Assembly: GCF_014698145.1 (NCBI RefSeq)
Contig: NZ_JACJSM010000027.1
Span: 1-64,000, forward strand
DNA: 64,000 nucleotides
Reading direction: 5' to 3'
Source of the DNA: Oscillatoria sp. FACHB-1406
GTDB lineage: Bacteria; Cyanobacteriota; Cyanobacteriia; Cyanobacteriales; Spirulinaceae
The notes beneath the pieces were generated by a model. That model saw only the letters and a list, made by a program, of their open reading frames with translations. It had not been told where the DNA came from and ran no database searches. This document shows positions 1 through 64,000 of this stretch, piece after piece (the first letter of the stretch is position 1; each line of letters opens with the position of its first letter). The position numbers were made by a program, and so were the translations under genes.

Positions 1-242
1 CTTTCAAACTATTCTTTTTTCTAGGTTCGGCGCGTCCGCTCCGGACTTCCTTTGCAGCGCGCATTTACAAATGTAGCCCCTTTTCCCAGACTTGTCAACT
101 CTTTTTTGGAAATTATTTTGGGAAAGCCTGAAACGCTTGAAAATTCGTGGTTTTGGGATTCGGTTTGAGGGGAGTGAGGGAGGAACCCGGTTTTTTGGGA
201 GAATGGGAACGGTTATAAAAAGATAATTCTTACTACCGACCT
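1..242. other. Left-edge intergenic region upstream of nadC
   Basis: No gene is supported here. There is a small GC-rich inverted repeat (GTCCG-CTC-CGGAC near position 34-46) and a T-rich stretch around 100-120. It probably holds the nadC promoter, and perhaps that of a gene beyond the left edge, but no clear -35/-10 pair or strong ribosome binding site is visible before the nadC ATG. Confidence 0.4.
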
Positions 243-1115
243 ATGACTGCTGCGATCTTGCCCTCTAAAATTCTCCTCGATTCAATCTTAAAGGGATGGT
301 TGCTGGAGGATATCGGTCGAGGCGATCGCGCGACGCAAGCATTATTCGATCGCGGTGTCTTGGGAAAAGCGCGATGGATAGCTAAGGAAGCTGGAACGAT
401 CGCGGGTTTGCCGATCGCGGCGCGCGTTTTCGAGTTATTAGATCCCACAAGCTGCTTTACTTCGTTAGTAGCAGAAGGAAACTTTTGCGAAGCGGGAACG
501 GAGATTGCGCATCTTGAAGCGCCCATCGAAACCTTGTTAATGGGAGAGCGCGTTGCTTTAAACTTAGCAATGCGGCTAAGCGGGATAGCGACGATGACGC
601 GAAAGTACGTCGATCGCATCGCCGATCTACCCGTTAAGCTTGTTGATACTCGTAAAACAACTCCAGGTTTGAGAGTGTTAGAAAAATATGCCTTCGGAAC
701 GGGCGGCGGCATTAATCACCGCATGGGGTTAGATGATGCGGCGATGTTGAAAGACAATCACATCCAAGCAGCAGGAGACATTCAAACCGCGATCGCGCGC
801 GTTCGTGAAAAAATCCCCTATCCCCTGACAATTGAAGTCGAGACTTCCACCCTAGAAGAAGTTCGTGCCGCCATCGCCGCAGAAGCAGACATTATCATGC
901 TCGATAATATGCCTATCGAGCGAATGCGAGAAGCAGTTCAACTGATTCGCGCGCAAAACCCGCGCCTCAAAATTGAAGCGTCGGGTAATGTCACTCTCGA
1001 AACTTTACGCGCCATCGCCGAAACGGGCGTAGATTACATTTCTAGCAGCGCGCCGATTACGCGCTCGACTTGGCTCGATCTAAGCATGAAGATGTTCGAT
1101 CCGACTGCCCAATAA
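243..1115 (+). CDS. nadC: Nicotinate-nucleotide pyrophosphorylase (carboxylating), quinolinate phosphoribosyltransferase
   Basis: NadC makes nicotinate mononucleotide from quinolinate and PRPP, with release of CO2, in de novo NAD synthesis in the cytosol. The 290-residue product has the usual length. Visible family landmarks are GRGD near residues 25-28, the substrate-binding stretch TRKTTPGLR (136-144), HRMGL (159-163) and KDNH (170-173), then an alpha/beta barrel with EVE and LDN phosphate and metal contacts. The ATG at 243 is the only sensible start, though no strong Shine-Dalgarno precedes it. It stands alone, convergent with pdhA. Confidence 0.95.
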   Translation: MTAAILPSKILLDSILKGWLLEDIGRGDRATQALFDRGVLGKARWIAKEAGTIAGLPIAARVFELLDPTSCFTSLVAEGNFCEAGTEIAHLEAPIETLLMGERVALNLAMRLSGIATMTRKYVDRIADLPVKLVDTRKTTPGLRVLEKYAFGTGGGINHRMGLDDAAMLKDNHIQAAGDIQTAIARVREKIPYPLTIEVETSTLEEVRAAIAAEADIIMLDNMPIERMREAVQLIRAQNPRLKIEASGNVTLETLRAIAETGVDYISSSAPITRSTWLDLSMKMFDPTAQ

Positions 1116-1168
1116 TCTATCGGTTATGTCGCGCTACCTTCCAGAGTCTTATTGTGCGGTCATACCAT

Positions 1169-2203
1169 TCAGTCTTCCGCAAAGATATAACGGTGCAGTT
1201 CGCTCGGATCCGGTTCGGGACTGTCTTGGGCAAACTTCACCGCATCGTCCACTTCCGCTTGCACTTCGCGATCGATTTCTTTGAGTTCTTCCTCAGTCGC
1301 AAGTTCGCGCTCGATCAACTGTGCCGCTAAACGCTTAATCGGATCGCGCGCTTGCCAAAATTGCTTTTCCTCAGCCGCCCGCAATTCATCCGGATCGGCG
1401 AGGGAGTGACCTCGGAAGCGATAGGTAAGCGCTTCAATAAGGGTGGGACCCTCGCCCGCTCGGGCGCGCGCGATCGCTTCCTGTGCGACTTGCCGCACCG
1501 CCAAGACATCCATCCCATCTACCTCAACGCCGTGCATTCCAAAGACGCTAGCTTTCTTATAAATCTCCGGCTGGGAAGTCGCGCGCTCGTGAGCCATACC
1601 GATCGCCCACTTATTATTCTCCACCACGTACAGAATAGGCAACTTCCAGAGTGCTGCCATATTCAAACATTCAAAAAACTGACCGTTATTGCTCGCTCCG
1701 TCGCCGAAGAAACAAGCTGTTACTTGGTCTGCTGTTTCGTCGCCCATTGCTTCGCGGCGATACTTCGCTTGGAATGCTGCCCCTGTTGCGACGGGAATAC
1801 CTTCAGCAACAAAAGCATAACCGCCTAATAAGCGATGTTCTGCCGAAAACATGTGCATCGAACCGCCGCGTCCTTTACTGCATCCGGTAGCCTTCCCAAA
1901 TAACTCCGCCATAACCTCGCGAGCGGGAACGCCAGCGCTAAGGGCGTGTACGTGGTCGCGATAGGTACTCGATACAAAATCTTCATCCGGACGCATTGAT
2001 TTAATAATTCCGGTGGAAATCGCTTCCTGCCCGTTGTAGAGGTGGACAAAGCCGAACATTTTGCCCCGATAGTACATTTGGGCGCACATATCTTCAAATA
2101 AGCGCCCCAAGACCATATCCCGGTAAAGGATCAGTCCTTCATCTCGAGTCAATTGAACCGAGCGCGCGTCAAATTCAGGGACGATTCGTTCAGTAGAAAC
2201 CAT
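1169..2203 (-). CDS. pdhA: Pyruvate dehydrogenase E1 component, alpha subunit
   Basis: This is the E1-alpha subunit, which with E1-beta (not in the window) decarboxylates pyruvate using thiamine diphosphate and passes the acetyl group to lipoyl-E2. The 344-residue length is normal for cyanobacterial and plastid forms. The thiamine-diphosphate signature GDGASNNG begins at residue 167 and ends in VVENN near 197. The regulatory loop YRDH is at 81-84, with GRGGSMHMF at 111-119. The ATG has an upstream region shared divergently with ftn2. No truncation is seen. Confidence 0.96.
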
Positions 2204-2449
2204 AAAAGTTGCGATCTGTTTGCAGCAGTTTGAAAGGATTTTAGCAGTGCTTTGCTATCCTCACTCGACGTTCCCAATGGGGAGGAATTGCTTAAAAGCC
2301 ACAAGCAATCATTGTACCAGCGATGCAGGCAGGAAGAAGGAATCGTTCGCCGTCCGAAATAGCGCGCTTGGTAAAGATGGTGTGAGGTGAAAAAACTCAT
2401 GAGATAATATAAAAATTATCCTTTAGCGTTGTTCTGGGGAAGTAAATCT
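2204..2449. promoter_or_regulatory. Divergent intergenic region, pdhA / ftn2
   Basis: About 245 bp separate the divergent starts of pdhA and ftn2, so both promoters should lie here. An A/T-rich stretch (ATGAGATAATATAAAAATTA, 2399-2418) lies 30-50 bp before the preferred ftn2 start and is a plausible -10 zone. No confident -35/-10 pair was assigned. Small open frames here are antisense or out-of-frame with no RBS. Confidence 0.4.
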
Positions 2450-4678
2450 GTGCGTATTCCGCTCGACTACTACCGGATTCTGGGCGTACCGATCCAGGCC
2501 ACTGAAACCCAACTCGGTCAAGCCCACCGCGATCGCGTCCTGCAACTGCCGCGACGGGAGTACAGCGATAGCGCAATCGAAGCGCGCAAGCAATTGATCG
2601 ACGAAGCTTACTCAGTTCTGTCGGCTCCAGAACGGCGTGCAGAATACGATGCCCGCTTTCTTGACAAAATCCCTCTCAGCGAGTCGAAATCAGCCGGAGA
2701 ACTCTCTCGGTCAGAAACCGAAGATAGCGAACCATCCAAACCGACTGCTCCTACTCCGTCCCTAGAGATCGACGACGGGCAATTTGTCGGCGCTTTGCTG
2801 ATTCTGTTTGAGTTGGGTGAATACGAACAAGTGCTAAAACTCGGTCAACCCCATCTCGAACAGCGCAAACCGCTGTCAGAAAACGAACAGTTGGTGCGCG
2901 CCGATATCGTTCTGACGCTTGCCCTGACCTGCTTGGAACTGGGACGGGAACAATGGCAACTGAGTCAATCGGAAAATGCCGCCCTCTCGGGACAAGTCGG
3001 CCAAGAATTACTCTTGCGCGAAGGGTTATTTCCTAACATTCGAGGAGAAATTCAAGCCGATCTCTACCGCTTGCGTCCTTACCGAGTCTTGGAATTGCTC
3101 GCTGCTAGCGAATCTGATGGTCTCAAACGCCGCAAGGGCTTACAAATTCTGCGCGAGATGCTTGATGAGCGCGGCGGTATCGACGGGCAGGGCGACGACC
3201 AGTCGGGATTGAGCATTGATGATTTTCTGCGTTTTATTCAACAACTGCGTAACTATCTCACAGTTGCCGAGCAGCAAGAATTATTTGAACGCGAAGCACA
3301 GCGTCCTTCGGCGGTGGCGACGTATTTGGCTGTGTATGCTTTAATTGCGCGCGGATTTGGCGATCGCGAACCGGCAGCGATTTGGCGCGCGCGAGAACTG
3401 CTGCTGCGCCTTGGAAAGCGTCAGGATGTGTACCTCGAACAAGCTGTTTGCGCGCTCCTCCTCGGTCAGCCTGAAGAAGCCAACTCCGCTCTGGAACTCA
3501 GCCGCGAGCGCGAACCTTTAGCTTTTATTCGCGAACATTCTCAAGACTCTCCAGACTTACTGCCGGGATTGTGCCTGTATGGGGAACGTTGGTTGCAGTC
3601 GGAAGTATTTCCCCATTTCCGCGATTTAGCCGTGCAACAAGCTTCCTTAAAAGAATATTTCGCTGACGAACGAGTTCAAGAGTATTTAGAGCAGCTAGAA
3701 CCCTTCTCGCTCGTAGAGGGTGTAACAGCAGCACCTCCGAAGGCGACAGCGATTTCGCCCCCAGGACAGGAAAATTCTCCAACTGTCCTGGAACCACCAC
3801 GAGGTACTAATACGACAGCAGCGCGAAGCTACGCCACAACCGTTGCCAATAGTGATGACAGTCATAAGGGAAACCGCAGCAGTTCGATGACGGCTACAGT
3901 CGAACGTCCACTAGCGGAGAATTTAACTTATGTCGATCGCCCGAATTTATCAACCAGAACCAGTACGGGTACGTCTGTTCCGGAACGCCGTCCTCCCAGT
4001 TATTCTGGCTCGACTGCCCTCGCTCCTGTTAGAAATACTCCAATTGCAGAACGGACTCCAGTTCGTCCGTCGCGCACGCCGCGTCGAGGCGGAATTTCAT
4101 CCAAGCAAAAACGTTTACTATTGCTGGGGGGGACGATCGCGATCGCTAGCCTTCTTTTGTTTGCCCTGCTGAGAACTTTATTTGGCAACTCCGCTCCCTC
4201 GGGACTCCAAGAAGGACAACCGCAAGTTGAACTTCTCAAGCCTCCCCTAGAGATTCCAAAGCCCGATACTCAAATTACGCTACCTGAAGGTCCGCTGACC
4301 GAAGAAACTGCCCAACAGCTTGTGACCACTTGGTTGTCAATTAAAGCCGACGCGATCGGTAAAAACTATAAAATCGATCGCTTGAAAGAGATTTTAGCCG
4401 AACCCGCTTTGACGACTTGGCAAACAACAGCGGAGAACCTTAAAGCGAATAATGCTTATCGAGAACTCAAGCACGAGGTCAAACTTGAATCGCTCAAACT
4501 CGACGAAACGGATTCTAATAAAGCGATTGTAGAAGCAGCCGTGAATGAAGTCTCTAATTCGTATCAAAATGAGCGTAGCAATCCGGCTGCTTCTTATAAT
4601 GATAATTTGCGCGTCCGTTACGATTTCGTCCGCGAGAACAATCAATGGTTGATTAAAAATATGGAAGTTTTAAAATAG
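2450..4678 (+). CDS. ftn2: Cell-division protein Ftn2/ZipN (ARC6 homologue)
   Basis: This inner-membrane protein tethers and organises the FtsZ ring in cyanobacteria; the plastid homologue is ARC6. The N-terminus MRIPLDYYRILG opens a degenerate J-domain (about residues 4-65, with no HPD tripeptide). A long helical cytoplasmic region follows, then a low-complexity Ser/Thr/Pro/Arg linker. One transmembrane segment lies near 553-575 after a basic patch, and the C-terminal IMS-type domain spans about 615-741. I chose the GTG at 2450 because the family normally begins exactly there; an upstream TTG at 2429 would add only seven unrelated residues. The gene is monocistronic. Confidence 0.92.
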   Translation: MRIPLDYYRILGVPIQATETQLGQAHRDRVLQLPRREYSDSAIEARKQLIDEAYSVLSAPERRAEYDARFLDKIPLSESKSAGELSRSETEDSEPSKPTAPTPSLEIDDGQFVGALLILFELGEYEQVLKLGQPHLEQRKPLSENEQLVRADIVLTLALTCLELGREQWQLSQSENAALSGQVGQELLLREGLFPNIRGEIQADLYRLRPYRVLELLAASESDGLKRRKGLQILREMLDERGGIDGQGDDQSGLSIDDFLRFIQQLRNYLTVAEQQELFEREAQRPSAVATYLAVYALIARGFGDREPAAIWRARELLLRLGKRQDVYLEQAVCALLLGQPEEANSALELSREREPLAFIREHSQDSPDLLPGLCLYGERWLQSEVFPHFRDLAVQQASLKEYFADERVQEYLEQLEPFSLVEGVTAAPPKATAISPPGQENSPTVLEPPRGTNTTAARSYATTVANSDDSHKGNRSSSMTATVERPLAENLTYVDRPNLSTRTSTGTSVPERRPPSYSGSTALAPVRNTPIAERTPVRPSRTPRRGGISSKQKRLLLLGGTIAIASLLLFALLRTLFGNSAPSGLQEGQPQVELLKPPLEIPKPDTQITLPEGPLTEETAQQLVTTWLSIKADAIGKNYKIDRLKEILAEPALTTWQTTAENLKANNAYRELKHEVKLESLKLDETDSNKAIVEAAVNEVSNSYQNERSNPAASYNDNLRVRYDFVRENNQWLIKNMEVLK

Positions 4679-4755
4679 ATTGCAAATCATCTAATCATAA
4701 GTCACGAGCCGATAATGTTGCTTTTTTGTTGTTACTTTGCTCTTCTTAATTGTTA

Positions 4756-5469
4756 ATGAGTAAAGCCAGATTCAAGCAAAATATAGCGAATGCTCTAGCC
4801 CTTCCCTGGCCGAGAACAGTAGAGGAAGCGATAGCGCTTCAACAACAAGGGCGCGATCGCGTTTCCCTCGAAAATCGCTGGGACAAAATTGAATGGGTGG
4901 CAGGCGTTGATGTCGGTTTTGAAGAAAATGAGTCAATAACGGTTGCTGCGGTTGCCGTACTAAGTTTTCCGGGTTTAGAGCGCGTTGAAAGCGCGATCGC
5001 GCGTCATCCTACCACCTTTCCCTACAAACCGGGCTTCCTCTCTTTTCGAGAAATTCCTGCCCTCCTCCGAGCCTTAAATAAACTCGAAACGATTCCAGAT
5101 TTGACCATCTGCGACGGACAAGGTATTGCGCACCCGCGTCGTTTCGGGATTGCCGCCCATTTAGGAGTATTACTAGACATTCCAACAATTGGTGCAGCAA
5201 AATCCCGATTTATTGGCACGCACGCCGAACTCGCAGCAGAAAAGGGGAGTTGGCAGTTGTTGGAAGATGGAGGAGAAACAATAGGGGCTGTAGTGCGCTC
5301 TCGAACTAACGTAAAGCCTCTCTACGTTTCCCCCGGACATCGTGTTAGTTTAGAAAGCGCGATCGATCTCGTCCTGCGCTGCACGACAGAGTACCGCCTC
5401 CCGGAAACTACTCGTTGGGCAGACTCCCTCACTCGCTGCGGTGCGGAGGAGAAGCCGAATGAAGGATAA
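4756..5469 (+). CDS. nfi: Endonuclease V (deoxyinosine 3' endonuclease)
   Basis: Endonuclease V nicks DNA one base 3' of deoxyinosine and starts repair of deaminated adenine. The product has about 237 residues, close to the family norm. Catalytic acidic residues are visible in GVDVGF (first Asp), the FREIPALL glutamate and [14 protein letters not shown] (second Asp). YVSPGHRVS near the C-terminus is the conserved wedge and lesion-pocket region. The ATG at 4756 is preferred over a TTG two codons earlier. A run of short A/T-rich repeats follows the gene. Confidence 0.93.
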
Positions 5470-5550
5470 ATGCTGAAAAGAAGATGGGGGGATGGGGAGA
5501 TCGACACCCACCCATAAAAACGGGTTTCGGCTCATAATTCTCATTCAGCG

Positions 5551-5591
5551 TAGTTATCAATTATCAATTGTCAATTATCAATTATCTATCT
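5551..5591. repeat. Short tandem A/T-rich repeat tract (TCAATTATCAATTG type)
   Basis: Units related to TCAATTATCAATTG are repeated head to tail up to the start codon of the following 72-aa gene. The same sequence family recurs at 21560-21605 and 34162-34326. Such short tandemly repeated repetitive sequences are common in cyanobacterial intergenic regions. No coding potential is assigned. Confidence 0.7.
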
Positions 5592-5810
5592 ATGTCTTCT
5601 TTAGAACAACGTCTCACCGTCTTTCGGCAACTCTCGCTACGCGCCCAATTCATTTTTATTGCGACCTCTCGAGACAATGCGGTACTGGCTAAAGATCCTG
5701 ACTACATTCCCCAACTCGAAGCCGTTCACCAAGAATGCTTAAAGGCTGCTTCCCCTGAAGAACGGAAAGCCTACAGCCTCACTACAGGACAAAAAACGGA
5801 TGAGAGCTAA
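5592..5810 (+). CDS. Small conserved-type hypothetical protein (72 aa)
   Basis: I do not recognise a function. The start is the ATG at 5592, directly after the A/T repeat tract. The 72-residue product starts MSSLEQRLTVFRQLSLRAQF and is soluble, without a signal peptide or membrane segment. A predicted helix at the N-terminus is followed by a short charged, Pro- and Glu-containing C-terminus ending TTGQKTDES. Codon usage matches its neighbours and the frame is open throughout, which favours a real gene. It lies between nfi and ftsH on the same strand but is separated from both by over 100 bp. Confidence 0.6.
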   Translation: MSSLEQRLTVFRQLSLRAQFIFIATSRDNAVLAKDPDYIPQLEAVHQECLKAASPEERKAYSLTTGQKTDES

Positions 5811-6040
5811 CAAATATTAATTTCTTCCTTGCGATCTGTCCGATCTGAGTGAAAGTTGCCTATTTCCCAGTTCTCCAGCACCCGCGACTTCCTCTCAATA
5901 ACATCGCGTTCTTCACCCTTGCGGACGAACGTAGAACCGAAAACAAAAGCTACACTAGAAGAAGCAGACTCACCGCACTCTCACGTGCTATCGGGAAACC
6001 AATCCTCACAACCTACGCATAGAGCTAATCATACAGGCGC

Positions 6041-7993
6041 ATGAAGACAAGTTTTTGGAGTAAATTCGTACTAGAAACGCTAGCGCATCGAATCGTTTGT
6101 CCCCTCAAACCCAAATCTGCCCAGCGCCTCGTTTCGTGGGCTGGGGCGATCGCGATCGCTCCGAGTCTCCTTTTTGCCTCCCCAACCCTCGCCAACGCAG
6201 AAACCCCTGCCAAAAAAGATAGCCTCAGCTATAGCCAACTTCTCCAGCAAATCGAGGCGGATGAAGTTAACAAAATTGAAATTAACCCCATTACCAAGAA
6301 AGCAATCGTTACCTTAAAATCCGCTAATACCGCACCCCCGAAAAAAACTGTCGATCTTTTCGACCAAAATCCGGAATTAGTGGAGAGAGCGCGCGCTAAG
6401 AACGTTCCGCTCGAAATTGCCTCCGATAAAGACCCTTTAGTTACCCTGATTCCGCTAGTCAACCTCCTTCTTATCCTTTTCCTGGTTATCGGACTCATTG
6501 CGCTCGTGCGTCGTTCGGCTGCTTCTTCCGGGAACGCCCTCAACTTTGGCAAATCTAAAGCGCGTTTCCAAATGGAAGCCAAAACCGGCATTGTTTTTGA
6601 CGATGTAGCCGGGATTAACGAAGCAAAAGAAGAACTCCAAGAAGTTGTCACCTTCCTTAAAGAAACCGAACGCTTTACCTCTCTGGGGGCGCGCATCCCT
6701 AAAGGCGTACTTTTAGTCGGGCCGCCGGGAACCGGGAAAACCCTTCTGGCAAAGGCAGTGGCAGGAGAAGCAGGCGTTCCTTTCTTCAGTATTTCTGGCT
6801 CGGAATTCGTAGAAATGTTCGTTGGCGTGGGCGCGTCTCGCGTGCGCGATTTGTTTAAAAAGGCTAAAGAAAATGCACCCTGCCTGATTTTTATCGATGA
6901 AATCGATGCAGTCGGACGGCAGCGCGGCGCGGGTTACGGCGGCGGAAACGACGAACGCGAACAAACCCTCAACCAATTGCTGACGGAAATGGACGGGTTT
7001 GAGGGCAATACCGGCATTATTGTCATTGCAGCCACTAACCGTCCTGATGTTCTGGATAGCGCCCTCCTGCGCCCGGGACGTTTCGATCGCCAAGTGATAG
7101 TCGATCTTCCCGGTTATAAGGGACGTTTAGGAATATTACAAGTCCACAGTCGCAATAAAAAAATCGATCCGGAAGTATCTTTAGAATTAATCGCGCGGCG
7201 CACTCCCGGTTTTTCGGGGGCGGAACTCGCGAATATGCTCAACGAAGCGGCAATTTTGACGGCGCGGCGACGTAAGGATGCGATTACGAATTTAGAGGTT
7301 GACGACGCGATCGATCGCGTTTCGATTGGGATGAGCATGAACCCACTGATGGATAGCAAGAAGAAAAAATTGATTGCTTACCATGAAATCGGTCATGCTT
7401 TATTGATGACCTTGCTCGAAAATGCTGAACCTCTCAATAAAGTTACGATTATTCCCCGTTCGGGTGGGATTGGCGGTTTTGCTCAACCGTTAATTGACGA
7501 AGAACTGTTCGAGATGGGCAGCTTCCGCGATTTAGCTGACTTGTATTTACCGCGCAATTGGATGCTCGATGAAATCGTTACCTTCTTAGGTGGAAGAGCC
7601 GCAGAACAGGAAATTTTTGGGAGCGATGAAGTTACAATCGGCGCGAGTAACGATATCGAACGAGTGGCAGAATACGCGCGAGAGATGGTGACGCGCTTTG
7701 GGATGTCTTCGTTTGGTTTAGTTGCACTGGAGAGTAACAATAACCGCTCTTTCTTCGGTTCCGATCGTCCTGATTGTTCGGAGGAAGTAGCCGCGAAAAT
7801 CGATCGCGAAGTTCGCGCGATCGTGTTTGACTGCTACGAGAAAGCCCGCCGTTTAATTCGCGATAATCGCCCGTTAATGGATCGCTTAGTCGATTTACTG
7901 CTGGAGCAAGAAACAATAGACGGCGACCAGTTCCGTAAGATTGTCTCTGAATACACAGAACTGCCTAAAAAGCAACCCGTTCCTGTTCGTTAA
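6041..7993 (+). CDS. ftsH: ATP-dependent zinc metalloprotease FtsH
   Basis: FtsH is a membrane-anchored AAA protease that removes damaged or unassembled membrane proteins; in cyanobacteria this includes photosystem II subunits. The 650 residues contain a first hydrophobic segment ending in ...SPTLANA near residue 52, a lumenal/periplasmic domain, and a second transmembrane segment (about 137-158). The AAA module has GPPGTGKT (about 227-234), a DEID Walker B and second-region-of-homology arginines in RPGRFDR. The zinc site reads HEIGH (about 448-452) and keeps both histidines and the glutamate. Cyanobacteria usually carry four ftsH genes; I cannot say which paralogue this is. Confidence 0.95.
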
Positions 7994-8157
7994 TTTTTAA
8001 ATTGCTCTAAATCTCAATGTTCGACAGTGAGGGATAAAAGCGCGTTTTCTTACCGAAAAACCTGGGTTTAAAGCCCTGCCCACTTCGGCAGGCTCAGTGC
8101 ATCGCTTCCAGGGCGGCTTTTATGCTATCGTTATAAAACATCAGACTCTTTTGTAAG

Positions 8158-9369
8158 ATGCTTATCCTTTCGTACCAATATAAGTTAGACCCAACAGCAG
8201 AACAGTCTGCCACTCTTGATGAGTGGCTAAATGTTTGTCGTTCGGTTTATAACTTTGCACTGAGAGAGCGAAAGGACTGGGTTAACTCCAGAAAGTGTCT
8301 AATCGACCGATGCGAACTTCGGTCTGAATACATCATCCCCGCTGACTCAAAACGTCCGACTTATGCCAGTCAGTGTAAATCTCTGACTCAGGCAAAGCAA
8401 ACCAACCCAAATCTTAAAGTCCCCCAATCTCAGGTCTTGCAGCAAACTCTAAAGCAAGTAGAGACTGCATTCGTAAATATGTGGGAAAGAGGATTTGGGT
8501 TTCCGCGTTTTAAAAAAGCGATGCGGTCGTTTGTATTCCCCCAAATTAAGTCGGACGCAGTAGAAAAAGATGAGATCGACCTTCCCAAGATTGGCAAGGT
8601 CAAATTTCACAACTCGCGAGATATCCCCGACGGTTTTACTTGCAAGCAAATCCGAGTCATCAAAAAAGCCAGTGGCTATTACGTCTCAGTTTCTATCGGG
8701 TGCGATGTAGACGTTCCAGCTATCAGTCCTCATGGCTATGCTATTGGGATCGATCTGGGACTCAACGATTTCATTGCTACCAGCGAAAACGAACTGATTA
8801 AAGGTCATCGATTCTTCGAGCGTTTTGAAGGCGAGCTTAAATTGCTGCAACGAAGACTGAAGAACAAGACTAAGGGTTCGAGGCGCTGGTTGAAAATTAA
8901 ACGCCAGATTGGGCTGCTCCACGAAAAGATACACAACTGCCGTAAAGACTTCTTTTTTAAGTTGGCTCATCGATTGTGCGATGGAGTAGGGATGATATTT
9001 GCTGAGGACTTGAACCTGAAAGCGCTCGGTCGCTCGGCTTTAAGAAAAGCTTGTCTGGACGCGGCATGGGGTTCGTTCTTGAATATTCTCAGTCATGTCT
9101 GCTGGAAGAGGGGTGTGTATTTTGCCAAAGTGGATGCCAGGGAGACAAGTCAGGTCTGTCCGAATTGCGGGACGAATTGTGGAAAGAAACCCCTAGCTCA
9201 AAGAGTCCATCATTGTGATAGTTGCGGCTATACCACAAATCGAGATGTGGCAGCCGCGCAAGTGGTGAAAGAAAGAGGATTAAATGCGGTCGGGCGGATC
9301 GCATTAACGCTCGTTGAGGGGAAAGATATCGGGGTTGGGGTCTATGCCCCTTCTAGAATCTCCCTATGA
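8158..9369 (+). CDS. tnpB: RNA-guided endonuclease TnpB, IS200/IS605 family
   Basis: TnpB is an RNA-guided, RuvC-like DNA endonuclease that helps retain IS605 elements at donor sites. The 403-residue protein looks complete. The RuvC acidic triad is visible as GIDLGLNDF (Asp near 200), FAEDLNL (Glu near 283) and TTNRDVAAA (Asp near 362). A four-cysteine zinc ribbon, CPNCG...CDSCG, lies at about 331-357. The N-terminal helix-turn-helix-like part contains RSVYNFALRER. The start ATG follows the left-end hairpin. It has no frameshift or stop, so it may be active. Confidence 0.93.
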   Translation: MLILSYQYKLDPTAEQSATLDEWLNVCRSVYNFALRERKDWVNSRKCLIDRCELRSEYIIPADSKRPTYASQCKSLTQAKQTNPNLKVPQSQVLQQTLKQVETAFVNMWERGFGFPRFKKAMRSFVFPQIKSDAVEKDEIDLPKIGKVKFHNSRDIPDGFTCKQIRVIKKASGYYVSVSIGCDVDVPAISPHGYAIGIDLGLNDFIATSENELIKGHRFFERFEGELKLLQRRLKNKTKGSRRWLKIKRQIGLLHEKIHNCRKDFFFKLAHRLCDGVGMIFAEDLNLKALGRSALRKACLDAAWGSFLNILSHVCWKRGVYFAKVDARETSQVCPNCGTNCGKKPLAQRVHHCDSCGYTTNRDVAAAQVVKERGLNAVGRIALTLVEGKDIGVGVYAPSRISL

Positions 9370-9408
9370 TGCGAGAATCCCCGCTCCTTTAGGACGGGGA
9401 GTCGTCAA
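9250..9408 (+). ncRNA. Predicted omega RNA (reRNA) overlapping the tnpB 3' end
   Basis: In this family the guide RNA scaffold comes from the 3' end of tnpB and the right end of the element, and the guide is the flanking DNA. Here the last ~120 bp of tnpB run into GGGGTTGGGGTCTATGCCCC and then the CCCCG/CGGGG hairpin at 9379-9399. The guide would begin near 9409, inside the 3' end of the adjacent lipoprotein gene. The limits are inferred by family analogy. Confidence 0.5.
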
Positions 9409-9412
9409 GGTT

Positions 9413-10642
9413 TTAGGAATGTTGAGTTGCTCGCATTTCTTTCCACAATGCGTCGTATTGCTTGAGACTTTCAGGAGGAAGGGGCAAAATAAACTCGCTT
9501 TGCCTAATAATTTCGGTTTTAGGTAGAATGAGGGAATTTTTTTGTAAGGTTGGGGGAAGTTGTTTGCGATCGCGACCTAACAAAGTTGGCGAGGCAGCAG
9601 TTGTAAATAAAGAAATTTGTTGGGCGGCTTTTTCTTGCCAGCAAAAATCGATCCAGCGATCGCGTAAAGATTGCAGATCTTTTGCATCTCTTCCTCCGAC
9701 TGGTTTCACCCACAAATCTGCCCACAACGCTGTCCCTGACTGCGGAATGACAGCTTCAAAATAGGGATATTGCTCGACGATGGGAGCAATATCGCTCGAC
9801 CAACCGACGGCTACCCAAACATCTTTCAACACTAACGGTTGCAGATAAGCTCGGGAACTATAAAACTTAATTTGTTGGTGTAAATTGGCGAGGTGAGTTT
9901 TAAGGGATGCGATCGCGCGCGGATTGCGTTCGTTATAAGAATATCCGAGCGCTTTAAGCGTTAAACCGATGACTTCTCGGGGTTGATCGACAATAGCAAT
10001 GCGATCCTGCAATTCTTGCCGCCACAAATCGTTCCAATCTTTAGGAGTCCAGCCCAGTTTTTCAAAGCGATCGCGATTATAGGCGATCGCCGTAGTTCCC
10101 CAACGATAAGGCGCACCCCAAACCTTTTTATCGCGCGTAACAAGCGCTTTCATATTTTCCGGAACTTGTTGCCAACCCTTTAAGGATTCGAGCGCAAGGG
10201 GTTGAATATACTGCTTAGCGATGGCTTCCGATAGCTCGTAGTGACCTAACGCCATAATATCCGCCGGTTTGGAGATTTTTTGACGCGGTAGGGGAAGTTT
10301 TTTCCACCAAGCGGACTGAGAAGAAGGCATTTCTTTGCCTTCTTTCCAAACTTTCAATAATTCAAACAAATCTTTTAGCTGCGCCTCAGCGGTAAAGTTC
10401 ACCCCTTCTTTCCGCTCCAGAGTATTGCGAAAACTGCTAATTAACTGTGGCGGTAGGGAATTAGCGAGCAAAATCCCGTGAAAATCTGTTTCGCGCTCTC
10501 CACAACTTGAAAATAGTGGCGATATAGCAGCAAGCGCTACTCCCTGTAACAAAGAACGACGACTCAACAGAGAAGGAGTGGATGGGGAGATGAGGGAGGA
10601 AGTAGGAGAGAGCAATCGGTTGTATTTTGGTCGATCTTTCAT
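9413..10642 (-). CDS. Extracellular solute-binding lipoprotein, PotD/spermidine-putrescine-like
   Basis: This is a periplasmic substrate-binding protein of the ABC-importer type, related to the polyamine/iron-binding (PotD-like) group. The N-terminus carries a twin-arginine motif, SRRSLLQG, a hydrophobic stretch, and a lipobox-like FSSCG near residue 47, suggesting a Tat-exported lipoprotein. The mature part contains typical PotD-like phrases such as VWGAPYRWGTTAIAYNRDRF and GVAVGWSSDI-like segments. It has 409 residues. No permease or ATPase gene is adjacent, so its transporter partners must be elsewhere, and the ligand cannot be named. The right end of the IS element stops only a few bases beyond its stop codon. 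Confidence 0.8.
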   Translation of the reverse strand: MKDRPKYNRLLSPTSSLISPSTPSLLSRRSLLQGVALAAISPLFSSCGERETDFHGILLANSLPPQLISSFRNTLERKEGVNFTAEAQLKDLFELLKVWKEGKEMPSSQSAWWKKLPLPRQKISKPADIMALGHYELSEAIAKQYIQPLALESLKGWQQVPENMKALVTRDKKVWGAPYRWGTTAIAYNRDRFEKLGWTPKDWNDLWRQELQDRIAIVDQPREVIGLTLKALGYSYNERNPRAIASLKTHLANLHQQIKFYSSRAYLQPLVLKDVWVAVGWSSDIAPIVEQYPYFEAVIPQSGTALWADLWVKPVGGRDAKDLQSLRDRWIDFCWQEKAAQQISLFTTAASPTLLGRDRKQLPPTLQKNSLILPKTEIIRQSEFILPLPPESLKQYDALWKEMRATQHS

Positions 10643-10778
10643 GATTTTTGCGCTCGCGTTAGCTAAAGTCTCGTTAAGTTTTCAAAAGTTAAATGAATCA
10701 GGAATCGCAAGCTTCTTCAGTTTAAGGCCCCTAGCATTAGAAATGACAATATATTCTTCAGCACTTACAGACAAGACT

Positions 10779-11162
10779 ATGGACGAACTGTACCGAGAAA
10801 TGGTCGCGCTAGAGCGAAAAGTCGATCGGCTCTACAACTTGGTGGTGAACCTCGACCGGCAAATGGGCGAATTACTGATTCGCGAGAGTAAGCACTCTGA
10901 AGAAGGAGGGAATGCAATGTCTGTTATCTCTAGCTCAACGCCAGTCGAGCGAGCGCCACTTGACCCGATGATGCAACATAAAGACGTTCTAGTGGATGAC
11001 AGCGATTGGGATATGCTCGATGGTGAAACCTATAAAAACGTTTCGCCAGAACTGCAAATTCGGCGGCTGACGGCGCAGGTTACGGCTGCTTACACTCGTA
11101 TTGCCGCACTAGAGGAGCAATTGCTCGCCCGTCGAGTTTCCTCGCACAGTCAATCCCATTAG
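10779..11162 (+). CDS. Small coiled-coil hypothetical protein (127 aa)
   Basis: The function is not recognised. The protein begins MDELYREMVALERKVDRLYN, a heptad-patterned helix, and ends with a second helical heptad segment (QIRRLTAQVTAAYTRIAALE). The two are joined by an acidic middle part containing DDSDWDMLDGETY. It is probably a small dimeric or oligomeric cytosolic protein. Translation could also start at the ATG at 10743, 12 codons earlier; neither start has a good RBS. I chose 10779 because the heptad pattern starts there. It is divergent from the lipoprotein gene. Confidence 0.6.
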   Translation: MDELYREMVALERKVDRLYNLVVNLDRQMGELLIRESKHSEEGGNAMSVISSSTPVERAPLDPMMQHKDVLVDDSDWDMLDGETYKNVSPELQIRRLTAQVTAAYTRIAALEEQLLARRVSSHSQSH

Positions 11163-11240
11163 AATGTTCAAATCTAGTCTTTTTTATTCTCAAAAAATTT
11201 CACGCCTCAAAGTATTGCGATCGCTGTTCGCACTTCACTG

Positions 11241-12350
11241 TTAACTGCTATAGGTGGTTTCGATTAGACTCTCGATCGCTGCGAGCAATTGAAGGGGAGT
11301 CAAACCTGGATTGAGATGAGTCGCGATCGCGCAACCGCCAGCGCCTACTCCTTCTTTGACATAACCCTGTTCGTAGACGCTGAGTTGAGGATAGCGCGAA
11401 GTCGTAAAATTTAGTTGAGTTGCAATTAACGGCACTTCTCTAATCGCCAGGGCTAAGCCGACAGCATCGCTGTGGGTATCTTCTGCTACCCAGCGAGTCG
11501 TACCCACCAGGATGCGATCGGGTTCCCAAGCTAAGTTATAGAGACGAGCGATCGCTGCGATCGCTGCATAAACGGCTAACATTTGCGTTCCTCCCGCAAG
11601 CAATACATCGGTTCTGCGACTGGCTGCGATCGCCATTCCTGCCGCTGCAACCTGCATGGGATCGCCGACTGCGGCTAGAATATCCAACGGATCGACGCAG
11701 GGAGAAACGGGAAACAGTCCGGCGCGCGTCAAACCTTGCTGAACCAGCGTCCATTTTTGATTGCGATCGCAAAGATGTTGAGAACTCGAAATTTTCTGCA
11801 CCGCATCGATTCCCAATCCCGTCAGAACCCCTAAAGCCGTTGTCGTCCCGCCGACAACGCACTCGCCAATTATCAAATAACCGGGTTCTCTCGAGAGGTT
11901 TTCGCCCCACTGCAACCCAGCCTCGAACAAGCGATCGACGACTGCCCGAGGTAAAGCGCGCCCCGTCGAGACGCAATCTGCGGGCATCCCTTGTAAGTCG
12001 ATCGCGCTAACCGCAGGAGGAACGGGCAAGCCCGCATCAAATAGATGCACCGGGATATTAGAAACTGCGATCGCGGCGCGGGAAATGAGGACGGGGGAAA
12101 GTCCTCGTTCGAGGGAGGGTAAAGGATATTTGGGGTTCGGTTTCGGACCATCGATCAAAAATTCGGCATCCGCGATCGCAGTATATTTTCGCTCTTCCGG
12201 TGTCGCTCCGGCTGCGGAAATTCCTTCAATCAATCCCGTCGCCGTAAAACCGAGGATACAAGCGAAGCAAGCCGGTTGATTTTGTTGTCGCCGCAACCAT
12301 TCTTGCCCTCGAGCCAGTTGAGTATAAATTTGGATCGTTCTTGAAATCAA
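11241..12350 (-). CDS. CobT-like (UPF0284/TIGR00303) nicotinate-nucleotide phosphoribosyltransferase homologue
   Basis: The 369-residue protein belongs to the cyanobacterial/archaeal family related to CobT, which transfers phosphoribose from nicotinate mononucleotide to the lower-ligand base of cobalamin-type cofactors. Visible CobT-like features are the glycine-rich region ECVVGGTTTALGVL in the middle, LAGGTQMLAVYA, and near the C-terminus EGVGAGGCAIA, with the glutamate that serves as catalytic base in CobT. Whether the cyanobacterial protein acts on dimethylbenzimidazole, on adenine for pseudocobalamin, or on something else is not shown by the sequence. The DUF2232 membrane protein gene lies just upstream on the same strand. 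Confidence 0.85.
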   Translation of the reverse strand: MISRTIQIYTQLARGQEWLRRQQNQPACFACILGFTATGLIEGISAAGATPEERKYTAIADAEFLIDGPKPNPKYPLPSLERGLSPVLISRAAIAVSNIPVHLFDAGLPVPPAVSAIDLQGMPADCVSTGRALPRAVVDRLFEAGLQWGENLSREPGYLIIGECVVGGTTTALGVLTGLGIDAVQKISSSQHLCDRNQKWTLVQQGLTRAGLFPVSPCVDPLDILAAVGDPMQVAAAGMAIAASRRTDVLLAGGTQMLAVYAAIAAIARLYNLAWEPDRILVGTTRWVAEDTHSDAVGLALAIREVPLIATQLNFTTSRYPQLSVYEQGYVKEGVGAGGCAIATHLNPGLTPLQLLAAIESLIETTYSS

Positions 12351-12438
12351 AGTTCAAAATTAACAATTAACAATTTAGTCAAGGAATTTCCCGCTCTAAT
12401 CAGCCGTTCCTTACTCCTCTTCCCTCATTATTCATTAT

Positions 12439-13269
12439 TTAATAATCGTATTCGATCAAAGTTCGCACCCAAGCTGGCGGTCGCGGAATTGGAGTTTTCA
12501 AGCGATCGAAGAGTAAGACAGCAACCAAGTGAACGACAAATAAATAAATTAAATTGCTCACAATAACCGAGCCGATGGCAATTCCTTGAATGAATAAAAT
12601 ATCGGGTTTAGCCAGCAGTCCCAAACGCAGGTATATCCATTCAGCAAGGCTCGTAATTTGAGCGATCGTGTAGAGCCATAAATCTTCTCCCAATAATACC
12701 GAGAGTACCCAAAACCGAAAAAAGAAACCGATGCTTCCCAACAACGTTCCCAATGCGATCGAAACGCCCCAACCCAATCCCCTGCGCCAAACTGCCCCCA
12801 ATTGAACGCCCATCAAACCAAATGGCATCACGTATAAAATACTGCGATTAGGCCCCATCAAAATCGATAACAGCAGTCCGGAAACTAAAGCAGCCATCCA
12901 AGCCGCGCGGAAACCTCGCCGCATATACAATAACGCGATTGGGAGCGGAAAGAAAATTCGGAGCAACGGCCCCAAAGGGAAATAATAATTAATTAGCCAG
13001 ATTAAACTAGCCGTACTTGCTAAAAATGCAGTTTCTACCATTTCCACGGGCGCACTAACGCGCAGCGTCGGAACTTGATATTCTCCCACGGGGGCAGGAG
13101 TTGGGATTGACGAAAGTTCGTCTTCCAAATCTACCCAATTTGTCTCCTTTGTCTCGCTAGCGGCCGCGCTATTGTCTTCGCGTTCTCGCTTTGTGGGTGT
13201 CAACTCCGACTCGGAGAGTTGGCGCTCTTCCTCATCCCTAGGGGATCGCTCTTTTGGTTCGTCGGTCAT
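12439..13269 (-). CDS. DUF2232 family membrane protein
   Basis: This 276-residue integral membrane protein has an acidic, Glu/Ser-rich cytoplasmic N-terminus of about 75 residues. It is followed by roughly six hydrophobic segments, including LLRIFFPLPIALLYMRRGFR and FLASTASLIWLINYYFPLG. The layout fits DUF2232 (YybS-like) proteins, whose function is unknown. I start at the ATG at 13269 (MTDEPKERS) rather than the in-frame ATG 19 codons earlier, because the extra residues look non-coding. It is 88 bp upstream of the CobT-like gene on the same strand, so a shared transcript is possible, but the link to corrinoid metabolism is only inference. Confidence 0.8.
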   Translation of the reverse strand: MTDEPKERSPRDEEERQLSESELTPTKREREDNSAAASETKETNWVDLEDELSSIPTPAPVGEYQVPTLRVSAPVEMVETAFLASTASLIWLINYYFPLGPLLRIFFPLPIALLYMRRGFRAAWMAALVSGLLLSILMGPNRSILYVMPFGLMGVQLGAVWRRGLGWGVSIALGTLLGSIGFFFRFWVLSVLLGEDLWLYTIAQITSLAEWIYLRLGLLAKPDILFIQGIAIGSVIVSNLIYLFVVHLVAVLLFDRLKTPIPRPPAWVRTLIEYDY

Positions 13270-13326
13270 CAAAAAATTGGGGTCGTGTCTCAGTAGGGGA
13301 GAGTTGAACTTAGTTGCGATGAACAA

Positions 13327-13433
13327 TTAGAAATTAACCCGCTTCAAACCTTTTATTTTGAAGAAAAAACAAAAAGTTCTTTTTTAAAACTTTTATTTAA
13401 AAAAAAGAGCTTTATTCGGTAATCAAGCAATTG
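13327..13433. other. A/T-rich imperfect inverted repeat between crp-like gene and DUF2232 gene
   Basis: The stretch AGTTCTTTTTTAAA ... TTTAAAAAAAAGAGCT (about 13374-13411) is an imperfect palindrome of low GC content. It lies after the stop of the Crp-like gene and before the DUF2232 gene, both on the minus strand. It could act as a weak terminator for the regulator or as a promoter-proximal element for the next gene. No firm assignment. Confidence 0.35.
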
Positions 13434-14138
13434 TCAAGCAATAATTCGCTCTAAAGCACTTAAATCGGGAATGCGCAATACATCTTGATCGCGTTCGATC
13501 AAGTTCTTCTTCTCCAGTTTAGTCAAAACGCGAGTTACCGTCTCCCGAGCCAATCCGCTCAAACTGCTCAACTCCCGATGGGGTAGGTTAGGAATTTCCG
13601 TACCACCCTTCACAGTTTTACCCTGTCCTTCCGCCAAGAAAAGAATTGTGTCAGCAACTCGCGAAACACTATCGGCTTCTCGCAGGCGCAATCGCCGGTT
13701 AACCTGACGCAGGCGCGTTGCCATCAGTTGCGCCAAACGTACCCCTGCCATCGGTTCGGTACGGATTAACTCAATAAAATCTTGAGCGGGGATACTGCTG
13801 ATCTTAGTAGGAGTCAAGGTAATGACATCCGTCGATCGCGGTACTTCATCCAGGGCTGCCATTTCCCCAAATAACTCTCCCTTTCCGATAATATTTAAAG
13901 TTACTTCTTTACCATCTAAATTATAAGTGCGTATTTTTACCCAACCTTCCAAAATGAAATAAACCGAGCCGCCCCAATCGTTTTCGAGCAGAATAACTTG
14001 GTTAGATGGGTGGCTGCGGGTAACAGCATGACAGGTTGATTTTTTTACAAGCTCCTCGGGCAAGTCCTTGAAGAACGGAGCAGAGTAAATAACCTCATCA
14101 TCGGAGTTGGGGTCGCGGTTACTAAATCGGTCATCCAT
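13434..14138 (-). CDS. Crp/Fnr-family transcriptional regulator
   Basis: This 234-residue regulator has an N-terminal cyclic-nucleotide-binding beta-barrel and a C-terminal winged helix. The phosphate-binding cassette reads GELFGEMAALDEVPRSTDV near residues 86-104. It keeps the Glu and Arg used to hold cyclic nucleotide ribose-phosphate, so cAMP or a similar ligand is plausible. The helix-turn-helix is in PHRELSSLSGLARETVTRVL near the end. The ATG at 14138 is preferred over a TTG seven codons upstream. Several paralogues exist in cyanobacteria (SYCRP1, DevH, NtcA); it is not NtcA, and I cannot choose among the rest. It is divergent from the coiled-coil/Hsp70-like pair, which it might regulate. 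Confidence 0.88.
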   Translation of the reverse strand: MDDRFSNRDPNSDDEVIYSAPFFKDLPEELVKKSTCHAVTRSHPSNQVILLENDWGGSVYFILEGWVKIRTYNLDGKEVTLNIIGKGELFGEMAALDEVPRSTDVITLTPTKISSIPAQDFIELIRTEPMAGVRLAQLMATRLRQVNRRLRLREADSVSRVADTILFLAEGQGKTVKGGTEIPNLPHRELSSLSGLARETVTRVLTKLEKKNLIERDQDVLRIPDLSALERIIA

Positions 14139-14261
14139 GAGGCTCAAGCAAATCGTCAACAGTTAATTATGCGCTATTTCGAGAGTTTCACGTTCTCCGG
14201 ACAAATTGGAAAAGGAAATAACCGCCAAAATTTGGCAACCCCGATAAAATAACAAAGAAGG

Positions 14262-14321
14262 CGGGCAGATCTAAAGCCCCCCATTGAAAATTCCGCGTCT
14301 TTAGGCGGGGAAGTGTTAATC
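14262..14321 (+). mobile_element. Solo right-end remnant of an IS200/IS605-type element
   Basis: The sequence CCGCGTCTTTAGGCGGGGAA followed by GTGTTAA resembles the right end of the tnpB element at 9379-9408 (CCCCGCTCCTTTAGGACGGGGAGTCGTCAA), including the loop TTTAGG and the trailing TCAA/TTAA. The part before it (GGCGGGCAGATCTAAAGCCCCC) also parallels the omega-RNA region. No transposase gene is attached, so this looks like a relic or a small non-autonomous derivative. It lies in the divergent region upstream of the 14382 gene. Confidence 0.5.
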
Positions 14322-14381
14322 GGCGACAAGTGGAGTAACATAATAAAACTCGCCTTGCAGTATTTCCCTCTGGGTTGCACC

Positions 14382-16268
14382 GTGACTATTCGAGAGCTTC
14401 AATCGCTGATCGCTGACATTGATTGCGTTTTAGCTGGGAACAGTTCGAGTTCCGATCGCTCCGAGCGAGGTTCCGAAACTATAGCGCATCAGGAAATTTT
14501 AGAACGGATTCGCCATTATCTCCTATCAATCCAAGACCGCTTGGAAGGATCGGAACCGACGGCAGTCTGGCAGAATCAAACGGCCAGCGCGATCGCTGCG
14601 GCTGTCATCCAACAAATCGAAGGGCAACGCGCCACTTGGATGCAGCCTTGGCAGATGGAATTAGAAACAGTACGCCAACAGCGAAACGTTTTATTGCGCG
14701 ACATTCAACAGCTAGAAGGACAGCGCCAACAACTGCTAGGAGATTTCCTGCGCGTATTACTCGATCGCGCCTCAGAAAGCTTAAAGCAGGAAATGGCACA
14801 AACCCTAGAGCGGATCGAAGCGCAAGCAATTTACCAAGAAAGCTTGACAGAAACCGCTTCGGGTACGCTTCCCACTTTACCGAAAAGCCCAACGCAGCGC
14901 TTAGAACAATTGCAACAGTTGCAAGTCCAATCCGATCGCTTGCTAATGAGCTTGGACGCAACATTTCGCCAAGTTTTTAGTACCTTAGAGCGCGACATCC
15001 AAGGCTACGAACGCTCTCTATCTGCGGCTCTCGGGCGAATCCACGCTCTGGGAATGCAAGATAAATCAATGCTCGTTTCCGCCCCCCCAGAGTCCGCCAC
15101 TGATTTTGAGATCGCGCCAGCACCCAGCAATACTGAAGTGCCGCCGGAATCGATTCCCCTCAAACCTTTAGAAATTCCCCCCTCTCAACCCACACAACTG
15201 CAACGGTCCGATCCCGCAGAAATGTATCCCTTCCCCGGTCTAGAATTTGCTGCTGCCTCCGCAGCATCCCGTTCTGCCGTTCTGGAAGAGGAAGAATACA
15301 CATCGAACCTTGATATCGAATCGATGGACGATTCGGAAATCGACGCGCTCCTCCAACTCGAAGATCGCGACGAACAAGAAAAGCAGCGCGCCGAGCATGA
15401 AGAGTCGATTCGCGAAGGCTACCCCGATCCTTGGGATGCGCCAGACTTCAAAGCTCAAAATAACGAAGCGGAACTCGATCGCCTCGAAAATAAACTCTTC
15501 GGCAGCCTTAACGATCCCGCCTCAGAAGCACAAAAACCTACTGAGGAGGAGAACTCTAGCCGGGAACCCGAACTTATTCCCGTAGAAGTCGGGCTGTTCG
15601 ATTCCGCTCCTATTGAGCTAGTTGCTGCGTCAATTGACCCCATTGCTAGCCCAGCCCGTTCCTCGATTCCCGAAACCGTTGTGAATCCGTCTGCCTCGGA
15701 GGAAAAATCGCCTCGACCGATCGCCGATACGATTGCTTCCCTCACCGAACTTCTCGATCGCGCCTATAGCGATACCGAGCCCGAAACCGAAACCTATAGC
15801 GCCGTTCCTCCCGGCGAAAGCTTAATAGCAGTTGAGGAAGGCTCTTTTAGCCGCAAAGTCAGCGTCGAACAAGTCCTCGAAGACCCTCAACTCAACCAGC
15901 GCCTTGATGAAGATTTACAACGTTTCGGGCGTGAAGGTGGTATCGATCTCCGTAAGGAGCCATTGCCAGAGGAAGCGAAGCCCAATTCTCCCCCAGCGGC
16001 TCTCGACCAAAGCCGCATCGACCTCAGTAAGCCCCCTCTACCCGGAGAAGCGGATTCCCAAGAATCTTCCGCCGACACGCCGCCCGCCGAACTTCTCGGT
16101 GAAAATTTAGGAGATATCGATCTCGAAGATCTATGGATATCGGATACGGAAGACAGCAATACCTCTGCCTCGAAGTCTAAAGATAGCTCGGCCTTGCCCG
16201 AGGAAATTGTTACGGATCCCTGGAGTCCGGCTGCCAACCCCACCGATCCCGAAACTGATAAAAATTGA
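14382..16268 (+). CDS. Large acidic coiled-coil hypothetical protein
   Basis: The function is unknown. The 628-residue protein has an N-terminal helical half (about residues 1-225). It contains Gln-rich coiled coil such as ETVRQQRNVLLRDIQQLEGQ and a further helical region ending near IHALGMQD. A long, strongly acidic, Pro/Ser-rich and probably disordered C-terminal half follows, with repeated Asp/Glu-Leu-Glu-Asp phrases. There is no signal peptide or membrane segment. I start at the GTG at 14382 (MTIRELQSLIADID); an earlier in-frame GTG at 14313 lies inside the IS remnant. The Hsp70-like gene begins 25 bp after its stop, so the two are probably co-transcribed and may work together. Confidence 0.7.
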   Translation: MTIRELQSLIADIDCVLAGNSSSSDRSERGSETIAHQEILERIRHYLLSIQDRLEGSEPTAVWQNQTASAIAAAVIQQIEGQRATWMQPWQMELETVRQQRNVLLRDIQQLEGQRQQLLGDFLRVLLDRASESLKQEMAQTLERIEAQAIYQESLTETASGTLPTLPKSPTQRLEQLQQLQVQSDRLLMSLDATFRQVFSTLERDIQGYERSLSAALGRIHALGMQDKSMLVSAPPESATDFEIAPAPSNTEVPPESIPLKPLEIPPSQPTQLQRSDPAEMYPFPGLEFAAASAASRSAVLEEEEYTSNLDIESMDDSEIDALLQLEDRDEQEKQRAEHEESIREGYPDPWDAPDFKAQNNEAELDRLENKLFGSLNDPASEAQKPTEEENSSREPELIPVEVGLFDSAPIELVAASIDPIASPARSSIPETVVNPSASEEKSPRPIADTIASLTELLDRAYSDTEPETETYSAVPPGESLIAVEEGSFSRKVSVEQVLEDPQLNQRLDEDLQRFGREGGIDLRKEPLPEEAKPNSPPAALDQSRIDLSKPPLPGEADSQESSADTPPAELLGENLGDIDLEDLWISDTEDSNTSASKSKDSSALPEEIVTDPWSPAANPTDPETDKN

Positions 16269-16293
16269 AGATTAATAAGTTTCACATCGAGCA

Positions 16294-18012
16294 ATGAGCG
16301 AAAACTCCTGTTGGTACTTGGGCATTGATTTAGGTGCTAATGGCTTGAGGGCTGTTTTATTGCAAACGGGTTCGGCACAGCAAGATCGCAGTCCGCAATA
16401 TTATCCCTTGCATTGGCGATCGCAAGAAGCACCGCTCACTCAATTACCCGCTGTGGCTTACTTGGATATTACCGCTTCGCCAGAAGGGGAATCGTCGTCT
16501 GCAATGCCGTTATTCGTAGGCTCGGAAGCGATCGCGCTGGCAGGGCAGAAGCAAGGGGTGTTATTGGATAACCTCAAACTGCATCTCAATTTTGGGATTC
16601 CTTATTACGCGCGCGGGTTGAATCGTTGGGAGCCACTCTTGCAAGTTAGCAGCAATGCGCGCGTTTCTCTCGATTGGGTGCAACACGCCGTTGGCAAGCT
16701 GTTTGCAACGCTGCAAGAAGGGGTAGGCGCAATCGGGCTATCGGATCGCGAACTGCAAACGGCTTTAGCAACGCTTACAGGGGTGGTTTTAAGCTGTCCG
16801 GCGGGCTGGAACGATGCTTACCGCTTTAACTTGCGCGAAGCCGTGTTACAGGCGGGTTTAGTGGAGGATAGCAGTCAGATTTTTTTGCTGGAGGAAGCGA
16901 TCGCGGCGTTATTGGGGACGAGCGTTTGGAAAAATGCTCCTTATAGCGGCCATTACGCGATCGCGCCTGGAATGACCTTGATTTTGCATGGCGGCGCGTT
17001 GAATACCGAATTAGCACTAGGGTTAGTTCCCCAGAAAACGGAGGAATTGAACCTGTATGACTTTGCTTTTCGCAGCGTTCCTTACGGCGGACGCGCGATC
17101 GCGGAGGACTTATTTTACCAACTGATTTACCCGCAATGGCAGTCCGAGCAGCCCTTCCTCGAGCAATTAAACCTCGAACTGCCCGAACCCGGACAACCCG
17201 CGCCTTTAGAAAGAGATCGCGCCTACGCCCAACTGCTGAGTTTTCCCGGCGGGCGGCGCTGCTTAGAAACCGCAGAACGGGCTTGGAGAATTTTGCAGCA
17301 TCAATCGGAATTTAGCGCGCCCTTGGGAACGCAAACTTGGAGCGTGCGGCGTGCGGATTTTGAGGAGCGAGTTATTGCGCCTTATCTCGGCAGTCTCAAC
17401 CGCGAACTCAATGCGCTTCTCGGTGCTACGGGATTGCAACCGGAGGCGATCGCGCGCGTTACGATTAGCGGCAATACAGCCTTAGCCTTGACGAGTTCGC
17501 TGCAAACATGGCTGAGCGAGAAACTGGTTAACGCCGAAATCGTTGCCCATCCAGAACCCGCAGACAGCAGTACCGTTGCGATCGGTTTAGCACGACTGCC
17601 CTTTTTTCCGCAAGCGTGCGATCGCCTCCGCCACCAATACAGCGATTACTTCCTCCTCAACGAAATCCTGCAAGTCCTGCCCAACCGTTCTTTTAGCCTT
17701 GAAGACTTGATGCAGCGCCTCGAAGGACGGGGAATCAATACTCGCGCCTGCCAGCAACGCCTGTTCGATCTCCTCAATGGCTACCTGCCCCCCGGACTCG
17801 TCCCTACCACTGCCAACGCTCATTGGCTTACCCTCGCTTCCCAACAAAATCGCGACTACCAGCGCATTACCATTGCACCTCTATTCGTCCAAGGCGAAGA
17901 CTTTCGCTACCGCGCCAACGGGCGACAATGCCAATATTTGCGGCAATATTTCGCGGCGCTGCTATCCGGAACGCGACAGAAATTAGAGGAACCCGCGATC
18001 GTAACGCTTTAA
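16294..18012 (+). CDS. Divergent Hsp70/actin-fold protein
   Basis: The 572-residue protein has the order of motifs of the Hsp70/actin ATPase fold. A phosphate-1-like LGIDLGANGLRAVLL is at the N-terminus, a connect-like FLLEEAIAALLG lies near 200, and an adenosine-like RVTISGNTALAL is near 390. The phosphate-2 site reads LILHGGALNTELAL, where canonical Hsp70s have an Asp before Leu-Gly-Gly-Gly; here a His occupies that place. The C-terminal part (about 430-572) lacks a recognisable DnaK substrate-binding domain. This suggests a specialised or non-hydrolysing member. It probably forms an operon with the acidic coiled-coil gene just upstream. Confidence 0.75.
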   Translation: MSENSCWYLGIDLGANGLRAVLLQTGSAQQDRSPQYYPLHWRSQEAPLTQLPAVAYLDITASPEGESSSAMPLFVGSEAIALAGQKQGVLLDNLKLHLNFGIPYYARGLNRWEPLLQVSSNARVSLDWVQHAVGKLFATLQEGVGAIGLSDRELQTALATLTGVVLSCPAGWNDAYRFNLREAVLQAGLVEDSSQIFLLEEAIAALLGTSVWKNAPYSGHYAIAPGMTLILHGGALNTELALGLVPQKTEELNLYDFAFRSVPYGGRAIAEDLFYQLIYPQWQSEQPFLEQLNLELPEPGQPAPLERDRAYAQLLSFPGGRRCLETAERAWRILQHQSEFSAPLGTQTWSVRRADFEERVIAPYLGSLNRELNALLGATGLQPEAIARVTISGNTALALTSSLQTWLSEKLVNAEIVAHPEPADSSTVAIGLARLPFFPQACDRLRHQYSDYFLLNEILQVLPNRSFSLEDLMQRLEGRGINTRACQQRLFDLLNGYLPPGLVPTTANAHWLTLASQQNRDYQRITIAPLFVQGEDFRYRANGRQCQYLRQYFAALLSGTRQKLEEPAIVTL

Positions 18013-18307
18013 AATATCGGGCGAAAAGGGTTTATTCGTAACAGCATTTAAAATCAATTCGTGCAATATTAATGCAACAAATTTTAAGCCTAGGTTTTGA
18101 TGCAGTCATCCTAAATTGTTATCGCTGCTAGCAACCGATCGCAGTCCAGTTGGTACTTAAGTTCTAAAGTAAATTAGGAAGATCGATCCATACAGCAGAT
18201 CTAATTTATTTCTTACAATTCTCTATTAAGTTCTGAAAGGGAGCGAATCGAGCTACATTGTCACGTAAGTCGGGTTAAGATTCAACAGACTTCAAGGAGC
18301 ATCAGCC
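18013..18307. promoter_or_regulatory. Leader region of the MacAB-like exporter
   Basis: About 295 bp without a gene. It must contain the promoter for the exporter operon. A good ribosome binding site (AAGGAG, 18294-18299) lies eight bases before the ATG at 18308. No clear operator palindrome was identified. Confidence 0.45.
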
Positions 18308-19867
18308 ATGACAAGCGAAGCAAAACCCTCTTATCCGCATAGGCGCTACAAAGCATTGCTTCCCTCGCTTAACTCTCGTTGGCTTCTTGGTTTGTTACTG
18401 ATGGCGGCGATCGCGGGCGGTGCTTACATTGTTTATCGCGCGATCGCGCCCACTCCCAAAGCCACTTCCCTGGTTACAGCAACCGCGCAAGAAAAAAGCT
18501 TGCCGATTACCTTCACTGCCAACGGTACGATAAAACCGGAGCGCACGATTAATGTCAGCCCAAAAACCTCGGGATATCTCAAACAATTATTAGTGAAAGA
18601 AGGCGATCGCGTCCAGCAAGGACAAATTCTCGCCTACATGGATAATTCCAACCTCCAGGGACAACTCACCCAAGCGCGCGCCCAACTCGCCCAACAGGAA
18701 GCCGATTTAAACAAACTGCTTAACGGAAATCGCCCCGAAGATATCGCCCAAGCGCGCGCCCAACTCAACGAAGCGCGATCGCAACTGCAACAACTCGAAA
18801 CCGGAAATCGCCCCGAAGATATTGCCCAAGCGGACGCACAACTCAATCAAGCAGAAGTCGAGTTGCGCCTTGCTGAAGACGAATTGCAGCGTAACGAGAC
18901 ACTGCTGAAGGCGGGGGCAATTTCTCAGCAAACCGTCGTTCAAAAACGAGCGGCGCGGGATGCAGCGCAGGCAACCGTAGAACGCGATCGCGCTGCCTTA
19001 AAATTGCAACAACGGGGGACAAGAAGCGAAGAAATCGCTAAAGCGCGATCGCAACTCGAACAGCGCCAGCAAGCCTTCAATCTCGTTAATGCAGGTGCGC
19101 GCCCCGAAGATATCGCCGCCGCCCGCGCCCGAGTCGATGCAGCCCGAGGTGCATTAGAAACCATTCAAACCCAAGTCAACGACACGATTATTAAAGCGCC
19201 CTTCACTGGCGCAGTCACAAAAAAATATGCCGATCCCGGTTCTTTTGTTACGCCCACCACCGCAGGAAGTAGTGTAGAAGGAGCCGCATCGAACTCCATT
19301 TTGACACTGGCTGCCACTCCGCTTGTTGTCGCCTATCTCGACGAAGCCAACGTCGGGCGCGTAAAAATCGGGCAATCCGTCAAAATTAGCAGCGATGCCT
19401 ACCCCAATCGCCCGTTTCAAGGAAAGGTGAGCCAAATCGCCCAGCAAGCGACGACAACGGCGAACGTCACCAGCTTTGAGGTTAAGGTTGCTTTAGAACC
19501 CGCCGCTCGGGAAGCGCTCAAAATTGGGATGAATGTCGATACTGAATTTCAAGTGGGAGAGTTAAAAAATGCGCTCTTGATTCCCTCTGCCGCGATCGTT
19601 CGCCAGAAAAATGGGACGGGCGTTTATACTCTCGGCACGGACAATAAACCCGTTTTTAAACCGATTAAAGTCGGGCTAACTATCGGCGAGCAAACTGAAG
19701 TTAAATCGGGAATCGGTAAGCAAGATTCTGTTTTGCTGAGTTTTCCGCCCGGAATGGAGCCGAAAGCGCAATTAAGAGGGCCGCTGGGCGAGCTAACGAA
19801 AGGGAGAAATTCCGGTCAGAATCGCTCCTCCCCAAGGAACAATAATGGTTCGCCTCCTCCTCAATGA
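18308..19867 (+). CDS. Periplasmic adaptor (membrane-fusion) protein, HlyD/MacA type
   Basis: This adaptor would connect an inner-membrane ABC exporter to an outer-membrane channel. The 519 residues comprise a cytoplasmic N-terminus, one membrane anchor (about 27-50), a barrel-sandwich half-motif GYLKQLLVKEGDRVQQGQIL, a long coiled-coil hairpin, the second barrel half (FTGAVTKKYADPGSFV), and beta-barrel and membrane-proximal domains, with a Ser/Asn/Pro-rich tail. The coiled coil contains four copies of a repeat like NRPEDIAQARAQL at intervals of about 35-100 residues. A strong AAGGAG RBS precedes the ATG. The permease and ATPase genes follow on the same strand, giving a split MacAB/DevBCA-like set. 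Confidence 0.9.
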   Translation: MTSEAKPSYPHRRYKALLPSLNSRWLLGLLLMAAIAGGAYIVYRAIAPTPKATSLVTATAQEKSLPITFTANGTIKPERTINVSPKTSGYLKQLLVKEGDRVQQGQILAYMDNSNLQGQLTQARAQLAQQEADLNKLLNGNRPEDIAQARAQLNEARSQLQQLETGNRPEDIAQADAQLNQAEVELRLAEDELQRNETLLKAGAISQQTVVQKRAARDAAQATVERDRAALKLQQRGTRSEEIAKARSQLEQRQQAFNLVNAGARPEDIAAARARVDAARGALETIQTQVNDTIIKAPFTGAVTKKYADPGSFVTPTTAGSSVEGAASNSILTLAATPLVVAYLDEANVGRVKIGQSVKISSDAYPNRPFQGKVSQIAQQATTTANVTSFEVKVALEPAAREALKIGMNVDTEFQVGELKNALLIPSAAIVRQKNGTGVYTLGTDNKPVFKPIKVGLTIGEQTEVKSGIGKQDSVLLSFPPGMEPKAQLRGPLGELTKGRNSGQNRSSPRNNNGSPPPQ

Positions 19868-19966
19868 AATATAGCGCTACTTGAAAGATGAAGGTAAGTT
19901 TCTCAACGCAAAAAAAATTGGTCTGGTGCGCGCTGATTCGCCCGGGAACAAGTCACTTTTGTCGCT

Positions 19967-20030
19967 CTCTCCCAACTTTGGGAGAGGGACTTTGAGTCTA
20001 CTCCCCTTCGCCCAAGTTTGGGAGAAGGGG
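19967..20030. repeat. Pair of tandem palindromic repeats
   Basis: Two related hairpins follow the adaptor gene: CTCTCCC-AACTTT-GGGAGAG (19967-19986) and CCCCTTCGCCC-AAGTTT-GGGAGAAGGGG (20003-20030). Their loops share AA(C/G)TTT, so one is probably a diverged copy of the other. They look like dispersed cyanobacterial palindromes and could reduce read-through from the adaptor gene into the permease gene. The rest of the ~306 bp gap shows nothing else. Confidence 0.65.
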
Positions 20031-20173
20031 CCGGGGGATGAGGGCAATCGTCAGCAAGTTTGACCTGCTCCCGATTCGCCTTTTTCGATGTCTTCTTAAT
20101 AAAAATATATCGAAAACAGTATAATTTCGCCCTGTTAGTTATTTAAAAATCACTCGCTCGATCGCTTATCCTT

Positions 20174-21469
20174 ATGTTAAAACTAGAGATTACAACCGCG
20201 AAGCCGAAAACGAATAAAGCAAAGAAAGCAACTCAACAAATTGCCTTTACGGAAGTTGTTGGAATTGCATTAGAAGCGCTCTGGAGCAATAAACTCCGTA
20301 CCGGATTAACGATGCTCGGCGTAACGATTGGAATTGCTTCTGTTACTGCTATTTCTTCCATCGGAGAAGGAATGCAGAAAAATGTCGGGCAACAAATGCA
20401 ATCGCTAGGAACGAATGTTTTGCAAGTCATGTCAGGAGCGGCGCGGAGCGGAAATGTTTCTCAAGGCGCGGGTTCGCTGACAACTTTAACCTGGGAGGAT
20501 AAAGGTGCAATTGAAAAAGGAGCGCCTTCGGCTAAACTCGTCTCGGCAACCTTGCAGCGCGGCGGTCAAGTTGTCTACAGCGGCACTAATATTAATACCA
20601 CAATTTATGGCAGCGATCTTAACTATCCTGAAGTTAGAAATACTCATCCGGCTAGCGGGCGTTATTTCACTCAAGAAGAGTTCGATCGCGCCGATCGCGT
20701 GGCAGTTATCGGTTCTGTCGTGCAACAAAAACTTTTTGGGAATGGAACGGGATTAAATGAAAAAATTCGGGTTCAAGGCGAAAATTATCTCGTGATTGGC
20801 GTGATGGAATCGAAAGGCAGTCAGGGACCGATGAATCGCGACGATACGATTTATATTCCCCTCACAACGATGTCCGCCCGCATTGTCGGTAATAATGCCC
20901 TTCAAGGCATTTCTGTTAGTACGATTTGGATTGAAAGCGAATCGCGAGATTCTTTAGTTGCGGCTCAATTTCAGGTCACAAACATTCTGCGCTTGCGCCA
21001 CAATATCTATAATCCCGAAAACGATGATTTTCGGGTAATGAACCAATCCGATTTAGTGAGTGCTTTTTCTAATATTGTTGGAGTATTGAGAATCTTCGCG
21101 ATCGCGATTGCCGGGATTTCGCTATTAGTCGGCGGCATCGGTATTGCGAATATCATGCTTGTCTCCGTTGTCGAGCGCACGCGGGAAATCGGCATTCGCA
21201 AAGCGCTCGGCGCAACAAATTCAGCAATTTTAATTCAATTTGCGATTGAAGCGATCGCGATTTCTACCCTTGGCGGTGTTGTGGGGGCGGGGACGGGAGT
21301 CTGTCTTGCTTACTTTGGCTCAAATGCCTTCGGATTTCCCTTTATTATTTCGCGAAGTTCGATTGTCGTTGGCTTCATTCTTTCGATGTTTGTCGGATTT
21401 GTTGCTGGCGTAATTCCTGCCCGAACAGCCGCTCGTTTAGAACCGATCGCGGCTTTGCGGAGCGAATAG
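20174..21469 (+). CDS. ABC transporter permease, MacB/FtsX type
   Basis: This 431-residue permease has the MacB topology. One transmembrane helix lies near residue 50 (KLRTGLTMLGVTIGIASVTA), followed by a large periplasmic core domain (about 70-290), then three C-terminal transmembrane helices (about 305-425). The FtsX-like motif ERTREIGIRKALGAT sits between the first and second of these. Unlike E. coli MacB it has no fused ATPase; the ATPase is the next gene. With the adaptor upstream it would form a tripartite exporter. The substrate is unknown; macrolides, peptides or glycolipids are possible by family analogy. Confidence 0.9.
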   Translation: MLKLEITTAKPKTNKAKKATQQIAFTEVVGIALEALWSNKLRTGLTMLGVTIGIASVTAISSIGEGMQKNVGQQMQSLGTNVLQVMSGAARSGNVSQGAGSLTTLTWEDKGAIEKGAPSAKLVSATLQRGGQVVYSGTNINTTIYGSDLNYPEVRNTHPASGRYFTQEEFDRADRVAVIGSVVQQKLFGNGTGLNEKIRVQGENYLVIGVMESKGSQGPMNRDDTIYIPLTTMSARIVGNNALQGISVSTIWIESESRDSLVAAQFQVTNILRLRHNIYNPENDDFRVMNQSDLVSAFSNIVGVLRIFAIAIAGISLLVGGIGIANIMLVSVVERTREIGIRKALGATNSAILIQFAIEAIAISTLGGVVGAGTGVCLAYFGSNAFGFPFIISRSSIVVGFILSMFVGFVAGVIPARTAARLEPIAALRSE

Positions 21470-21523
21470 TATAGCGTTACTCGTTTGTGAATGTATGTTT
21501 CTAAATTTACCCAAGTTCTAGCA

Positions 21524-21540
21524 GGTGGGCGCTGCCCACC
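21524..21540. repeat. Hairpin GGTGGGC-GCT-GCCCACC
   Basis: A perfect 7-bp stem with a three-base loop followed by CTAC, a common dispersed palindrome type in cyanobacteria. It lies 55 bp after the permease stop, before the ATPase gene. It has no T-run on the plus strand, so it is not a convincing terminator. Confidence 0.6.
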
Positions 21541-21559
21541 CTACTCCATTAACTCAAAA

Positions 21560-21605
21560 TAATTATCCCACAATTATCCATTATCCATTGTCAATTATCA
21601 ATTAT
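21560..21605. repeat. Short tandem A/T-rich repeat tract (TTATCCATTGTCAATTATC type)
   Basis: Repeats of ATTATCCA and CAATTATC occupy the bases immediately before the ATPase start codon. They belong to the same family as the tracts at 5551-5591 and 34162-34326. Their placement directly against start codons is notable. Confidence 0.7.
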
Positions 21606-21609
21606 AAAA

Positions 21610-22275
21610 ATGTCTGTTATTTTAATGGAAAATATCGCCAAAAATTACTCCCTTGGCGGCAATCCCGTTCCGATTTTAAACGGGATCGATTTAAGTATTG
21701 AAGAAGGAGAATATATCGCGATTGTCGGGGCTTCCGGTTCGGGAAAATCTACCCTGATGAATATTATCGGCTGTCTCGATCGCGCCAGCAAAGGACGTTA
21801 CTGGTTTGAAGGCGAAGATTTAACCACCTTCAACGACGACGAACTGGCATACATTCGCAATCAACGCATCGGTTTCGTCTTCCAACAGTTCAATTTACTG
21901 TCCCGTTCCACAGCGCTGGAAAATGTGATGGTGCCAATGGTTTATGCTAACGTTCCTAAAGCAGAACGCCGCGATCGCGCTACCCGCGCCCTCGTACAAG
22001 TGGGTTTAGAAGAACGCCTCCACAACCGCCCCAATCAACTCTCCGGCGGACAGCAACAACGAGTAGCAATTGCACGCGCCCTCGTCAATGAACCCGCTTT
22101 AGTTTTAGCCGACGAACCCACGGGCGCGTTAGATACAAAAACGTCCCATGAAGTGATGAACTTGCTGGGGGAATTGAACGAACGGGGCATTACCATTGTC
22201 ATTGTTACCCACGAACCCGACATCGCCGCCCGGACGAAACGAACGATTCGGATTCAAGATGGCGCGATCGCGTAA
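21610..22275 (+). CDS. ABC transporter ATP-binding protein, MacB/LolD type
   Basis: This is the nucleotide-binding subunit of the exporter above. The 221 residues contain Walker A GASGSGKST (about 37-45), a Q-loop in VFQQFNLLSRSTALENV, the signature LSGGQQQRVAIARAL (about 142-156), Walker B LVLADEPTGALD and the H-loop IVTHEPD. The length and Q-loop context place it in the lipoprotein/macrolide exporter group. It is 140 bp after the permease gene, with only repeats between, so co-transcription is likely. Confidence 0.94.
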   Translation: MSVILMENIAKNYSLGGNPVPILNGIDLSIEEGEYIAIVGASGSGKSTLMNIIGCLDRASKGRYWFEGEDLTTFNDDELAYIRNQRIGFVFQQFNLLSRSTALENVMVPMVYANVPKAERRDRATRALVQVGLEERLHNRPNQLSGGQQQRVAIARALVNEPALVLADEPTGALDTKTSHEVMNLLGELNERGITIVIVTHEPDIAARTKRTIRIQDGAIA

Positions 22276-22332
22276 AAATTGCCTCGAATCAACGCATTTT
22301 CCTGCTTATACCAATTTTATAGGATTGGCTCT

Positions 22333-25300
22333 CTAGCGATCGCACAGATGGCGATCGCTCTCCTCCAAATCGCCATTCGTGCGTAAATAATCGCGCACCC
22401 AATCGCAGCCATAACGAACGATGCGATCCACAGATTGCACCTCGGGGACGTTCCACAAAATTACCTTATTGTCCCCACTCGCCGAAGCGAGGGTTTGACC
22501 GTCGGGACTGAAAGTAATCTCCCAAACACCGCCCGTATGAGCCTTCAGAGTGGTTAAAAGGCTCGGCTTCTGACCCGCTTCCAGTTTCCAGAATTGAATC
22601 GCTCCATCGGCGCTCCCCGAAGCCAACAATTGCCTGTCGGGACTAAACGCTACACTCATGATACTATCAAGACCCTCAAGGGTAGCCAGTTCGCTGCCAT
22701 CCAGTCGCCAAAGTTTCAGGGTTTTGTCCTGGCTGGCAGTAGCTAGAGTTTGACCGTCCGGACTAAACGCGAGCGACCGGACAATGGCATCGTGTCCTTG
22801 AAACGTTCTGAGCAACTTACCCTGCTTCGTCCAAAGTCTAGCCGTCGCATCGCCACTTGCCGAGGCCAGAAGTTGACCGTCAGGGCTGAAACTAACCATC
22901 CAAACTCCGCCTTGATGTCCCTTCAATCTCGCCTGCAAAACGGGGCTTTTCCCCTCCAGATTCCACAATCCCACCGTACCATCCGCACTGCCGGAAGCCA
23001 GCAGTTTGCCATCGGGACTAAATCGAACCCTTCTGACTCCCCCTTCGTGTCCTTTGAGAGTTGAGCGCAGTTGACCCTGTAATGTCCAGAGTTTAACCGT
23101 CGAATCTCCACTCGCCGTAGCAACAAGCCGACCGTCTGGACTGAAAGCAACTCCCATGACAATGCCTTGATGCTTCAGGGTTTGCAGCAGCAGCGGCCTA
23201 CCCCCATCAACTCTCTTCCAAAGTTTAACGGTGCGATCGGTGCTAGCAGAAGCAAAAATCTGCTCCCGTCCCGGATAAGTTGGAGCAAAAGCAACGCCGA
23301 AAACCGATGATTTGCGATCGTTGATGGATTGCAGCAAGGCATTATTGGGGTTCCAGAGTTTCACTGTCGCATCCAAACTCGCAGTTGCAATGCTTTTGCC
23401 GTCCGGACTGAATTCTACACTCGTCACGAGCGCGCGGTGTCCGGCGAAAGTTTGCAGCAGTTGGGCTTTCTCCCAAGTCTCCCCATCTCGCTGCCACAAC
23501 TTCAAGGTTTTATCGTCTGATATCGACGCTAACTGCGTACCGTCGGGACTGAAGGCAGCCCCAATGACCAAACCGTCATGGGCATTGAGGGTTGTTAGCA
23601 ATTTCAGTCCATTTGGGGAGAATTGCCAAAGTTTAACCGTACCATCAAAAGAAGCAGTGGCGATTGTATCCCCGTTCGGGTTAATGGCAACATCCAGCAC
23701 CGCCAATTCGTGAGCCTTCATTGCAGTTAGAAGCTGACCGTTAAGATTCCAAATATTCAACATTCCCTTGCCACTCCCGGCAACGATATTCTGGCTATCG
23801 GGAGTAAAGGCAACGCCAGAATTAATGACTGTATTGGCTTTTATCGTTTTTAGTAAAGTGCCTTTTTTGTCCCACAGTCGCAGCATTCCGTCTTCACTGG
23901 TGGCTGCGATATATTCGCTATTGGGCGCGATCGCAACACCACCCATATTGGCTCGAGCGCCTGTTAAAGTGTGGCGCAAAGTCCCGTCAGCATTCCAAAC
24001 TTTGACCGTGCGATCGCCCGAACCCGATACGATTGTTTTACCGTCTTGAGCGATCGCTAAGCTCCCGACTAAAGCTTTATGTCCCGATAGCATTTTCAGC
24101 AGCCGACCGTCTTTTGCCCACAAGTTAACCGTATTTTCCCGACCGCTGGCTGCAATTATCTCGCCATCTCCCCTAATCGCCAAACCAATACTTCCCCCCA
24201 TCGGTTTTGAGAAGCGATTGTATTCATCTGCCCCTAAAATGGCTTGCTGGAGCGCAATTTCGACCTTATTTTTAATATCGGGGTCGGCTCGTGTTAACAA
24301 TAGCAATTTCTGCCTTGCTCGCAGTGCTTCAATTAAAGCATCTAATCGACTGTTAGCAATGAAAAGACCCTCAGAAGAAGAAACTAACGCTCTAATTTCA
24401 CCAATTCTCGCTCGCCGTTCGCTGGCTAAAGCCTGACGATACTGCCAAAAAGCGATCGCGCCGAGAGTGCCGGTTAACATTAAGGCGGCTGTTAGCGCCG
24501 CGATCGAATATTTTTGGAGTCTAGCACTGCGTTTTTGCAGCAATAATCGCGCTTCAACTTCCTGAAGTCTAGCTGCTTCTAAAGCTTGTTGAGTTTCTTG
24601 TCTGTCTAATTGCTCGCTACGAGCTAAAAACTGATAGTCTAAATCGCTCAAGCTTTTCCCCTGCGCCCAATTCTTCGCATCGATTAACGCTTGACCTCGT
24701 AACAGGCGCGAGTTATCTTGCTGCTGAACCGTCAGCCAAGCTTCAAAGATTTGTGAGTAGGGACGTAGAGCTTTTAATTGTTTCTCGACCCAACCGAGAT
24801 TAAAGACTTGCTCATAAATTTTGTTGCGGACTGTTAAAACATTCTTGGTTTTAAGGACTAAGCCCGAAAGAATCAACTCGATTTGTTCGGAACTATCATC
24901 GCTGCTGACTTTTATCCCTTGTAAAATTTGTTGATAGATTCCTAATAATCGCCCCGCCCGTTGGGAATTTCTCAGTAGGCGATCGCGGATTGTTCGCAAA
25001 TGCTCTGGTTCGTCCTTACTTTCCCACTTCTCAATCACGTATTCATTGACGATTGACTCCACCCAATAGTTTTCCATCCCCAGAGGAATTGTTTTTCCCG
25101 ACATCTCTCCTGCCGTTTCTAACAAGTTAACTGCCAGCTTACACAGCTTTTGAGTTAAAAAAGGCTGTCCTCCCGTCCACTGGACAATGGCGCGGACAAT
25201 AGCTTCCGGATTCTCTATTTTTTTCGCTAATCCCGCCGCCAGCGTCAGTGCTTCTTTGCTTGTAAATCCGTGCAATTCGATCGCCGTCCCGATATTAAAA

Positions 25301-25890
25301 GGAGTGCGATTTTTATCTGCAATTAAATCGCAAGGAGTTGCCACGCCGAAAATAGCTACAGTTAAGCGCTTGTATTCGGGATTCAGGGTGCGTTGATTGT
25401 AGCAAAAGCGAATCCAAGCAAAAAAATCATCAATCGCAAAATCTAAACTGATAATACTATCGATTTCGTCAATAAAAATAACAATTTCTTCATCAGGAAA
25501 TTGAACCAGCAGAACGTCTTCTACAAAATTCCCCAAGCGCTGCAAGGGGGAGATATCGGTTAAATCGTTCCACCAGGTTTTTAAATTGACTTTTCCCAGC
25601 AAGTTAAAGCCGCGCCATAGCTCTGCTACTATGCCCTTATACCACCGATCTGGCGTAATATTTTCGCTGCCAATGCGCGTCATATCTAAGCTACTGCATC
25701 GATACCCCTGTTCTTGTAATAAATGGCGAGTTCTGACAAGGATTGACGATTTCCCCATTTGCCGAGAATTGAGGATGTAACAAAATTCTCCAGCGCGGAG
25801 GGCGGTATATAATTGGCGATCGGCTTGTCGCTCGACATAACTAGGAGCATCGATACTGAGGCTACCACCAACTTGATATTGGTAAGTCAT
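22333..25890 (-). CDS. AAA-like ATPase domain protein with 14 WD40 repeats
   Basis: This 1185-residue signalling-type protein starts with an AAA-like (AAA_35/STAND-type) ATPase. The P-loop reads NSRQMGKSS (about 41-49), and a Walker B-like IVIFIDEIDSI is near 136. A charged helical linker carries one predicted transmembrane segment (about 457-478, AALTAALMLTGTLGAIAFW). Fourteen WD40 repeats follow from about 580 to 1150, enough for two seven-bladed propellers; each ends in a version of KLW. The architecture fits sensor/scaffold NTPases abundant in cyanobacteria. The upstream gene ends 53 bp before its start and shares the N-terminal domain, so the two are an operon. The ligand or target is unknown. 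Confidence 0.88.
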   Translation of the reverse strand: MTYQYQVGGSLSIDAPSYVERQADRQLYTALRAGEFCYILNSRQMGKSSILVRTRHLLQEQGYRCSSLDMTRIGSENITPDRWYKGIVAELWRGFNLLGKVNLKTWWNDLTDISPLQRLGNFVEDVLLVQFPDEEIVIFIDEIDSIISLDFAIDDFFAWIRFCYNQRTLNPEYKRLTVAIFGVATPCDLIADKNRTPFNIGTAIELHGFTSKEALTLAAGLAKKIENPEAIVRAIVQWTGGQPFLTQKLCKLAVNLLETAGEMSGKTIPLGMENYWVESIVNEYVIEKWESKDEPEHLRTIRDRLLRNSQRAGRLLGIYQQILQGIKVSSDDSSEQIELILSGLVLKTKNVLTVRNKIYEQVFNLGWVEKQLKALRPYSQIFEAWLTVQQQDNSRLLRGQALIDAKNWAQGKSLSDLDYQFLARSEQLDRQETQQALEAARLQEVEARLLLQKRSARLQKYSIAALTAALMLTGTLGAIAFWQYRQALASERRARIGEIRALVSSSEGLFIANSRLDALIEALRARQKLLLLTRADPDIKNKVEIALQQAILGADEYNRFSKPMGGSIGLAIRGDGEIIAASGRENTVNLWAKDGRLLKMLSGHKALVGSLAIAQDGKTIVSGSGDRTVKVWNADGTLRHTLTGARANMGGVAIAPNSEYIAATSEDGMLRLWDKKGTLLKTIKANTVINSGVAFTPDSQNIVAGSGKGMLNIWNLNGQLLTAMKAHELAVLDVAINPNGDTIATASFDGTVKLWQFSPNGLKLLTTLNAHDGLVIGAAFSPDGTQLASISDDKTLKLWQRDGETWEKAQLLQTFAGHRALVTSVEFSPDGKSIATASLDATVKLWNPNNALLQSINDRKSSVFGVAFAPTYPGREQIFASASTDRTVKLWKRVDGGRPLLLQTLKHQGIVMGVAFSPDGRLVATASGDSTVKLWTLQGQLRSTLKGHEGGVRRVRFSPDGKLLASGSADGTVGLWNLEGKSPVLQARLKGHQGGVWMVSFSPDGQLLASASGDATARLWTKQGKLLRTFQGHDAIVRSLAFSPDGQTLATASQDKTLKLWRLDGSELATLEGLDSIMSVAFSPDRQLLASGSADGAIQFWKLEAGQKPSLLTTLKAHTGGVWEITFSPDGQTLASASGDNKVILWNVPEVQSVDRIVRYGCDWVRDYLRTNGDLEESDRHLCDR

Positions 25891-25943
25891 AATCTGAATA
25901 ATTGTAAATCGAGCTTGAGGTTTGCGCGTTGCTGCGATCGCTT

Positions 25944-27596
25944 TTAGACTTCAAACATTGAGATCGATTTGGTACGGTTTCGACCCTCGATTTTCGCTTG
26001 ATGCAACGCCTCCGATGCAACTTCTATTAAACCCTCAAAAGACGTTTCTGGGTTAGGATTTAAACTCGTCAATCCCAAACTTACGGTAATCACTAAAGAG
26101 TGTAAGCCTCCTATATCTTCCAGATTGTAAGGAATGGCTAGCTTTTTGACTTCCAAGTGAATTTTTTTTGCAACTTGAAGCGCGCTTTTTTCCCCAAGAC
26201 CGGGTAAAACAATTGCAAATTGCGCCCAGCTATAACGAGCAACTAAATGCTCTACCCCAAAAACACTCTTGCGAATGGCTCCCGCAATTTTGCGCAGAGT
26301 TTTTTCTGATAAAGATTGTTGTTTTCGTTTAGTATAAAAATTAAAGAAATCGATTTCGCATAAAATAAATGAGAGCGAACTCGATTGAGAATCAAGTTCT
26401 GCTAACAGATTTTTAAGCGAGAACTCTAATTGACTTCCTTTGAGAAAATTAGTAGTTTCATCAAGTTTACCAACTTGCTTTAATGTATGAATTTCCGATT
26501 TTAATTTTTTAATAGTATCGGGTAGACTTCTGGCTCCAAAATCATAAACCGTACAAAACTTTCGGTACAAATTACAACTTAAGGTTATAGAATCGCCCTC
26601 TAACTTGACTAATCCCATCTGTTCGAGTTTATAGGCTAAGAGCGGGTCTAACTTGACCCCTCCTTCAGCACGAACAACTTTTTTAAGCGCCGTTGCTAAT
26701 TCTGGATGTTCTTGCAGCAAGACTAAGCGTTCTCGTAGATAGCTACTATAAATTCCTGCAATATCATGAGCTTTTTCTAGGATTTCATCAAGACTCACAG
26801 AAGAGGTGACGAGATGGTAAAGTGCCATCCCGATTAAGTACGGTTGTCCCCCCACTACTGCCATCAGTTTCTTTGCTTCGCTTTCGTCCGTCCAATCGAG
26901 TCCATAAGCTCCTGCCAAATGGATCGTTTCCTCTAACGTAAATTCGCGTAAGCAAACAGGCAACCCCACATTAAAAGGAGATTGATTGATATTAAAATTA
27001 ATATAAACTTCGGTTGAATGTACCAGAACCAGCCTGAGTTTTTGGAAACTTTCTTGTTGCCTTGCCTCCTCATACCAGGAGCGCAATAGACCCATAAACT
27101 CGCGCGCGATCTGAGGATGCTCGAATAGCAAATTAATCTCATTCAAGACTAAAACAATCGGAGTATCGATCTGCTCTAACAAATAGCCTTGTAAATAGAT
27201 CGTACAACTTACTTTACTGCCAATCTCTTCATCCCAATACTCCTCGATCAGGGGTGTTAGTTCGAGTTGACGGCTAAGGTTGGCACAAAACCAGCGCAAA
27301 AACCAATCTAAAGAACTAAAGATATTGTTATCTATCTGCCTAAAATCGAGGCGAACAGTGCGGCAATTGAATTGTTTGGCTTGATGAAGGAGGCGCAGCA
27401 ATAAAGAACTTTTTCCCATTTGTTTGGGTGCTTTAATGCGAATGACGCTTCCCGGCTTGCAAATTTCTTGACCGACCAGTTGTTCGACGGGAGGGCGTTC
27501 GATATAAAATGGAGAACCGAGCGGCAGGGAACCGCCGGGAAATTCTGCCAAAGTTTGTTCGGGATTTCTATTGTCCGCGTTAGAAATGATGGTCAT
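25944..27596 (-). CDS. AAA-like ATPase fused to a degenerate GGDEF domain
   Basis: The 550-residue protein begins with the same AAA-like module as its neighbour: IKAPKQMGKSSLLLRLL as P-loop (about 53-69) and IVLVLNEINLLF as Walker B-like. It ends in a GGDEF-type fold (about 385-548). The active-site signature, normally GG(D/E)EF, reads SWAQF within RYSWAQFAIVLPG, and the metal-binding Asp region reads CEIDFFNFYTK. It therefore probably cannot make c-di-GMP, but it may sense nucleotide or dimerise. It is the first gene of a two-gene operon with the WD40 protein. Confidence 0.85.
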   Translation of the reverse strand: MTIISNADNRNPEQTLAEFPGGSLPLGSPFYIERPPVEQLVGQEICKPGSVIRIKAPKQMGKSSLLLRLLHQAKQFNCRTVRLDFRQIDNNIFSSLDWFLRWFCANLSRQLELTPLIEEYWDEEIGSKVSCTIYLQGYLLEQIDTPIVLVLNEINLLFEHPQIAREFMGLLRSWYEEARQQESFQKLRLVLVHSTEVYINFNINQSPFNVGLPVCLREFTLEETIHLAGAYGLDWTDESEAKKLMAVVGGQPYLIGMALYHLVTSSVSLDEILEKAHDIAGIYSSYLRERLVLLQEHPELATALKKVVRAEGGVKLDPLLAYKLEQMGLVKLEGDSITLSCNLYRKFCTVYDFGARSLPDTIKKLKSEIHTLKQVGKLDETTNFLKGSQLEFSLKNLLAELDSQSSSLSFILCEIDFFNFYTKRKQQSLSEKTLRKIAGAIRKSVFGVEHLVARYSWAQFAIVLPGLGEKSALQVAKKIHLEVKKLAIPYNLEDIGGLHSLVITVSLGLTSLNPNPETSFEGLIEVASEALHQAKIEGRNRTKSISMFEV

Positions 27597-27943
27597 GAGT
27601 TGCGAGGGGATTTCAGGTCATTATTGAACCGATGCTTTTAGCCAGTGCAAACTCTGTGAGAATTAGTATAAAAACTCTACCCGGAAAATTAATTTAATAA
27701 TCCTGGAACGCAAGGCTATATTTTTTGTGCTTAGATTAAATTGTTGTGTTATGCTAGCATTTCGGTAAGGGATGACACAAGGTTAGAGAGAAGATGAAAT
27801 ATTAATTTTAGTTTGTGTTTCCCTATTGAAAGCTCGTATAGGGCGCGATCGCGTAGGGTTTCTCCTAGCAACACGCACCCTGACCATGATTTTCGAGTCC
27901 CTAAGAATCTCGGATATTTTTCAATTTGTTCGCGATCGATTCT
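27597..27943. promoter_or_regulatory. Intergenic region upstream of the AAA-like operon
   Basis: About 350 bp between tyrS (minus strand, ending at 27944) and the start of the AAA-GGDEF gene. A TATACT-like -10 is visible on the minus strand near 27664-27671 with a weak match further upstream. One HIP1 site lies near 27845. No gene is supported; small plus-strand frames lack RBS and homologous features. Confidence 0.35.
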
Positions 27944-29170
27944 TCACTTCACTAAGCGCGCGAACTTATTCTTCCCAACTTGCAAAACTTTCCCTTCCAC
28001 GACCTCCAAAGACTCCACCGTAAAGCCCACATCCGCTACCGTTTCGCCATCTAACTTTACGCCGCGATTTTGAATCGCCCTGCGTCCATCGCTACTACTG
28101 GCGCACAAGCCGCTTTCTTTGAGCAAGAAATTGAGCTTGACAGGAAACGCAATTGATGATAAAGAAAATTCCGGCACGGTGTCGGTTTGCGTTGTCTCGC
28201 CCTGAGTCAAATCTAATGCTGCTTTTTGAGCGTTTTTTGCTGCTTCTAAGCCCCAATATTGAGCGGAGACATCGAGGGCTAGCAATTTCTGGCGATCGCG
28301 CGGATTTTCCGGTAATTCCGCTAAAGGTAAATCGGTCAGTAACTCAAAATACTGCCCCAGAAGCGCATCGGGCGTTTTCTCCAGCTTCGAGTACATCGAG
28401 AGTGCCTCCTCCGTCATCCCGACGTAATTATTCAACGACTTCGACATCTTATTGACCCCATCGCGCCCCAATAATAACGGCAGCAACAGCCCAAATTGAG
28501 GTTTTTGTCCGAAATGCCGCTGTAAATCGCGCCCGACGGCTAAATTAAACTTTTGGTCGTTCCCGCCCAACTCCACATCCGCTTCAATTGCTACCGAATC
28601 GTAGCCCTGCATTAAGGGATAAAGAAACTCATGGAGATAAATCGGATTTTCCCGCTCGAAACGCTCCGAAAATCCTTCTTTTGCTAACATTTGCCCCACT
28701 GTCATCGTCGATAACAGTTCGATCAGTTTGCTTAAATCCAGTTTAGACAGCCAACTCGAGTTGTAGTGAATCTCTAGCCGTCCGGGAGTCTCAAAATCGA
28801 GGATGGGGCGCAATTGTTCGAGGTAAGTTTCTGCATTCTGCTTCACCTGTTCGGGAGTCAGTTGGCGGCGAACTTCTGACTTGCCGGTCGGGTCGCCGAT
28901 TTGGGCAGTAAAATCACCAATAATAATGACAGCAATATGACCGGCATCCTGAAACGCCCGCAGCTTTCTGAAAGGGATACTATGACCTAAATGCAAATCT
29001 GTCCCGGTGGGATCGATCCCTAATTTCACCCGCAGCGGTCGATCGGGCTGTGCCATAATGCGGTAAGCCAAATTTTCATCCGGACTTTCCGACTCCGGGC
29101 GATCGGGGAATATTTCAAGCGTCCCTCGGTACAGCCAATTCAGAGTGGGATGGGGGTTAGAGGATAGCAT
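27944..29170 (-). CDS. tyrS: Tyrosyl-tRNA synthetase
   Basis: This enzyme charges tRNA-Tyr. The 408 residues contain the class I HIGH-equivalent HLGH near residue 60 ([14 protein letters not shown]) and KMSKS near 243 ([11 protein letters not shown]), with [16 protein letters not shown] between them. The C-terminal S4-like RNA-binding domain includes [20 protein letters not shown]. The KMSKS form marks the TyrZ-like subclass rather than the E. coli type (KFGKT). The gene is complete and monocistronic. No T-box leader is seen, as expected in cyanobacteria. Confidence 0.96.
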
Positions 29171-29488
29171 TTTAGGGGTCAGTTCGGGAATTATGAAGGA
29201 ATTCGAGGCAATTGGATTAGTATTTTAGGCGATCGCATATTAATATATATTTCAAAAAAGCAGAAATTTTCTTGTTTCCAGACGAAAGTTATCGATCCGT
29301 CTAGTGGGTCGCTCCTCCTTCCCTAAAGTCCTATCCCGTGCAGTTTCAGGATTCCAGCGATCGCTTCCCGCCAGCACATGAACCGAATCTCGAGTCAATC
29401 TCTTAAACTTAGGAAACAAATTGACGTGCATTTGCCGACTCGCGATCGCAACGCTAAACTCTTTTTTCAGTGAGGATGTGAAATTACT

Positions 29489-31414
29489 GTGGCAACTACT
29501 AGCACCGTTAGACAAAAACACGAGGATAAGAGCGCGCCGGGACCTGCAACCCGGTTTGGTTTGGGCGTTGTGAAGGCAGCAGGCGCAACGGTTTTAGGCA
29601 CTACCATGCTGGTGAGTTCCATCGCGGCGGGAGGGTTGGTCGGTTTGGCCATTAGCTTTCGCAATCTGCCCGACGTGCGAGTTCTGCGAACCTACGTCCC
29701 GACCGAAACGACTTATATTTACGACGTTAAAGGCCGCCTCCTCGACAGTCTCCACGGCGAATACAACCGCGAAAACATTAAACTCGATGAAATTTCGCCC
29801 AACTTAAAACGCGCCGTTCTCGCCATTGAAGACAGTCATTTTTTCCAACATCAAGGCATTAACCCCACTAGCGTCGGTCGCGCCTTATCGGAAAACTTCA
29901 AACGCGGCTACGTGGCGGAAGGGGGTTCGACCCTCACCATGCAGCTGGTAAAAAACCTCTTCCTCTCGAGGGAACGCACCGTGAGTCGGAAACTCGCCGA
30001 AGCAGTTCTCGCTATTCGCGTCGAGCAGATTTTCAGTAAAGAGCAAATCTTAGAGATGTACCTCAATAGCATCTATTGGGGTCACAATGCTTACGGCGCT
30101 CAAACCGCAGCCCAAAGTTATTTTAGTAAACCCGCTTCTAAGCTGACTTTGCCAGAAGCTGCAATGATGGCGGGTTTAATTCAAGCACCGGAAGATTACA
30201 GTCCTTTTATTAATTACAAGGAAGCGAAACGCCGACAAGCAGAAGTGTTAGGTCGGATGAAAAAGTTGGGGTGGATTACGCCTCAAGAAGCCGACGCAGC
30301 CTACAAACAAGCCCTAAAAGTTGGCAAACCCACGGCCTGGAGAAGGAGCGATCTCCCCTATATTACGGAGGTGGTCGAGAGCGAACTGATCGATCGCTTC
30401 GGTAAAGATACAGTTTTAAAAGGTGGAATGCGCGTCCAAACGACCGTGGATTACAACTACCAAAAACGCGCGGAAGAACTGGTCGCGAATGCCCACGATC
30501 GCCTGCAATCCTACGGACTCTACGCCGATCAGGTCGCTCTGGTGGCGGTCGATCCTCGCACTCATTTCATTAAAGCAATGGTCGGGGGCGTAAACTACAA
30601 AGAAAGCCAATTTAACCGAGCCATTCAATCCTTGCGCCAACCCGGATCGGCCTTCAAACCGTTCGTCTACTATACTGCCTTCGCTACCGGTAAATATAGC
30701 CCTTATTCTACCGTTTACGATTCGCCCGTCAGTTACCGCGATGGCGGCGGTTACTATTCCCCCAAAAACTACGGCGGCGGCTATTCCGGTGCGGTCAGTA
30801 TTTACACGGCCTTGACGCAATCGCTGAACGTTCCGGCTGTAAAAATCGGTCGGGCGGTAGGCTTGGATAAGGTCATCGAAACCTGTCGCATCTTGGGGAT
30901 AAAGAGTCCGCTCGAACCCGTTGTTTCTCTGCCCTTGGGTGCGATCGGGGTAACGCCGTTAGAAATGGCCGGAGCCTATGCAACCTTTGCAAGCAACGGC
31001 TGGCAGTCTGACACGACTGCAATCGTCCGCGTCACCGATAGCAGCGGTAACGTGATTCTCGACAACGTTCCGAAACCGAAGCTCGCGCTGGATCCTTGGG
31101 CGACGGCTTCCTTAACGAGCGTCCTCAAGGGCGTAATTGCAGGCGGGACGGGGAAAAAAGCGGCGATCGGTCGTCCGGCAGCCGGAAAAACGGGGACGAC
31201 TTCTTCGGAACGGGATGTTTGGTTCGTTGGCTACGTGCCGCAGTTATCAGTGGCCGTTTGGATTGGGAACGATAACTACCGTCCTTTGGGCGGCGGCGTA
31301 ACGGGCGGCGGCTATGCGGCTCCGATCTGGCAGGATTTTATGTCCGATGCGCTGAAAAACGAACCCGTGGAAGATTTCCCGGACCCGTCTCAATTCCCGC
31401 GCCCTCAGTCCTAG
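29489..31414 (+). CDS. Class A penicillin-binding protein (PBP1A family)
   Basis: A bifunctional peptidoglycan synthase with one N-terminal membrane anchor (about 35-57). The glycosyltransferase-51 domain has EDSHFFQHQGI near residue 112 and EGGSTLTMQLVKNL near 150. The transpeptidase has the active-site serine in RQPGSAFKPF (SxxK), the SxN motif in QSLNVPA and KTGTTSS near the end. The start is a GTG at 29489 with GAGG upstream. The 641-residue length is within range for cyanobacterial paralogues with a short C-terminus. It acts at the cytoplasmic membrane facing the periplasm. Confidence 0.93.
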   Translation: MATTSTVRQKHEDKSAPGPATRFGLGVVKAAGATVLGTTMLVSSIAAGGLVGLAISFRNLPDVRVLRTYVPTETTYIYDVKGRLLDSLHGEYNRENIKLDEISPNLKRAVLAIEDSHFFQHQGINPTSVGRALSENFKRGYVAEGGSTLTMQLVKNLFLSRERTVSRKLAEAVLAIRVEQIFSKEQILEMYLNSIYWGHNAYGAQTAAQSYFSKPASKLTLPEAAMMAGLIQAPEDYSPFINYKEAKRRQAEVLGRMKKLGWITPQEADAAYKQALKVGKPTAWRRSDLPYITEVVESELIDRFGKDTVLKGGMRVQTTVDYNYQKRAEELVANAHDRLQSYGLYADQVALVAVDPRTHFIKAMVGGVNYKESQFNRAIQSLRQPGSAFKPFVYYTAFATGKYSPYSTVYDSPVSYRDGGGYYSPKNYGGGYSGAVSIYTALTQSLNVPAVKIGRAVGLDKVIETCRILGIKSPLEPVVSLPLGAIGVTPLEMAGAYATFASNGWQSDTTAIVRVTDSSGNVILDNVPKPKLALDPWATASLTSVLKGVIAGGTGKKAAIGRPAAGKTGTTSSERDVWFVGYVPQLSVAVWIGNDNYRPLGGGVTGGGYAAPIWQDFMSDALKNEPVEDFPDPSQFPRPQS

Positions 31415-31527
31415 CGGTCTTTAAAGTTTAATTTTATCGGTTCGGGAGACGGAGGGACGGTGGAGAGGGTAAGAGGGAGAGCGACGAGCCGCACATCCAC
31501 CTCTTGAATTCTGATAGACCGCTAGGA
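31409..31527. repeat. 12-bp perfect inverted repeat bracketing ~95 bp after the PBP gene
   Basis: TCCTAGCGGTCT (31409-31420) and its exact reverse complement AGACCGCTAGGA (31516-31527) flank a G/A-rich 95-bp stretch. The left arm overlaps the PBP stop codon. It may form a long-range stem at the end of the PBP transcript, or mark a small mobile sequence. No coding sequence lies within. Confidence 0.55.
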
Positions 31528-33072
<1,545 letters not shown>

Positions 33073-33075
33073 TCG

Positions 33076-34161
33076 ATGAGCATCCAAGCCTTTATCTCGC
33101 CTCAAACCCAGTTCTATCGCCTTCCGGAACCCTATTTATTGGAATCCGGGTTTGATTTACCGCAGGTGGACGTTGCTTACTGTACGTGGGGAACGTTGAA
33201 TGCCGATCGCAGTAATGCCGTGTTGGTCTGTCACGCGCTGACGGGCTGGGCGCAGGCGGATGCTTGGTGGGGGCATTTGTTCGGCCCCGGCAAAGCCCTG
33301 GATCCGACGCGAGACTTTATCGTATGCAGTAACGTCCTCGGCAGTTGCTACGGCACCACGGGACCCACCAGCCTCAACCCCGCCACGGGCAGAGCCTACG
33401 CCGCTGACTTTCCCGAAATTACGATTCGGGATATGGTGCGCCTGCAAGCGCGCTTGTTGGACGCATTGGGCATCGATCGCCTGCAATTGGCGATCGGGGG
33501 GTCTTTGGGGGGAATGCAGGTGTTGGAATGGGCGATGATGTTTCCCGAACGGGTAGGCGCAATCGCCGCGATCGCGGTTTCCGGGAGACATTCAGCTTGG
33601 TGTATCGGTTTGAGCGAAACCCAGCGCCAAGCGATTTATCTCGATCCGCTCTGGCAGGATGGCTATTACGACCCCGAAAGCCCTCCCGCCGCCGGTTTGG
33701 CCGCAGCGCGCGCGATCGCGATGCTTACCTATCGCTCTTGGGCTAACTTTGAAGAACGTTTCGGTCGCCAGCACGCCAACAACAATCCTAACGCCCCCTT
33801 TACCGTAACGGAGTATTTACAGCATCACGGACGAAAAATCGTCGATCGCTTCGATGCTAATACTTACGTCACCTTGACGAAGGCAATGGATACCTACGAC
33901 TTATCGCGCGATCGTGGCGATTATCCTGCCGTGTTGGAAAAAATTGCTCAACCTACCCTGATTGTCGGGATCGAATCCGATGTCTTGTACCCGCCCATCG
34001 AACAGCAACAACTCGTTGAAGCTATCCCCAACGCCAAACTCGCTTGGTTGCCTTCTCCCCACGGACACGATGGCTTCCTACTCGATCGAGACATTCTCGA
34101 TCGCTTCGTCGTTGATTTCCGCGCCGCCCACTGCGCCAACTGCGAAATGAGCTATAAGTAA
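33076..34161 (+). CDS. metX: Homoserine O-acetyltransferase
   Basis: MetX acetylates homoserine with acetyl-CoA, making the substrate of MetY. The 361-residue alpha/beta-hydrolase has the nucleophilic elbow GGSLGGMQVLEWA (Ser near residue 145). The acid is in VGIESDVLYPP and the histidine in LPSPHGHDGFLLD near 335. CHALTGWAQA and GSCYGTTGPTS are family landmarks. It follows metY by three bases and is probably translationally coupled. A long A/T repeat tract with dyad symmetry follows. Confidence 0.95.
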   Translation: MSIQAFISPQTQFYRLPEPYLLESGFDLPQVDVAYCTWGTLNADRSNAVLVCHALTGWAQADAWWGHLFGPGKALDPTRDFIVCSNVLGSCYGTTGPTSLNPATGRAYAADFPEITIRDMVRLQARLLDALGIDRLQLAIGGSLGGMQVLEWAMMFPERVGAIAAIAVSGRHSAWCIGLSETQRQAIYLDPLWQDGYYDPESPPAAGLAAARAIAMLTYRSWANFEERFGRQHANNNPNAPFTVTEYLQHHGRKIVDRFDANTYVTLTKAMDTYDLSRDRGDYPAVLEKIAQPTLIVGIESDVLYPPIEQQQLVEAIPNAKLAWLPSPHGHDGFLLDRDILDRFVVDFRAAHCANCEMSYK

Positions 34162-34326
34162 TGAATAATGGATAATGGATAATGAATAATGAATTACGAA
34201 TTCGATATTTTGTCCCAGTTTATTCAAAAACTTTTCATTGTCAATTATCCATTAAAAAAGATATTTTATAACCGCTCGTCGAAAAAAAAATTCATTATCC
34301 ATTATCCATTGTCAATTATCCATTAA
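34162..34326. repeat. Long tract of tandem A/T repeats with inverted symmetry
   Basis: Units of the form GGATAATGAATAAT run on the left (34165-34195). Their complements, ATTCATTATCCATTATCCA, run on the right (34290-34325), so the two halves can pair into a long hairpin. The right half ends at the ureG start. This is the largest example in the window of the short tandem repeat family. Confidence 0.75.
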
Positions 34327-34330
34327 AAAG

Positions 34331-34930
34331 ATGACTGCTTTTCGCGTTGGCGTTGCCGGCCCAGTTGGTTCTGGAAAAACTGCTTTAGTAGACGCATTGT
34401 GTAAAGCGCTGCGGCAGGAGTATGAAATTGCTGTGGTGACGAACGATATTTATACCCAAGAAGACGCGCAATTTTTAGTGCGATCGCAAGCGTTGGAGCG
34501 CGATCGCATTTTGGGCGTAGAAACCGGTGGCTGTCCGCACACCGCTATCCGCGAAGATGCGTCGATGAATTTGAGCGCGATCGAAGATTTAGAGCGCCGT
34601 TTTAACAATCTCAACTATGTATTTCTCGAAAGCGGTGGCGACAATCTCGCAGCAACTTTTAGTCCCGAACTCGTCGATTTAACGCTCTACGTCATCGATG
34701 TTGCAGCGGGCGATAAAATTCCTCGTAAAGGCGGCCCCGGAATCACAAAATCCGATCTTTTAGTGATTAATAAAATTGACCTCGCGCCTTACGTCGGTGC
34801 AGATTTGGGCGTAATGGAACGGGATGCAAAGAAAATGCGCGGCGATAAACCGTTTATTTTTACGAATCTAAAAACGGGGGAAGGATTGCAGGACGCGATC
34901 GCGTTTGTACGAGAGCGAAAAATTGAATAG
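34331..34930 (+). CDS. ureG: Urease accessory GTPase UreG
   Basis: UreG is a SIMIBI-class GTPase that helps deliver nickel to urease. The 199 residues contain the P-loop GPVGSGKT (10-17) and the [19 protein letters not shown] metal-binding region (CPH near 68-70). [16 protein letters not shown] and the [13 protein letters not shown] guanine-specificity motif follow. It is complete and of normal length. No other urease gene (ureA-F) is in the window, so the cluster is dispersed, as is usual in many cyanobacteria. Confidence 0.96.
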
Positions 34931-35012
34931 AATTAATAGGTTTTGATGAGACGTAGCTATCCTAAAGTTTTTTAGAATTCTGAATCGCTGTCTCCTGCTT
35001 GCCTTCCAACTT

Positions 35013-35150
35013 TTAGTCTAAATCAGCATTTTTTCTGTACTTTTCATCTAACCGTTTTTCTGCTTCCAACATTTGTTCATCTCGATTATCGATTAAACGA
35101 CTCAGATTGCCCAAAATAAGGAATAGCCCCATATTTACCTTTAAGATAAT
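35013..35150 (-). pseudogene. Possible frameshifted C-terminal tail of the adjacent ATPase
   Basis: After the ATPase frame stops at 35086, an overlapping minus-strand frame continues through ILGNLSRLIDNRDEQ and then a charged helix-like end, MLEAEKRLDEKYRKNADLD. Its composition looks coding. It overlaps the last ~20 codons of the ATPase in another frame and has no convincing start of its own. It could be the original C-terminus displaced by a frameshift, or chance. Confidence 0.3.
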
Positions 35151-36387
35151 CGTTTTTATAGGAAGCATCATTTCTAACCTTGAATTCTGCCAAAGAATAA
35201 AGATCGCTCGCTCCCTTGTTATCTTTCTCAATAAACCAAATTTGATCTCGCCTCAGAAGTTCGTTATCGAGTAAATTAGTATCGTGAGTCACAAAGATGA
35301 GTTGAGCATTCCCTGGATTACTTTGCTTGGAGTTGAATAGCTTAACAATTTCGCGAACAATTGCAGGATGAATGCGCGCGTCGAGTTCATCAATTAATAA
35401 GACTCCACCGTTCTGTAAGGCTAACAAAAAGGGAATCGCGAAGGCAAAAAGTTTTTTAGTTCCTTCGGATTCATGTTTATCGAGATCGAAGGTTACTGTT
35501 GCTATTACCTCTCCTTCGTCGTTATACTTTAAATGAAGAGTTTTAATTTGTTCTAGCTGTGCAGAGATAGAATTTTGAATCGATGCCAGAATTGCTTGCT
35601 TTGCCTCCTCCGTAAGATTACCGTTATAATTTTCTTCAATAGTATTATACAGACTGGGCTTAATTCTTATCGCTTCAATACCCAAGTCAAAACCCCTTAA
35701 AAAATCAGCGATATCAGATTGATATTTTGGATATTCTAAAACATAGTTAGTTGTTAGTAACTGATAATAGTTGCTTTTCAAGCCTGACAACACAACTGTC
35801 TCACGATCTAGCCAAAATAAAATTTTTTGCGATATCTTACCATTAAATTGAGCGGCAACGGAAAGAAACAAAGAGTTTTTTCTGGTTTTTTCTTCTAACC
35901 CTTTCCCTTCAGAAAACACTTTTGTCATTTCAAAGTCATTGAACTTCCGATTAAAAAGACAAGTTTCTTTCTTTTTAGGGATATGAAAAAGCCATTCAGA
36001 AATAACTCGCATGCGCTCGATCTCAAAACCATATCGATAGATTTTTTCCTCTAAAATAAAAACAAGCTCAAAAAACGAGGGTTGTGCTTCTGATTCCGTG
36101 CTAAGTTTAAACTTGTCTGTAGCAATTTCATCGGTAATTTGAGTTTCTCTAGAAGAATTGAGAATAAAATCTTTCATAAACTCAAAAGCTTGAATTAAAT
36201 TGCTTTTTCCGCTTGCATTGGCTCCATAAATGACGGCATTCTTTAGCAAGCTTAATTTATCGTCAACTTGAAAGACATTATTTTCGTCAACTTGCTCGTT
36301 TTTTGCCTTCAGATTTGTTGCAACCAGGCTGAGCGTGACGATTTCTTTGAACGAACGGTAGTTTCCGACACTAAATTCAATCAACAT
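35086..36387 (-). CDS. AAA ATPase of the ABC/OLD-like (AAA_15/AAA_21) class
   Basis: The 433-residue protein has an ABC-type ATPase head split by an insertion. The N-terminus IEFSVGNYRSFKE is followed by Walker A YGANASGKSN (about residues 52-61). Near the C-terminus GGVLLIDELDARIHP is Walker B, and LIFVTHDTNLLD carries the H-loop; SEGTKKLFA stands for the signature. Such proteins (RloA/OLD-like ATPases) often belong to phage-defence or DNA-repair gene pairs. No partner gene lies next to it. I start at the ATG at 36387 (MLIEFSVGN) because upstream residues do not fit the family. The region is A/T-richer than its surroundings, suggesting transfer. Confidence 0.85.
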   Translation of the reverse strand: MLIEFSVGNYRSFKEIVTLSLVATNLKAKNEQVDENNVFQVDDKLSLLKNAVIYGANASGKSNLIQAFEFMKDFILNSSRETQITDEIATDKFKLSTESEAQPSFFELVFILEEKIYRYGFEIERMRVISEWLFHIPKKKETCLFNRKFNDFEMTKVFSEGKGLEEKTRKNSLFLSVAAQFNGKISQKILFWLDRETVVLSGLKSNYYQLLTTNYVLEYPKYQSDIADFLRGFDLGIEAIRIKPSLYNTIEENYNGNLTEEAKQAILASIQNSISAQLEQIKTLHLKYNDEGEVIATVTFDLDKHESEGTKKLFAFAIPFLLALQNGGVLLIDELDARIHPAIVREIVKLFNSKQSNPGNAQLIFVTHDTNLLDNELLRRDQIWFIEKDNKGASDLYSLAEFKVRNDASYKNDYLKGKYGAIPYFGQSESFNR

Positions 36388-36697
36388 AGTTTGGTATAAA
36401 AAACCGTACATTTGAGATTTTTTCACAAATAACGCAGTTTTTGCGATCGCTTGTTTCAATTCTATACAAGCGCCACTGAGTAAAACAAACGTACTTTTTT
36501 GCAAGGCAAGCGAAGGGGCGAGAAGAAAACAGACGAACGATTAGCGATCGCGAACAACCCAGCAAGGTTGTAGTCGTTACAATAGCGATCGCGCTGATTA
36601 AAAGCGTTTATTGAGGTAACTGCTATCTTGCACGACGCTGCCTAAACCATAGAACGGGTACTGTTAACCGCTAACCGCTAACTGAATAACTGCTCCC
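36388..36697. other. Divergent intergenic region, ATPase / M20 amidohydrolase
   Basis: About 310 bp between divergent genes. It contains two HIP1-like sites (36543-36551 and 36580-36589) and a short direct repeat TAACCGCTAACCGCTAACTG (36664-36683) just ahead of the M20 gene. Both promoters should be here; none is assigned. Confidence 0.4.
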
Positions 36698-37888
36698 ATG
36701 CTCTCTACTATTAAAACCCTCGCTCAAACCCTTGCCCCGCGACTGATTGAAATTCGCCGTCACCTGCACGCCCATCCAGAACTTAGCGGTCAGGAATATC
36801 AAACAGCCGCTTACGTGGCCGGAGTCTTGTCCTCTTGCGGTCTCCGCGTCGAGGAGGCAGTCGGTAAAACGGGGGTTGTGGGAGAATTGCAGGGACGCGG
36901 CGAAGATAATCGCATTCTCGGCATTCGCACCGACATGGACGCACTGCCGATTCAAGAGCTTACCTCCGTTGAGTTTGCCTCTCGCAAACCCGGAATTATG
37001 CACGCTTGCGGTCACGACGTTCACACGACTTTAGGGCTGGGGACGGCGATGATTCTGTCGCAGATGCAAGAATCCCTACAGGGAAACGTGCGTTTTATTT
37101 TTCAACCGGCAGAAGAAATCGCCCAGGGAGCGGGCTGGATGGTGCGCGATGGGGCAATGCGCGATGTTAGTAGCATTTTTGGGGTTCACGTTTTCCCCTC
37201 GATTCCGGCGCAATCGGTGGGCATTCGTTATGGTGCGCTGACGGCGGCGGCGGACGACTTGGAGATTTTTATTCAAGGCGAGTCGGGACACGGGGCGCGC
37301 CCTCACGAGGCGAAGGATGCGATTTGGATTGCGGCGCAGGCGATTTGTGCGTTGCAGCAGGCGATCGCGCGCACTCAAAATCCCCTACGTCCGATCGTCT
37401 TAACCATTGGGCAAATTGCAGGCGGGCGCGCGCCGAATGTCATTGCCGATCGCGTCCGCATGGCCGGAACGGTGCGATCGCTCCATCCCGAAACTCACGC
37501 TAGCCTACCAGCATGGATTGAGGGAATTGTCAATGATATCTGCAAAATGTACGGGGCGAGTTGCGAAGTGAACTATCGGCGCGGCGTACCTTCGGTGCAG
37601 AATGACTTTGCGCTGACGCAACTGATTGAAGCAGCAGCGCGGGAAGCGTGGGGGAGCGATCGCGTGCAAATCCTCACCGAACCCTCCCTCGGCGCAGAAG
37701 ACTTTTCCCTTTACCTCGAAAGCGCGCCCGGAACGATGTTTCGTTTGGGAGTTGGCTACCCGGAGCGGCTCAATCATCCCTTACATCACCCCGAATTTGA
37801 AGTTGATGAATCCGCGATCGTTACAGGAGTCGTAACCCTCGCCTACGCTGCCTGTAAATATTGGCAATCTCCACATCGCGAATCGTAA
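36698..37888 (+). CDS. M20-family metallopeptidase / N-acyl-amino-acid amidohydrolase
   Basis: The enzyme hydrolyses an amide bond of N-acylated amino acids or related conjugates, using a two-metal centre. The 396 residues show metal and catalytic motifs of the M20D group. They are HLHAHPELSGQE (about 22-33), RTDMDALPI, HACGHDVHTT (about 102-111), FQPAEEIAQGAGWM (general-base Glu pair), the lid-domain SGHGARPHE, and the final HHPEFEVDE. The substrate cannot be told from sequence; relatives act on hippurate, acetyl-amino acids or auxin conjugates. It is monocistronic. Confidence 0.93.
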   Translation: MLSTIKTLAQTLAPRLIEIRRHLHAHPELSGQEYQTAAYVAGVLSSCGLRVEEAVGKTGVVGELQGRGEDNRILGIRTDMDALPIQELTSVEFASRKPGIMHACGHDVHTTLGLGTAMILSQMQESLQGNVRFIFQPAEEIAQGAGWMVRDGAMRDVSSIFGVHVFPSIPAQSVGIRYGALTAAADDLEIFIQGESGHGARPHEAKDAIWIAAQAICALQQAIARTQNPLRPIVLTIGQIAGGRAPNVIADRVRMAGTVRSLHPETHASLPAWIEGIVNDICKMYGASCEVNYRRGVPSVQNDFALTQLIEAAAREAWGSDRVQILTEPSLGAEDFSLYLESAPGTMFRLGVGYPERLNHPLHHPEFEVDESAIVTGVVTLAYAACKYWQSPHRES

Positions 37889-37965
37889 CCCGCTCCGAAT
37901 CGCTGAAATTATCTGGGGAAAGAATTTTTAATTTTTAACTTTTAATTTTTAATTCCACCAAGCGG

Positions 37966-38406
37966 CTAGAGCGTTTGAAACAACTCGAACAGCTTCAAGC
38001 AGAAATGCTTCAATTTGTCAACTGTTATCGGGGCGGGTTGATAGTTGCCGACAATTTGCCAGCGCTCAACTGTCGAAAGTCGCCAAGCTTCGCCTTCATG
38101 ATTAAAAGCGGCAATTTCCACACCGATTAATCGCCGGGAGCCATCTACAGAGTCTTGATGAAAGCGAATTTGGACTAAAAGACTGCGCCCTTGCAACTTC
38201 GGACTCCAGCCGGGAAAGTGAAAACCGAGGTCGATGGAATCGGGATCGATCCATTCTCGCGTATCGGGGTCGTTGCGCCAGGGTTTCAAATCCGCGCGCG
38301 CGTCGGGGAATTCATTTTTAAACAGATTAACAATCGCGGCAATTTTGGTTGCTAATTGTACGCCTTTGGCTTGCTCGGCTGCATTCACAGGATTATTCTC
38401 CTCCAC
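37966..38406 (-). CDS. Hypothetical protein (146 aa)
   Basis: I do not recognise a family. The product is soluble with no signal peptide. Its first ~35 residues are helical (NAAEQAKGVQLATKIAAIVN). A beta-rich middle follows, with Trp-rich phrases such as PDTREWIDPDSIDLGFHFPGW, LVQIRFHQD and RLIGVEIAAF, and it ends in a helix. The start is a GTG overlapped by GAGG purines. It lies between two plus-strand genes on the opposite strand, followed by A/T-rich tandem TTTTTAAT repeats (37926-37953). Codon use resembles its neighbours, so it is probably a genuine cyanobacterial gene. Confidence 0.6.
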   Translation of the reverse strand: MEENNPVNAAEQAKGVQLATKIAAIVNLFKNEFPDARADLKPWRNDPDTREWIDPDSIDLGFHFPGWSPKLQGRSLLVQIRFHQDSVDGSRRLIGVEIAAFNHEGEAWRLSTVERWQIVGNYQPAPITVDKLKHFCLKLFELFQTL

Positions 38407-38611
38407 CTCAATCGAATTTGAAGCTTAATTATCTAGGATACACCGCTCAAAATTGGCTCGTACTTTACAGAAGGCATGAAGAAAGTCTTGCGGGAACGGG
38501 AACAGGGAAGCCGTGCTATACAATAGTTGAGAATTGTTGGGGGAAAAAAGAGCGCTCTCGGAGCGTCATTTAGCCCCCGCTTAACGTTTACGATGACATC
38601 GAGTGCGTTCA

Positions 38612-39883
38612 ATGGCAGCGATTCAAGCATTACGAGGAACGAAGGATATTTTGCCCGAAGAAGTGGGCTACTGGCAAACTGTAGAAGATACGGCTCGTCA
38701 GATTTTTGGACGCGCGATGTATTCGGAAATCCGACCGCCAATCTTCGAGCAAACGGAGTTATTCGCGCGCGGGATTGGCGAGGCGACGGATGTGGTAGGC
38801 AAGGAGATGTACAGTTTTAGCGATCGCGGCGATCGCTCGATTACCTTGCGTCCCGAATTTACTGCCGGAGTAGCCCGCGCTTACATCGAACGCAAACTGT
38901 TCGCCCAAGGCGGTCTACAGCGATTGTGGTACGGGGGACCCGCCTTTCGTTACGAACGTCCCCAAGCCGGTCGCCAGCGACAGTTTCATCAAATCGGAAT
39001 CGAATCGTTCGGTAGTAGCGATGCGCGCGCCGATGTCGAAGTTATCGCGCTAGCAACGGATTTATTACAAACCTTGGGGCTAAAAAGTCTGAGTCTATAT
39101 ATCAATTCGGTCGGGCAAAATGCAGATCGCCAGCAATACCGAGCCGCGTTAGTGGAATACCTCACCCCCTACCAAAACGAACTCGATCCCGACTCCCAAG
39201 ACCGCCTGACGCGCAATCCCATGCGAATCCTCGATAGTAAGGACGAGCGCACCCAAGAAATTGTCGCCGATGCACCCAGCATTTTGGAGTATTTAGGAAC
39301 CGAATCGAAGGCGCATTTCGATCGCGTCCAGCAGCTTTTAACGGATTTAGGCATTGCCTATCGCCTCAACCCCCGCTTAGTGCGCGGTTTGGACTACTAT
39401 ACCCACACCGCCTTCGAGATTCAATCCGACGATCTCGGCGCGCAGGCGACGGTATGCGGCGGCGGGCGTTACGATGGCTTAGTCGAGCAGTTGGGCGGGC
39501 CGAGTACGCCTGCTGTCGGTTGGGCGCTGGGGATGGAACGCCTGATTATTTTATTGCAACAGTTGCAGCCGATTTCAGCATCAGTGCCAGATTTTTATCT
39601 TGTCTCCAAAGGCGAGCGCGCCGAAAATCGAGCCATGTTTCTGGCTCGAGAATTGCGCGCGGCGGGTTTGAAGGTGGAGTTGGACTTAAGCGGTAGCGCA
39701 TTTGGCAAGCAATTCAAGCGAGCCGATCGCAGCGGAGCCTCAATCTGTCTGGTTTTGGGGGAATCTGAGGTTGAAAATGCGACCGTTAAACTAAAATGGA
39801 TGGCAACTCAACAGGAAGAAGCGATCGCGCAGACCGAACTTTTGAGTAGAACCGACGAACTCCGCCAACAAATGTTGAGGTGA
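38612..39883 (+). CDS. hisS: Histidyl-tRNA synthetase
   Basis: Class II aminoacyl-tRNA synthetase for histidine, about 423 residues. Motif 2 appears as [15 protein letters not shown] and [19 protein letters not shown]. The histidine-specific loop [15 protein letters not shown] is near residue 255. Motif 3 is [11 protein letters not shown]. The C-terminal anticodon-binding domain starts near 325 ([10 protein letters not shown]). The ATG at 38612 matches the family start ([13 protein letters not shown]); a GTG three codons upstream is possible. The following Pro/Glu-rich gene begins 12 bp after the stop and may be co-transcribed. Confidence 0.96.
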
Positions 39884-39895
39884 CGATAAGCCCCT

Positions 39896-42361
39896 ATGAA
39901 GCCCTGGGAATTTCTCATTCAAAAAAAAGGCTCTCCGGCGTGGTTGGCCCTGAAAACGCAGAAACTCAAACTCGAAACGGGCGAATATCGACTGGTGGCG
40001 CGATCGCATCAGCCTAACCTCGATGTCGAAGTTCTCGTCACCTATCAAACCTTAGACAAAGCTTTAGCGCAGCCGCGATCGCAAAAACGCACGACTCGCA
40101 CTAACTCCGAAGGATTACTCCCCGTCCTCCCTTTCATCAATCTCAAGCCGGGATTTTGGCAAGTGTCTTGTTCGGGGCAAGCGTCGGAGGAAACCGAACC
40201 GCAAATCGTTCGCTTTCAAGTCCTTCCCGCTGCCAGCGTAAAACCTTCACCTGAAGTTGCCCCCGCCGCAATTGCAACCTTACCCCAACTGCCCTCCCTC
40301 GAACCCCCGCAGCGAGAACCGGAGGCAACAGCGCCCTTAGAACTGACCTCCGAGCCGCAAGAAGCAGTCCGAGCCACCGTTTTGTCCGATGGCAGGCTTG
40401 AAGAGCAACCGCCGGGACAAGATTTGGAATCCTTGTTAGAGCGATCGATTCAAAGTTTAGAGCAAATTCTCGCCGCTGCTAACGAACCCGTTGCCAAAGC
40501 TGCCCCTCCCGAACCCCCTCCCCAAAAAGTCGCCGCAGAGGTGGGTTTTCCCGAAGCCCTAACGGCTTTACAATTGCGTCTCGCGCTCTACCACGAAAAC
40601 TTCGTGCGCCATCCGGGAGAATCGCTGTTAATTTCCGGGCAGGTTGATGCGATCGATCCCAGTCAGAACGACCTCGAACCGATCTTTGCGGCTTTAGAAG
40701 GGCGATCGGTACAACTCGTCCTGCGTTACCTGTTGCGCGATCCGCAAACACCCGCTCCCGGTGAAAGCAATAAGGAAACCGACGCAGCCGGAATTCAAAT
40801 TTTATTTGACTCGCAGCAATCCGCCGCCAGTACCGCCCTGCCGAAAGTATTCGGCTATCGGCTGGAAGTGCCGGAACGCGATCGCCATCCCTTAATTTTG
40901 GGTGAAGTGCGCTTAGAAGCGGTATTGGGGGCTGCCCTACAAACGACGCGGATTTTGGCGCGATCGTCTTTTACGATTACGGCGGCGGTAGACGAGCTTC
41001 TCGAAGCTGTTGTGCCGTCACCCCTAGAAGTCGATCGCTCCAGCGCTCAGTTACCGGAGTTAGAAGAATCAGCACCTTCTGTGAGGGCAGAATTCCTCGA
41101 AATTGCCAAGCAAGCGGTACAAAATCCTTCGTTTTCGCCGACTTTCGGGCAGGTTCTTCCGCCTAAACTGTCGGCTTCCACCGGCTCGAAAACGGCGCGA
41201 TCGCTCGATCTGCCCGATTTTCCCCTTCCCTCGCCCTCCGTCCCAGAAACGCCCGAACCGGCTGCCGAATCGCCTGTTCCCCCTTCCGAAACCGAAAGCA
41301 CTCCCGAAGAAGCCCCTCCCATCGCCCCATCCCCGCCAGCCCTCACTCCGGAGTTTTCCCCTATCGATGATTTGCTGCCTCCCCTTCCTCCCGATGAGGT
41401 GGAATCGGAACCGCCCCTCGAACCCAATGTTTCCGAACCGCCACCGGAACCCACTGAGTCAGAGCAAGCGTTTCAAGCTTTGCACCTCGAAGATCGATTT
41501 TGGTCGCGCATGAACTCTTTAATGGAGGAAGCGGCTTCTTTTGCAGCCGATAATCCTTCGCCCCTCCCCCCGGAAGCGCCTCCTAAAGCGGATTTATTGG
41601 GAAGCACTTCTCCGGTTCCCCCGCCCGAAACTCCCCCCGATGACGGGAATAACGGCGATGAGGGCAAGCCGAGTCAAATATCGCCCGACGTAGAAACGCC
41701 CTTTGATGACGATCCTTGGGCGAACTTGTTACTCGATGAAAGCCCGTTGACGGAAGAAACGCCGATCGCTAAACCCGAACCGTCCCTGGAAAAACGCCCG
41801 CCCGCTCCTGTCGCGACCGAGGAAACCATCGATTGGGGACAGCCTGAAGCTGAAGCGATGGATTGGGGACAGAATGAATTTGTGGTGGATGATGATGACG
41901 AGATGCCGCCGCCGGAACTGTTCAAGCGGGATACTTCGGGGTTGCCTTATCCCGTTGCGGTCGATCGCTCTCCTGACAAATCACAAAATCAGCCAAAAGT
42001 CAAGTCAAAGCCTGAAGAACCTATACCCGTACCGATTTTAGAGTTGAGCGAGAGCGAATTGGTGGCAGGGGAAACGGCGCTGGTGTGGGTAAAATTGCCG
42101 CCCTGCTCTAACTCAATTTATGTGAAATTATGGGTTATTGACTGTCAGACGCGATCGCTGCTTGATGGCCCGCGTGCCTTTGTCGATTTTACTGAAAATC
42201 AGGACGGAGAATTGGAAACGATTACGCAATTATTGGTACCGTTGGGAAGTTTAGAGATACGATTTGAAGCGATCGCGATCGATCTCGTCACGCAACGAGA
42301 AAGCCACAAAACCAGCGTCAGTCGTCACGTCATTCCTCCCGATTTACCGCAATTGGGTTAA
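39896..42361 (+). CDS. Large Pro/Glu-rich hypothetical protein with conserved ends
   Basis: The function is unknown. The 821-residue protein has a folded-looking N-terminal domain (about 1-115, beta-rich, MKPWEFLIQKKGSPAWLALK) and a middle beta-rich domain (about 220-365). A long disordered region dominated by Pro, Glu and Ser spans about 380-690. A C-terminal beta-sandwich-like domain (about 700-815) includes LELSESELVAGETALVWVKL and IYVKLWVIDCQTRSLLDGPR. There is no signal peptide or membrane segment. It begins 12 bp after hisS. It could be a scaffold, but nothing in the sequence names a partner. Confidence 0.7.
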   Translation: MKPWEFLIQKKGSPAWLALKTQKLKLETGEYRLVARSHQPNLDVEVLVTYQTLDKALAQPRSQKRTTRTNSEGLLPVLPFINLKPGFWQVSCSGQASEETEPQIVRFQVLPAASVKPSPEVAPAAIATLPQLPSLEPPQREPEATAPLELTSEPQEAVRATVLSDGRLEEQPPGQDLESLLERSIQSLEQILAAANEPVAKAAPPEPPPQKVAAEVGFPEALTALQLRLALYHENFVRHPGESLLISGQVDAIDPSQNDLEPIFAALEGRSVQLVLRYLLRDPQTPAPGESNKETDAAGIQILFDSQQSAASTALPKVFGYRLEVPERDRHPLILGEVRLEAVLGAALQTTRILARSSFTITAAVDELLEAVVPSPLEVDRSSAQLPELEESAPSVRAEFLEIAKQAVQNPSFSPTFGQVLPPKLSASTGSKTARSLDLPDFPLPSPSVPETPEPAAESPVPPSETESTPEEAPPIAPSPPALTPEFSPIDDLLPPLPPDEVESEPPLEPNVSEPPPEPTESEQAFQALHLEDRFWSRMNSLMEEAASFAADNPSPLPPEAPPKADLLGSTSPVPPPETPPDDGNNGDEGKPSQISPDVETPFDDDPWANLLLDESPLTEETPIAKPEPSLEKRPPAPVATEETIDWGQPEAEAMDWGQNEFVVDDDDEMPPPELFKRDTSGLPYPVAVDRSPDKSQNQPKVKSKPEEPIPVPILELSESELVAGETALVWVKLPPCSNSIYVKLWVIDCQTRSLLDGPRAFVDFTENQDGELETITQLLVPLGSLEIRFEAIAIDLVTQRESHKTSVSRHVIPPDLPQLG

Positions 42362-42403
42362 CAGATTGAAAAACTTTGAGTAGTAACGATTTGCTTAATA
42401 TAA

Positions 42404-43042
42404 ATGACTCTCAATCTCTATTTTCTGCGCCACGGCGAAACTGAATCGAGTCTTACTGGAACTTATTGCGGCGCGCTCGATGTCGAACTGAGTGCCGAAG
42501 GGCGACAAATGGCAGAAGATTTTAAAGCCGCTTACCAATCTTTTCCTTGGGAAGCGGTGTATGTAAGTCCGATGCTGCGTACCGTTGCAACGGCAAAACC
42601 GTTGTGCGATGCGATGGGTTTAAAAATGCAATTGCGGGAGGGATTGAGAGAAATTGCGTATGGGGATTGGGAAGGAAAAACGCCCGCAGAAGTGGAAACG
42701 AGCGATCGCGATAATTATATTCGCTGGTTGAGCGATCCGGGTTGGAATGGGCCGACGGGAGGCGAAAAAGGAATCGATATTGCGCGGCGCAGTGCTTTAG
42801 TTTTGGAGGAAATCGAGCAAAAATATCAAACTGGAAATGTTCTCATCGTGTCTCATAAGGCAACGATTCGGATTATGCTATGCGAGTTGTTGGGAATTGA
42901 TGTCGGGCGATTTCGCGATCGCATCGGGATGCTTGTCGCTTCGATTAGCGTTGTCGAAATCGGCGCGCGCGGCCCGCTTTTAAAGATTTTAGGCGATCGC
43001 GCTCACCTTCGAGCCAGTTTGCGCGATCGCCCGGGCAGTTAA
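42404..43042 (+). CDS. Histidine phosphatase family protein (phosphoglycerate-mutase-like)
   Basis: The 212-residue enzyme has the phosphohistidine motif LRHGETESSLTG at the N-terminus. The second catalytic region is VSPMLRTVATA, the acid is in REIAYGDWEGKTP, and the second histidine is in LIVSHKATIRIML. Cyanobacterial relatives are annotated as phosphoglycerate mutase, alpha-ribazole phosphatase or sugar phosphatases; the substrate is not predictable here. It is complete and stands alone after the hypothetical gene. Confidence 0.88.
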   Translation: MTLNLYFLRHGETESSLTGTYCGALDVELSAEGRQMAEDFKAAYQSFPWEAVYVSPMLRTVATAKPLCDAMGLKMQLREGLREIAYGDWEGKTPAEVETSDRDNYIRWLSDPGWNGPTGGEKGIDIARRSALVLEEIEQKYQTGNVLIVSHKATIRIMLCELLGIDVGRFRDRIGMLVASISVVEIGARGPLLKILGDRAHLRASLRDRPGS

Positions 43043-43098
43043 AAAACCGCTCGTAGATCGCGCAAGAATCGCTCGGCTGCTTTTATTTACTGTTCGCT

Positions 43099-43160
43099 CG
43101 TAACTTATCATTCATCTCCCATCGCTTATCATTCATAACTCATCACTCATAATTCATAAC
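43099..43160. repeat. Short tandem CATTCATAACTCATCACTCATAA-type tract
   Basis: Imperfect repeats of TCATTCATAACT / TCATCACTCATAAT occupy the space immediately upstream of the dehydrogenase start codon. They are similar in style but not sequence to the CAATTATC tracts elsewhere. Confidence 0.6.
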
Positions 43161-43162
43161 TG

Positions 43163-44164
43163 ATGAAAGTTGCCGTTTTTAGCACTAAAAACTACGATCG
43201 CGAATTTCTCCAAACTGCCAATCAACAAAGCGATAACAAACATGAATTCGTCTTTTTTGAACCCCGTTTAACCTTAGAAACCGCTCCCCTAGCGGCAGAA
43301 TTTCCCGCAATTTGTGCCTTCATTAACGATCGCCTCAGTGCCGAAGTTCTCGAACATCTCGCAAGCGGCGGAACGAAATTGATTGCCCTGCGTTCTGCCG
43401 GATACGATCGCGTCGATCTCGCTGCTGCTGCGCGTTTGGGAATGACCGTTCTCCACGTTCCCGCCTATTCACCCCGCGCCGTAGCCGAACACGCGATCGC
43501 GCTAATTTTAATGCTCAATCGCAAGCTTTATCGCGCCTACAATCGCGTCCGCGACGATAACTTTTCTCTCGAAGGATTGCTCGGATTTGACTTACACGGT
43601 TCGACGGTTGGCATTGTCGGTACTGGCAAAATTGGACTCTGTTTTGCGGAAATTGCCAAAGGATTTGGCTGCCATCTCCTCGCTTACGATCTCCATCAAC
43701 ATCCAGCTTGTTTGGAACTCGGCGTAAAATATGTCGAACTGCCCGAACTTTTAGCGGCTTCCGATGTTATTTCCCTTCATTGCCCCTTAATCCCTGCAAC
43801 GCATCATCTGATTAATTCAGAATCCTTGCAGCACCTTAAACCGGGGGCAATGTTAATTAATACCAGTCGCGGCGGTTTAATCGATACGTCAGCCGTTATT
43901 CAAGCCTTAAAATCTGGAAAACTGGGATATTTGGGCATCGACGTTTACGAACAAGAAGAAGAATTATTTTTTGAGGATTTATCCAATACCGTTATTCAAG
44001 ACGATACTTTCCAGTTATTGCAATCCTTTCCAAACGTCGTTATTACCGCCCACCAAGCCTTTTTTACCCGCAATGCCCTTGCGAATATTGCCCAAACAAC
44101 TCTTTCAAATATTAACGATTTTGCTGAAGGGAAACCCTGTGCCAATCAGGTCAAAGAGTCATAA
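43163..44164 (+). CDS. D-lactate dehydrogenase-type 2-hydroxyacid dehydrogenase
   Basis: This NAD-dependent D-2-hydroxyacid dehydrogenase reduces a 2-oxo acid such as pyruvate to the D-hydroxyacid. The 333 residues include the catalytic-domain phrase IALRSAGYDRVDL and the Rossmann loop GIVGTGKIG near 147-155. The active-site Arg is in NTSRGGLID, the Glu in YEQEEELFFED, and the His in VVITAHQAFFT near 296. The HQAF context and the YEQEE insert are typical of the LdhA-like fermentative group. A palindromic hairpin follows the stop codon. Confidence 0.9.
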   Translation: MKVAVFSTKNYDREFLQTANQQSDNKHEFVFFEPRLTLETAPLAAEFPAICAFINDRLSAEVLEHLASGGTKLIALRSAGYDRVDLAAAARLGMTVLHVPAYSPRAVAEHAIALILMLNRKLYRAYNRVRDDNFSLEGLLGFDLHGSTVGIVGTGKIGLCFAEIAKGFGCHLLAYDLHQHPACLELGVKYVELPELLAASDVISLHCPLIPATHHLINSESLQHLKPGAMLINTSRGGLIDTSAVIQALKSGKLGYLGIDVYEQEEELFFEDLSNTVIQDDTFQLLQSFPNVVITAHQAFFTRNALANIAQTTLSNINDFAEGKPCANQVKES

Positions 44165-44173
44165 ATTAACGCG

Positions 44174-44201
44174 GTAGGGGCGAATAGTCCTTCGCCCCTA
44201 C
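44174..44201. terminator. Hairpin GTAGGGGCGAA-TAGTCC-TTCGCCCCTAC between convergent genes
   Basis: A perfect 11-bp stem with a six-base loop sits between the ends of the convergent dehydrogenase and ilvB genes. There is no T-run, but it could act as a bidirectional transcription barrier. Its sequence is also of a dispersed-palindrome type common in cyanobacteria. Confidence 0.55.
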
Positions 44202-44207
44202 GTCTCG

Positions 44208-46094
44208 TTAAAATGCGCCAGAAGTAGAGGGATGTGAAAGTTCTGCACCGCATTCGGGGCAGAATTTATTGGTCATCGAGTTTTTCGCACCGCAGGAGTC
44301 ACAACGGATAACGCTCGTTGCTTGTTCGACAGGGCTGGGCTTTGGCAATCCAACCATTTCTGCGTTACTCTTACCGGGAGCTACCATTGGATAGCAGTTT
44401 TCATCGCGGTTGACGCGCGCATCGAGGAGAACCGGGCCGTTATGGGCGAGCATAGTTGCGATCGCGGCTTGCAATTCGGCGCGATCGCTCACTACCATTC
44501 CCTTAATCCCGTAGGCTTCTGCCAATTTAATAAAGTCCGGCATTCCTTTATTCGTCTCGGAAGCCGAGTAACGTTCTCCATGAAAGGCTTGCTGCCACTG
44601 ACGCACCATGCCCAACCAACCATTATTAATAATAACGGTCTTGACATTTATCCCATACTGTGATAGAGTACCCAACTCTTGCAGGTTCATTTGGAAGCTG
44701 GCATCGCCGCTAATACAAATCACCTCTTCTTCGGGCAGTGCCACCTTTGCACCCATTGCCGCAGGCAGACCGTAGCCCATCGTCCCCAAGCCAGCGCTCG
44801 AAATCCAGCGGCGCGGGCCGTAGTTAATAAACTGTGCCGCCCACATTTGATGCTGTCCCACATCGGTGGTGTAATAAGCCTTCGGCGCTTGTTTGCCGAG
44901 TTCGACGATGACTTCTTGGGGCGAGAGAGTATCGGGATAGTGGGGGACGACGAGGGGATAATCATTGCGCCAGCGGTTGATTTTGTTTAACCAAGGACGG
45001 GTTTGTCCTTCCACCGGCTTAAGACCCGATTCTTGTAAGCGCTGCAACAGTTGTTGGAGAACGCAGCGCACGTCGCCGACAATCGGCACTTCGGGGGCGC
45101 GGTTTTTGCCAACTTCAGCGGGGTCGATGTCGATATGAATCACCTTTGCTTTTGAGGCAAACTTATCCAAACGTCCGGTTACGCGGTCATCGAAACGCGC
45201 GCCCACCGCCACCAACAAGTCGCACTCGCTGACGGCGAAGTTAGCGTAAGCAGTGCCGTGCATCCCCAACATTCCCACCGAGAGGGGGTGATTTTCGTCG
45301 AAGATTCCCAATCCCATTAAAGTTGTGGTGACAGGGATTTGGAAGTATTCAGCTAAGCGTTGAACTTCAGCGTAAGCGCCCGCCGCGATCGCGCCGCCAC
45401 CCACATATAATAAAGGCTGTTCGGCTTGCCGCAACAAGTGCAGCGCTGCATTAATCTGGCGGGGGTTGCCTTTCACCGTTGGGCGGTAGCCGGGGAGATT
45501 CACCACTCCCGGTTCCACGGGGATATAATCGAATTCTTCTAACCCCACATCTTTGGGGATATCGATTAACACCGGTCCCGGTCTTCCCGTACTCGCAATA
45601 TGAAACGCTTCTGCGACGATGCGCGCCATATCTTCTGCGTTACGCACCACATATGAATTTTTGACAATCGGCAGCGTAATCCCGAAAATATCGGTTTCTT
45701 GGAACGCATCCGTCCCAATCGCAGGGCGCGGCACTTGTCCGGTAATCACCACCATTGGAATCGAGTCGAGGTGCGCCGTAGCAATCCCCGTCACTAAATT
45801 CGTCGCACCGGGGCCGGATGTGCCGAAACAAACCCCAACTTTCCCTGTCGCCCGCGCGTAACCATCTGCTGCGTGGGCTGCACCTTGTTCGTGGCGGACG
45901 AGAAAATGTTGTACGTCCCCGCGCGCTTCGGAGCGATACAGTTCGTCATAAATCGGCAGAATTGCACCGCCGGGATAGCCAAAAATATGCTCGACACCGT
46001 GGCGCTTGAGACTATCCATGAGCGCAAAAGCTCCGGTTCGGCGCGTCGGTGCGATGGAAGATGATAGATTAGGCTGAACGATTGATGAAACCAC
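44208..46094 (-). CDS. ilvB: Acetolactate synthase large subunit with C-terminal zinc ribbon
   Basis: This is the catalytic subunit of acetohydroxyacid synthase, the first common step of branched-chain amino-acid synthesis; it uses ThDP and FAD. The 628 residues show the ThDP Glu in [23 protein letters not shown]-binding regions, and the ThDP/Mg motif [14 protein letters not shown] with [13 protein letters not shown]. The end is unusual: after the usual terminus a linker leads to [19 protein letters not shown], a four-cysteine zinc ribbon, in the last ~30 residues. The regulatory subunit gene is not adjacent. Valine feedback and the ribbon's role are not testable here. Confidence 0.95.
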
Positions 46095-46414
46095 GGCTTA
46101 ACTTAGGAAGTAATGGTAAATAGCTGAAGACTTCAAGCGCAAAGAACTCAGGTTTGGCAGAAAACTTACGGTTGCGACGATGGCGCGAAAGGGGGACAAA
46201 CCTCAAGTTTTGAGAAGTAATCAGTGTAACATAAATTCTCGCGCGATCGTGCTGTATTTCTTCGGTCAATCTAAAATTTAAACGGCAGGAAATAGGGCGT
46301 TTGAACCGATCTTTTGGCAGGCCGCTATTTGAGAATTCTTTTAAGCTTTTTTAACTTTAAAGCGTTGCAAGCAATCTTTCAATTAGAGCAATCGAGATTT
46401 TGCATCACCTGCGG
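46095..46414. other. Intergenic region upstream of ilvB
   Basis: About 320 bp between the end of the NB-ARC gene and the start of ilvB, both on the minus strand. The ilvB promoter should be here. I see no hairpin attenuator, leader peptide of branched-chain residues, or riboswitch signature. The sequence is locally A/T-rich near 46330-46400. Confidence 0.4.
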
Positions 46415-47806
46415 CTATCTCTGCAAAAAACCATCCTTGACCCAAGTCCGAAGTCCCGGCGCAAGGTTAATTGTTGTCGTACTTCCTAACCGACTCATTT
46501 CAAGCAGCGATCGCCGCCGCAAAGATTCGATAATGGTTAGGCTTTCCATTGCCGATAAGTTTAACACTTGACGCAAGGATGCGATCGCGACGGGGGTAGA
46601 TTGTTGTGAGAGGAAAGAGAGAGTGTGCTTTTCGGAATCGGTGAGGCGATCGTACAATCCGTTCAAACTCGCTAAAATTCCTTCACACAACCAACCGCCA
46701 AAGCTGACAAACTCCGCCGCATTGCCCCCAAACCATGTCTGCGTCGATCGCGCTGCTGCCTTCAACCAACCGGGATGTCCGCGATACACTTCAACCAGTT
46801 CGCTCCAAGCTTCCGGCGCGGTTAAGTTTTGTTCTTGCAGGAGGGCGAGGGCATCTTCTAAGTTTAAGCCGTTTAGAGTCCGCGATCGCGTCCGTTTGTA
46901 TTTTTCCTCCCAACTAACCCAATCGAGAGGCTGTTCCCGACTGGTAACAAGGATACAGCTTGGATGTCGCCCCCGCGCCGCGCGATCGAGCAAACTTGCA
47001 AAGTCCGCCATTTCCGCCCGCCAAGTTCCCGCCCAACTCCCTCCTAAAAAAGCTGCCTCCAATCCGTCGAGAATGAGGAGGCAGCGTTCGGTTTGCAGGC
47101 GATTGAATAGGCGATCTTGTGGGGGTTTGGGGCGGATAGGAGGTGGCGAACCCCGACTCAAAAGTTCGGCAATTTCGGCTGCGAGGGTATGGGGATCGGT
47201 ATCGGACGTTATGGTGCGCCAAATGACAGCAGAGAATTGGTTGGCAACGCGATCGACGAATTGGGCTGCTAAACTGCTTTTTCCCACCATCGGCAACCCC
47301 CACAATCCGATTAACCGACATTCCTCTTCAACCGTCCAGCGGGTGAGGGTTTCGAGAACATCCTCGCGTCCGATAAAGCCCTCTGTATCCGGCATTGTAT
47401 CGAAACTGCCGCGATCGCGCCAATCTTCTGAATCCGTGCTTTTAAAAGGGGCTTCTTGAGCCTCAGCGCAAAGATGATTATACGAGTGATTAATCGCGAC
47501 AATAATGCGGGAATTTGCCACATTCGAGTAAGTGGACTCGCCAGCAATATTCGTTATACGTTCCATTGCTGCCCGAAAACTCTTCTTCTCTATCGTTTCG
47601 CCCGTCACATCAGATAAAAGCCGCCAAACCGAAGCACCCACCTCTCTCACATAACCTTCCGTCCGCCTCACCTCTTCCGCAATCTCTGCGTAATGCTGAC
47701 CGTGCCACGAACCCCGCAGAATCGAGCGTTGTAGTTCATCAAGGTGCTTGCCCGTCTTCGCATAGACCAACTCATCCGTCAGCTTGACGACTAAATCCAC
47801 GCTCAT
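46415..47806 (-). CDS. NB-ARC/STAND NTPase with vMAP-type N-terminal helix-turn-helix
   Basis: The 463-residue protein starts with a domain typical of cyanobacterial vWA-MoxR-associated proteins (about residues 1-100, including LQRSILRGSWHGQHYAEIAE). An NB-ARC-type ATPase follows: Walker A LWGLPMVGKSSLA (about 168-180) and Walker B RCLLILDGLEA (about 240). LVTSREQP is the sensor, and GHPGWLKAAA is the GxP motif. A winged helix spans about 395-450. Unlike many relatives it has no C-terminal WD40 or TPR sensor array, so it is either minimal or truncated. Such proteins are proposed conflict/stress switches. The divergent neighbour is an unknown membrane protein. Confidence 0.85.
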   Translation of the reverse strand: MSVDLVVKLTDELVYAKTGKHLDELQRSILRGSWHGQHYAEIAEEVRRTEGYVREVGASVWRLLSDVTGETIEKKSFRAAMERITNIAGESTYSNVANSRIIVAINHSYNHLCAEAQEAPFKSTDSEDWRDRGSFDTMPDTEGFIGREDVLETLTRWTVEEECRLIGLWGLPMVGKSSLAAQFVDRVANQFSAVIWRTITSDTDPHTLAAEIAELLSRGSPPPIRPKPPQDRLFNRLQTERCLLILDGLEAAFLGGSWAGTWRAEMADFASLLDRAARGRHPSCILVTSREQPLDWVSWEEKYKRTRSRTLNGLNLEDALALLQEQNLTAPEAWSELVEVYRGHPGWLKAAARSTQTWFGGNAAEFVSFGGWLCEGILASLNGLYDRLTDSEKHTLSFLSQQSTPVAIASLRQVLNLSAMESLTIIESLRRRSLLEMSRLGSTTTINLAPGLRTWVKDGFLQR

Positions 47807-47964
47807 AGTTACTCAACCGCACTAAAACCTACATTCATCATACATGACAAAGGGAAAAGTACATACCCCAGCCGATTGCCATCCAATATTTTGTAAGTGA
47901 GAATCGTCGAATAACTAGGATAGATAGTTGTACCGAGTCGCTGCACTAACGCAATCGTTTTCCT

Positions 47965-48567
47965 ATGAATTCTATAACTCGATTAAACGCTAAAGTTATT
48001 GGCATTTGGGCTGGACTTGGAGCCATTTTAGGCGTGCTAATAGCGATTAGTGCATTATCATCCGGTTCCGTACAATTCGGTGATGCCTTGTCAATTTTTC
48101 TCCAAGGAAGTCTTGTCTTTCTTGTTAATGGCTTCTTCTACTATGCTCTTGATGGAGTCTTCAGATATAAGTTCAGGTTCGATCAAATCTTTTATCCGCT
48201 CTGGGTCTGGGCTATCTATCCGGTATTAGGGGCTTTAGTATTAGGTTTTAGTATAGCGATTGGGATGTTAGGTACTATCTTACAGGCAGCTTTTGGAGTT
48301 AAAATATCTACACCAAAATTACTTAAAACTCAACAAGCAAAAGAAAGAATAAATAAAGTTATTGAAAACAACGAGACTAATCTCTCAGTTTCCGAGGTTG
48401 ATGAAATATGTGAAGCTTTATCAGGAGGAATGAGTTCTGTCTCAGACAAGACCTTACTAAAAAATATTCTCATGAAACTCGTTAGCTCGCCAGGAAAAAA
48501 AGTAAAAGATGTACTGTCTTCTGCGGAAATAGATTTTCTTTTAAATTTATTTCTTGACGAGACATAG
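47965..48567 (+). CDS. Hypothetical membrane protein (200 aa)
   Basis: The function is not recognised. Three hydrophobic segments are visible: about 10-33 (VIGIWAGLGAILGVLIAIS), about 43-62 (FLQGSLVFLVNGFFYYAL) and about 75-105 (YPLWVWAIYPVLGALVLGF). They are followed by a cytosolic-looking helical tail of about 90 residues. The base composition is clearly A/T-richer and poorer in HIP1 sites than the housekeeping genes, consistent with acquisition. It is followed by another unknown gene on the same strand 65 bp later, and is divergent from the NB-ARC gene. A membrane effector or partner of either neighbour is possible but unproven. Confidence 0.65.
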   Translation: MNSITRLNAKVIGIWAGLGAILGVLIAISALSSGSVQFGDALSIFLQGSLVFLVNGFFYYALDGVFRYKFRFDQIFYPLWVWAIYPVLGALVLGFSIAIGMLGTILQAAFGVKISTPKLLKTQQAKERINKVIENNETNLSVSEVDEICEALSGGMSSVSDKTLLKNILMKLVSSPGKKVKDVLSSAEIDFLLNLFLDET

Positions 48568-48632
48568 TGTAATACTCGTATCGACTCACAAAAATATAGT
48601 CACTATACATCAATCAGTTTAGGAGCAGAACA

Positions 48633-49106
48633 ATGCCAGATTTTCCCAAAAAAGGTCAAGAGTGGCCAATTATGCAATTGCCAAACAGCCAATTTCCTCA
48701 ATCTATTCTTCATATGTTGAATTGGGTAGCAGAGCCACAACACCCTGGGCTGTATAGAGTGAAATACAGTATGGGAAACGGTAAACTAAAACAAATTCTT
48801 ATTAAGCCCTATAGTCAAACTATTAACAATCCAGATATTCATAAAGGTATTGAAAATTATCCTCACGTTCAAATTAAATTTGACGATAATGGTCAACTCT
48901 CAAATTGTCACTACAGTAAATACACTCCTACTACTGGGTATGGCTCCGATGAATATGGTAAGTTAAAATCTAAATATGGAGTGCAAAAACAAGGAATTGG
49001 TGCTAACGAAATGAGAATTTTATTAATAGCAATTTTGTCAAACTCTATGTCTGATGAGTTATCAGAATTATTTCGTGTATTATCAAATTCTCTAGACCTA
49101 GACTAA
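48633..49106 (+). CDS. Hypothetical protein (157 aa)
   Basis: No family is recognised. The soluble 157-residue protein starts after an excellent RBS (TTAGGAGCAGAACA-ATG). It contains beta-type stretches (LYRVKYSMGNGKLKQILIKP, HVQIKFDDNGQLSNCHYS), a Gly/Tyr-rich middle, and a hydrophobic C-terminal helix (MRILLIAILSNSMSDELSEL). Composition is A/T-rich like the preceding gene, and the two are probably an operon. A toxin/immunity-style beta-sheet protein is conceivable, but there is no motif to support it. Confidence 0.65.
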   Translation: MPDFPKKGQEWPIMQLPNSQFPQSILHMLNWVAEPQHPGLYRVKYSMGNGKLKQILIKPYSQTINNPDIHKGIENYPHVQIKFDDNGQLSNCHYSKYTPTTGYGSDEYGKLKSKYGVQKQGIGANEMRILLIAILSNSMSDELSELFRVLSNSLDLD

Positions 49107-49135
49107 GTGCGATAACTAAGCAGCATAAGGCAGGC

Positions 49136-49245
49136 GTAGGGTGCGTTAGGCGCGAACTCGATATTGTAGGAAAGCAATCGATTTCTCTGCGCGCCGTAAC
49201 GCACCAATCTTATCCGGTGCGTTACGCTTCGCTAACACACCCTAC
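49136..49245. repeat. Palindromic repeat element, copy 1 (GTAGGGTGCGTTAG ... CTAACACACCCTAC)
   Basis: The ~110-bp unit has near-perfect terminal inverted repeats (13 of 14 bases) and an inner inverted repeat (TAACGCACC ... GGTGCGTTA), so it can fold into a cruciform. It is a MITE-like dispersed repeat. A second copy lies at 50790-50899 as part of a larger duplication. Confidence 0.8.
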
Positions 49246-49337
49246 TATTTAACTACACTCGCACAATATCAAAATCATCGTTTCATTTTTCTAACGCAAC
49301 AATTAAGGCTTGACACGACACTACTGCTTTAATTGTT

Positions 49338-49715
49338 TTAAGTTGAAGAATTAAACCCTGCTAAAACTCGGTATTCTGGCGGAATCAAACCTCGTACAAT
49401 ATCTTCTTGAGGAATCCCTAAAGCAATTAACTCTTCTTCAATTTGACTTTCGGTTTGATTGCGTTGAATCCAAACTTTTTCATCTTGAATATCCAAATGA
49501 ATTAAAGCAACATATACTCGCTCTTGTCCGCGCCAGCCCAAGCTAAGGATTAAATATCGATCGGTTTGAAGATCGAATATTTGTTGCGTTTCAATTTCTT
49601 CGCGATCGCCAGAATACCCCACAAATTGCTTGAGAAATTGCATAACAACCTGACGATAGCGATCGCACTTCGTCGGGGGAACCTGTATTTGAACGTCGTT
49701 CGGATTTACAGCCAT
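49338..49715 (-). CDS. XisI family protein
   Basis: XisI is known from the Anabaena fdxN element, where it controls excision together with XisH and XisF; many cyanobacteria carry numerous copies outside that context. The 125-residue product has the family phrases YRQVVMQFLKQFVGYSGDRE, FDLQTDRYLILSLGWRGQER, WIQRNQTESQIEEELIALGI and DIVRGLIPPEYR. The start ATG at 49715 follows GAGGTGGGGA. No XisH gene is adjacent; in its usual place lie the remains of a PIN toxin. The function here is therefore unknown. Confidence 0.88.
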   Translation of the reverse strand: MAVNPNDVQIQVPPTKCDRYRQVVMQFLKQFVGYSGDREEIETQQIFDLQTDRYLILSLGWRGQERVYVALIHLDIQDEKVWIQRNQTESQIEEELIALGIPQEDIVRGLIPPEYRVLAGFNSST

Positions 49716-49734
49716 TTCCCCACCTCTCGATCAA

Positions 49735-49791
49735 TCTTTCATCATCGCGAGTCAGATAACGGACAAGAATATTTATATCTATCCCTATCAT
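49735..49791 (-). pseudogene. Truncated PIN-domain toxin (VapC-like) N-terminus
   Basis: The ATG overlaps the antitoxin stop (ATGA), as in working VapBC pairs. The first 18 codons read MIGIDINILVRYLTRDDE, the standard PIN start, after which similarity ends and the frame runs into the xisI upstream region. The usual Asp-Thr-Asn is Asp-Ile-Asn here, whereas the duplicate copy keeps Asp-Thr-Asn. The rest of the toxin, including later acidic residues, is gone, so it must be inactive. Confidence 0.75.
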
Positions 49792-50033
49792 TGCCAATCG
49801 CTAACCCACTCAGAGATAGAAACATCCATTTCTTCTAAAGTTACCTTTACGCGATCGGGACGATATAAAATACCCGATAATGTTTCTACAGAAACGTCGA
49901 GAGGAATAATCCTGACTTGACCTTCTTCATCGATAATGAAATCGATTTTACTCCCGCCGTCAAGATTGAGATAGTCTCGAATGGCTTGGGGTAGAGTAAT
50001 TTGTCCGGTGTCGGCAACAGTTACACTAAACAT
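49788..50033 (-). CDS. AbrB/MazE-family antitoxin (SpoVT-AbrB domain)
   Basis: The 81-residue protein begins with a swapped-hairpin DNA-binding domain (MFSVTVADTGQITLPQAIRD, then GSKIDFIIDEEGQVRIIP). An acidic tail that would bind a PIN toxin (VTLEEMDVSISEWVSDWQ) follows. The gene is intact, but its toxin downstream is cut after about 18 codons, so it is an orphan antitoxin. It could still repress its own promoter or act as anti-addiction protection against related toxins. A second copy of its last 34 codons lies at 50984-51086. Confidence 0.85.
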   Translation of the reverse strand: MFSVTVADTGQITLPQAIRDYLNLDGGSKIDFIIDEEGQVRIIPLDVSVETLSGILYRPDRVKVTLEEMDVSISEWVSDWQ

Positions 50034-50101
50034 TTTATTATTTCAAGCAATTATGATAGGCGCAATGCCAATTCTCATTGATTTTGCACGATTCCCCAAG
50101 A

Positions 50102-50122
50102 GGGCATAACAGTGTTATGCCC
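50102..50122. repeat. Hairpin GGGCATAAC-AGT-GTTATGCCC
   Basis: A perfect 9-bp stem with a three-base loop, followed by CCTACAG; a dispersed-palindrome type. It sits upstream of the AbrB gene start on the minus strand. Only the right half (from ACAGTG) was kept in the duplicated copy near 51086. Confidence 0.65.
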
Positions 50123-50210
50123 CTACAGTAAAAAAATTAGCGCATCGCGATTGGGAATTGGTGTAAGGTCGGAAATTTAGCAACCTTACCCTTTGATTCT
50201 AACTCTGAGT

Positions 50211-50417
50211 TCAACGCGCGCTACTGCGGTCTAACATCGACGCAAATATAATTTTATGAGGTGCAGTCGGTAGCAAGCGTCGCAGCACGCTTAAATACTT
50301 CTCAGCATCATTTCGACGGGTGAAACGAGCAACGACGATATTCTGCATCTTCGGTAACTGCCGTACAATACACCAGGGCTGGAGTTTTTCGCGGTAGGTC
50401 AGTTCTGTTGGTATCAT
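50211..50417 (-). CDS. Small hypothetical protein (68 aa)
   Basis: No known family is assigned. The soluble 68-residue product starts MIPTELTYREKLQPWCIVRQ and contains a beta-alpha pattern (NIVVARFTRRNDAEKYLSVL). It ends with HKIIFASMLDRSSAR. A clear RBS (GGAAAGGATAACCTT-ATG) supports it. It lies between the two arms of the segmental duplication, divergent from the XRE regulator, with which it shares an ~80-bp promoter region. Confidence 0.65.
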   Translation of the reverse strand: MIPTELTYREKLQPWCIVRQLPKMQNIVVARFTRRNDAEKYLSVLRRLLPTAPHKIIFASMLDRSSAR

Positions 50418-50514
50418 AAGGTTATCCTTTCCACCGTTGTGGATTGTTGAAGTATGGCGATCGCCCTTGATTTCTTAGGTTGGAGGGCGATCGCTTATGA
50501 GTATCTTTTTATTG

Positions 50515-50534
50515 AATGATGCGTTCGCATCATT
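50515..50534. promoter_or_regulatory. Perfect palindrome AATGATGCG-TT-CGCATCATT upstream of the XRE gene
   Basis: A 9-bp perfect inverted repeat with a two-base spacer ends 13 bp before the preferred start of the small XRE regulator. Its size and position are those of an autoregulatory operator for a dimeric HTH protein. If translated from the upstream ATG (50497) this sequence would be coding instead. Confidence 0.5.
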
Positions 50535-50547
50535 TGTCAAGTCTAGG

Positions 50548-50760
50548 ATGGGATTAATTCGGCTGCGAGTCAAGGAACTAGCGAAAGAAAAAGGTTGGAC
50601 GCTCAAAGAAGTATCGGAGCGATCGGGTATTACTTATAGCACTGTCAGAAGCTATGCTCATTCTCCGAGTTTGGCAACAGTAGACTACACCGCTTTACGG
50701 AAACTTGCGCGCGTTTTCGACTTGGCAATTGACGATATTGTGGAAGTTTTGGAAGAATAA
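50548..50760 (+). CDS. Small XRE-family helix-turn-helix regulator (70 aa)
   Basis: The protein is little more than one helix-turn-helix: MGLIRLRVKELAKEKGW, TLKEVSERSGITYSTVRSYA (HTH), then a dimer-type helix ending in IDDIVEVLEE. It resembles antitoxin or phage-repressor-like regulators widespread in cyanobacteria. I start at the ATG at 50548 because the family begins MGLIRLRV. The upstream 17 codons from 50497 contain the palindrome and look non-coding. There is no neighbouring toxin gene in the same direction; the next block is the degraded duplicate of the AbrB/PIN locus. Confidence 0.8.
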   Translation: MGLIRLRVKELAKEKGWTLKEVSERSGITYSTVRSYAHSPSLATVDYTALRKLARVFDLAIDDIVEVLEE

Positions 50761-50785
50761 TTTTTCGATAAAGCTTTAGAGGTAT

Positions 50786-51145
50786 AGGCGTAGGGTGCGT
50801 TAGGCGCGAACTCGATATTGAAGGGAAGCGATCGATTTCTCTGCGCGCCGTAACGCACCAATCTTATCCGGTGCGTTACGCTTCGCTAACACACCCTACT
50901 ATTTAACTACACTCGCACAATATCAAAATCATCGTTTCATTTTTCTAACGCATAACGGACAAGAATATTTGTATCTATCCCTATCATTGCCAATCGCTAA
51001 CCCCCTCAGCGATAGAAATATCCATTTCTTCTAAAGTTACCTTTACGCGATCGGGACGATATAAAATACCCGATAATGTTTCTACACAGTGTTATGCCCC
51101 TACCGCAAAAAAATTAGCGCATCGCGATTGGGAATTGGTGTAAGG
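50786..51145. repeat. Segmental duplication, short internally deleted copy
   Basis: Composed of three blocks matching 49132-49298, 49756-49890 and 50109-50168, joined at microhomologies (…ACGCATAACGG… and …TCTACACAGTG…). It contains the ~110-bp palindromic repeat (50790-50899) plus the tail of an AbrB antitoxin and the head of a PIN toxin. Two deletions of about 457 and 218 bp separate it from the long copy. Confidence 0.9.
50952..51086 (-). pseudogene. Remnant of AbrB antitoxin tail and PIN toxin head
   Basis: On the minus strand this stretch reads the last ~34 antitoxin codons (VETLSGILYRPDRVKV... ending VSDWQ-stop at 50984). The overlapping toxin start reads MIGIDTNILVRY, after which it breaks. 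It retains the canonical Asp-Thr-Asn of PIN domains, so it preserves an older state of the toxin than the long copy. Confidence 0.8.
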
Positions 51146-51213
51146 ATGGACAGAAAAGAAAGGCTAAACCAGACCGAATATTGTTAGCGATCGCGAAAAG
51201 ACGGACGAACTTA

Positions 51214-51219
51214 TATAAT
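51214..51219 (+). promoter_or_regulatory. Putative -10 (TATAAT) for the XPB-like helicase gene
   Basis: A perfect TATAAT, in ACTTATATAATG, lies 39 bp before the ATG at 51258. No good -35 hexamer is present at standard spacing, and a HIP1 site (51239-51246) lies between it and the start. Confidence 0.35.
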
Positions 51220-51257
51220 GTTTTCAGTTTAAATGTTCGCGATCGCTGTTTTTCCCC

Positions 51258-52778
51258 ATGCCCCGCATTCCCACAATCACCTACGATCGCGGTACTCTCT
51301 TACTCCATCCTCCCCCAAAAGGTCGAGCTTGGATCGATTATGCCCTGTGGGACGATCGCGTCGAGAAATTTCGCGTCCCCGGAATGCAATATCGCCCCCT
51401 CATCGAAGCGCTACAAGCCGAAGGGACACCCTTTGAAGACGAAGCCAAAGGATTCATTCCCCTCGAACTCGCCGCTAGTTTCGAGATGGAACCTTACCCC
51501 CACCAAGCGGAAGCCTTGCGCGCTTGGAAAGTCGCCGGACGCAAGGGGGTTGTCGTTTTGCCGACAGCGGCGGGAAAAACCTATCTGGCGCAACTGGCGA
51601 TTCAATCGACGCAGCGCAGCACCCTCATCGTCGTCCCTACCCTCGATTTAATGCACCAATGGTACGCGCAGATGGAAGCAGCCTTTCCCGATGTAGAATT
51701 GGGGTTATTAGGGGGAGGATCGCGCGATCGCACCCCGCTGCTGATTTCCACCTACAACAGCGCCGCTATCCAAGCAGAAACCCTCGGCAACCGCTACGCC
51801 CTCATCGTTTTCGATGAATGCCACCACCTCCCCACCGACTTCTTCCGCGTCATCGCTGAATTCGCGATCGCTCCCTACCGCCTCGGACTCACCGCCACTC
51901 CCGAACGCTCCGATGGCTCCCACCGCGACTTAGAAGGACTTGTCGGAGCCGTCATTTATCGCAAAACCCCTGAAGAACTCTCCGGAAGCGCCCTCGCTCA
52001 ACATCGCGTCGTCCAAATCAAAGTCAAACTTTCCCCAAAAGAGCGCGAAACTTACGACAGCGCCATGAAACTCCGCAACGAGTTTTTGCGGCAAAATCGC
52101 ATAGCCCTCAGCAGTCTTGATGGTTGGCAGCATTTCGTGCAAGCGTCCGCCCGTTCCCCAGAAGGACGTAGAGCAATGCTCGCTCATCGCGAAGCCAAAG
52201 AAATTGCCCTCTGCACCGATGGAAAGTTGCGGGTTCTTGCCGATTTAATCGCCCAACATTACCCCGAACCAATCCTTGTTTTTACGAACGATAATGCAAC
52301 CGTATATCGCATTTCCCAAGAATTTTTAATTCCGGCGATTACCCATCAAACGCCGGTAAAAGAACGGCACGATATTTTAACCCGGTTTAAGGAAGGAGAT
52401 TATAAAGTTATTGCGGCTTCCCACGTTCTTAATGAAGGCGTTGATGTTCCCGACGCGCGCATTGCTGTTATTCTCTCCGGTACGGGTTCGACGCGGGAAT
52501 ACGTGCAACGTTTGGGGCGCGTTTTAAGGAAGGGAACGCAAGAAAATAAGTTTGCGCTGTTATATGAAGTGGTTACTGAAGATACGAGCGAAGAACGGAC
52601 TTCCGAACGCCGACGCGGAGAGAGCGAATATGGGAAACCGTCTAAGCAAAAATCGAAGCAGGAAGCAGAACAATTAGAGATTATTCCTTCTCCTTATCGT
52701 CAAAAACCGGCTCCTATTCCGAAAGCTGCTGAACCCAAAAAAACTTGGGGAGAGCGCAATTTTCCAAATATCGAATAA
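51258..52778 (+). CDS. XPB/Ssl2-like DEAD/H-box helicase
   Basis: This superfamily 2 helicase is related to XPB and bacterial XPB-like enzymes implicated in repair. The 506 residues have an N-terminal damage-recognition-like region (about 1-85) and Walker A LPTAAGKTYLA (about 101-111). They also have a DECH box (IVFDECHHLP, about 183-192), motif III LTATPERSDG, and motif VI YVQRLGRVLRKG (about 415-426). A Lys/Glu-rich tail ends KTWGERNFPNIE. In archaea and many bacteria XPB is paired with a Bax1/DUF790 nuclease; no such gene is adjacent. It is followed 87 bp later by the RecQ-PRTase gene on the same strand. Confidence 0.9.
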   Translation: MPRIPTITYDRGTLLLHPPPKGRAWIDYALWDDRVEKFRVPGMQYRPLIEALQAEGTPFEDEAKGFIPLELAASFEMEPYPHQAEALRAWKVAGRKGVVVLPTAAGKTYLAQLAIQSTQRSTLIVVPTLDLMHQWYAQMEAAFPDVELGLLGGGSRDRTPLLISTYNSAAIQAETLGNRYALIVFDECHHLPTDFFRVIAEFAIAPYRLGLTATPERSDGSHRDLEGLVGAVIYRKTPEELSGSALAQHRVVQIKVKLSPKERETYDSAMKLRNEFLRQNRIALSSLDGWQHFVQASARSPEGRRAMLAHREAKEIALCTDGKLRVLADLIAQHYPEPILVFTNDNATVYRISQEFLIPAITHQTPVKERHDILTRFKEGDYKVIAASHVLNEGVDVPDARIAVILSGTGSTREYVQRLGRVLRKGTQENKFALLYEVVTEDTSEERTSERRRGESEYGKPSKQKSKQEAEQLEIIPSPYRQKPAPIPKAAEPKKTWGERNFPNIE

Positions 52779-52865
52779 AATTAAATCAAACTTTACATTC
52801 AATAAATAGTTGTGATTAATAATGTTAAAATTAAAACTTAGACTAAAAATACAATAACTTGAAGA

Positions 52866-54971
52866 ATGATGTCCGATCTGCACAATCAGGGTTTGTCACT
52901 TCTTCGTACCGCACTTAACGATCCGGAAGCAAATTTTCGCGATGGGCAGTGGGACGCGATTTCGCAATTATTAAATCCTGGAACGCGCCTACTTGCGGTG
53001 CAGCGAACGGGCTGGGGAAAAAGCCTAATTTATTTTCTAACAACGCGACTTCTACGCGATCGCGATCGAGGAATCACACTTATTATTTCGCCCCTCCTCG
53101 CTCTAATGCGAAATCAAATTTCAGCCGCTCAACGTCTCGGACTTCAAGCTGAAACGATTAACTCGACTAACCCAGAAGCGTGGGAAATTATTCAACAACG
53201 ATTGCTTCTAGATACAATCGATCTACTCCTCATCTCGCCAGAACGTTTAGCAAACAATAATTTTCGAGAAGAAATTCTTTTACCGCTGTCGGCTCGAATC
53301 GGCTTTCTTGTCGTCGATGAAGCCCACTGTATTTCCGATTGGGGGCATGACTTTCGTCCCGATTATCGAAGAATCGTCCGCATCCTTCAAGCCCTTCCTA
53401 AAACGATCCCCGTTCTCGCAACAACTGCTACCGCTAATAATCGCGTTATCCAAGATATTCGCGCTCAACTCGGTTCTGAATTAAAAATCGCGAGAGGAAC
53501 GCTAGCTAGAGAAAGTCTTTGCTTGCAAAATATTTCCCTTCCCTGCCAAGAAGCTAAACTAGCTTGGTTAGCTGAGCAGATTCCCAACTTGCCGGGAAGT
53601 GGTATTATCTATGCCCTAACCGTTCGAGATTCAGAACAAGTTGCAGAGTGGCTAAAGATACAAAACATCGATGCCGAATCCTACTCCGCACAAGTCCCCG
53701 GCGAACAGCGAGAAATTTTAGAGCAAAGATTGTTAAACAATCAAATTAAAGCATTAGTTGCAACCTCAGCTTTAAGTATGGGATTTGATAAGCCGGATCT
53801 CGGTTTTGTCATCCACTATCAACGTCCGGGTTCCGTCGTTCACTACTATCAACAAGTCGGACGGGCAGGCAGAGCCGTATTGAGGGCTTATGGTATCTTA
53901 TTAAGCGGGAATGAAGACCAAGAAATCACAAATTATTTTATCGAATCTGCCTTTCCTCCAGAAAACCACATTAAGGAAATCTTAGATGTTCTCGCTCGCG
54001 GAACAAACGGACTCTCTCTTCCACAACTAGAAACTCAGTTAAATATTCCGCGAGGAAAAATCGAAAAAGCGTTAAAATTTCTTTCCTTAGAATCGCCGGC
54101 TCCGATCGCGAAAATTGAGAGGCTATGGTATCTCGCACCGATTGACTATAAAATCGATCGCGAGAAAATCGAGCGGCTGACTGAAATCCGCAAGCAAGAA
54201 CAAGCTCGAATGCTCGACTACATCAATGTGCGCAGTTGCTTAATGAAATTTTTAGCTAGAGAATTAGACGATCCGACGACAACAGAATGCGGACGCTGTA
54301 CAGTTTGTCTGGGAAAATCTCTGCTCCCAGAAACCTATACTTTAGAAAAAGCTGGAGAGGCCGTCGCTTTTTTACGCAGAAAGAGTTATCTTATCGAACC
54401 GCGCAAAAAATGGGCAGCGAGTGGACTGCTGTCTCATAATTGGAAAGCAAATACCAAAATTCCTCCGCATTTACAAGCCGAACCCGGTCGTACTTTATCG
54501 CTTTGGGGGGATGCAGGTTGGGGGACTTTAGTCAAGCAAAATAAATATCGAGATGAATATTTTAGCGATACTTTAGTCAACGCAGTCGTTGAATCAATCC
54601 AACGCTGGCAAATCGATCCATTTCCCACTTGGATAACTTGTATTCCTTCACTAACTCGACCTGAATTAGTTCCTAACTTTTGCGAACGCTTAGCTCGCGA
54701 ACTTAACATTCCTTTTGTTCCCTGCGTCCAAAAAAATTATCAAAATCGTCCCCAAAAAGAGATGCAGAATAGTTCGCAGCAAGTCCATAATTTAGATGGA
54801 GTCTTTAGGATCGATTGCTGGCAAGGAATGGCAGGGGATGTTTTCTTAATTGACGATATGGTTGATTCTCGCTGGACTTTTACCGTCGTTGCTGCTTTAT
54901 TAAGACAATCTGGAAGCGGTAAAGTGTTTCCCTTTGCGCTTGCTCTTAACTCACTCGGTCAGGGAGAATAA
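52866..54971 (+). CDS. RecQ-family helicase fused to a C-terminal phosphoribosyltransferase domain
   Basis: The 701-residue protein begins with a RecQ helicase: Walker A VQRTGWGKSLIYF (about 44-56), DEAH in VVDEAHCISDWGHDFRPDYR (about 149-168) and motif VI YYQQVGRAGRA. A zinc-binding subdomain with CGRCTVC is near 475-481. After a winged-helix-like part, the last ~150 residues form a type I phosphoribosyltransferase (PRTase)-like domain. Its PRPP-loop-like motif is DVFLIDDMVDSRWTFTVV (about 657-674), with the paired acidic residues kept. The stop is immediately followed by the ATG of the dprA-like gene, so the two are coupled. It may process foreign DNA, but its reaction is not known. Confidence 0.88.
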   Translation: MMSDLHNQGLSLLRTALNDPEANFRDGQWDAISQLLNPGTRLLAVQRTGWGKSLIYFLTTRLLRDRDRGITLIISPLLALMRNQISAAQRLGLQAETINSTNPEAWEIIQQRLLLDTIDLLLISPERLANNNFREEILLPLSARIGFLVVDEAHCISDWGHDFRPDYRRIVRILQALPKTIPVLATTATANNRVIQDIRAQLGSELKIARGTLARESLCLQNISLPCQEAKLAWLAEQIPNLPGSGIIYALTVRDSEQVAEWLKIQNIDAESYSAQVPGEQREILEQRLLNNQIKALVATSALSMGFDKPDLGFVIHYQRPGSVVHYYQQVGRAGRAVLRAYGILLSGNEDQEITNYFIESAFPPENHIKEILDVLARGTNGLSLPQLETQLNIPRGKIEKALKFLSLESPAPIAKIERLWYLAPIDYKIDREKIERLTEIRKQEQARMLDYINVRSCLMKFLARELDDPTTTECGRCTVCLGKSLLPETYTLEKAGEAVAFLRRKSYLIEPRKKWAASGLLSHNWKANTKIPPHLQAEPGRTLSLWGDAGWGTLVKQNKYRDEYFSDTLVNAVVESIQRWQIDPFPTWITCIPSLTRPELVPNFCERLARELNIPFVPCVQKNYQNRPQKEMQNSSQQVHNLDGVFRIDCWQGMAGDVFLIDDMVDSRWTFTVVAALLRQSGSGKVFPFALALNSLGQGE

Positions 54972-56264
54972 ATGGCAACACTAACACATATTTTAAAACC
55001 CGATGCCCAAGCGATTCTGCTCCTATGTGCGAGTTTTGGACAAACTCGGCAAGCAGAACCCATTCCTTTAAATTTGGGAGAATATAACCTTCTAGCTCGA
55101 AAGTTACAGCAAGAAGGTTTACGTCCCGGCGACTTGCTCGCTAGCGATAGAAAAAGTTTGATATTAAGTGCGAGCGGTGAGGATCTCAATTCACAAAGAA
55201 TTCTTCAACTATTAGAACGAGGGGCAATGTTAGCGATTGCTGTTGAAGATTGGACGAATAAGGGATTGTGGATTTTAAGTCGTAGCGATGAAGCGTATCC
55301 GCAGCGACTCAAGCGTAAATTAAAACAACAGTCTCCTCCCATTTTATATGGCGTAGGAAACCAAGATTTATTAGCAAGAGGAGGTTTGGCGATTGTTGGC
55401 TCTCGGAATATTGACGATGATGGCCTTAGCTATACGAAACGAATTGCAGAAAAGTGTGCAGAACAAGGAATTCAAGTAATTTCTGGAGGTGCTAGGGGGG
55501 TTGACCAAACGGCAATGCTATCAGCAATTTCGGCGGGAGGAACTTCGGTTGGAGTTCTCGCAGATAGTTTAATGAAAGCAGCAGTTTCTCTCAAATACCG
55601 TCAAGGATTGTGCGAAGGACGAGTTGCTTTGATTTCGCCATACGATCCGGCTGCGGGTTTTAATGTAGGAAATGCAATGAATCGCAATAAGCACGTTTAT
55701 GGATTAGCCGATCGCGTATTAGTTGTTGATTCTTCTTATCAAAAAGGGGGAACTTGGGCGGGAGCAAAGGAGGAGTTAAAACGAGAGATTCGGATTCCGG
55801 TTTGGGTGCGAGTCGATCGTAAAAAACTGCCTGGAAACCAGGGATTGATCGAGCTAGGAGCGTTCCCTTTTCCCGCAGAACCGTGGAATCGCGATATTTT
55901 AACAATGGTTGCAGAGAGCGAACAGTTATCTCGATCGCAGTCCCCCGCAAGGGTGGCGAAACAATTAAGTTTAAATGATCTAGAAATTATTGAAGAAAAA
56001 TCGAATGCTACGCTCGATCGCCAAAATAAAGAAAGCAAGATTAAATTGCCAAAAGATGCGTATGAGGCGATTCTCCCGTTACTGCTGTATCATTTAACTC
56101 AGCCCCGAGAGGATAATGAAGTTGCAGTATTGTTAGATGTGGCTATCGGTCAGACAAGAAGTTGGTTAAAGAAAGCCGTAGCTGAGAAGCTAGTGAAAAA
56201 AACGAAAAATGTTTATGTCTCGCTCGAGGGCGAGGAGCAGTTAAAGTTGCTGTCTTTAAATTAG
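54972..56264 (+). CDS. DprA/Smf-family DNA-processing protein
   Basis: The 430-residue protein has an extended Rossmann fold of the DprA type: ILYGVGNQDLLARGGLAIVGSRN (about 122-144), VISGGARGVDQTAM (about 169-182) and GGTWAGAKEEL (about 262-272). Classical DprA has a His after the GVD motif (GIDAAAH); here Met occupies that position. The N-terminal ~110 residues and a C-terminal winged-helix-like tail (about 350-430) complete it. DprA loads RecA on incoming single strands in competence, but DprA homologues paired with PRTase proteins also form toxin-antitoxin/defence modules (ShosTA type). It starts directly at the stop of the RecQ-PRTase gene, which favours the second role. Confidence 0.88.
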   Translation: MATLTHILKPDAQAILLLCASFGQTRQAEPIPLNLGEYNLLARKLQQEGLRPGDLLASDRKSLILSASGEDLNSQRILQLLERGAMLAIAVEDWTNKGLWILSRSDEAYPQRLKRKLKQQSPPILYGVGNQDLLARGGLAIVGSRNIDDDGLSYTKRIAEKCAEQGIQVISGGARGVDQTAMLSAISAGGTSVGVLADSLMKAAVSLKYRQGLCEGRVALISPYDPAAGFNVGNAMNRNKHVYGLADRVLVVDSSYQKGGTWAGAKEELKREIRIPVWVRVDRKKLPGNQGLIELGAFPFPAEPWNRDILTMVAESEQLSRSQSPARVAKQLSLNDLEIIEEKSNATLDRQNKESKIKLPKDAYEAILPLLLYHLTQPREDNEVAVLLDVAIGQTRSWLKKAVAEKLVKKTKNVYVSLEGEEQLKLLSLN

Positions 56265-56283
56265 GGCTATACAGAGAATTATT

Positions 56284-56931
56284 TTACTCCGATCGCGCGA
56301 ACCGAACTTTTCCCTGACTTTGGCTTAAATGCGAAGTATCCCCATTCAACTCCATTTCCCACTTCTCGCCAGTACGAACCAGCTTCACCAAGCAACACAG
56401 GGCGGCTGTTACTTCGGCGCGATATCCTAACAAAGCGATCGCACCTTCCACGACAAAAGCCCCATGCGTCACCAACAAAATATTATCGCTAAATTCAGCA
56501 GCAAGGGTTTGAATCGTTTTAACGACGCGATCGCGCATTGCCCTTTCATCTTCGGGATACTGCGGCACAATTCGGGAAGTATAACTGAGATCGATCGCGT
56601 TGTACCGTTCTGCTAGCACTTCTAACTTTTCTCGTTCCGGCATTGCCCGCATCCAATCCGGATTCAACCATTCGCTCAAACCCGCCTCTAAACAAATCGG
56701 AAGCTGGAGAACTTTTGCTACTTCCCAAGCCGTTTGTACCGTTCGCAAAAAGGGCGAAGCAAAAATGCGATCGATCCTCTCTAATTTAAGGCGTTCTCCG
56801 AGTTCCTTTGCTTGCACGAATCCATCATCCGACAGCGAAGGATCGTAAGGCCGTTCGGCGGTCAGAAACCAGTCCGGGTTGACGAAATCAAAGCGGTTTC
56901 CGTGGCGGGCAATCCAAACAGTTTGGGGCAT
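56284..56931 (-). CDS. Histidine phosphatase family protein
   Basis: A 215-residue member of the phosphoglycerate-mutase-like superfamily, with the phosphohistidine in IARHGNRFDF. The second motif is FASPFLRTVQTAWEVA, the acid is in LEAGLSEWL, and the second histidine is in ILLVTHGAFVVEG. The RHGxRxDF context resembles the UBASH3/SixA-like branch of small-molecule or protein phosphatases rather than glycolytic mutase. It ends 20 bp from the convergent dprA-like gene and follows the coiled-coil gene by six bases on the same strand, so those two are probably co-transcribed. Confidence 0.88.
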   Translation of the reverse strand: MPQTVWIARHGNRFDFVNPDWFLTAERPYDPSLSDDGFVQAKELGERLKLERIDRIFASPFLRTVQTAWEVAKVLQLPICLEAGLSEWLNPDWMRAMPEREKLEVLAERYNAIDLSYTSRIVPQYPEDERAMRDRVVKTIQTLAAEFSDNILLVTHGAFVVEGAIALLGYRAEVTAALCCLVKLVRTGEKWEMELNGDTSHLSQSQGKVRFARSE

Positions 56932-56937
56932 AAATCT

Positions 56938-57693
56938 TTAATCTTCGTACCAACTGGCGCGCCATGCCAATTCTGCTTGCGCGATCGCTAATTCTCGCTC
57001 GTGTTGCTGATATTGTTTGCTCAACTGTTTGAGCGAACTAAGCATCTGGCGAATTTTGTTGCGCTCCACGCCCAGCCCGGGATCGCTAAATTCGAGTTCC
57101 GACAACTGCAAGCGAATCCCAACAGCGGGAATAATGCTAACCTCCGTATCGCTATTCGTTTCCTCAGCGTCGTCCTCTGGCGGTTGCAGAAAGTTAGGCA
57201 AGTCCTCGAGGGCAATGGTTGCTTCTTCGCCTTGAATCGCAATTTCGAGACCGCGAGGCAAAGAGCGTTCGGGTAAAATCGCCGCATCTCGCAGGGTGGT
57301 ATTAGCGCGCGCGGCAATGGTTTGTAAAACTTGCTGAGCGGCGCGATCGCGGCGTTGCATGAGTCGCAATAGGCGTGCGGGGGGCGATTCGATCTCCTCG
57401 AGTTCCGCCTCGCTCGCTTCCTCCGTTACCTTTAACTGCGCGATCGCTTCCCGCCCTAACTCCCGCATCTGTTGCTGAAGCTGCTGTCGCCCGCTGACGC
57501 TCAGCGCTAAGAATGCCTCCGGATAAACCTGAGTACAAGTTTGATAGCAGGCTAGCACCAGATGCCGTTTCACCAACTGTCCCAATCGCTCGAAATACTG
57601 GTTGTAACGACTGTCAAGCTGCTCTGCTAGCGCCTTCACCCGCTCCGAAAGTTTGGTTAAATCCTGTTCGATATGTTGAAGCGAACGAGCCAT
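56938..57693 (-). CDS. Coiled-coil hypothetical protein (251 aa)
   Basis: The function is not recognised. It has an N-terminal coiled coil (HIEQDLTKLSERVKALAEQL) and a helical middle with LPERSLPRGLEIAIQGEEAT. An acidic loop (QPPEDDAEETNSDTE) follows, and it ends in a second coiled coil (LSSLKQLSKQYQQHERELAI). It has no membrane segment or signal peptide. It is six bases upstream of the phosphatase gene on the same strand, so a common transcript is likely. Codon use and HIP1 content match core genes, and it is probably a conserved cyanobacterial protein. Confidence 0.7.
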   Translation of the reverse strand: MARSLQHIEQDLTKLSERVKALAEQLDSRYNQYFERLGQLVKRHLVLACYQTCTQVYPEAFLALSVSGRQQLQQQMRELGREAIAQLKVTEEASEAELEEIESPPARLLRLMQRRDRAAQQVLQTIAARANTTLRDAAILPERSLPRGLEIAIQGEEATIALEDLPNFLQPPEDDAEETNSDTEVSIIPAVGIRLQLSELEFSDPGLGVERNKIRQMLSSLKQLSKQYQQHERELAIAQAELAWRASWYED

Positions 57694-57757
57694 TTTCAGT
57701 TTTCAGTTCTCAGTTATTAGTCATCAATTAATAGCTGAAGGAAAATTCTTCTTTAAC

Positions 57758-57801
57758 AAAAAAGGCAAAAGAAAAAATTTTATTTTTTTCCTTCGCCTTT
57801 T
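57758..57801 (-). terminator. Intrinsic terminator after tsf
   Basis: Read on the minus strand, AAAAGGCGAAGGAAAAAAA pairs with TTTTTTTCTTTTGCCTTTT around a short A/T loop and is followed by T-rich sequence, 28 bp after the tsf stop. The stem has a few mismatches but the geometry fits a Rho-independent terminator. Its symmetry may also act on plus-strand transcripts. Confidence 0.6.
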
Positions 57802-57828
57802 CGGGTACTTCAACAACAAATGAGCCGA

Positions 57829-58593
57829 TTACTTTTGACCCGTTTGCGCTGCAACTTCTTCAGCGAAATTGCTCTCTTTCTTCTCGATTCCTTCGCCCAA
57901 AACAAAGCGACTAAAGCGACGAACTTGAATATTTTCGCCAACTTTTGAAATCTTTTGTTTGACCAACTCTTCTACCGTAATACTTTGGTCTTTAATGTAG
58001 GGTTGATCCATCAAAGAAAGCTCTTTCAACCGCTTTTCAATGCGACCGACAACAATTTTTTCGCGAACATTTTCGGGCTTACTCGCTAAGTCATCGCGCC
58101 CCATTTCAATCGCCTTCTCTTTCTCCGCAAATTCTTGAGGAATATCCTCAACCTTCACGTATTCTACTTCGGGGCAAGCAGCAACTTGCATAGCAATATC
58201 GCGCACCAGACCTTGGAATTCGTCGCCGCGCGCCACAAAATCGGTTTCGCAGTTAACTTCAACCAAAACGCCGACTCTTCCGCCAGTATGAATGTAGCTG
58301 CCGACTAAACCTTCGGCGGCAACGCGAGTGCCTACTGTCCCCGCCTTAGCAATTCCTTTTTGGCGCAGCCATTCTGTCGCTTTCTCGATATCCCCTCCAA
58401 CTTCCTTCAGCGCCTTTTTGCAATCCATCATCCCCGCGCCGGTTTTATCGCGCAGTTCTTTAACGGTTTTTGCAGAAATTTCAGCGTTCTTCGGGGCAGC
58501 TTCAGCCGCAGGGGCCGCAGTTTCTTCAGCAGCGGGCTGAGTTTGAGGTTGAGATTCTACTTTATCTTTGTCTTTTTTCTTACCTTTAGACAT
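57829..58593 (-). CDS. tsf: Elongation factor Ts
   Basis: EF-Ts recycles EF-Tu by exchanging GDP for GTP. The core begins [20 protein letters not shown] near residue 37 and contains the EF-Tu-contacting TDFV motif in [13 protein letters not shown]. The 254 residues are longer than usual because of a low-complexity N-terminal extension ([15 protein letters not shown], then Ala/Pro/Glu-rich to residue ~36). No internal start codon lies near the usual beginning, so the extension is probably translated. It is downstream of rpsB by 74 bp on the same strand, the conserved rpsB-tsf operon. Confidence 0.95.
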
Positions 58594-58628
58594 AACTGAA
58601 AAATTGGGGATAATCTGAATGATGTACT

Positions 58629-58658
58629 GGAGAATAAAGCTTGAAAGCCTTATTCTCC
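58629..58658. promoter_or_regulatory. Intercistronic hairpin between rpsB and tsf
   Basis: GGAGAATAA-A-GCT-TGAA-AGC-C-TTATTCTCC forms a nearly perfect 13-pair stem nine bases after the rpsB stop. There is no T-run in the direction of transcription (minus), so it is better seen as an RNA stabiliser, processing site or partial attenuator balancing S2 against EF-Ts. Confidence 0.6.
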
Positions 58659-58667
58659 ATGACTATT

Positions 58668-59471
58668 TTATTCGTTACCGTCCTCGTCTTCCTCCGGGTC
58701 TTCAGGGAGGCTGACTTCTTCTTCGTACTCTCCCTCGACTTCTTCTAACCCTTCTTCAAAGTCTTCGTACTCGTCTTCTGCTTCGAGTTGACCGTGACGA
58801 CCTTCGTAAATGGCATCGGAGATTTTACCGACAATAAGCTTGATCGAGCGGATCGCATCGTCGTTAGCTGGGATGGGGATATCTACGAGATCGGGGTCGC
58901 AGTTGGTATCTAACAGAGAGATGATGGGAATGCCGAGTTTTTGGCATTCGAGGATAGCGTTGTACTCGCGGCGTTGATCGACGATCACAACGATATCGGG
59001 GGTGCGGCGCATGAGTTTAATGCCGCCGAGGTACTTTTGGAGTTGGCTGAGTTCGCGCCGCATCACTGCTGCTTCTTTTTTCGGGCGGCGATCGATACTG
59101 CCGTTGGCTTCGAGTTGTTCGAGTTCCTTGAGGCGATCGACGCGGGTGCGAATGGTTTCCCAGTTGGTGAGGGTTCCGCCCAACCAGCGCTGGTTGATGT
59201 AGTAGCCGCCGCAGCGCGCCGCTTCTTGGGCGATGATCCCAGCAGCTTGGCGCTTAGTGCCGACGAAGAGGAATTTTTTACCTTGTTCGGAACAGGTGCG
59301 CACGTAATCGTAGGCATCTTCCATTAACTGGGCGGTTTGCACCAAGTCGATGATGTGAACGCCGTTACGAGCGGTGTAGATGTAGGGATCCATTTTGGGA
59401 TTCCAACGACGGGTTTGATGACCGAAGTGAACCCCTGACTCTAGCAGGTCGGCTAGGGAAACAACTGGCAT
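58668..59471 (-). CDS. rpsB: Ribosomal protein S2 (uS2)
   Basis: Small-subunit protein uS2. From the ATG at 59471 it starts [20 protein letters not shown], the canonical beginning, preceded by AAAGGAG. The 267 residues include [20 protein letters not shown] and [20 protein letters not shown]. The last ~40 residues form a strongly acidic Glu/Asp-rich tail that is longer than in E. coli S2. A longer frame upstream is open but unlikely to be translated, as it lacks an RBS. It is the first gene of the rpsB-tsf operon. Confidence 0.95.
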
Positions 59472-59600
59472 TATTCTTTTCTCCTTTTTCGGGTTTATCC
59501 TCCATCCGGCATGGATTCCCAAACGGGCGCAGGGTCGCGCTTTCCGCATCAGGAACACCCGAAGGCACGGATGTGCGATTTTTAGCAAACTTCTCTAGGA
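59472..59600 (-). promoter_or_regulatory. 5' leader of rpsB
   Basis: The 5' untranslated region runs into an AAAGGAG ribosome binding site at 59482-59488. It is GC-rich and contains CGGGTGTTCCTGATG, a pairing GGGTTT/AAACCCG and several short stems that could act in S2 autoregulation. Leaders of this sort are known for rpsB in other bacteria; the structure here is only suggested by eye. Confidence 0.35.
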
Positions 59601-59693
59601 TACCACGAAGCGAAATATTAGCGATCGAACCTTCCGGATTTTTGCAGGGGTCAGCGTAGAGAGGAATAGTTCCGAATCGAACTTAGATTAACG

Positions 59694-59873
59694 ATGTTGA
59701 CCTCTCAAAAGCTTCAATTCATTACGGTGCTACCGGAAATCGAAGCACTGAAGACCGAACGGTTAGCTCGTCCGCAACGAGGGGCTATTCGTTCGTTAGA
59801 ACCAGCAAAGCTTGATAATCGACGCATTCAATGCCGTCGCGGTAGCGGTCGTCGGGAGATTTTAGCGGCGTAG
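59694..59873 (+). CDS. Possible small protein (59 aa) containing an RGSGR pentapeptide
   Basis: An ATG-initiated frame of 59 codons, divergent from rpsB, reads MLTSQKLQFITVLPEIEALK near its start and CRRGSGRREILAA at its end. It is rich in Arg and Leu and has no signal peptide. A strong intrinsic terminator lies 58 bp after its stop, consistent with a short transcript ending there. RGSGR is the active motif of the PatS/HetN peptides that inhibit HetR; here it is nine residues from the C-terminus rather than terminal. The RBS is weak (GAGAGGAATAG 25 bp upstream). It may be a real small gene of unrelated function. Confidence 0.45.
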   Translation: MLTSQKLQFITVLPEIEALKTERLARPQRGAIRSLEPAKLDNRRIQCRRGSGRREILAA

Positions 59874-59930
59874 GCAGTCTTCCGGCTAGATTTATAACTG
59901 GGTTTGTGGGTTGTTAAGGTGTGTTAAATT

Positions 59931-59962
59931 CGGCGATCTCGGTTTTCGAGGTCGCCGCTTTT
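59931..59962 (+). terminator. Rho-independent terminator
   Basis: CGGCGATCTCG-GTTTT-CGAGGTCGCCG makes an 11-pair stem (one G-U) directly followed by CTTTTG. It is the strongest plus-strand terminator seen in the window and lies 58 bp after the 59-codon frame, the only candidate gene it could serve. Confidence 0.7.
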
Positions 59963-59978
59963 GCTGTAGGGCAAAATG

Positions 59979-60009
59979 CCGGTTTCCGCGTCTGGAAAGG
60001 AGAAACCGG
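59979..60009. terminator. Hairpin CCGGTTTC ... GAAACCGG after the small membrane protein gene
   Basis: An 8-bp perfect stem with a 15-base loop lies downstream of the minus-strand gene ending at 60048, and is followed on that strand by CATTTTG. It may end that transcript; the T-run is weak. Confidence 0.45.
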
Positions 60010-60047
60010 TTTGCTGGGTAAGTTCTGGTTATTCGAGGGAGATTTAT

Positions 60048-60329
60048 TCAAGATCCTGGCTGAGGCGTAGGATGCTGGGACTTAGTGTGGGGCGCAGTGG
60101 AATGAGCCGAGGTCGTGCTGTCCGTTTTCTCAATCGTGGTACTGTGGCAGAACGCGATCGCTGCGGTTGCTGTCATTGCCCCGAAAAGGAAACCCACCAA
60201 CCACGTCCGAAGCATCGCGTGCTTTTGGTTCTGGTAACTGCGTAGCGAGAGGCGGTAGGACTGCAACCGGGGGTTTCTAGAAATCACTTCGTTGAGTTGT
60301 TCGAGCAGAATACGATCTTCTTGATTCAT
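60048..60329 (-). CDS. Small single-pass membrane protein (93 aa)
   Basis: No known family is assigned. A GGAG Shine-Dalgarno precedes the ATG. The 93 residues consist of a helical N-terminus (MNQEDRILLEQLNEVISRNP, then a basic stretch), one transmembrane helix (about 40-62, TWLVGFLFGAMTATAAIAF), and a Ser/Thr/His/Pro-rich tail that would face outside the membrane. It lies alone between rpsB and deoC. Opposite-strand frames here are shadows. Confidence 0.65.
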   Translation of the reverse strand: MNQEDRILLEQLNEVISRNPRLQSYRLSLRSYQNQKHAMLRTWLVGFLFGAMTATAAIAFCHSTTIEKTDSTTSAHSTAPHTKSQHPTPQPGS

Positions 60330-60548
60330 GGGGTACTATCTCCAGGTTGGCGTGCTCTACTTTTAATTTTCCCCATTTCGTCGCAGAAGCGCATGGCTCC
60401 GGACGAGATTGCATTGAATCGTTACAGGAGGTTCGTGCAGGGCTTGCATGGGATAATGAAGGGGCTGCATTCCGCAAAAGCGTCAGGATATATTAAGTTT
60501 ATTGTCAGCCAGCAATTGAGAGACTATTTATAAACTTTTTGTTAAAAA

Positions 60549-60580
60549 CCGTAGAGATGTTGTATACAACGTCTCTACGG
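60549..60580. repeat. 32-bp palindrome CCGTAGAGATGTTGTA/TACAACGTCTCTACGG
   Basis: Perfect except for one T/G position, this belongs to the GTAGAGACGTTG(T/C)A(T/A) palindromes dispersed in cyanobacterial genomes. It is a likely cruciform or REP-like site; no gene depends on it. Confidence 0.75.
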
Positions 60581-60686
60581 TCTACAAACGCGGTATGTAG
60601 TTGTCGGAAAGTATCATCTTTGGCAAGCGAGTCAACTGAATGTCTAGCTTTGTCCGTCCTACCAAGGCTTAATCTTTGCTGTATAA

Positions 60687-60851
60687 AAGCCTCAGCTAGA
60701 AGAGATCGAAATCCTGCTTTCTACCGATACGGAAATTGGAAAAATCGAAGTCGAACAACGGCGTGAAAAAAACGCGATCGCGCGCGAATACCTTCTAAAA
60801 TACGACTCCGAGCAATGCCAAACTCGCATCGAAACCGGATATTTTGAATAG
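60687..60851 (+). pseudogene. Possible C-terminal gene remnant upstream of deoC
   Basis: The frame reads KPQLEEIEILLSTDTEIGKI, then EVEQRREKNAIAREYLLKYD and ends ETGYFE-stop. It is a hydrophilic, helix-like sequence with good codon usage, but it is closed by a stop at 60684 and has no start. It looks like the tail of a lost gene. No family was recognised. Confidence 0.35.
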
Positions 60852-60920
60852 AGTGTCGTGGAGTGCAAATTCCCGGTAAGATGCGAAAAGAGAGTGCAAA
60901 CATATTAGGGAGCGACAGCA

Positions 60921-61592
60921 ATGGCAATCGAACATCCAGAAATCGATCTGGCTGAATATATCGAACTCGCGCTGCTTCAGCCCGCTGCCACGCGAGAACA
61001 CCTCCGAGACTGCTGCGATCGCGCCGTACAATATAACTTTCCTGCCGTTTGCGTCTATCCCAGCGCGGTGAAGGAAGCAGCGGAACTATTGCATGGCAAA
61101 CATCCTGGCGTTTGCGCCGTCATTGGTTTTCCGGCGGGGGCGACAACCACCGCCACAAAGCGCTACGAAGCCCAAGAAGCCGTCGAAAACGGCGCAACCG
61201 AGTTGGATGTCGTTCTCAATCTTGGCTGGCTGAAAATGGGCGATTCCGAATCGATTTATCGTGAAGTTGCCTCTATTTGCGAGGAAAGCGGGCAAATCGT
61301 TAAAGTCATTTTAGAAATGGCGCTGTTAACGCCGACAGAAAAGCGTCTTGCTGCCGAAATTTGCATGGATGCGGGCGCTGCTTACCTGAAAACCAGTACG
61401 GGTTGGTTTGGCGGCGCGACATTGGAAGATGTGCGCTTATTGAAGGAGATAACCAAAGGACGAGTGGGGATTAAAGCAGCAGGCGGCATTCACACCGCAG
61501 AGGAGGCGTTGGAGTTGGTGTTAGCGGGGGCGACGCGCTTGGGAACGTCGCGCGGGGTGGAGTTGTTGCACCAGCGCAATTCCAGTCGGTAA
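60921..61592 (+). CDS. deoC: Deoxyribose-phosphate aldolase
   Basis: DeoC cleaves 2-deoxyribose-5-phosphate to glyceraldehyde-3-phosphate and acetaldehyde in deoxynucleoside salvage. The 223 residues show [15 protein letters not shown], the region [12 protein letters not shown], the Schiff-base lysine in [14 protein letters not shown] (about residue 157), and [16 protein letters not shown] with the second lysine. [14 protein letters not shown] ends the phosphate-binding site. GGGAGCGACAGCA precedes the ATG. It is convergent with the nucleotidyltransferase gene, four bases apart. Confidence 0.95.
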
Positions 61593-61596
61593 TAAG

Positions 61597-62697
61597 TTAC
61601 GATCGGTTGCCGGAAAATCCCTGCATTTGCACTAACTCAACGCAGAGTTCGCTGGCTGCTTCGCGATCGACAATCGGCGGTAATGTTGAGTTTTTGCAAG
61701 CAACATCGAGTTGCTGGTAAAGTTGATTCGCGATCGCCATAATCTCATCGTAGCTATATTTACCCTGCTTCATGGCGAGCAACTCTTCTGCATCTCCCGC
61801 TTCGCGGCGATCGACGATTACTTGTTGCGTTTCTAAGACTTCAATCCCAGTTTTTAATAAACGAATTGCTTGCATCGCGAACTTACAATCGTAGCCGACT
61901 TTTGCCTCCATTGCTGCCCGCGCCGGATTGCGATTTTTCTTCCATTGCTGATAGTTTTTGTATTCCTGCACGGCTTTATGATAGCGCTGGCTGAGTTGCA
62001 GCAGTTTAATGAAATCTTTGGAAGTGTGGGCGAGTTTTTGGGTATAAGCGAGGGTTTCTTCCGGCAAATCGTATTGCTTTAATACGCCCTTATAATCAAT
62101 TTCGGCGGTTAGTAAGCGATAGAGTTCGCCCGCCGGTTCTAGGAATTGGATGCGATCGCGTACTAACAGGTAAAGATACTGCAAAAAACTATTCATATCG
62201 CTGATACTCAGCGGCGGCGTATCCTGCAAGCCAAACTCGGCAGGTGTCGGTTTCTGCGTCGGCGGATCGAGCAACCAGCGGCGATGAGACTCTAATTTTT
62301 TGATTTGCGCGTAACCGTAGCCCGTGTAGGTGCTTTTAACCCGTTTAGAAAGAAACATTCGACGATTGGCTAACAAAACTTTGCCAACTTCCGTTAAATG
62401 CGCGTAATCTTTAAACCAAAGCAATTCTAAAATATTGGGATTATTATCAACCGAAAGTTTGAGAAATTTTCTGAGTTCGTAGATAGCGGTATCTTGCCCC
62501 AAAAACTCAAAATTTCCTGCCTCTTCCGTCCACCCAGAATCTTTCTGCTCGATATCTTTAAAACCCAAATAATAGGGCTGAGTCGCAATAAAAACGCCTC
62601 GGTAATCGTAATCCGAAGTTTCCGTCGCGAGGCCGTAACCTCGCGAACCCGTCAAGGCAAGTAAAATCGTTCGATTTTCAACTTCTAAACGGTTCAT
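61597..62697 (-). CDS. Nucleotidyltransferase domain protein (PF10127/YcgL-like)
   Basis: The 366-residue protein begins MNRLEVENRTILLALTGSRG. It carries the polymerase-beta-type nucleotidyltransferase signature GSRGYGLATETSDYDYRG (Gly-Ser, then the Asp-x-Asp pair near residue 30). A long helical C-terminal region follows (FIKLLQLSQRYHKAVQEYKN and others), with Tyr/Arg-rich phrases. Members are predicted to transfer a nucleotide to RNA, protein or small molecules; the substrate is unknown. I start at the ATG at 62697 because the 30 upstream residues do not fit the family. It lies between deoC (convergent) and a methyltransferase gene upstream on the same strand. Confidence 0.82.
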   Translation of the reverse strand: MNRLEVENRTILLALTGSRGYGLATETSDYDYRGVFIATQPYYLGFKDIEQKDSGWTEEAGNFEFLGQDTAIYELRKFLKLSVDNNPNILELLWFKDYAHLTEVGKVLLANRRMFLSKRVKSTYTGYGYAQIKKLESHRRWLLDPPTQKPTPAEFGLQDTPPLSISDMNSFLQYLYLLVRDRIQFLEPAGELYRLLTAEIDYKGVLKQYDLPEETLAYTQKLAHTSKDFIKLLQLSQRYHKAVQEYKNYQQWKKNRNPARAAMEAKVGYDCKFAMQAIRLLKTGIEVLETQQVIVDRREAGDAEELLAMKQGKYSYDEIMAIANQLYQQLDVACKNSTLPPIVDREAASELCVELVQMQGFSGNRS

Positions 62698-62808
62698 CAG
62701 AAGGATAGATTGCAAATCAGAGTGGTGGATTTTTTGCAGAGATTGAATTCTATAATAGCAGATTTCGGTGAGGTTGAAACGCCTCACCGAGAGCCACGCT
62801 CAAATCAA

Positions 62809-63486
62809 TTAATGAGGGAGCGCATCTATCCGCGATCGCTCGCGAATACCGCTCCAATGGCGATCGGAAGATTGATAAATTTTTAAATCATCCAATCCAG
62901 CTTTTGTTAAAAGTTGCTCGATTTCTTCAAGAGTAAATGCGGCATGAAGTGAATCGCGAAAAAGTTGCTTTTGCTGAATGTTGTAGGTATCGCCTATTGA
63001 ATCTACAATTTGGGCAATATCTTCGACATTAGCAGGGCGCAACAAATCGCGCAACAAAACTGCACCTCCCGGCTTAAGAACGCGCTTAATTTCCTGAAAA
63101 AAGGGAAGCGGATCGGGGAGATGATGAACGAGGCTGTTTGATAGAACAATATCGAAGCTAGCGTCTTCGTAGGGAAGTCGTTTAGCATCGCCGATCTCCA
63201 GAGTAATACGTCCTCCTAAACCGGCAGCCAATACATTTTTCCAAGCCAATTTAAGCATCGATCGCGCTAAGTCAATGCCTGTAATTTGCCACTGAGAGCG
63301 CTCTTGACAAATGAGTATGGGGATGCGTGCTGTCCCCGTTCCCGCATCGAGAACTTCAGCCGGTGCGGTAGAAAGCGCGATCGCGCAACGCGCAAAATCC
63401 ATATTCACTGCCCCAAAATCCATAGAATCGTATTCTGCTGCTTCTTGGGGCGTATCCATAACTTCCGCTTCGAGAATGCGTTGCAT
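62809..63486 (-). CDS. Class I SAM-dependent methyltransferase
   Basis: A 225-residue Rossmann-fold methyltransferase with motif I VLDAGTGTARIPILIC (about 40-55) and the acidic loop ITGIDLARSMLKLA. Post-motif EIGDAKRLPYEDASFDIVLS and HHLPDPLPFFQEIKRVLKPG follow. It is of the UbiE/Coq5-like small-molecule group, but the substrate cannot be predicted. The start may be the ATG at 63486 or the ATG nine codons later. It is 111 bp upstream of the nucleotidyltransferase start on the same strand, with an independent or shared promoter. Confidence 0.88.
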   Translation of the reverse strand: MQRILEAEVMDTPQEAAEYDSMDFGAVNMDFARCAIALSTAPAEVLDAGTGTARIPILICQERSQWQITGIDLARSMLKLAWKNVLAAGLGGRITLEIGDAKRLPYEDASFDIVLSNSLVHHLPDPLPFFQEIKRVLKPGGAVLLRDLLRPANVEDIAQIVDSIGDTYNIQQKQLFRDSLHAAFTLEEIEQLLTKAGLDDLKIYQSSDRHWSGIRERSRIDALPH

Positions 63487-63631
63487 CGTAAAAATCAGCA
63501 GATGAATAGGTTCGGTTTAATTGTATCTAACGGCATCTCAAGTCCGATAAAATCGCTGCGAATAGTACCCACTTTCAAGGATAAAAATTCAATCGAGGAT
63601 TCTTAAAGATCTATAAAGTTTTTGACTCTAT

Positions 63632-64000
63632 TCAATGGGAAACCGCACCGCCTCCGGCTTTCACTTTCTTAAAAAACAGAACGGCAATCCCACTCAGCAA
63701 GAGTGTCAGGCCGACAAAATAGAAACAATCATTAAAAGCCATCACATAGGCTTCCCGCCGCACAATATTATCGAGAGAGGCGATCGCTTGTTGAGTTGCC
63801 GCTTCCAAATCTGCCCCGCGACTGACAAAATACTGCGTTAACTGTTCGATGCGATCGCGCGATTGCGGATCGTACAGTGAAATTGCCTCGCCCAACCGCT
63901 GCGAGTGAAACTGTTCTCGCCGCGTCAGCAACGTCGCCAGTGCGGCAATCCCCAAAGATCCTCCCATATTCCGCATCATATTAAACAACCCACTCGCCGA
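63632..64000 (-). CDS. DHA2-family MFS transporter, C-terminal part (runs off the window)
   Basis: Only the last ~122 codons are present; the gene continues beyond the right edge. The visible part begins SASGLFNMMRNMGGSLGIAA, the conserved stretch at the start of the penultimate membrane segments of EmrB/QacA-type 14-helix exporters. It includes a periplasmic loop (LGEAISLYDPQSRDRIEQL) and ends in a final transmembrane helix (YFVGLTLLLSGIAVLFFKK). It would export drugs or metabolites using the proton gradient, possibly with a separate adaptor. Confidence 0.85.
   Translation of the reverse strand, partial: SASGLFNMMRNMGGSLGIAALATLLTRREQFHSQRLGEAISLYDPQSRDRIEQLTQYFVSRGADLEAATQQAIASLDNIVRREAYVMAFNDCFYFVGLTLLLSGIAVLFFKKVKAGGGAVSH

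Follow-up and report, generated by a model that had tools for sequence, protein, structure and literature searches.

Shotgun cloning brought PsyrTA to light in Pseudomonas syringae (Sberro et al. 2013, as cited in PMC8790059 and PMC9122126), and a study of extraintestinal Escherichia coli dealt with this pair under the name RqlHI (Russell and Mulvey 2015, PMC4670107). RqlH carries a C-terminal phosphoribosyltransferase (PRTase) domain, and deletion of this domain or mutation of the PRPP pocket abolished both growth inhibition and SOS induction; mutation in the DIVD segment of E. coli RqlH likewise abolished growth inhibition (PMC4670107). RqlI co-precipitates with RqlH only when the PRTase is present, and P. 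syringae PsyrT is toxic without PsyrA, as relayed by the same paper (PMC4670107). The model put forward in 2015 has the PRTase alter a nucleotide while the DprA-like partner restrains or resolves, a two-step scheme of modification and resolution, and a cyanobacterial example, from Trichodesmium erythraeum, was already included (PMC4670107). Later work grouped shosTA, P. syringae syrTA and rqlHI as systems with DprA-type antitoxins (PMC9122126), and PsyrTA has been listed as an abortive infection system (PMC10855318).

We analysed a locus in Oscillatoria sp. FACHB-1406, within a window comprising the whole 64,000-nucleotide stretch of DNA. An earlier note on this DNA had described two open reading frames, 52866-54971 (701 aa) and 54972-56264 (430 aa), with the stop codon of one abutting the ATG of the other, and these lie exactly as claimed. 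Judged by sequence, the pair is a standard full-length copy of PsyrTA (RqlHI), a family already described. The features that define membership were found together: both proteins match the curated PsyrT and PsyrA models full length (PADLOC; PsyrT residues 6-696 of 701 on profile positions 5-685 of 689, E = 8.4e-288; PsyrA residues 8-413 of 430 on positions 3-391 of 398, E = 6.2e-135), Walker A and DEAH are intact in PsyrT, a PRTase domain with the loop DDxVDS sits on the helicase polypeptide, and the toxin gene comes first with the DprA-like gene adjoining it downstream. The features are as follows.

51258-52778, plus strand: XPB-type helicase with a damage-recognition domain, 87 bp upstream of psyrT
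52866..54971, plus strand: psyrT, 701 aa, RecQ-type helicase with a C-terminal PRTase domain, predicted toxin
53007..53024, plus strand: Walker A motif TGWGKS, residues 48-53, kept in 27 of 27 aligned sequences
53316..53327, plus strand: DEAH box, residues 151-154
54237..54308, plus strand: RecQ-type four-Cys zinc cluster, Cys 458, 475, 478 and 481
54366..54953, plus strand: predicted PRTase domain, about residues 501-696, from the AlphaFold2 model and structural alignment
54840..54878, plus strand: PRPP-binding loop VFLIDDMVDSRWT, residues 659-671
54961..54966, plus strand: Shine-Dalgarno-like AGGGAG, within the psyrT end, 5 nt before the psyrA ATG
54972..56264, plus strand: psyrA, 430 aa, DprA-like (SLOG/Rossmann), predicted antitoxin
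55254..55865, plus strand: DprA-like Rossmann domain of PsyrA, containing SGGARGVDQTAM, with Met for His
56049..56225, plus strand: C-terminal winged-helix-like domain of PsyrA, helices 363-404 and wing 408-417, from the model secondary structure

PsyrT passed the RecQ-family cut-off (TIGR00614), with residues 22-358 forming a RecQ-family helicase, and failed the test for canonical RecQ (equivalog TIGR01389, 284.9 bits versus a cut-off of 640.2); a separate canonical RecQ is encoded elsewhere in the host genome (G000:C33). The QQVGRAGR helicase motif is intact (residues 329-336), and residues 435-482 gave a sub-threshold match to RecQ_Zn_bind (PF16124). A copy on an E. coli plasmid is 52% identical over 98%. 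A single-protein search of genome contigs returned one weak match (L033, 22% identity over residues 558-694), and a search of a phage collection found no full-length PsyrT, with partial matches to the helicase part only.

The PRTase-like C-terminal domain proposed in the earlier note was borne out when the structure was predicted and compared with PRTases. Sequence-profile searches of the PDB with this domain gave weak matches to PRPP enzymes only (best E 0.0036). An AlphaFold2 model of residues 467-701, built from an input alignment of cyanobacterial whole-genome rows only (plasmid rows were left out), had a moderate mean pLDDT of 65.6, with most blocks at model residues 100-225 scoring 75-95. 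Structural alignment with VIA-align placed ComF on top (7p0h, Z 12.8), and further matches were ShosT with PRPP-Mg (8zvc, Z 10.6 over 174 residues at 10% identity) and PurF (1ecb, Z 9.3). On the evidence of this model, the C-terminal domain of PsyrT has a PRTase fold. The VFLIDDMVDSRWT loop is almost invariant across the family, reading SRWT in all cyanobacterial copies and SGWT in the two gammaproteobacterial plasmid copies, and the PRPP loop, Walker A and DEAH are all kept in paired homologues. The DIVD segment of E. coli RqlH corresponds to this loop, mapped as a segment and not to residue D663.

In PsyrA, an N-terminal region precedes a DprA Rossmann domain, and a winged-helix-like domain forms the C-terminus (AlphaFold model, moderate mean pLDDT of 62.9); a C-terminal HTH is present in RqlI too (PMC4670107). 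It matched Pfam DNA_processg_A (1.3e-38) and failed the test for canonical competence DprA (equivalog TIGR00732, 96.7 bits versus a cut-off of 191.15). The canonical DprA of the host is encoded separately, is 29% identical to PsyrA and has the normal His. The replacement of this His by Met, pointed out in the earlier note, is real (SGGARGVDQTAM in PsyrA versus SGLALGIDTEAH in the host canonical DprA); Met occurs in 19 of 20 aligned sequences and Ile in the other, and on this alignment Met for His is a family trait and no peculiarity of FACHB-1406 psyrA. Profile matches of PsyrA in the PDB comprised DprA, ShosA and molybdenum-cofactor carrier proteins, the last of which explains the MoCo annotation of RqlI. 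The psyrA ATG at 54972 directly follows the psyrT TAA (54969-54971) on the same strand, and the arrangement, with its Shine-Dalgarno-like site, makes translational coupling of the two genes likely. Promoter and terminator scans at the locus were near chance level.

Downstream of psyrA lie genes for a histidine phosphatase, EF-Ts and ribosomal protein S2. The earlier note's placing of the pair among other conflict genes held up weakly: the immediate neighbours are the XPB-like helicase and the three downstream genes, and the nearest other clear defence candidate, an AbiLi-like ATPase, is about 16 kb away. This AAA_21-type ATPase (35089-36504, minus strand; PADLOC AbiLi, 5.6e-105) is a possible second defence gene. 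Together with a 463-aa protein bearing a STAND-type NB-ARC/NACHT-like NTPase domain (46418-47806, minus strand; no PADLOC match), it makes up the only other defence candidates nearby, and there is no dense defence island. The window also contains an insertion element gene, an intact-looking IS605-type TnpB/OrfB with Cas12f-like matches (8158-9366, plus strand), and a gene for an XisI-family protein (49341-49715, minus strand).

We surveyed 196 genomes from the host's own family (Spirulinaceae) and order. Intact or near-intact psyrT was present in 21 of them, and the neighbourhood search proposed in the earlier note, for a helicase-PRTase beside a DprA-like gene, found all 21 paired with psyrA. 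Within the family, psyrTA occurred in 1 of 13 genomes, FACHB-1406 alone. Seven genomes had psyrA without intact psyrT, four of them with psyrT debris (G120, G133, G135 and G184), and no intact psyrT without psyrA was found among the 196 cyanobacterial genomes. This 7-to-0 imbalance in favour of solo antitoxins gives p = 0.016 if the cases are independent, and with three of the seven in one genus independence is incomplete. The pattern is as expected when the toxin is lost first and, given the small counts, is supportive but not proof; the patchy presence of the pair, with psyrA beside every intact psyrT and sometimes kept without one, fits a horizontally moving toxin-antitoxin module. Decayed psyrT was observed beside or near psyrA in cyanobacterial loci L025, L064, L044 and L024, in the form of internal deletions, frameshifts and C-terminal remnants.

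The G+C content of psyrTA was 44.1%, versus 52.6% for the upstream and 50.0% for the downstream gene, which is low yet not extreme for the window. In two same-genus genomes, G163 and G021, the psyrTA copies were 75% and 56% identical to that of FACHB-1406, whereas XPB was equally distant in both (68% and 67%). Patchy presence, lower G+C and the disagreement between the similarity orders of psyrTA and XPB argue for horizontal spread. The same gene order recurs on plasmids, in E. coli inside a type I restriction operon, in Acinetobacter directly after BREX pglX and in Nostoc near parAB. Together, the plasmid copies, G+C and similarity order point to horizontal transfer and defence-type company. 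An empty site was sought in the same family, where the flanking genes are non-adjacent in relatives and gave no clean insertion boundary.

Two plasmids, one from Arthrobacter and one haloarchaeal, carry solo helicase-PRTase copies. The Arthrobacter copy retains the PRPP loop, and the 2015 survey found RqlH-bearing bacteria to be mostly without RqlI (55.3% solo; PMC4670107); a helicase-PRTase is therefore not necessarily a toxin in every case. The haloarchaeal copy (L037, 2935-5016) has the loop DDTVGS, with Gly for the last Asp of the DIVD segment, and the stretch examined revealed no DprA-like partner. On Sinorhizobium meliloti pSymB (L038, 5070-6370), the psyrA frame is apparently split in two beside a full-length psyrT, reflecting perhaps a sequencing error, perhaps decay of the antitoxin.

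Taking these data with those on orthologues, we consider the locus very probably a cyanobacterial PsyrTA (RqlHI) toxin-antitoxin module, probably an abortive-infection type of defence, with the toxicity and protection of the FACHB-1406 copy proposed by analogy. Our analysis contributes the architecture, motifs, fold, coupled order and one-way toxin loss; PRTase-dependent toxicity, and binding and suppression by the partner, were shown in orthologues and would carry over from them. The assignment of toxin and antitoxin roles in the earlier note gains support from the PsyrT and PsyrA model matches and from the orthologue data (PMC4670107), and its mechanism is close to the model published in 2015 (PMC4670107). 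PsyrT is a RecQ-type helicase that bears a predicted PRTase toxin domain and, judging from an orthologue, would work in the 3'-5' direction, and PsyrA, made from the same coupled message, would bind this domain and hold the toxin off. Should some event such as phage replication or DNA damage disturb this balance, the helicase may bring the PRTase to DNA, where a nucleotide or DNA base would be modified or PRPP diverted. The resulting DNA damage would stop growth before the phage multiplies, and the FACHB-1406 copy may in this way protect against phage. The defence role is not to be taken for granted, because for one native E. coli PsyrTA, expressed in K-12, no protection from the phages used could be detected, although its expression slowed growth (PMC12409345). 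A more specific version, in which the tethered PRTase adds phosphoribosyl directly to bases in helicase-exposed single strands, with phage genomes as the target in the case of cyanobacterial PsyrTA, strikes us as rather doubtful; direct base modification was proposed in outline already in 2015 (PMC4670107).

Other roles can be envisaged for a RecQ-type helicase beside a DprA-like protein. DprA and ComF-type PRTases occur in competence pathways, and with ComF as the top structural match one might read the pair as an ordinary competence or recombination locus in which RecQ and DprA serve natural transformation. We regard this as very improbable, since the genome separately encodes a canonical RecQ and a canonical DprA (the one 29% identical to PsyrA, with the normal His), and only 21 of the 196 genomes surveyed, including a single one of the 13 from the family, carry the pair; this patchy distribution and the separate canonical genes exclude the universal competence locus that the earlier note had named as its counter-case. 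Somewhat less improbable, but still unlikely, is a helicase unit for DNA repair, with PsyrA as a positive partner instead of an antitoxin and with the PRTase serving normal cells by resolving or salvaging damaged nucleotides. Actinobacterial solo helicase-PRTases in housekeeping surroundings retain the PRPP loop, and the E. coli model too has two steps of modification and resolution (PMC4670107). However, cyanobacterial psyrT was never found intact without psyrA among the 196 genomes while the reverse was seen with toxin debris, copies sit within restriction and BREX operons, and an orthologue is genotoxic without its partner (PMC4670107).

The gene upstream invites a further grouping, in which the XPB-like helicase (51258-52778) and psyrTA form a three-gene helicase system: it lies on the same strand 87 bp away, and XPB-type helicases resemble the PbeA defence helicase models (PADLOC). 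Yet 12 of 13 family genomes have XPB, 11 of them others without psyrTA, and the XPB gene has a higher G+C and was not found beside other psyrTA loci within the flanks of 1.5 kb or larger that were examined, so that we give such a system hardly any credence. An XPB-psyrTA helicase triad as a conserved association is refuted by the family distribution and the flanks of other loci. The distribution indicates that the XPB-like helicase is vertically inherited and unrelated to psyrTA.

We return to psyrTA as a two-gene toxin-antitoxin module. The pair is real and intact, but it is no new kind of system, its family being already known, and the FACHB-1406 locus is one more intact cyanobacterial copy whose value is that of a test case. 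The intact pairs, orphan antitoxins and decayed toxins of cyanobacteria are good material for studying PRTase function and the tolerance of actinobacteria without an antitoxin. The chemistry of the PRTase is a question that this locus has in common with the whole family.

Among known systems, PsyrTA of P. syringae (a PADLOC and DefenseFinder system) has the same two proteins in the same order, with host phylum the sole difference and the architecture alike. RqlHI of E. coli likewise has a RecQ-like helicase with a C-terminal PRTase upstream of a DprA/MoCo-like/HTH protein and shares PRPP-loop residues, the E. coli plasmid copy reading DDIVDSGWT versus DDMVDSRWT in FACHB-1406. RqlH (SftH) of Mycobacterium smegmatis, MSMEG_5935, is also a helicase-PRTase fusion, reported via PMC4670107 to be active in the 3'-5' direction; unlike FACHB-1406 psyrT, it is a solo gene without a DprA-like partner. 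DarT is a DNA-modifying toxin, a logic comparable to that of the proposed base-modifying PsyrT. ShosTA of E. coli (PDB 8zvc, 8zvb, 8zva and 9vzo) again combines a PRTase toxin with a DprA-like antitoxin, and the parallel drawn in the earlier note is sound, in that the PRTase aligns to ShosT (Z 10.6) and PsyrA also matches the ShosA model (PADLOC, 7.9e-30). A new ShosTA variant was considered and rejected, the PsyrTA models fitting far better (PADLOC). Sequence similarity to ShosTA is low, and membership there goes with a PRTase toxin without a RecQ helicase, whereas PsyrT is a fusion to one; the tethering of PRTase to helicase, which the earlier note took for an unusual variant, is instead the architecture that defines the known PsyrTA/RqlHI family.
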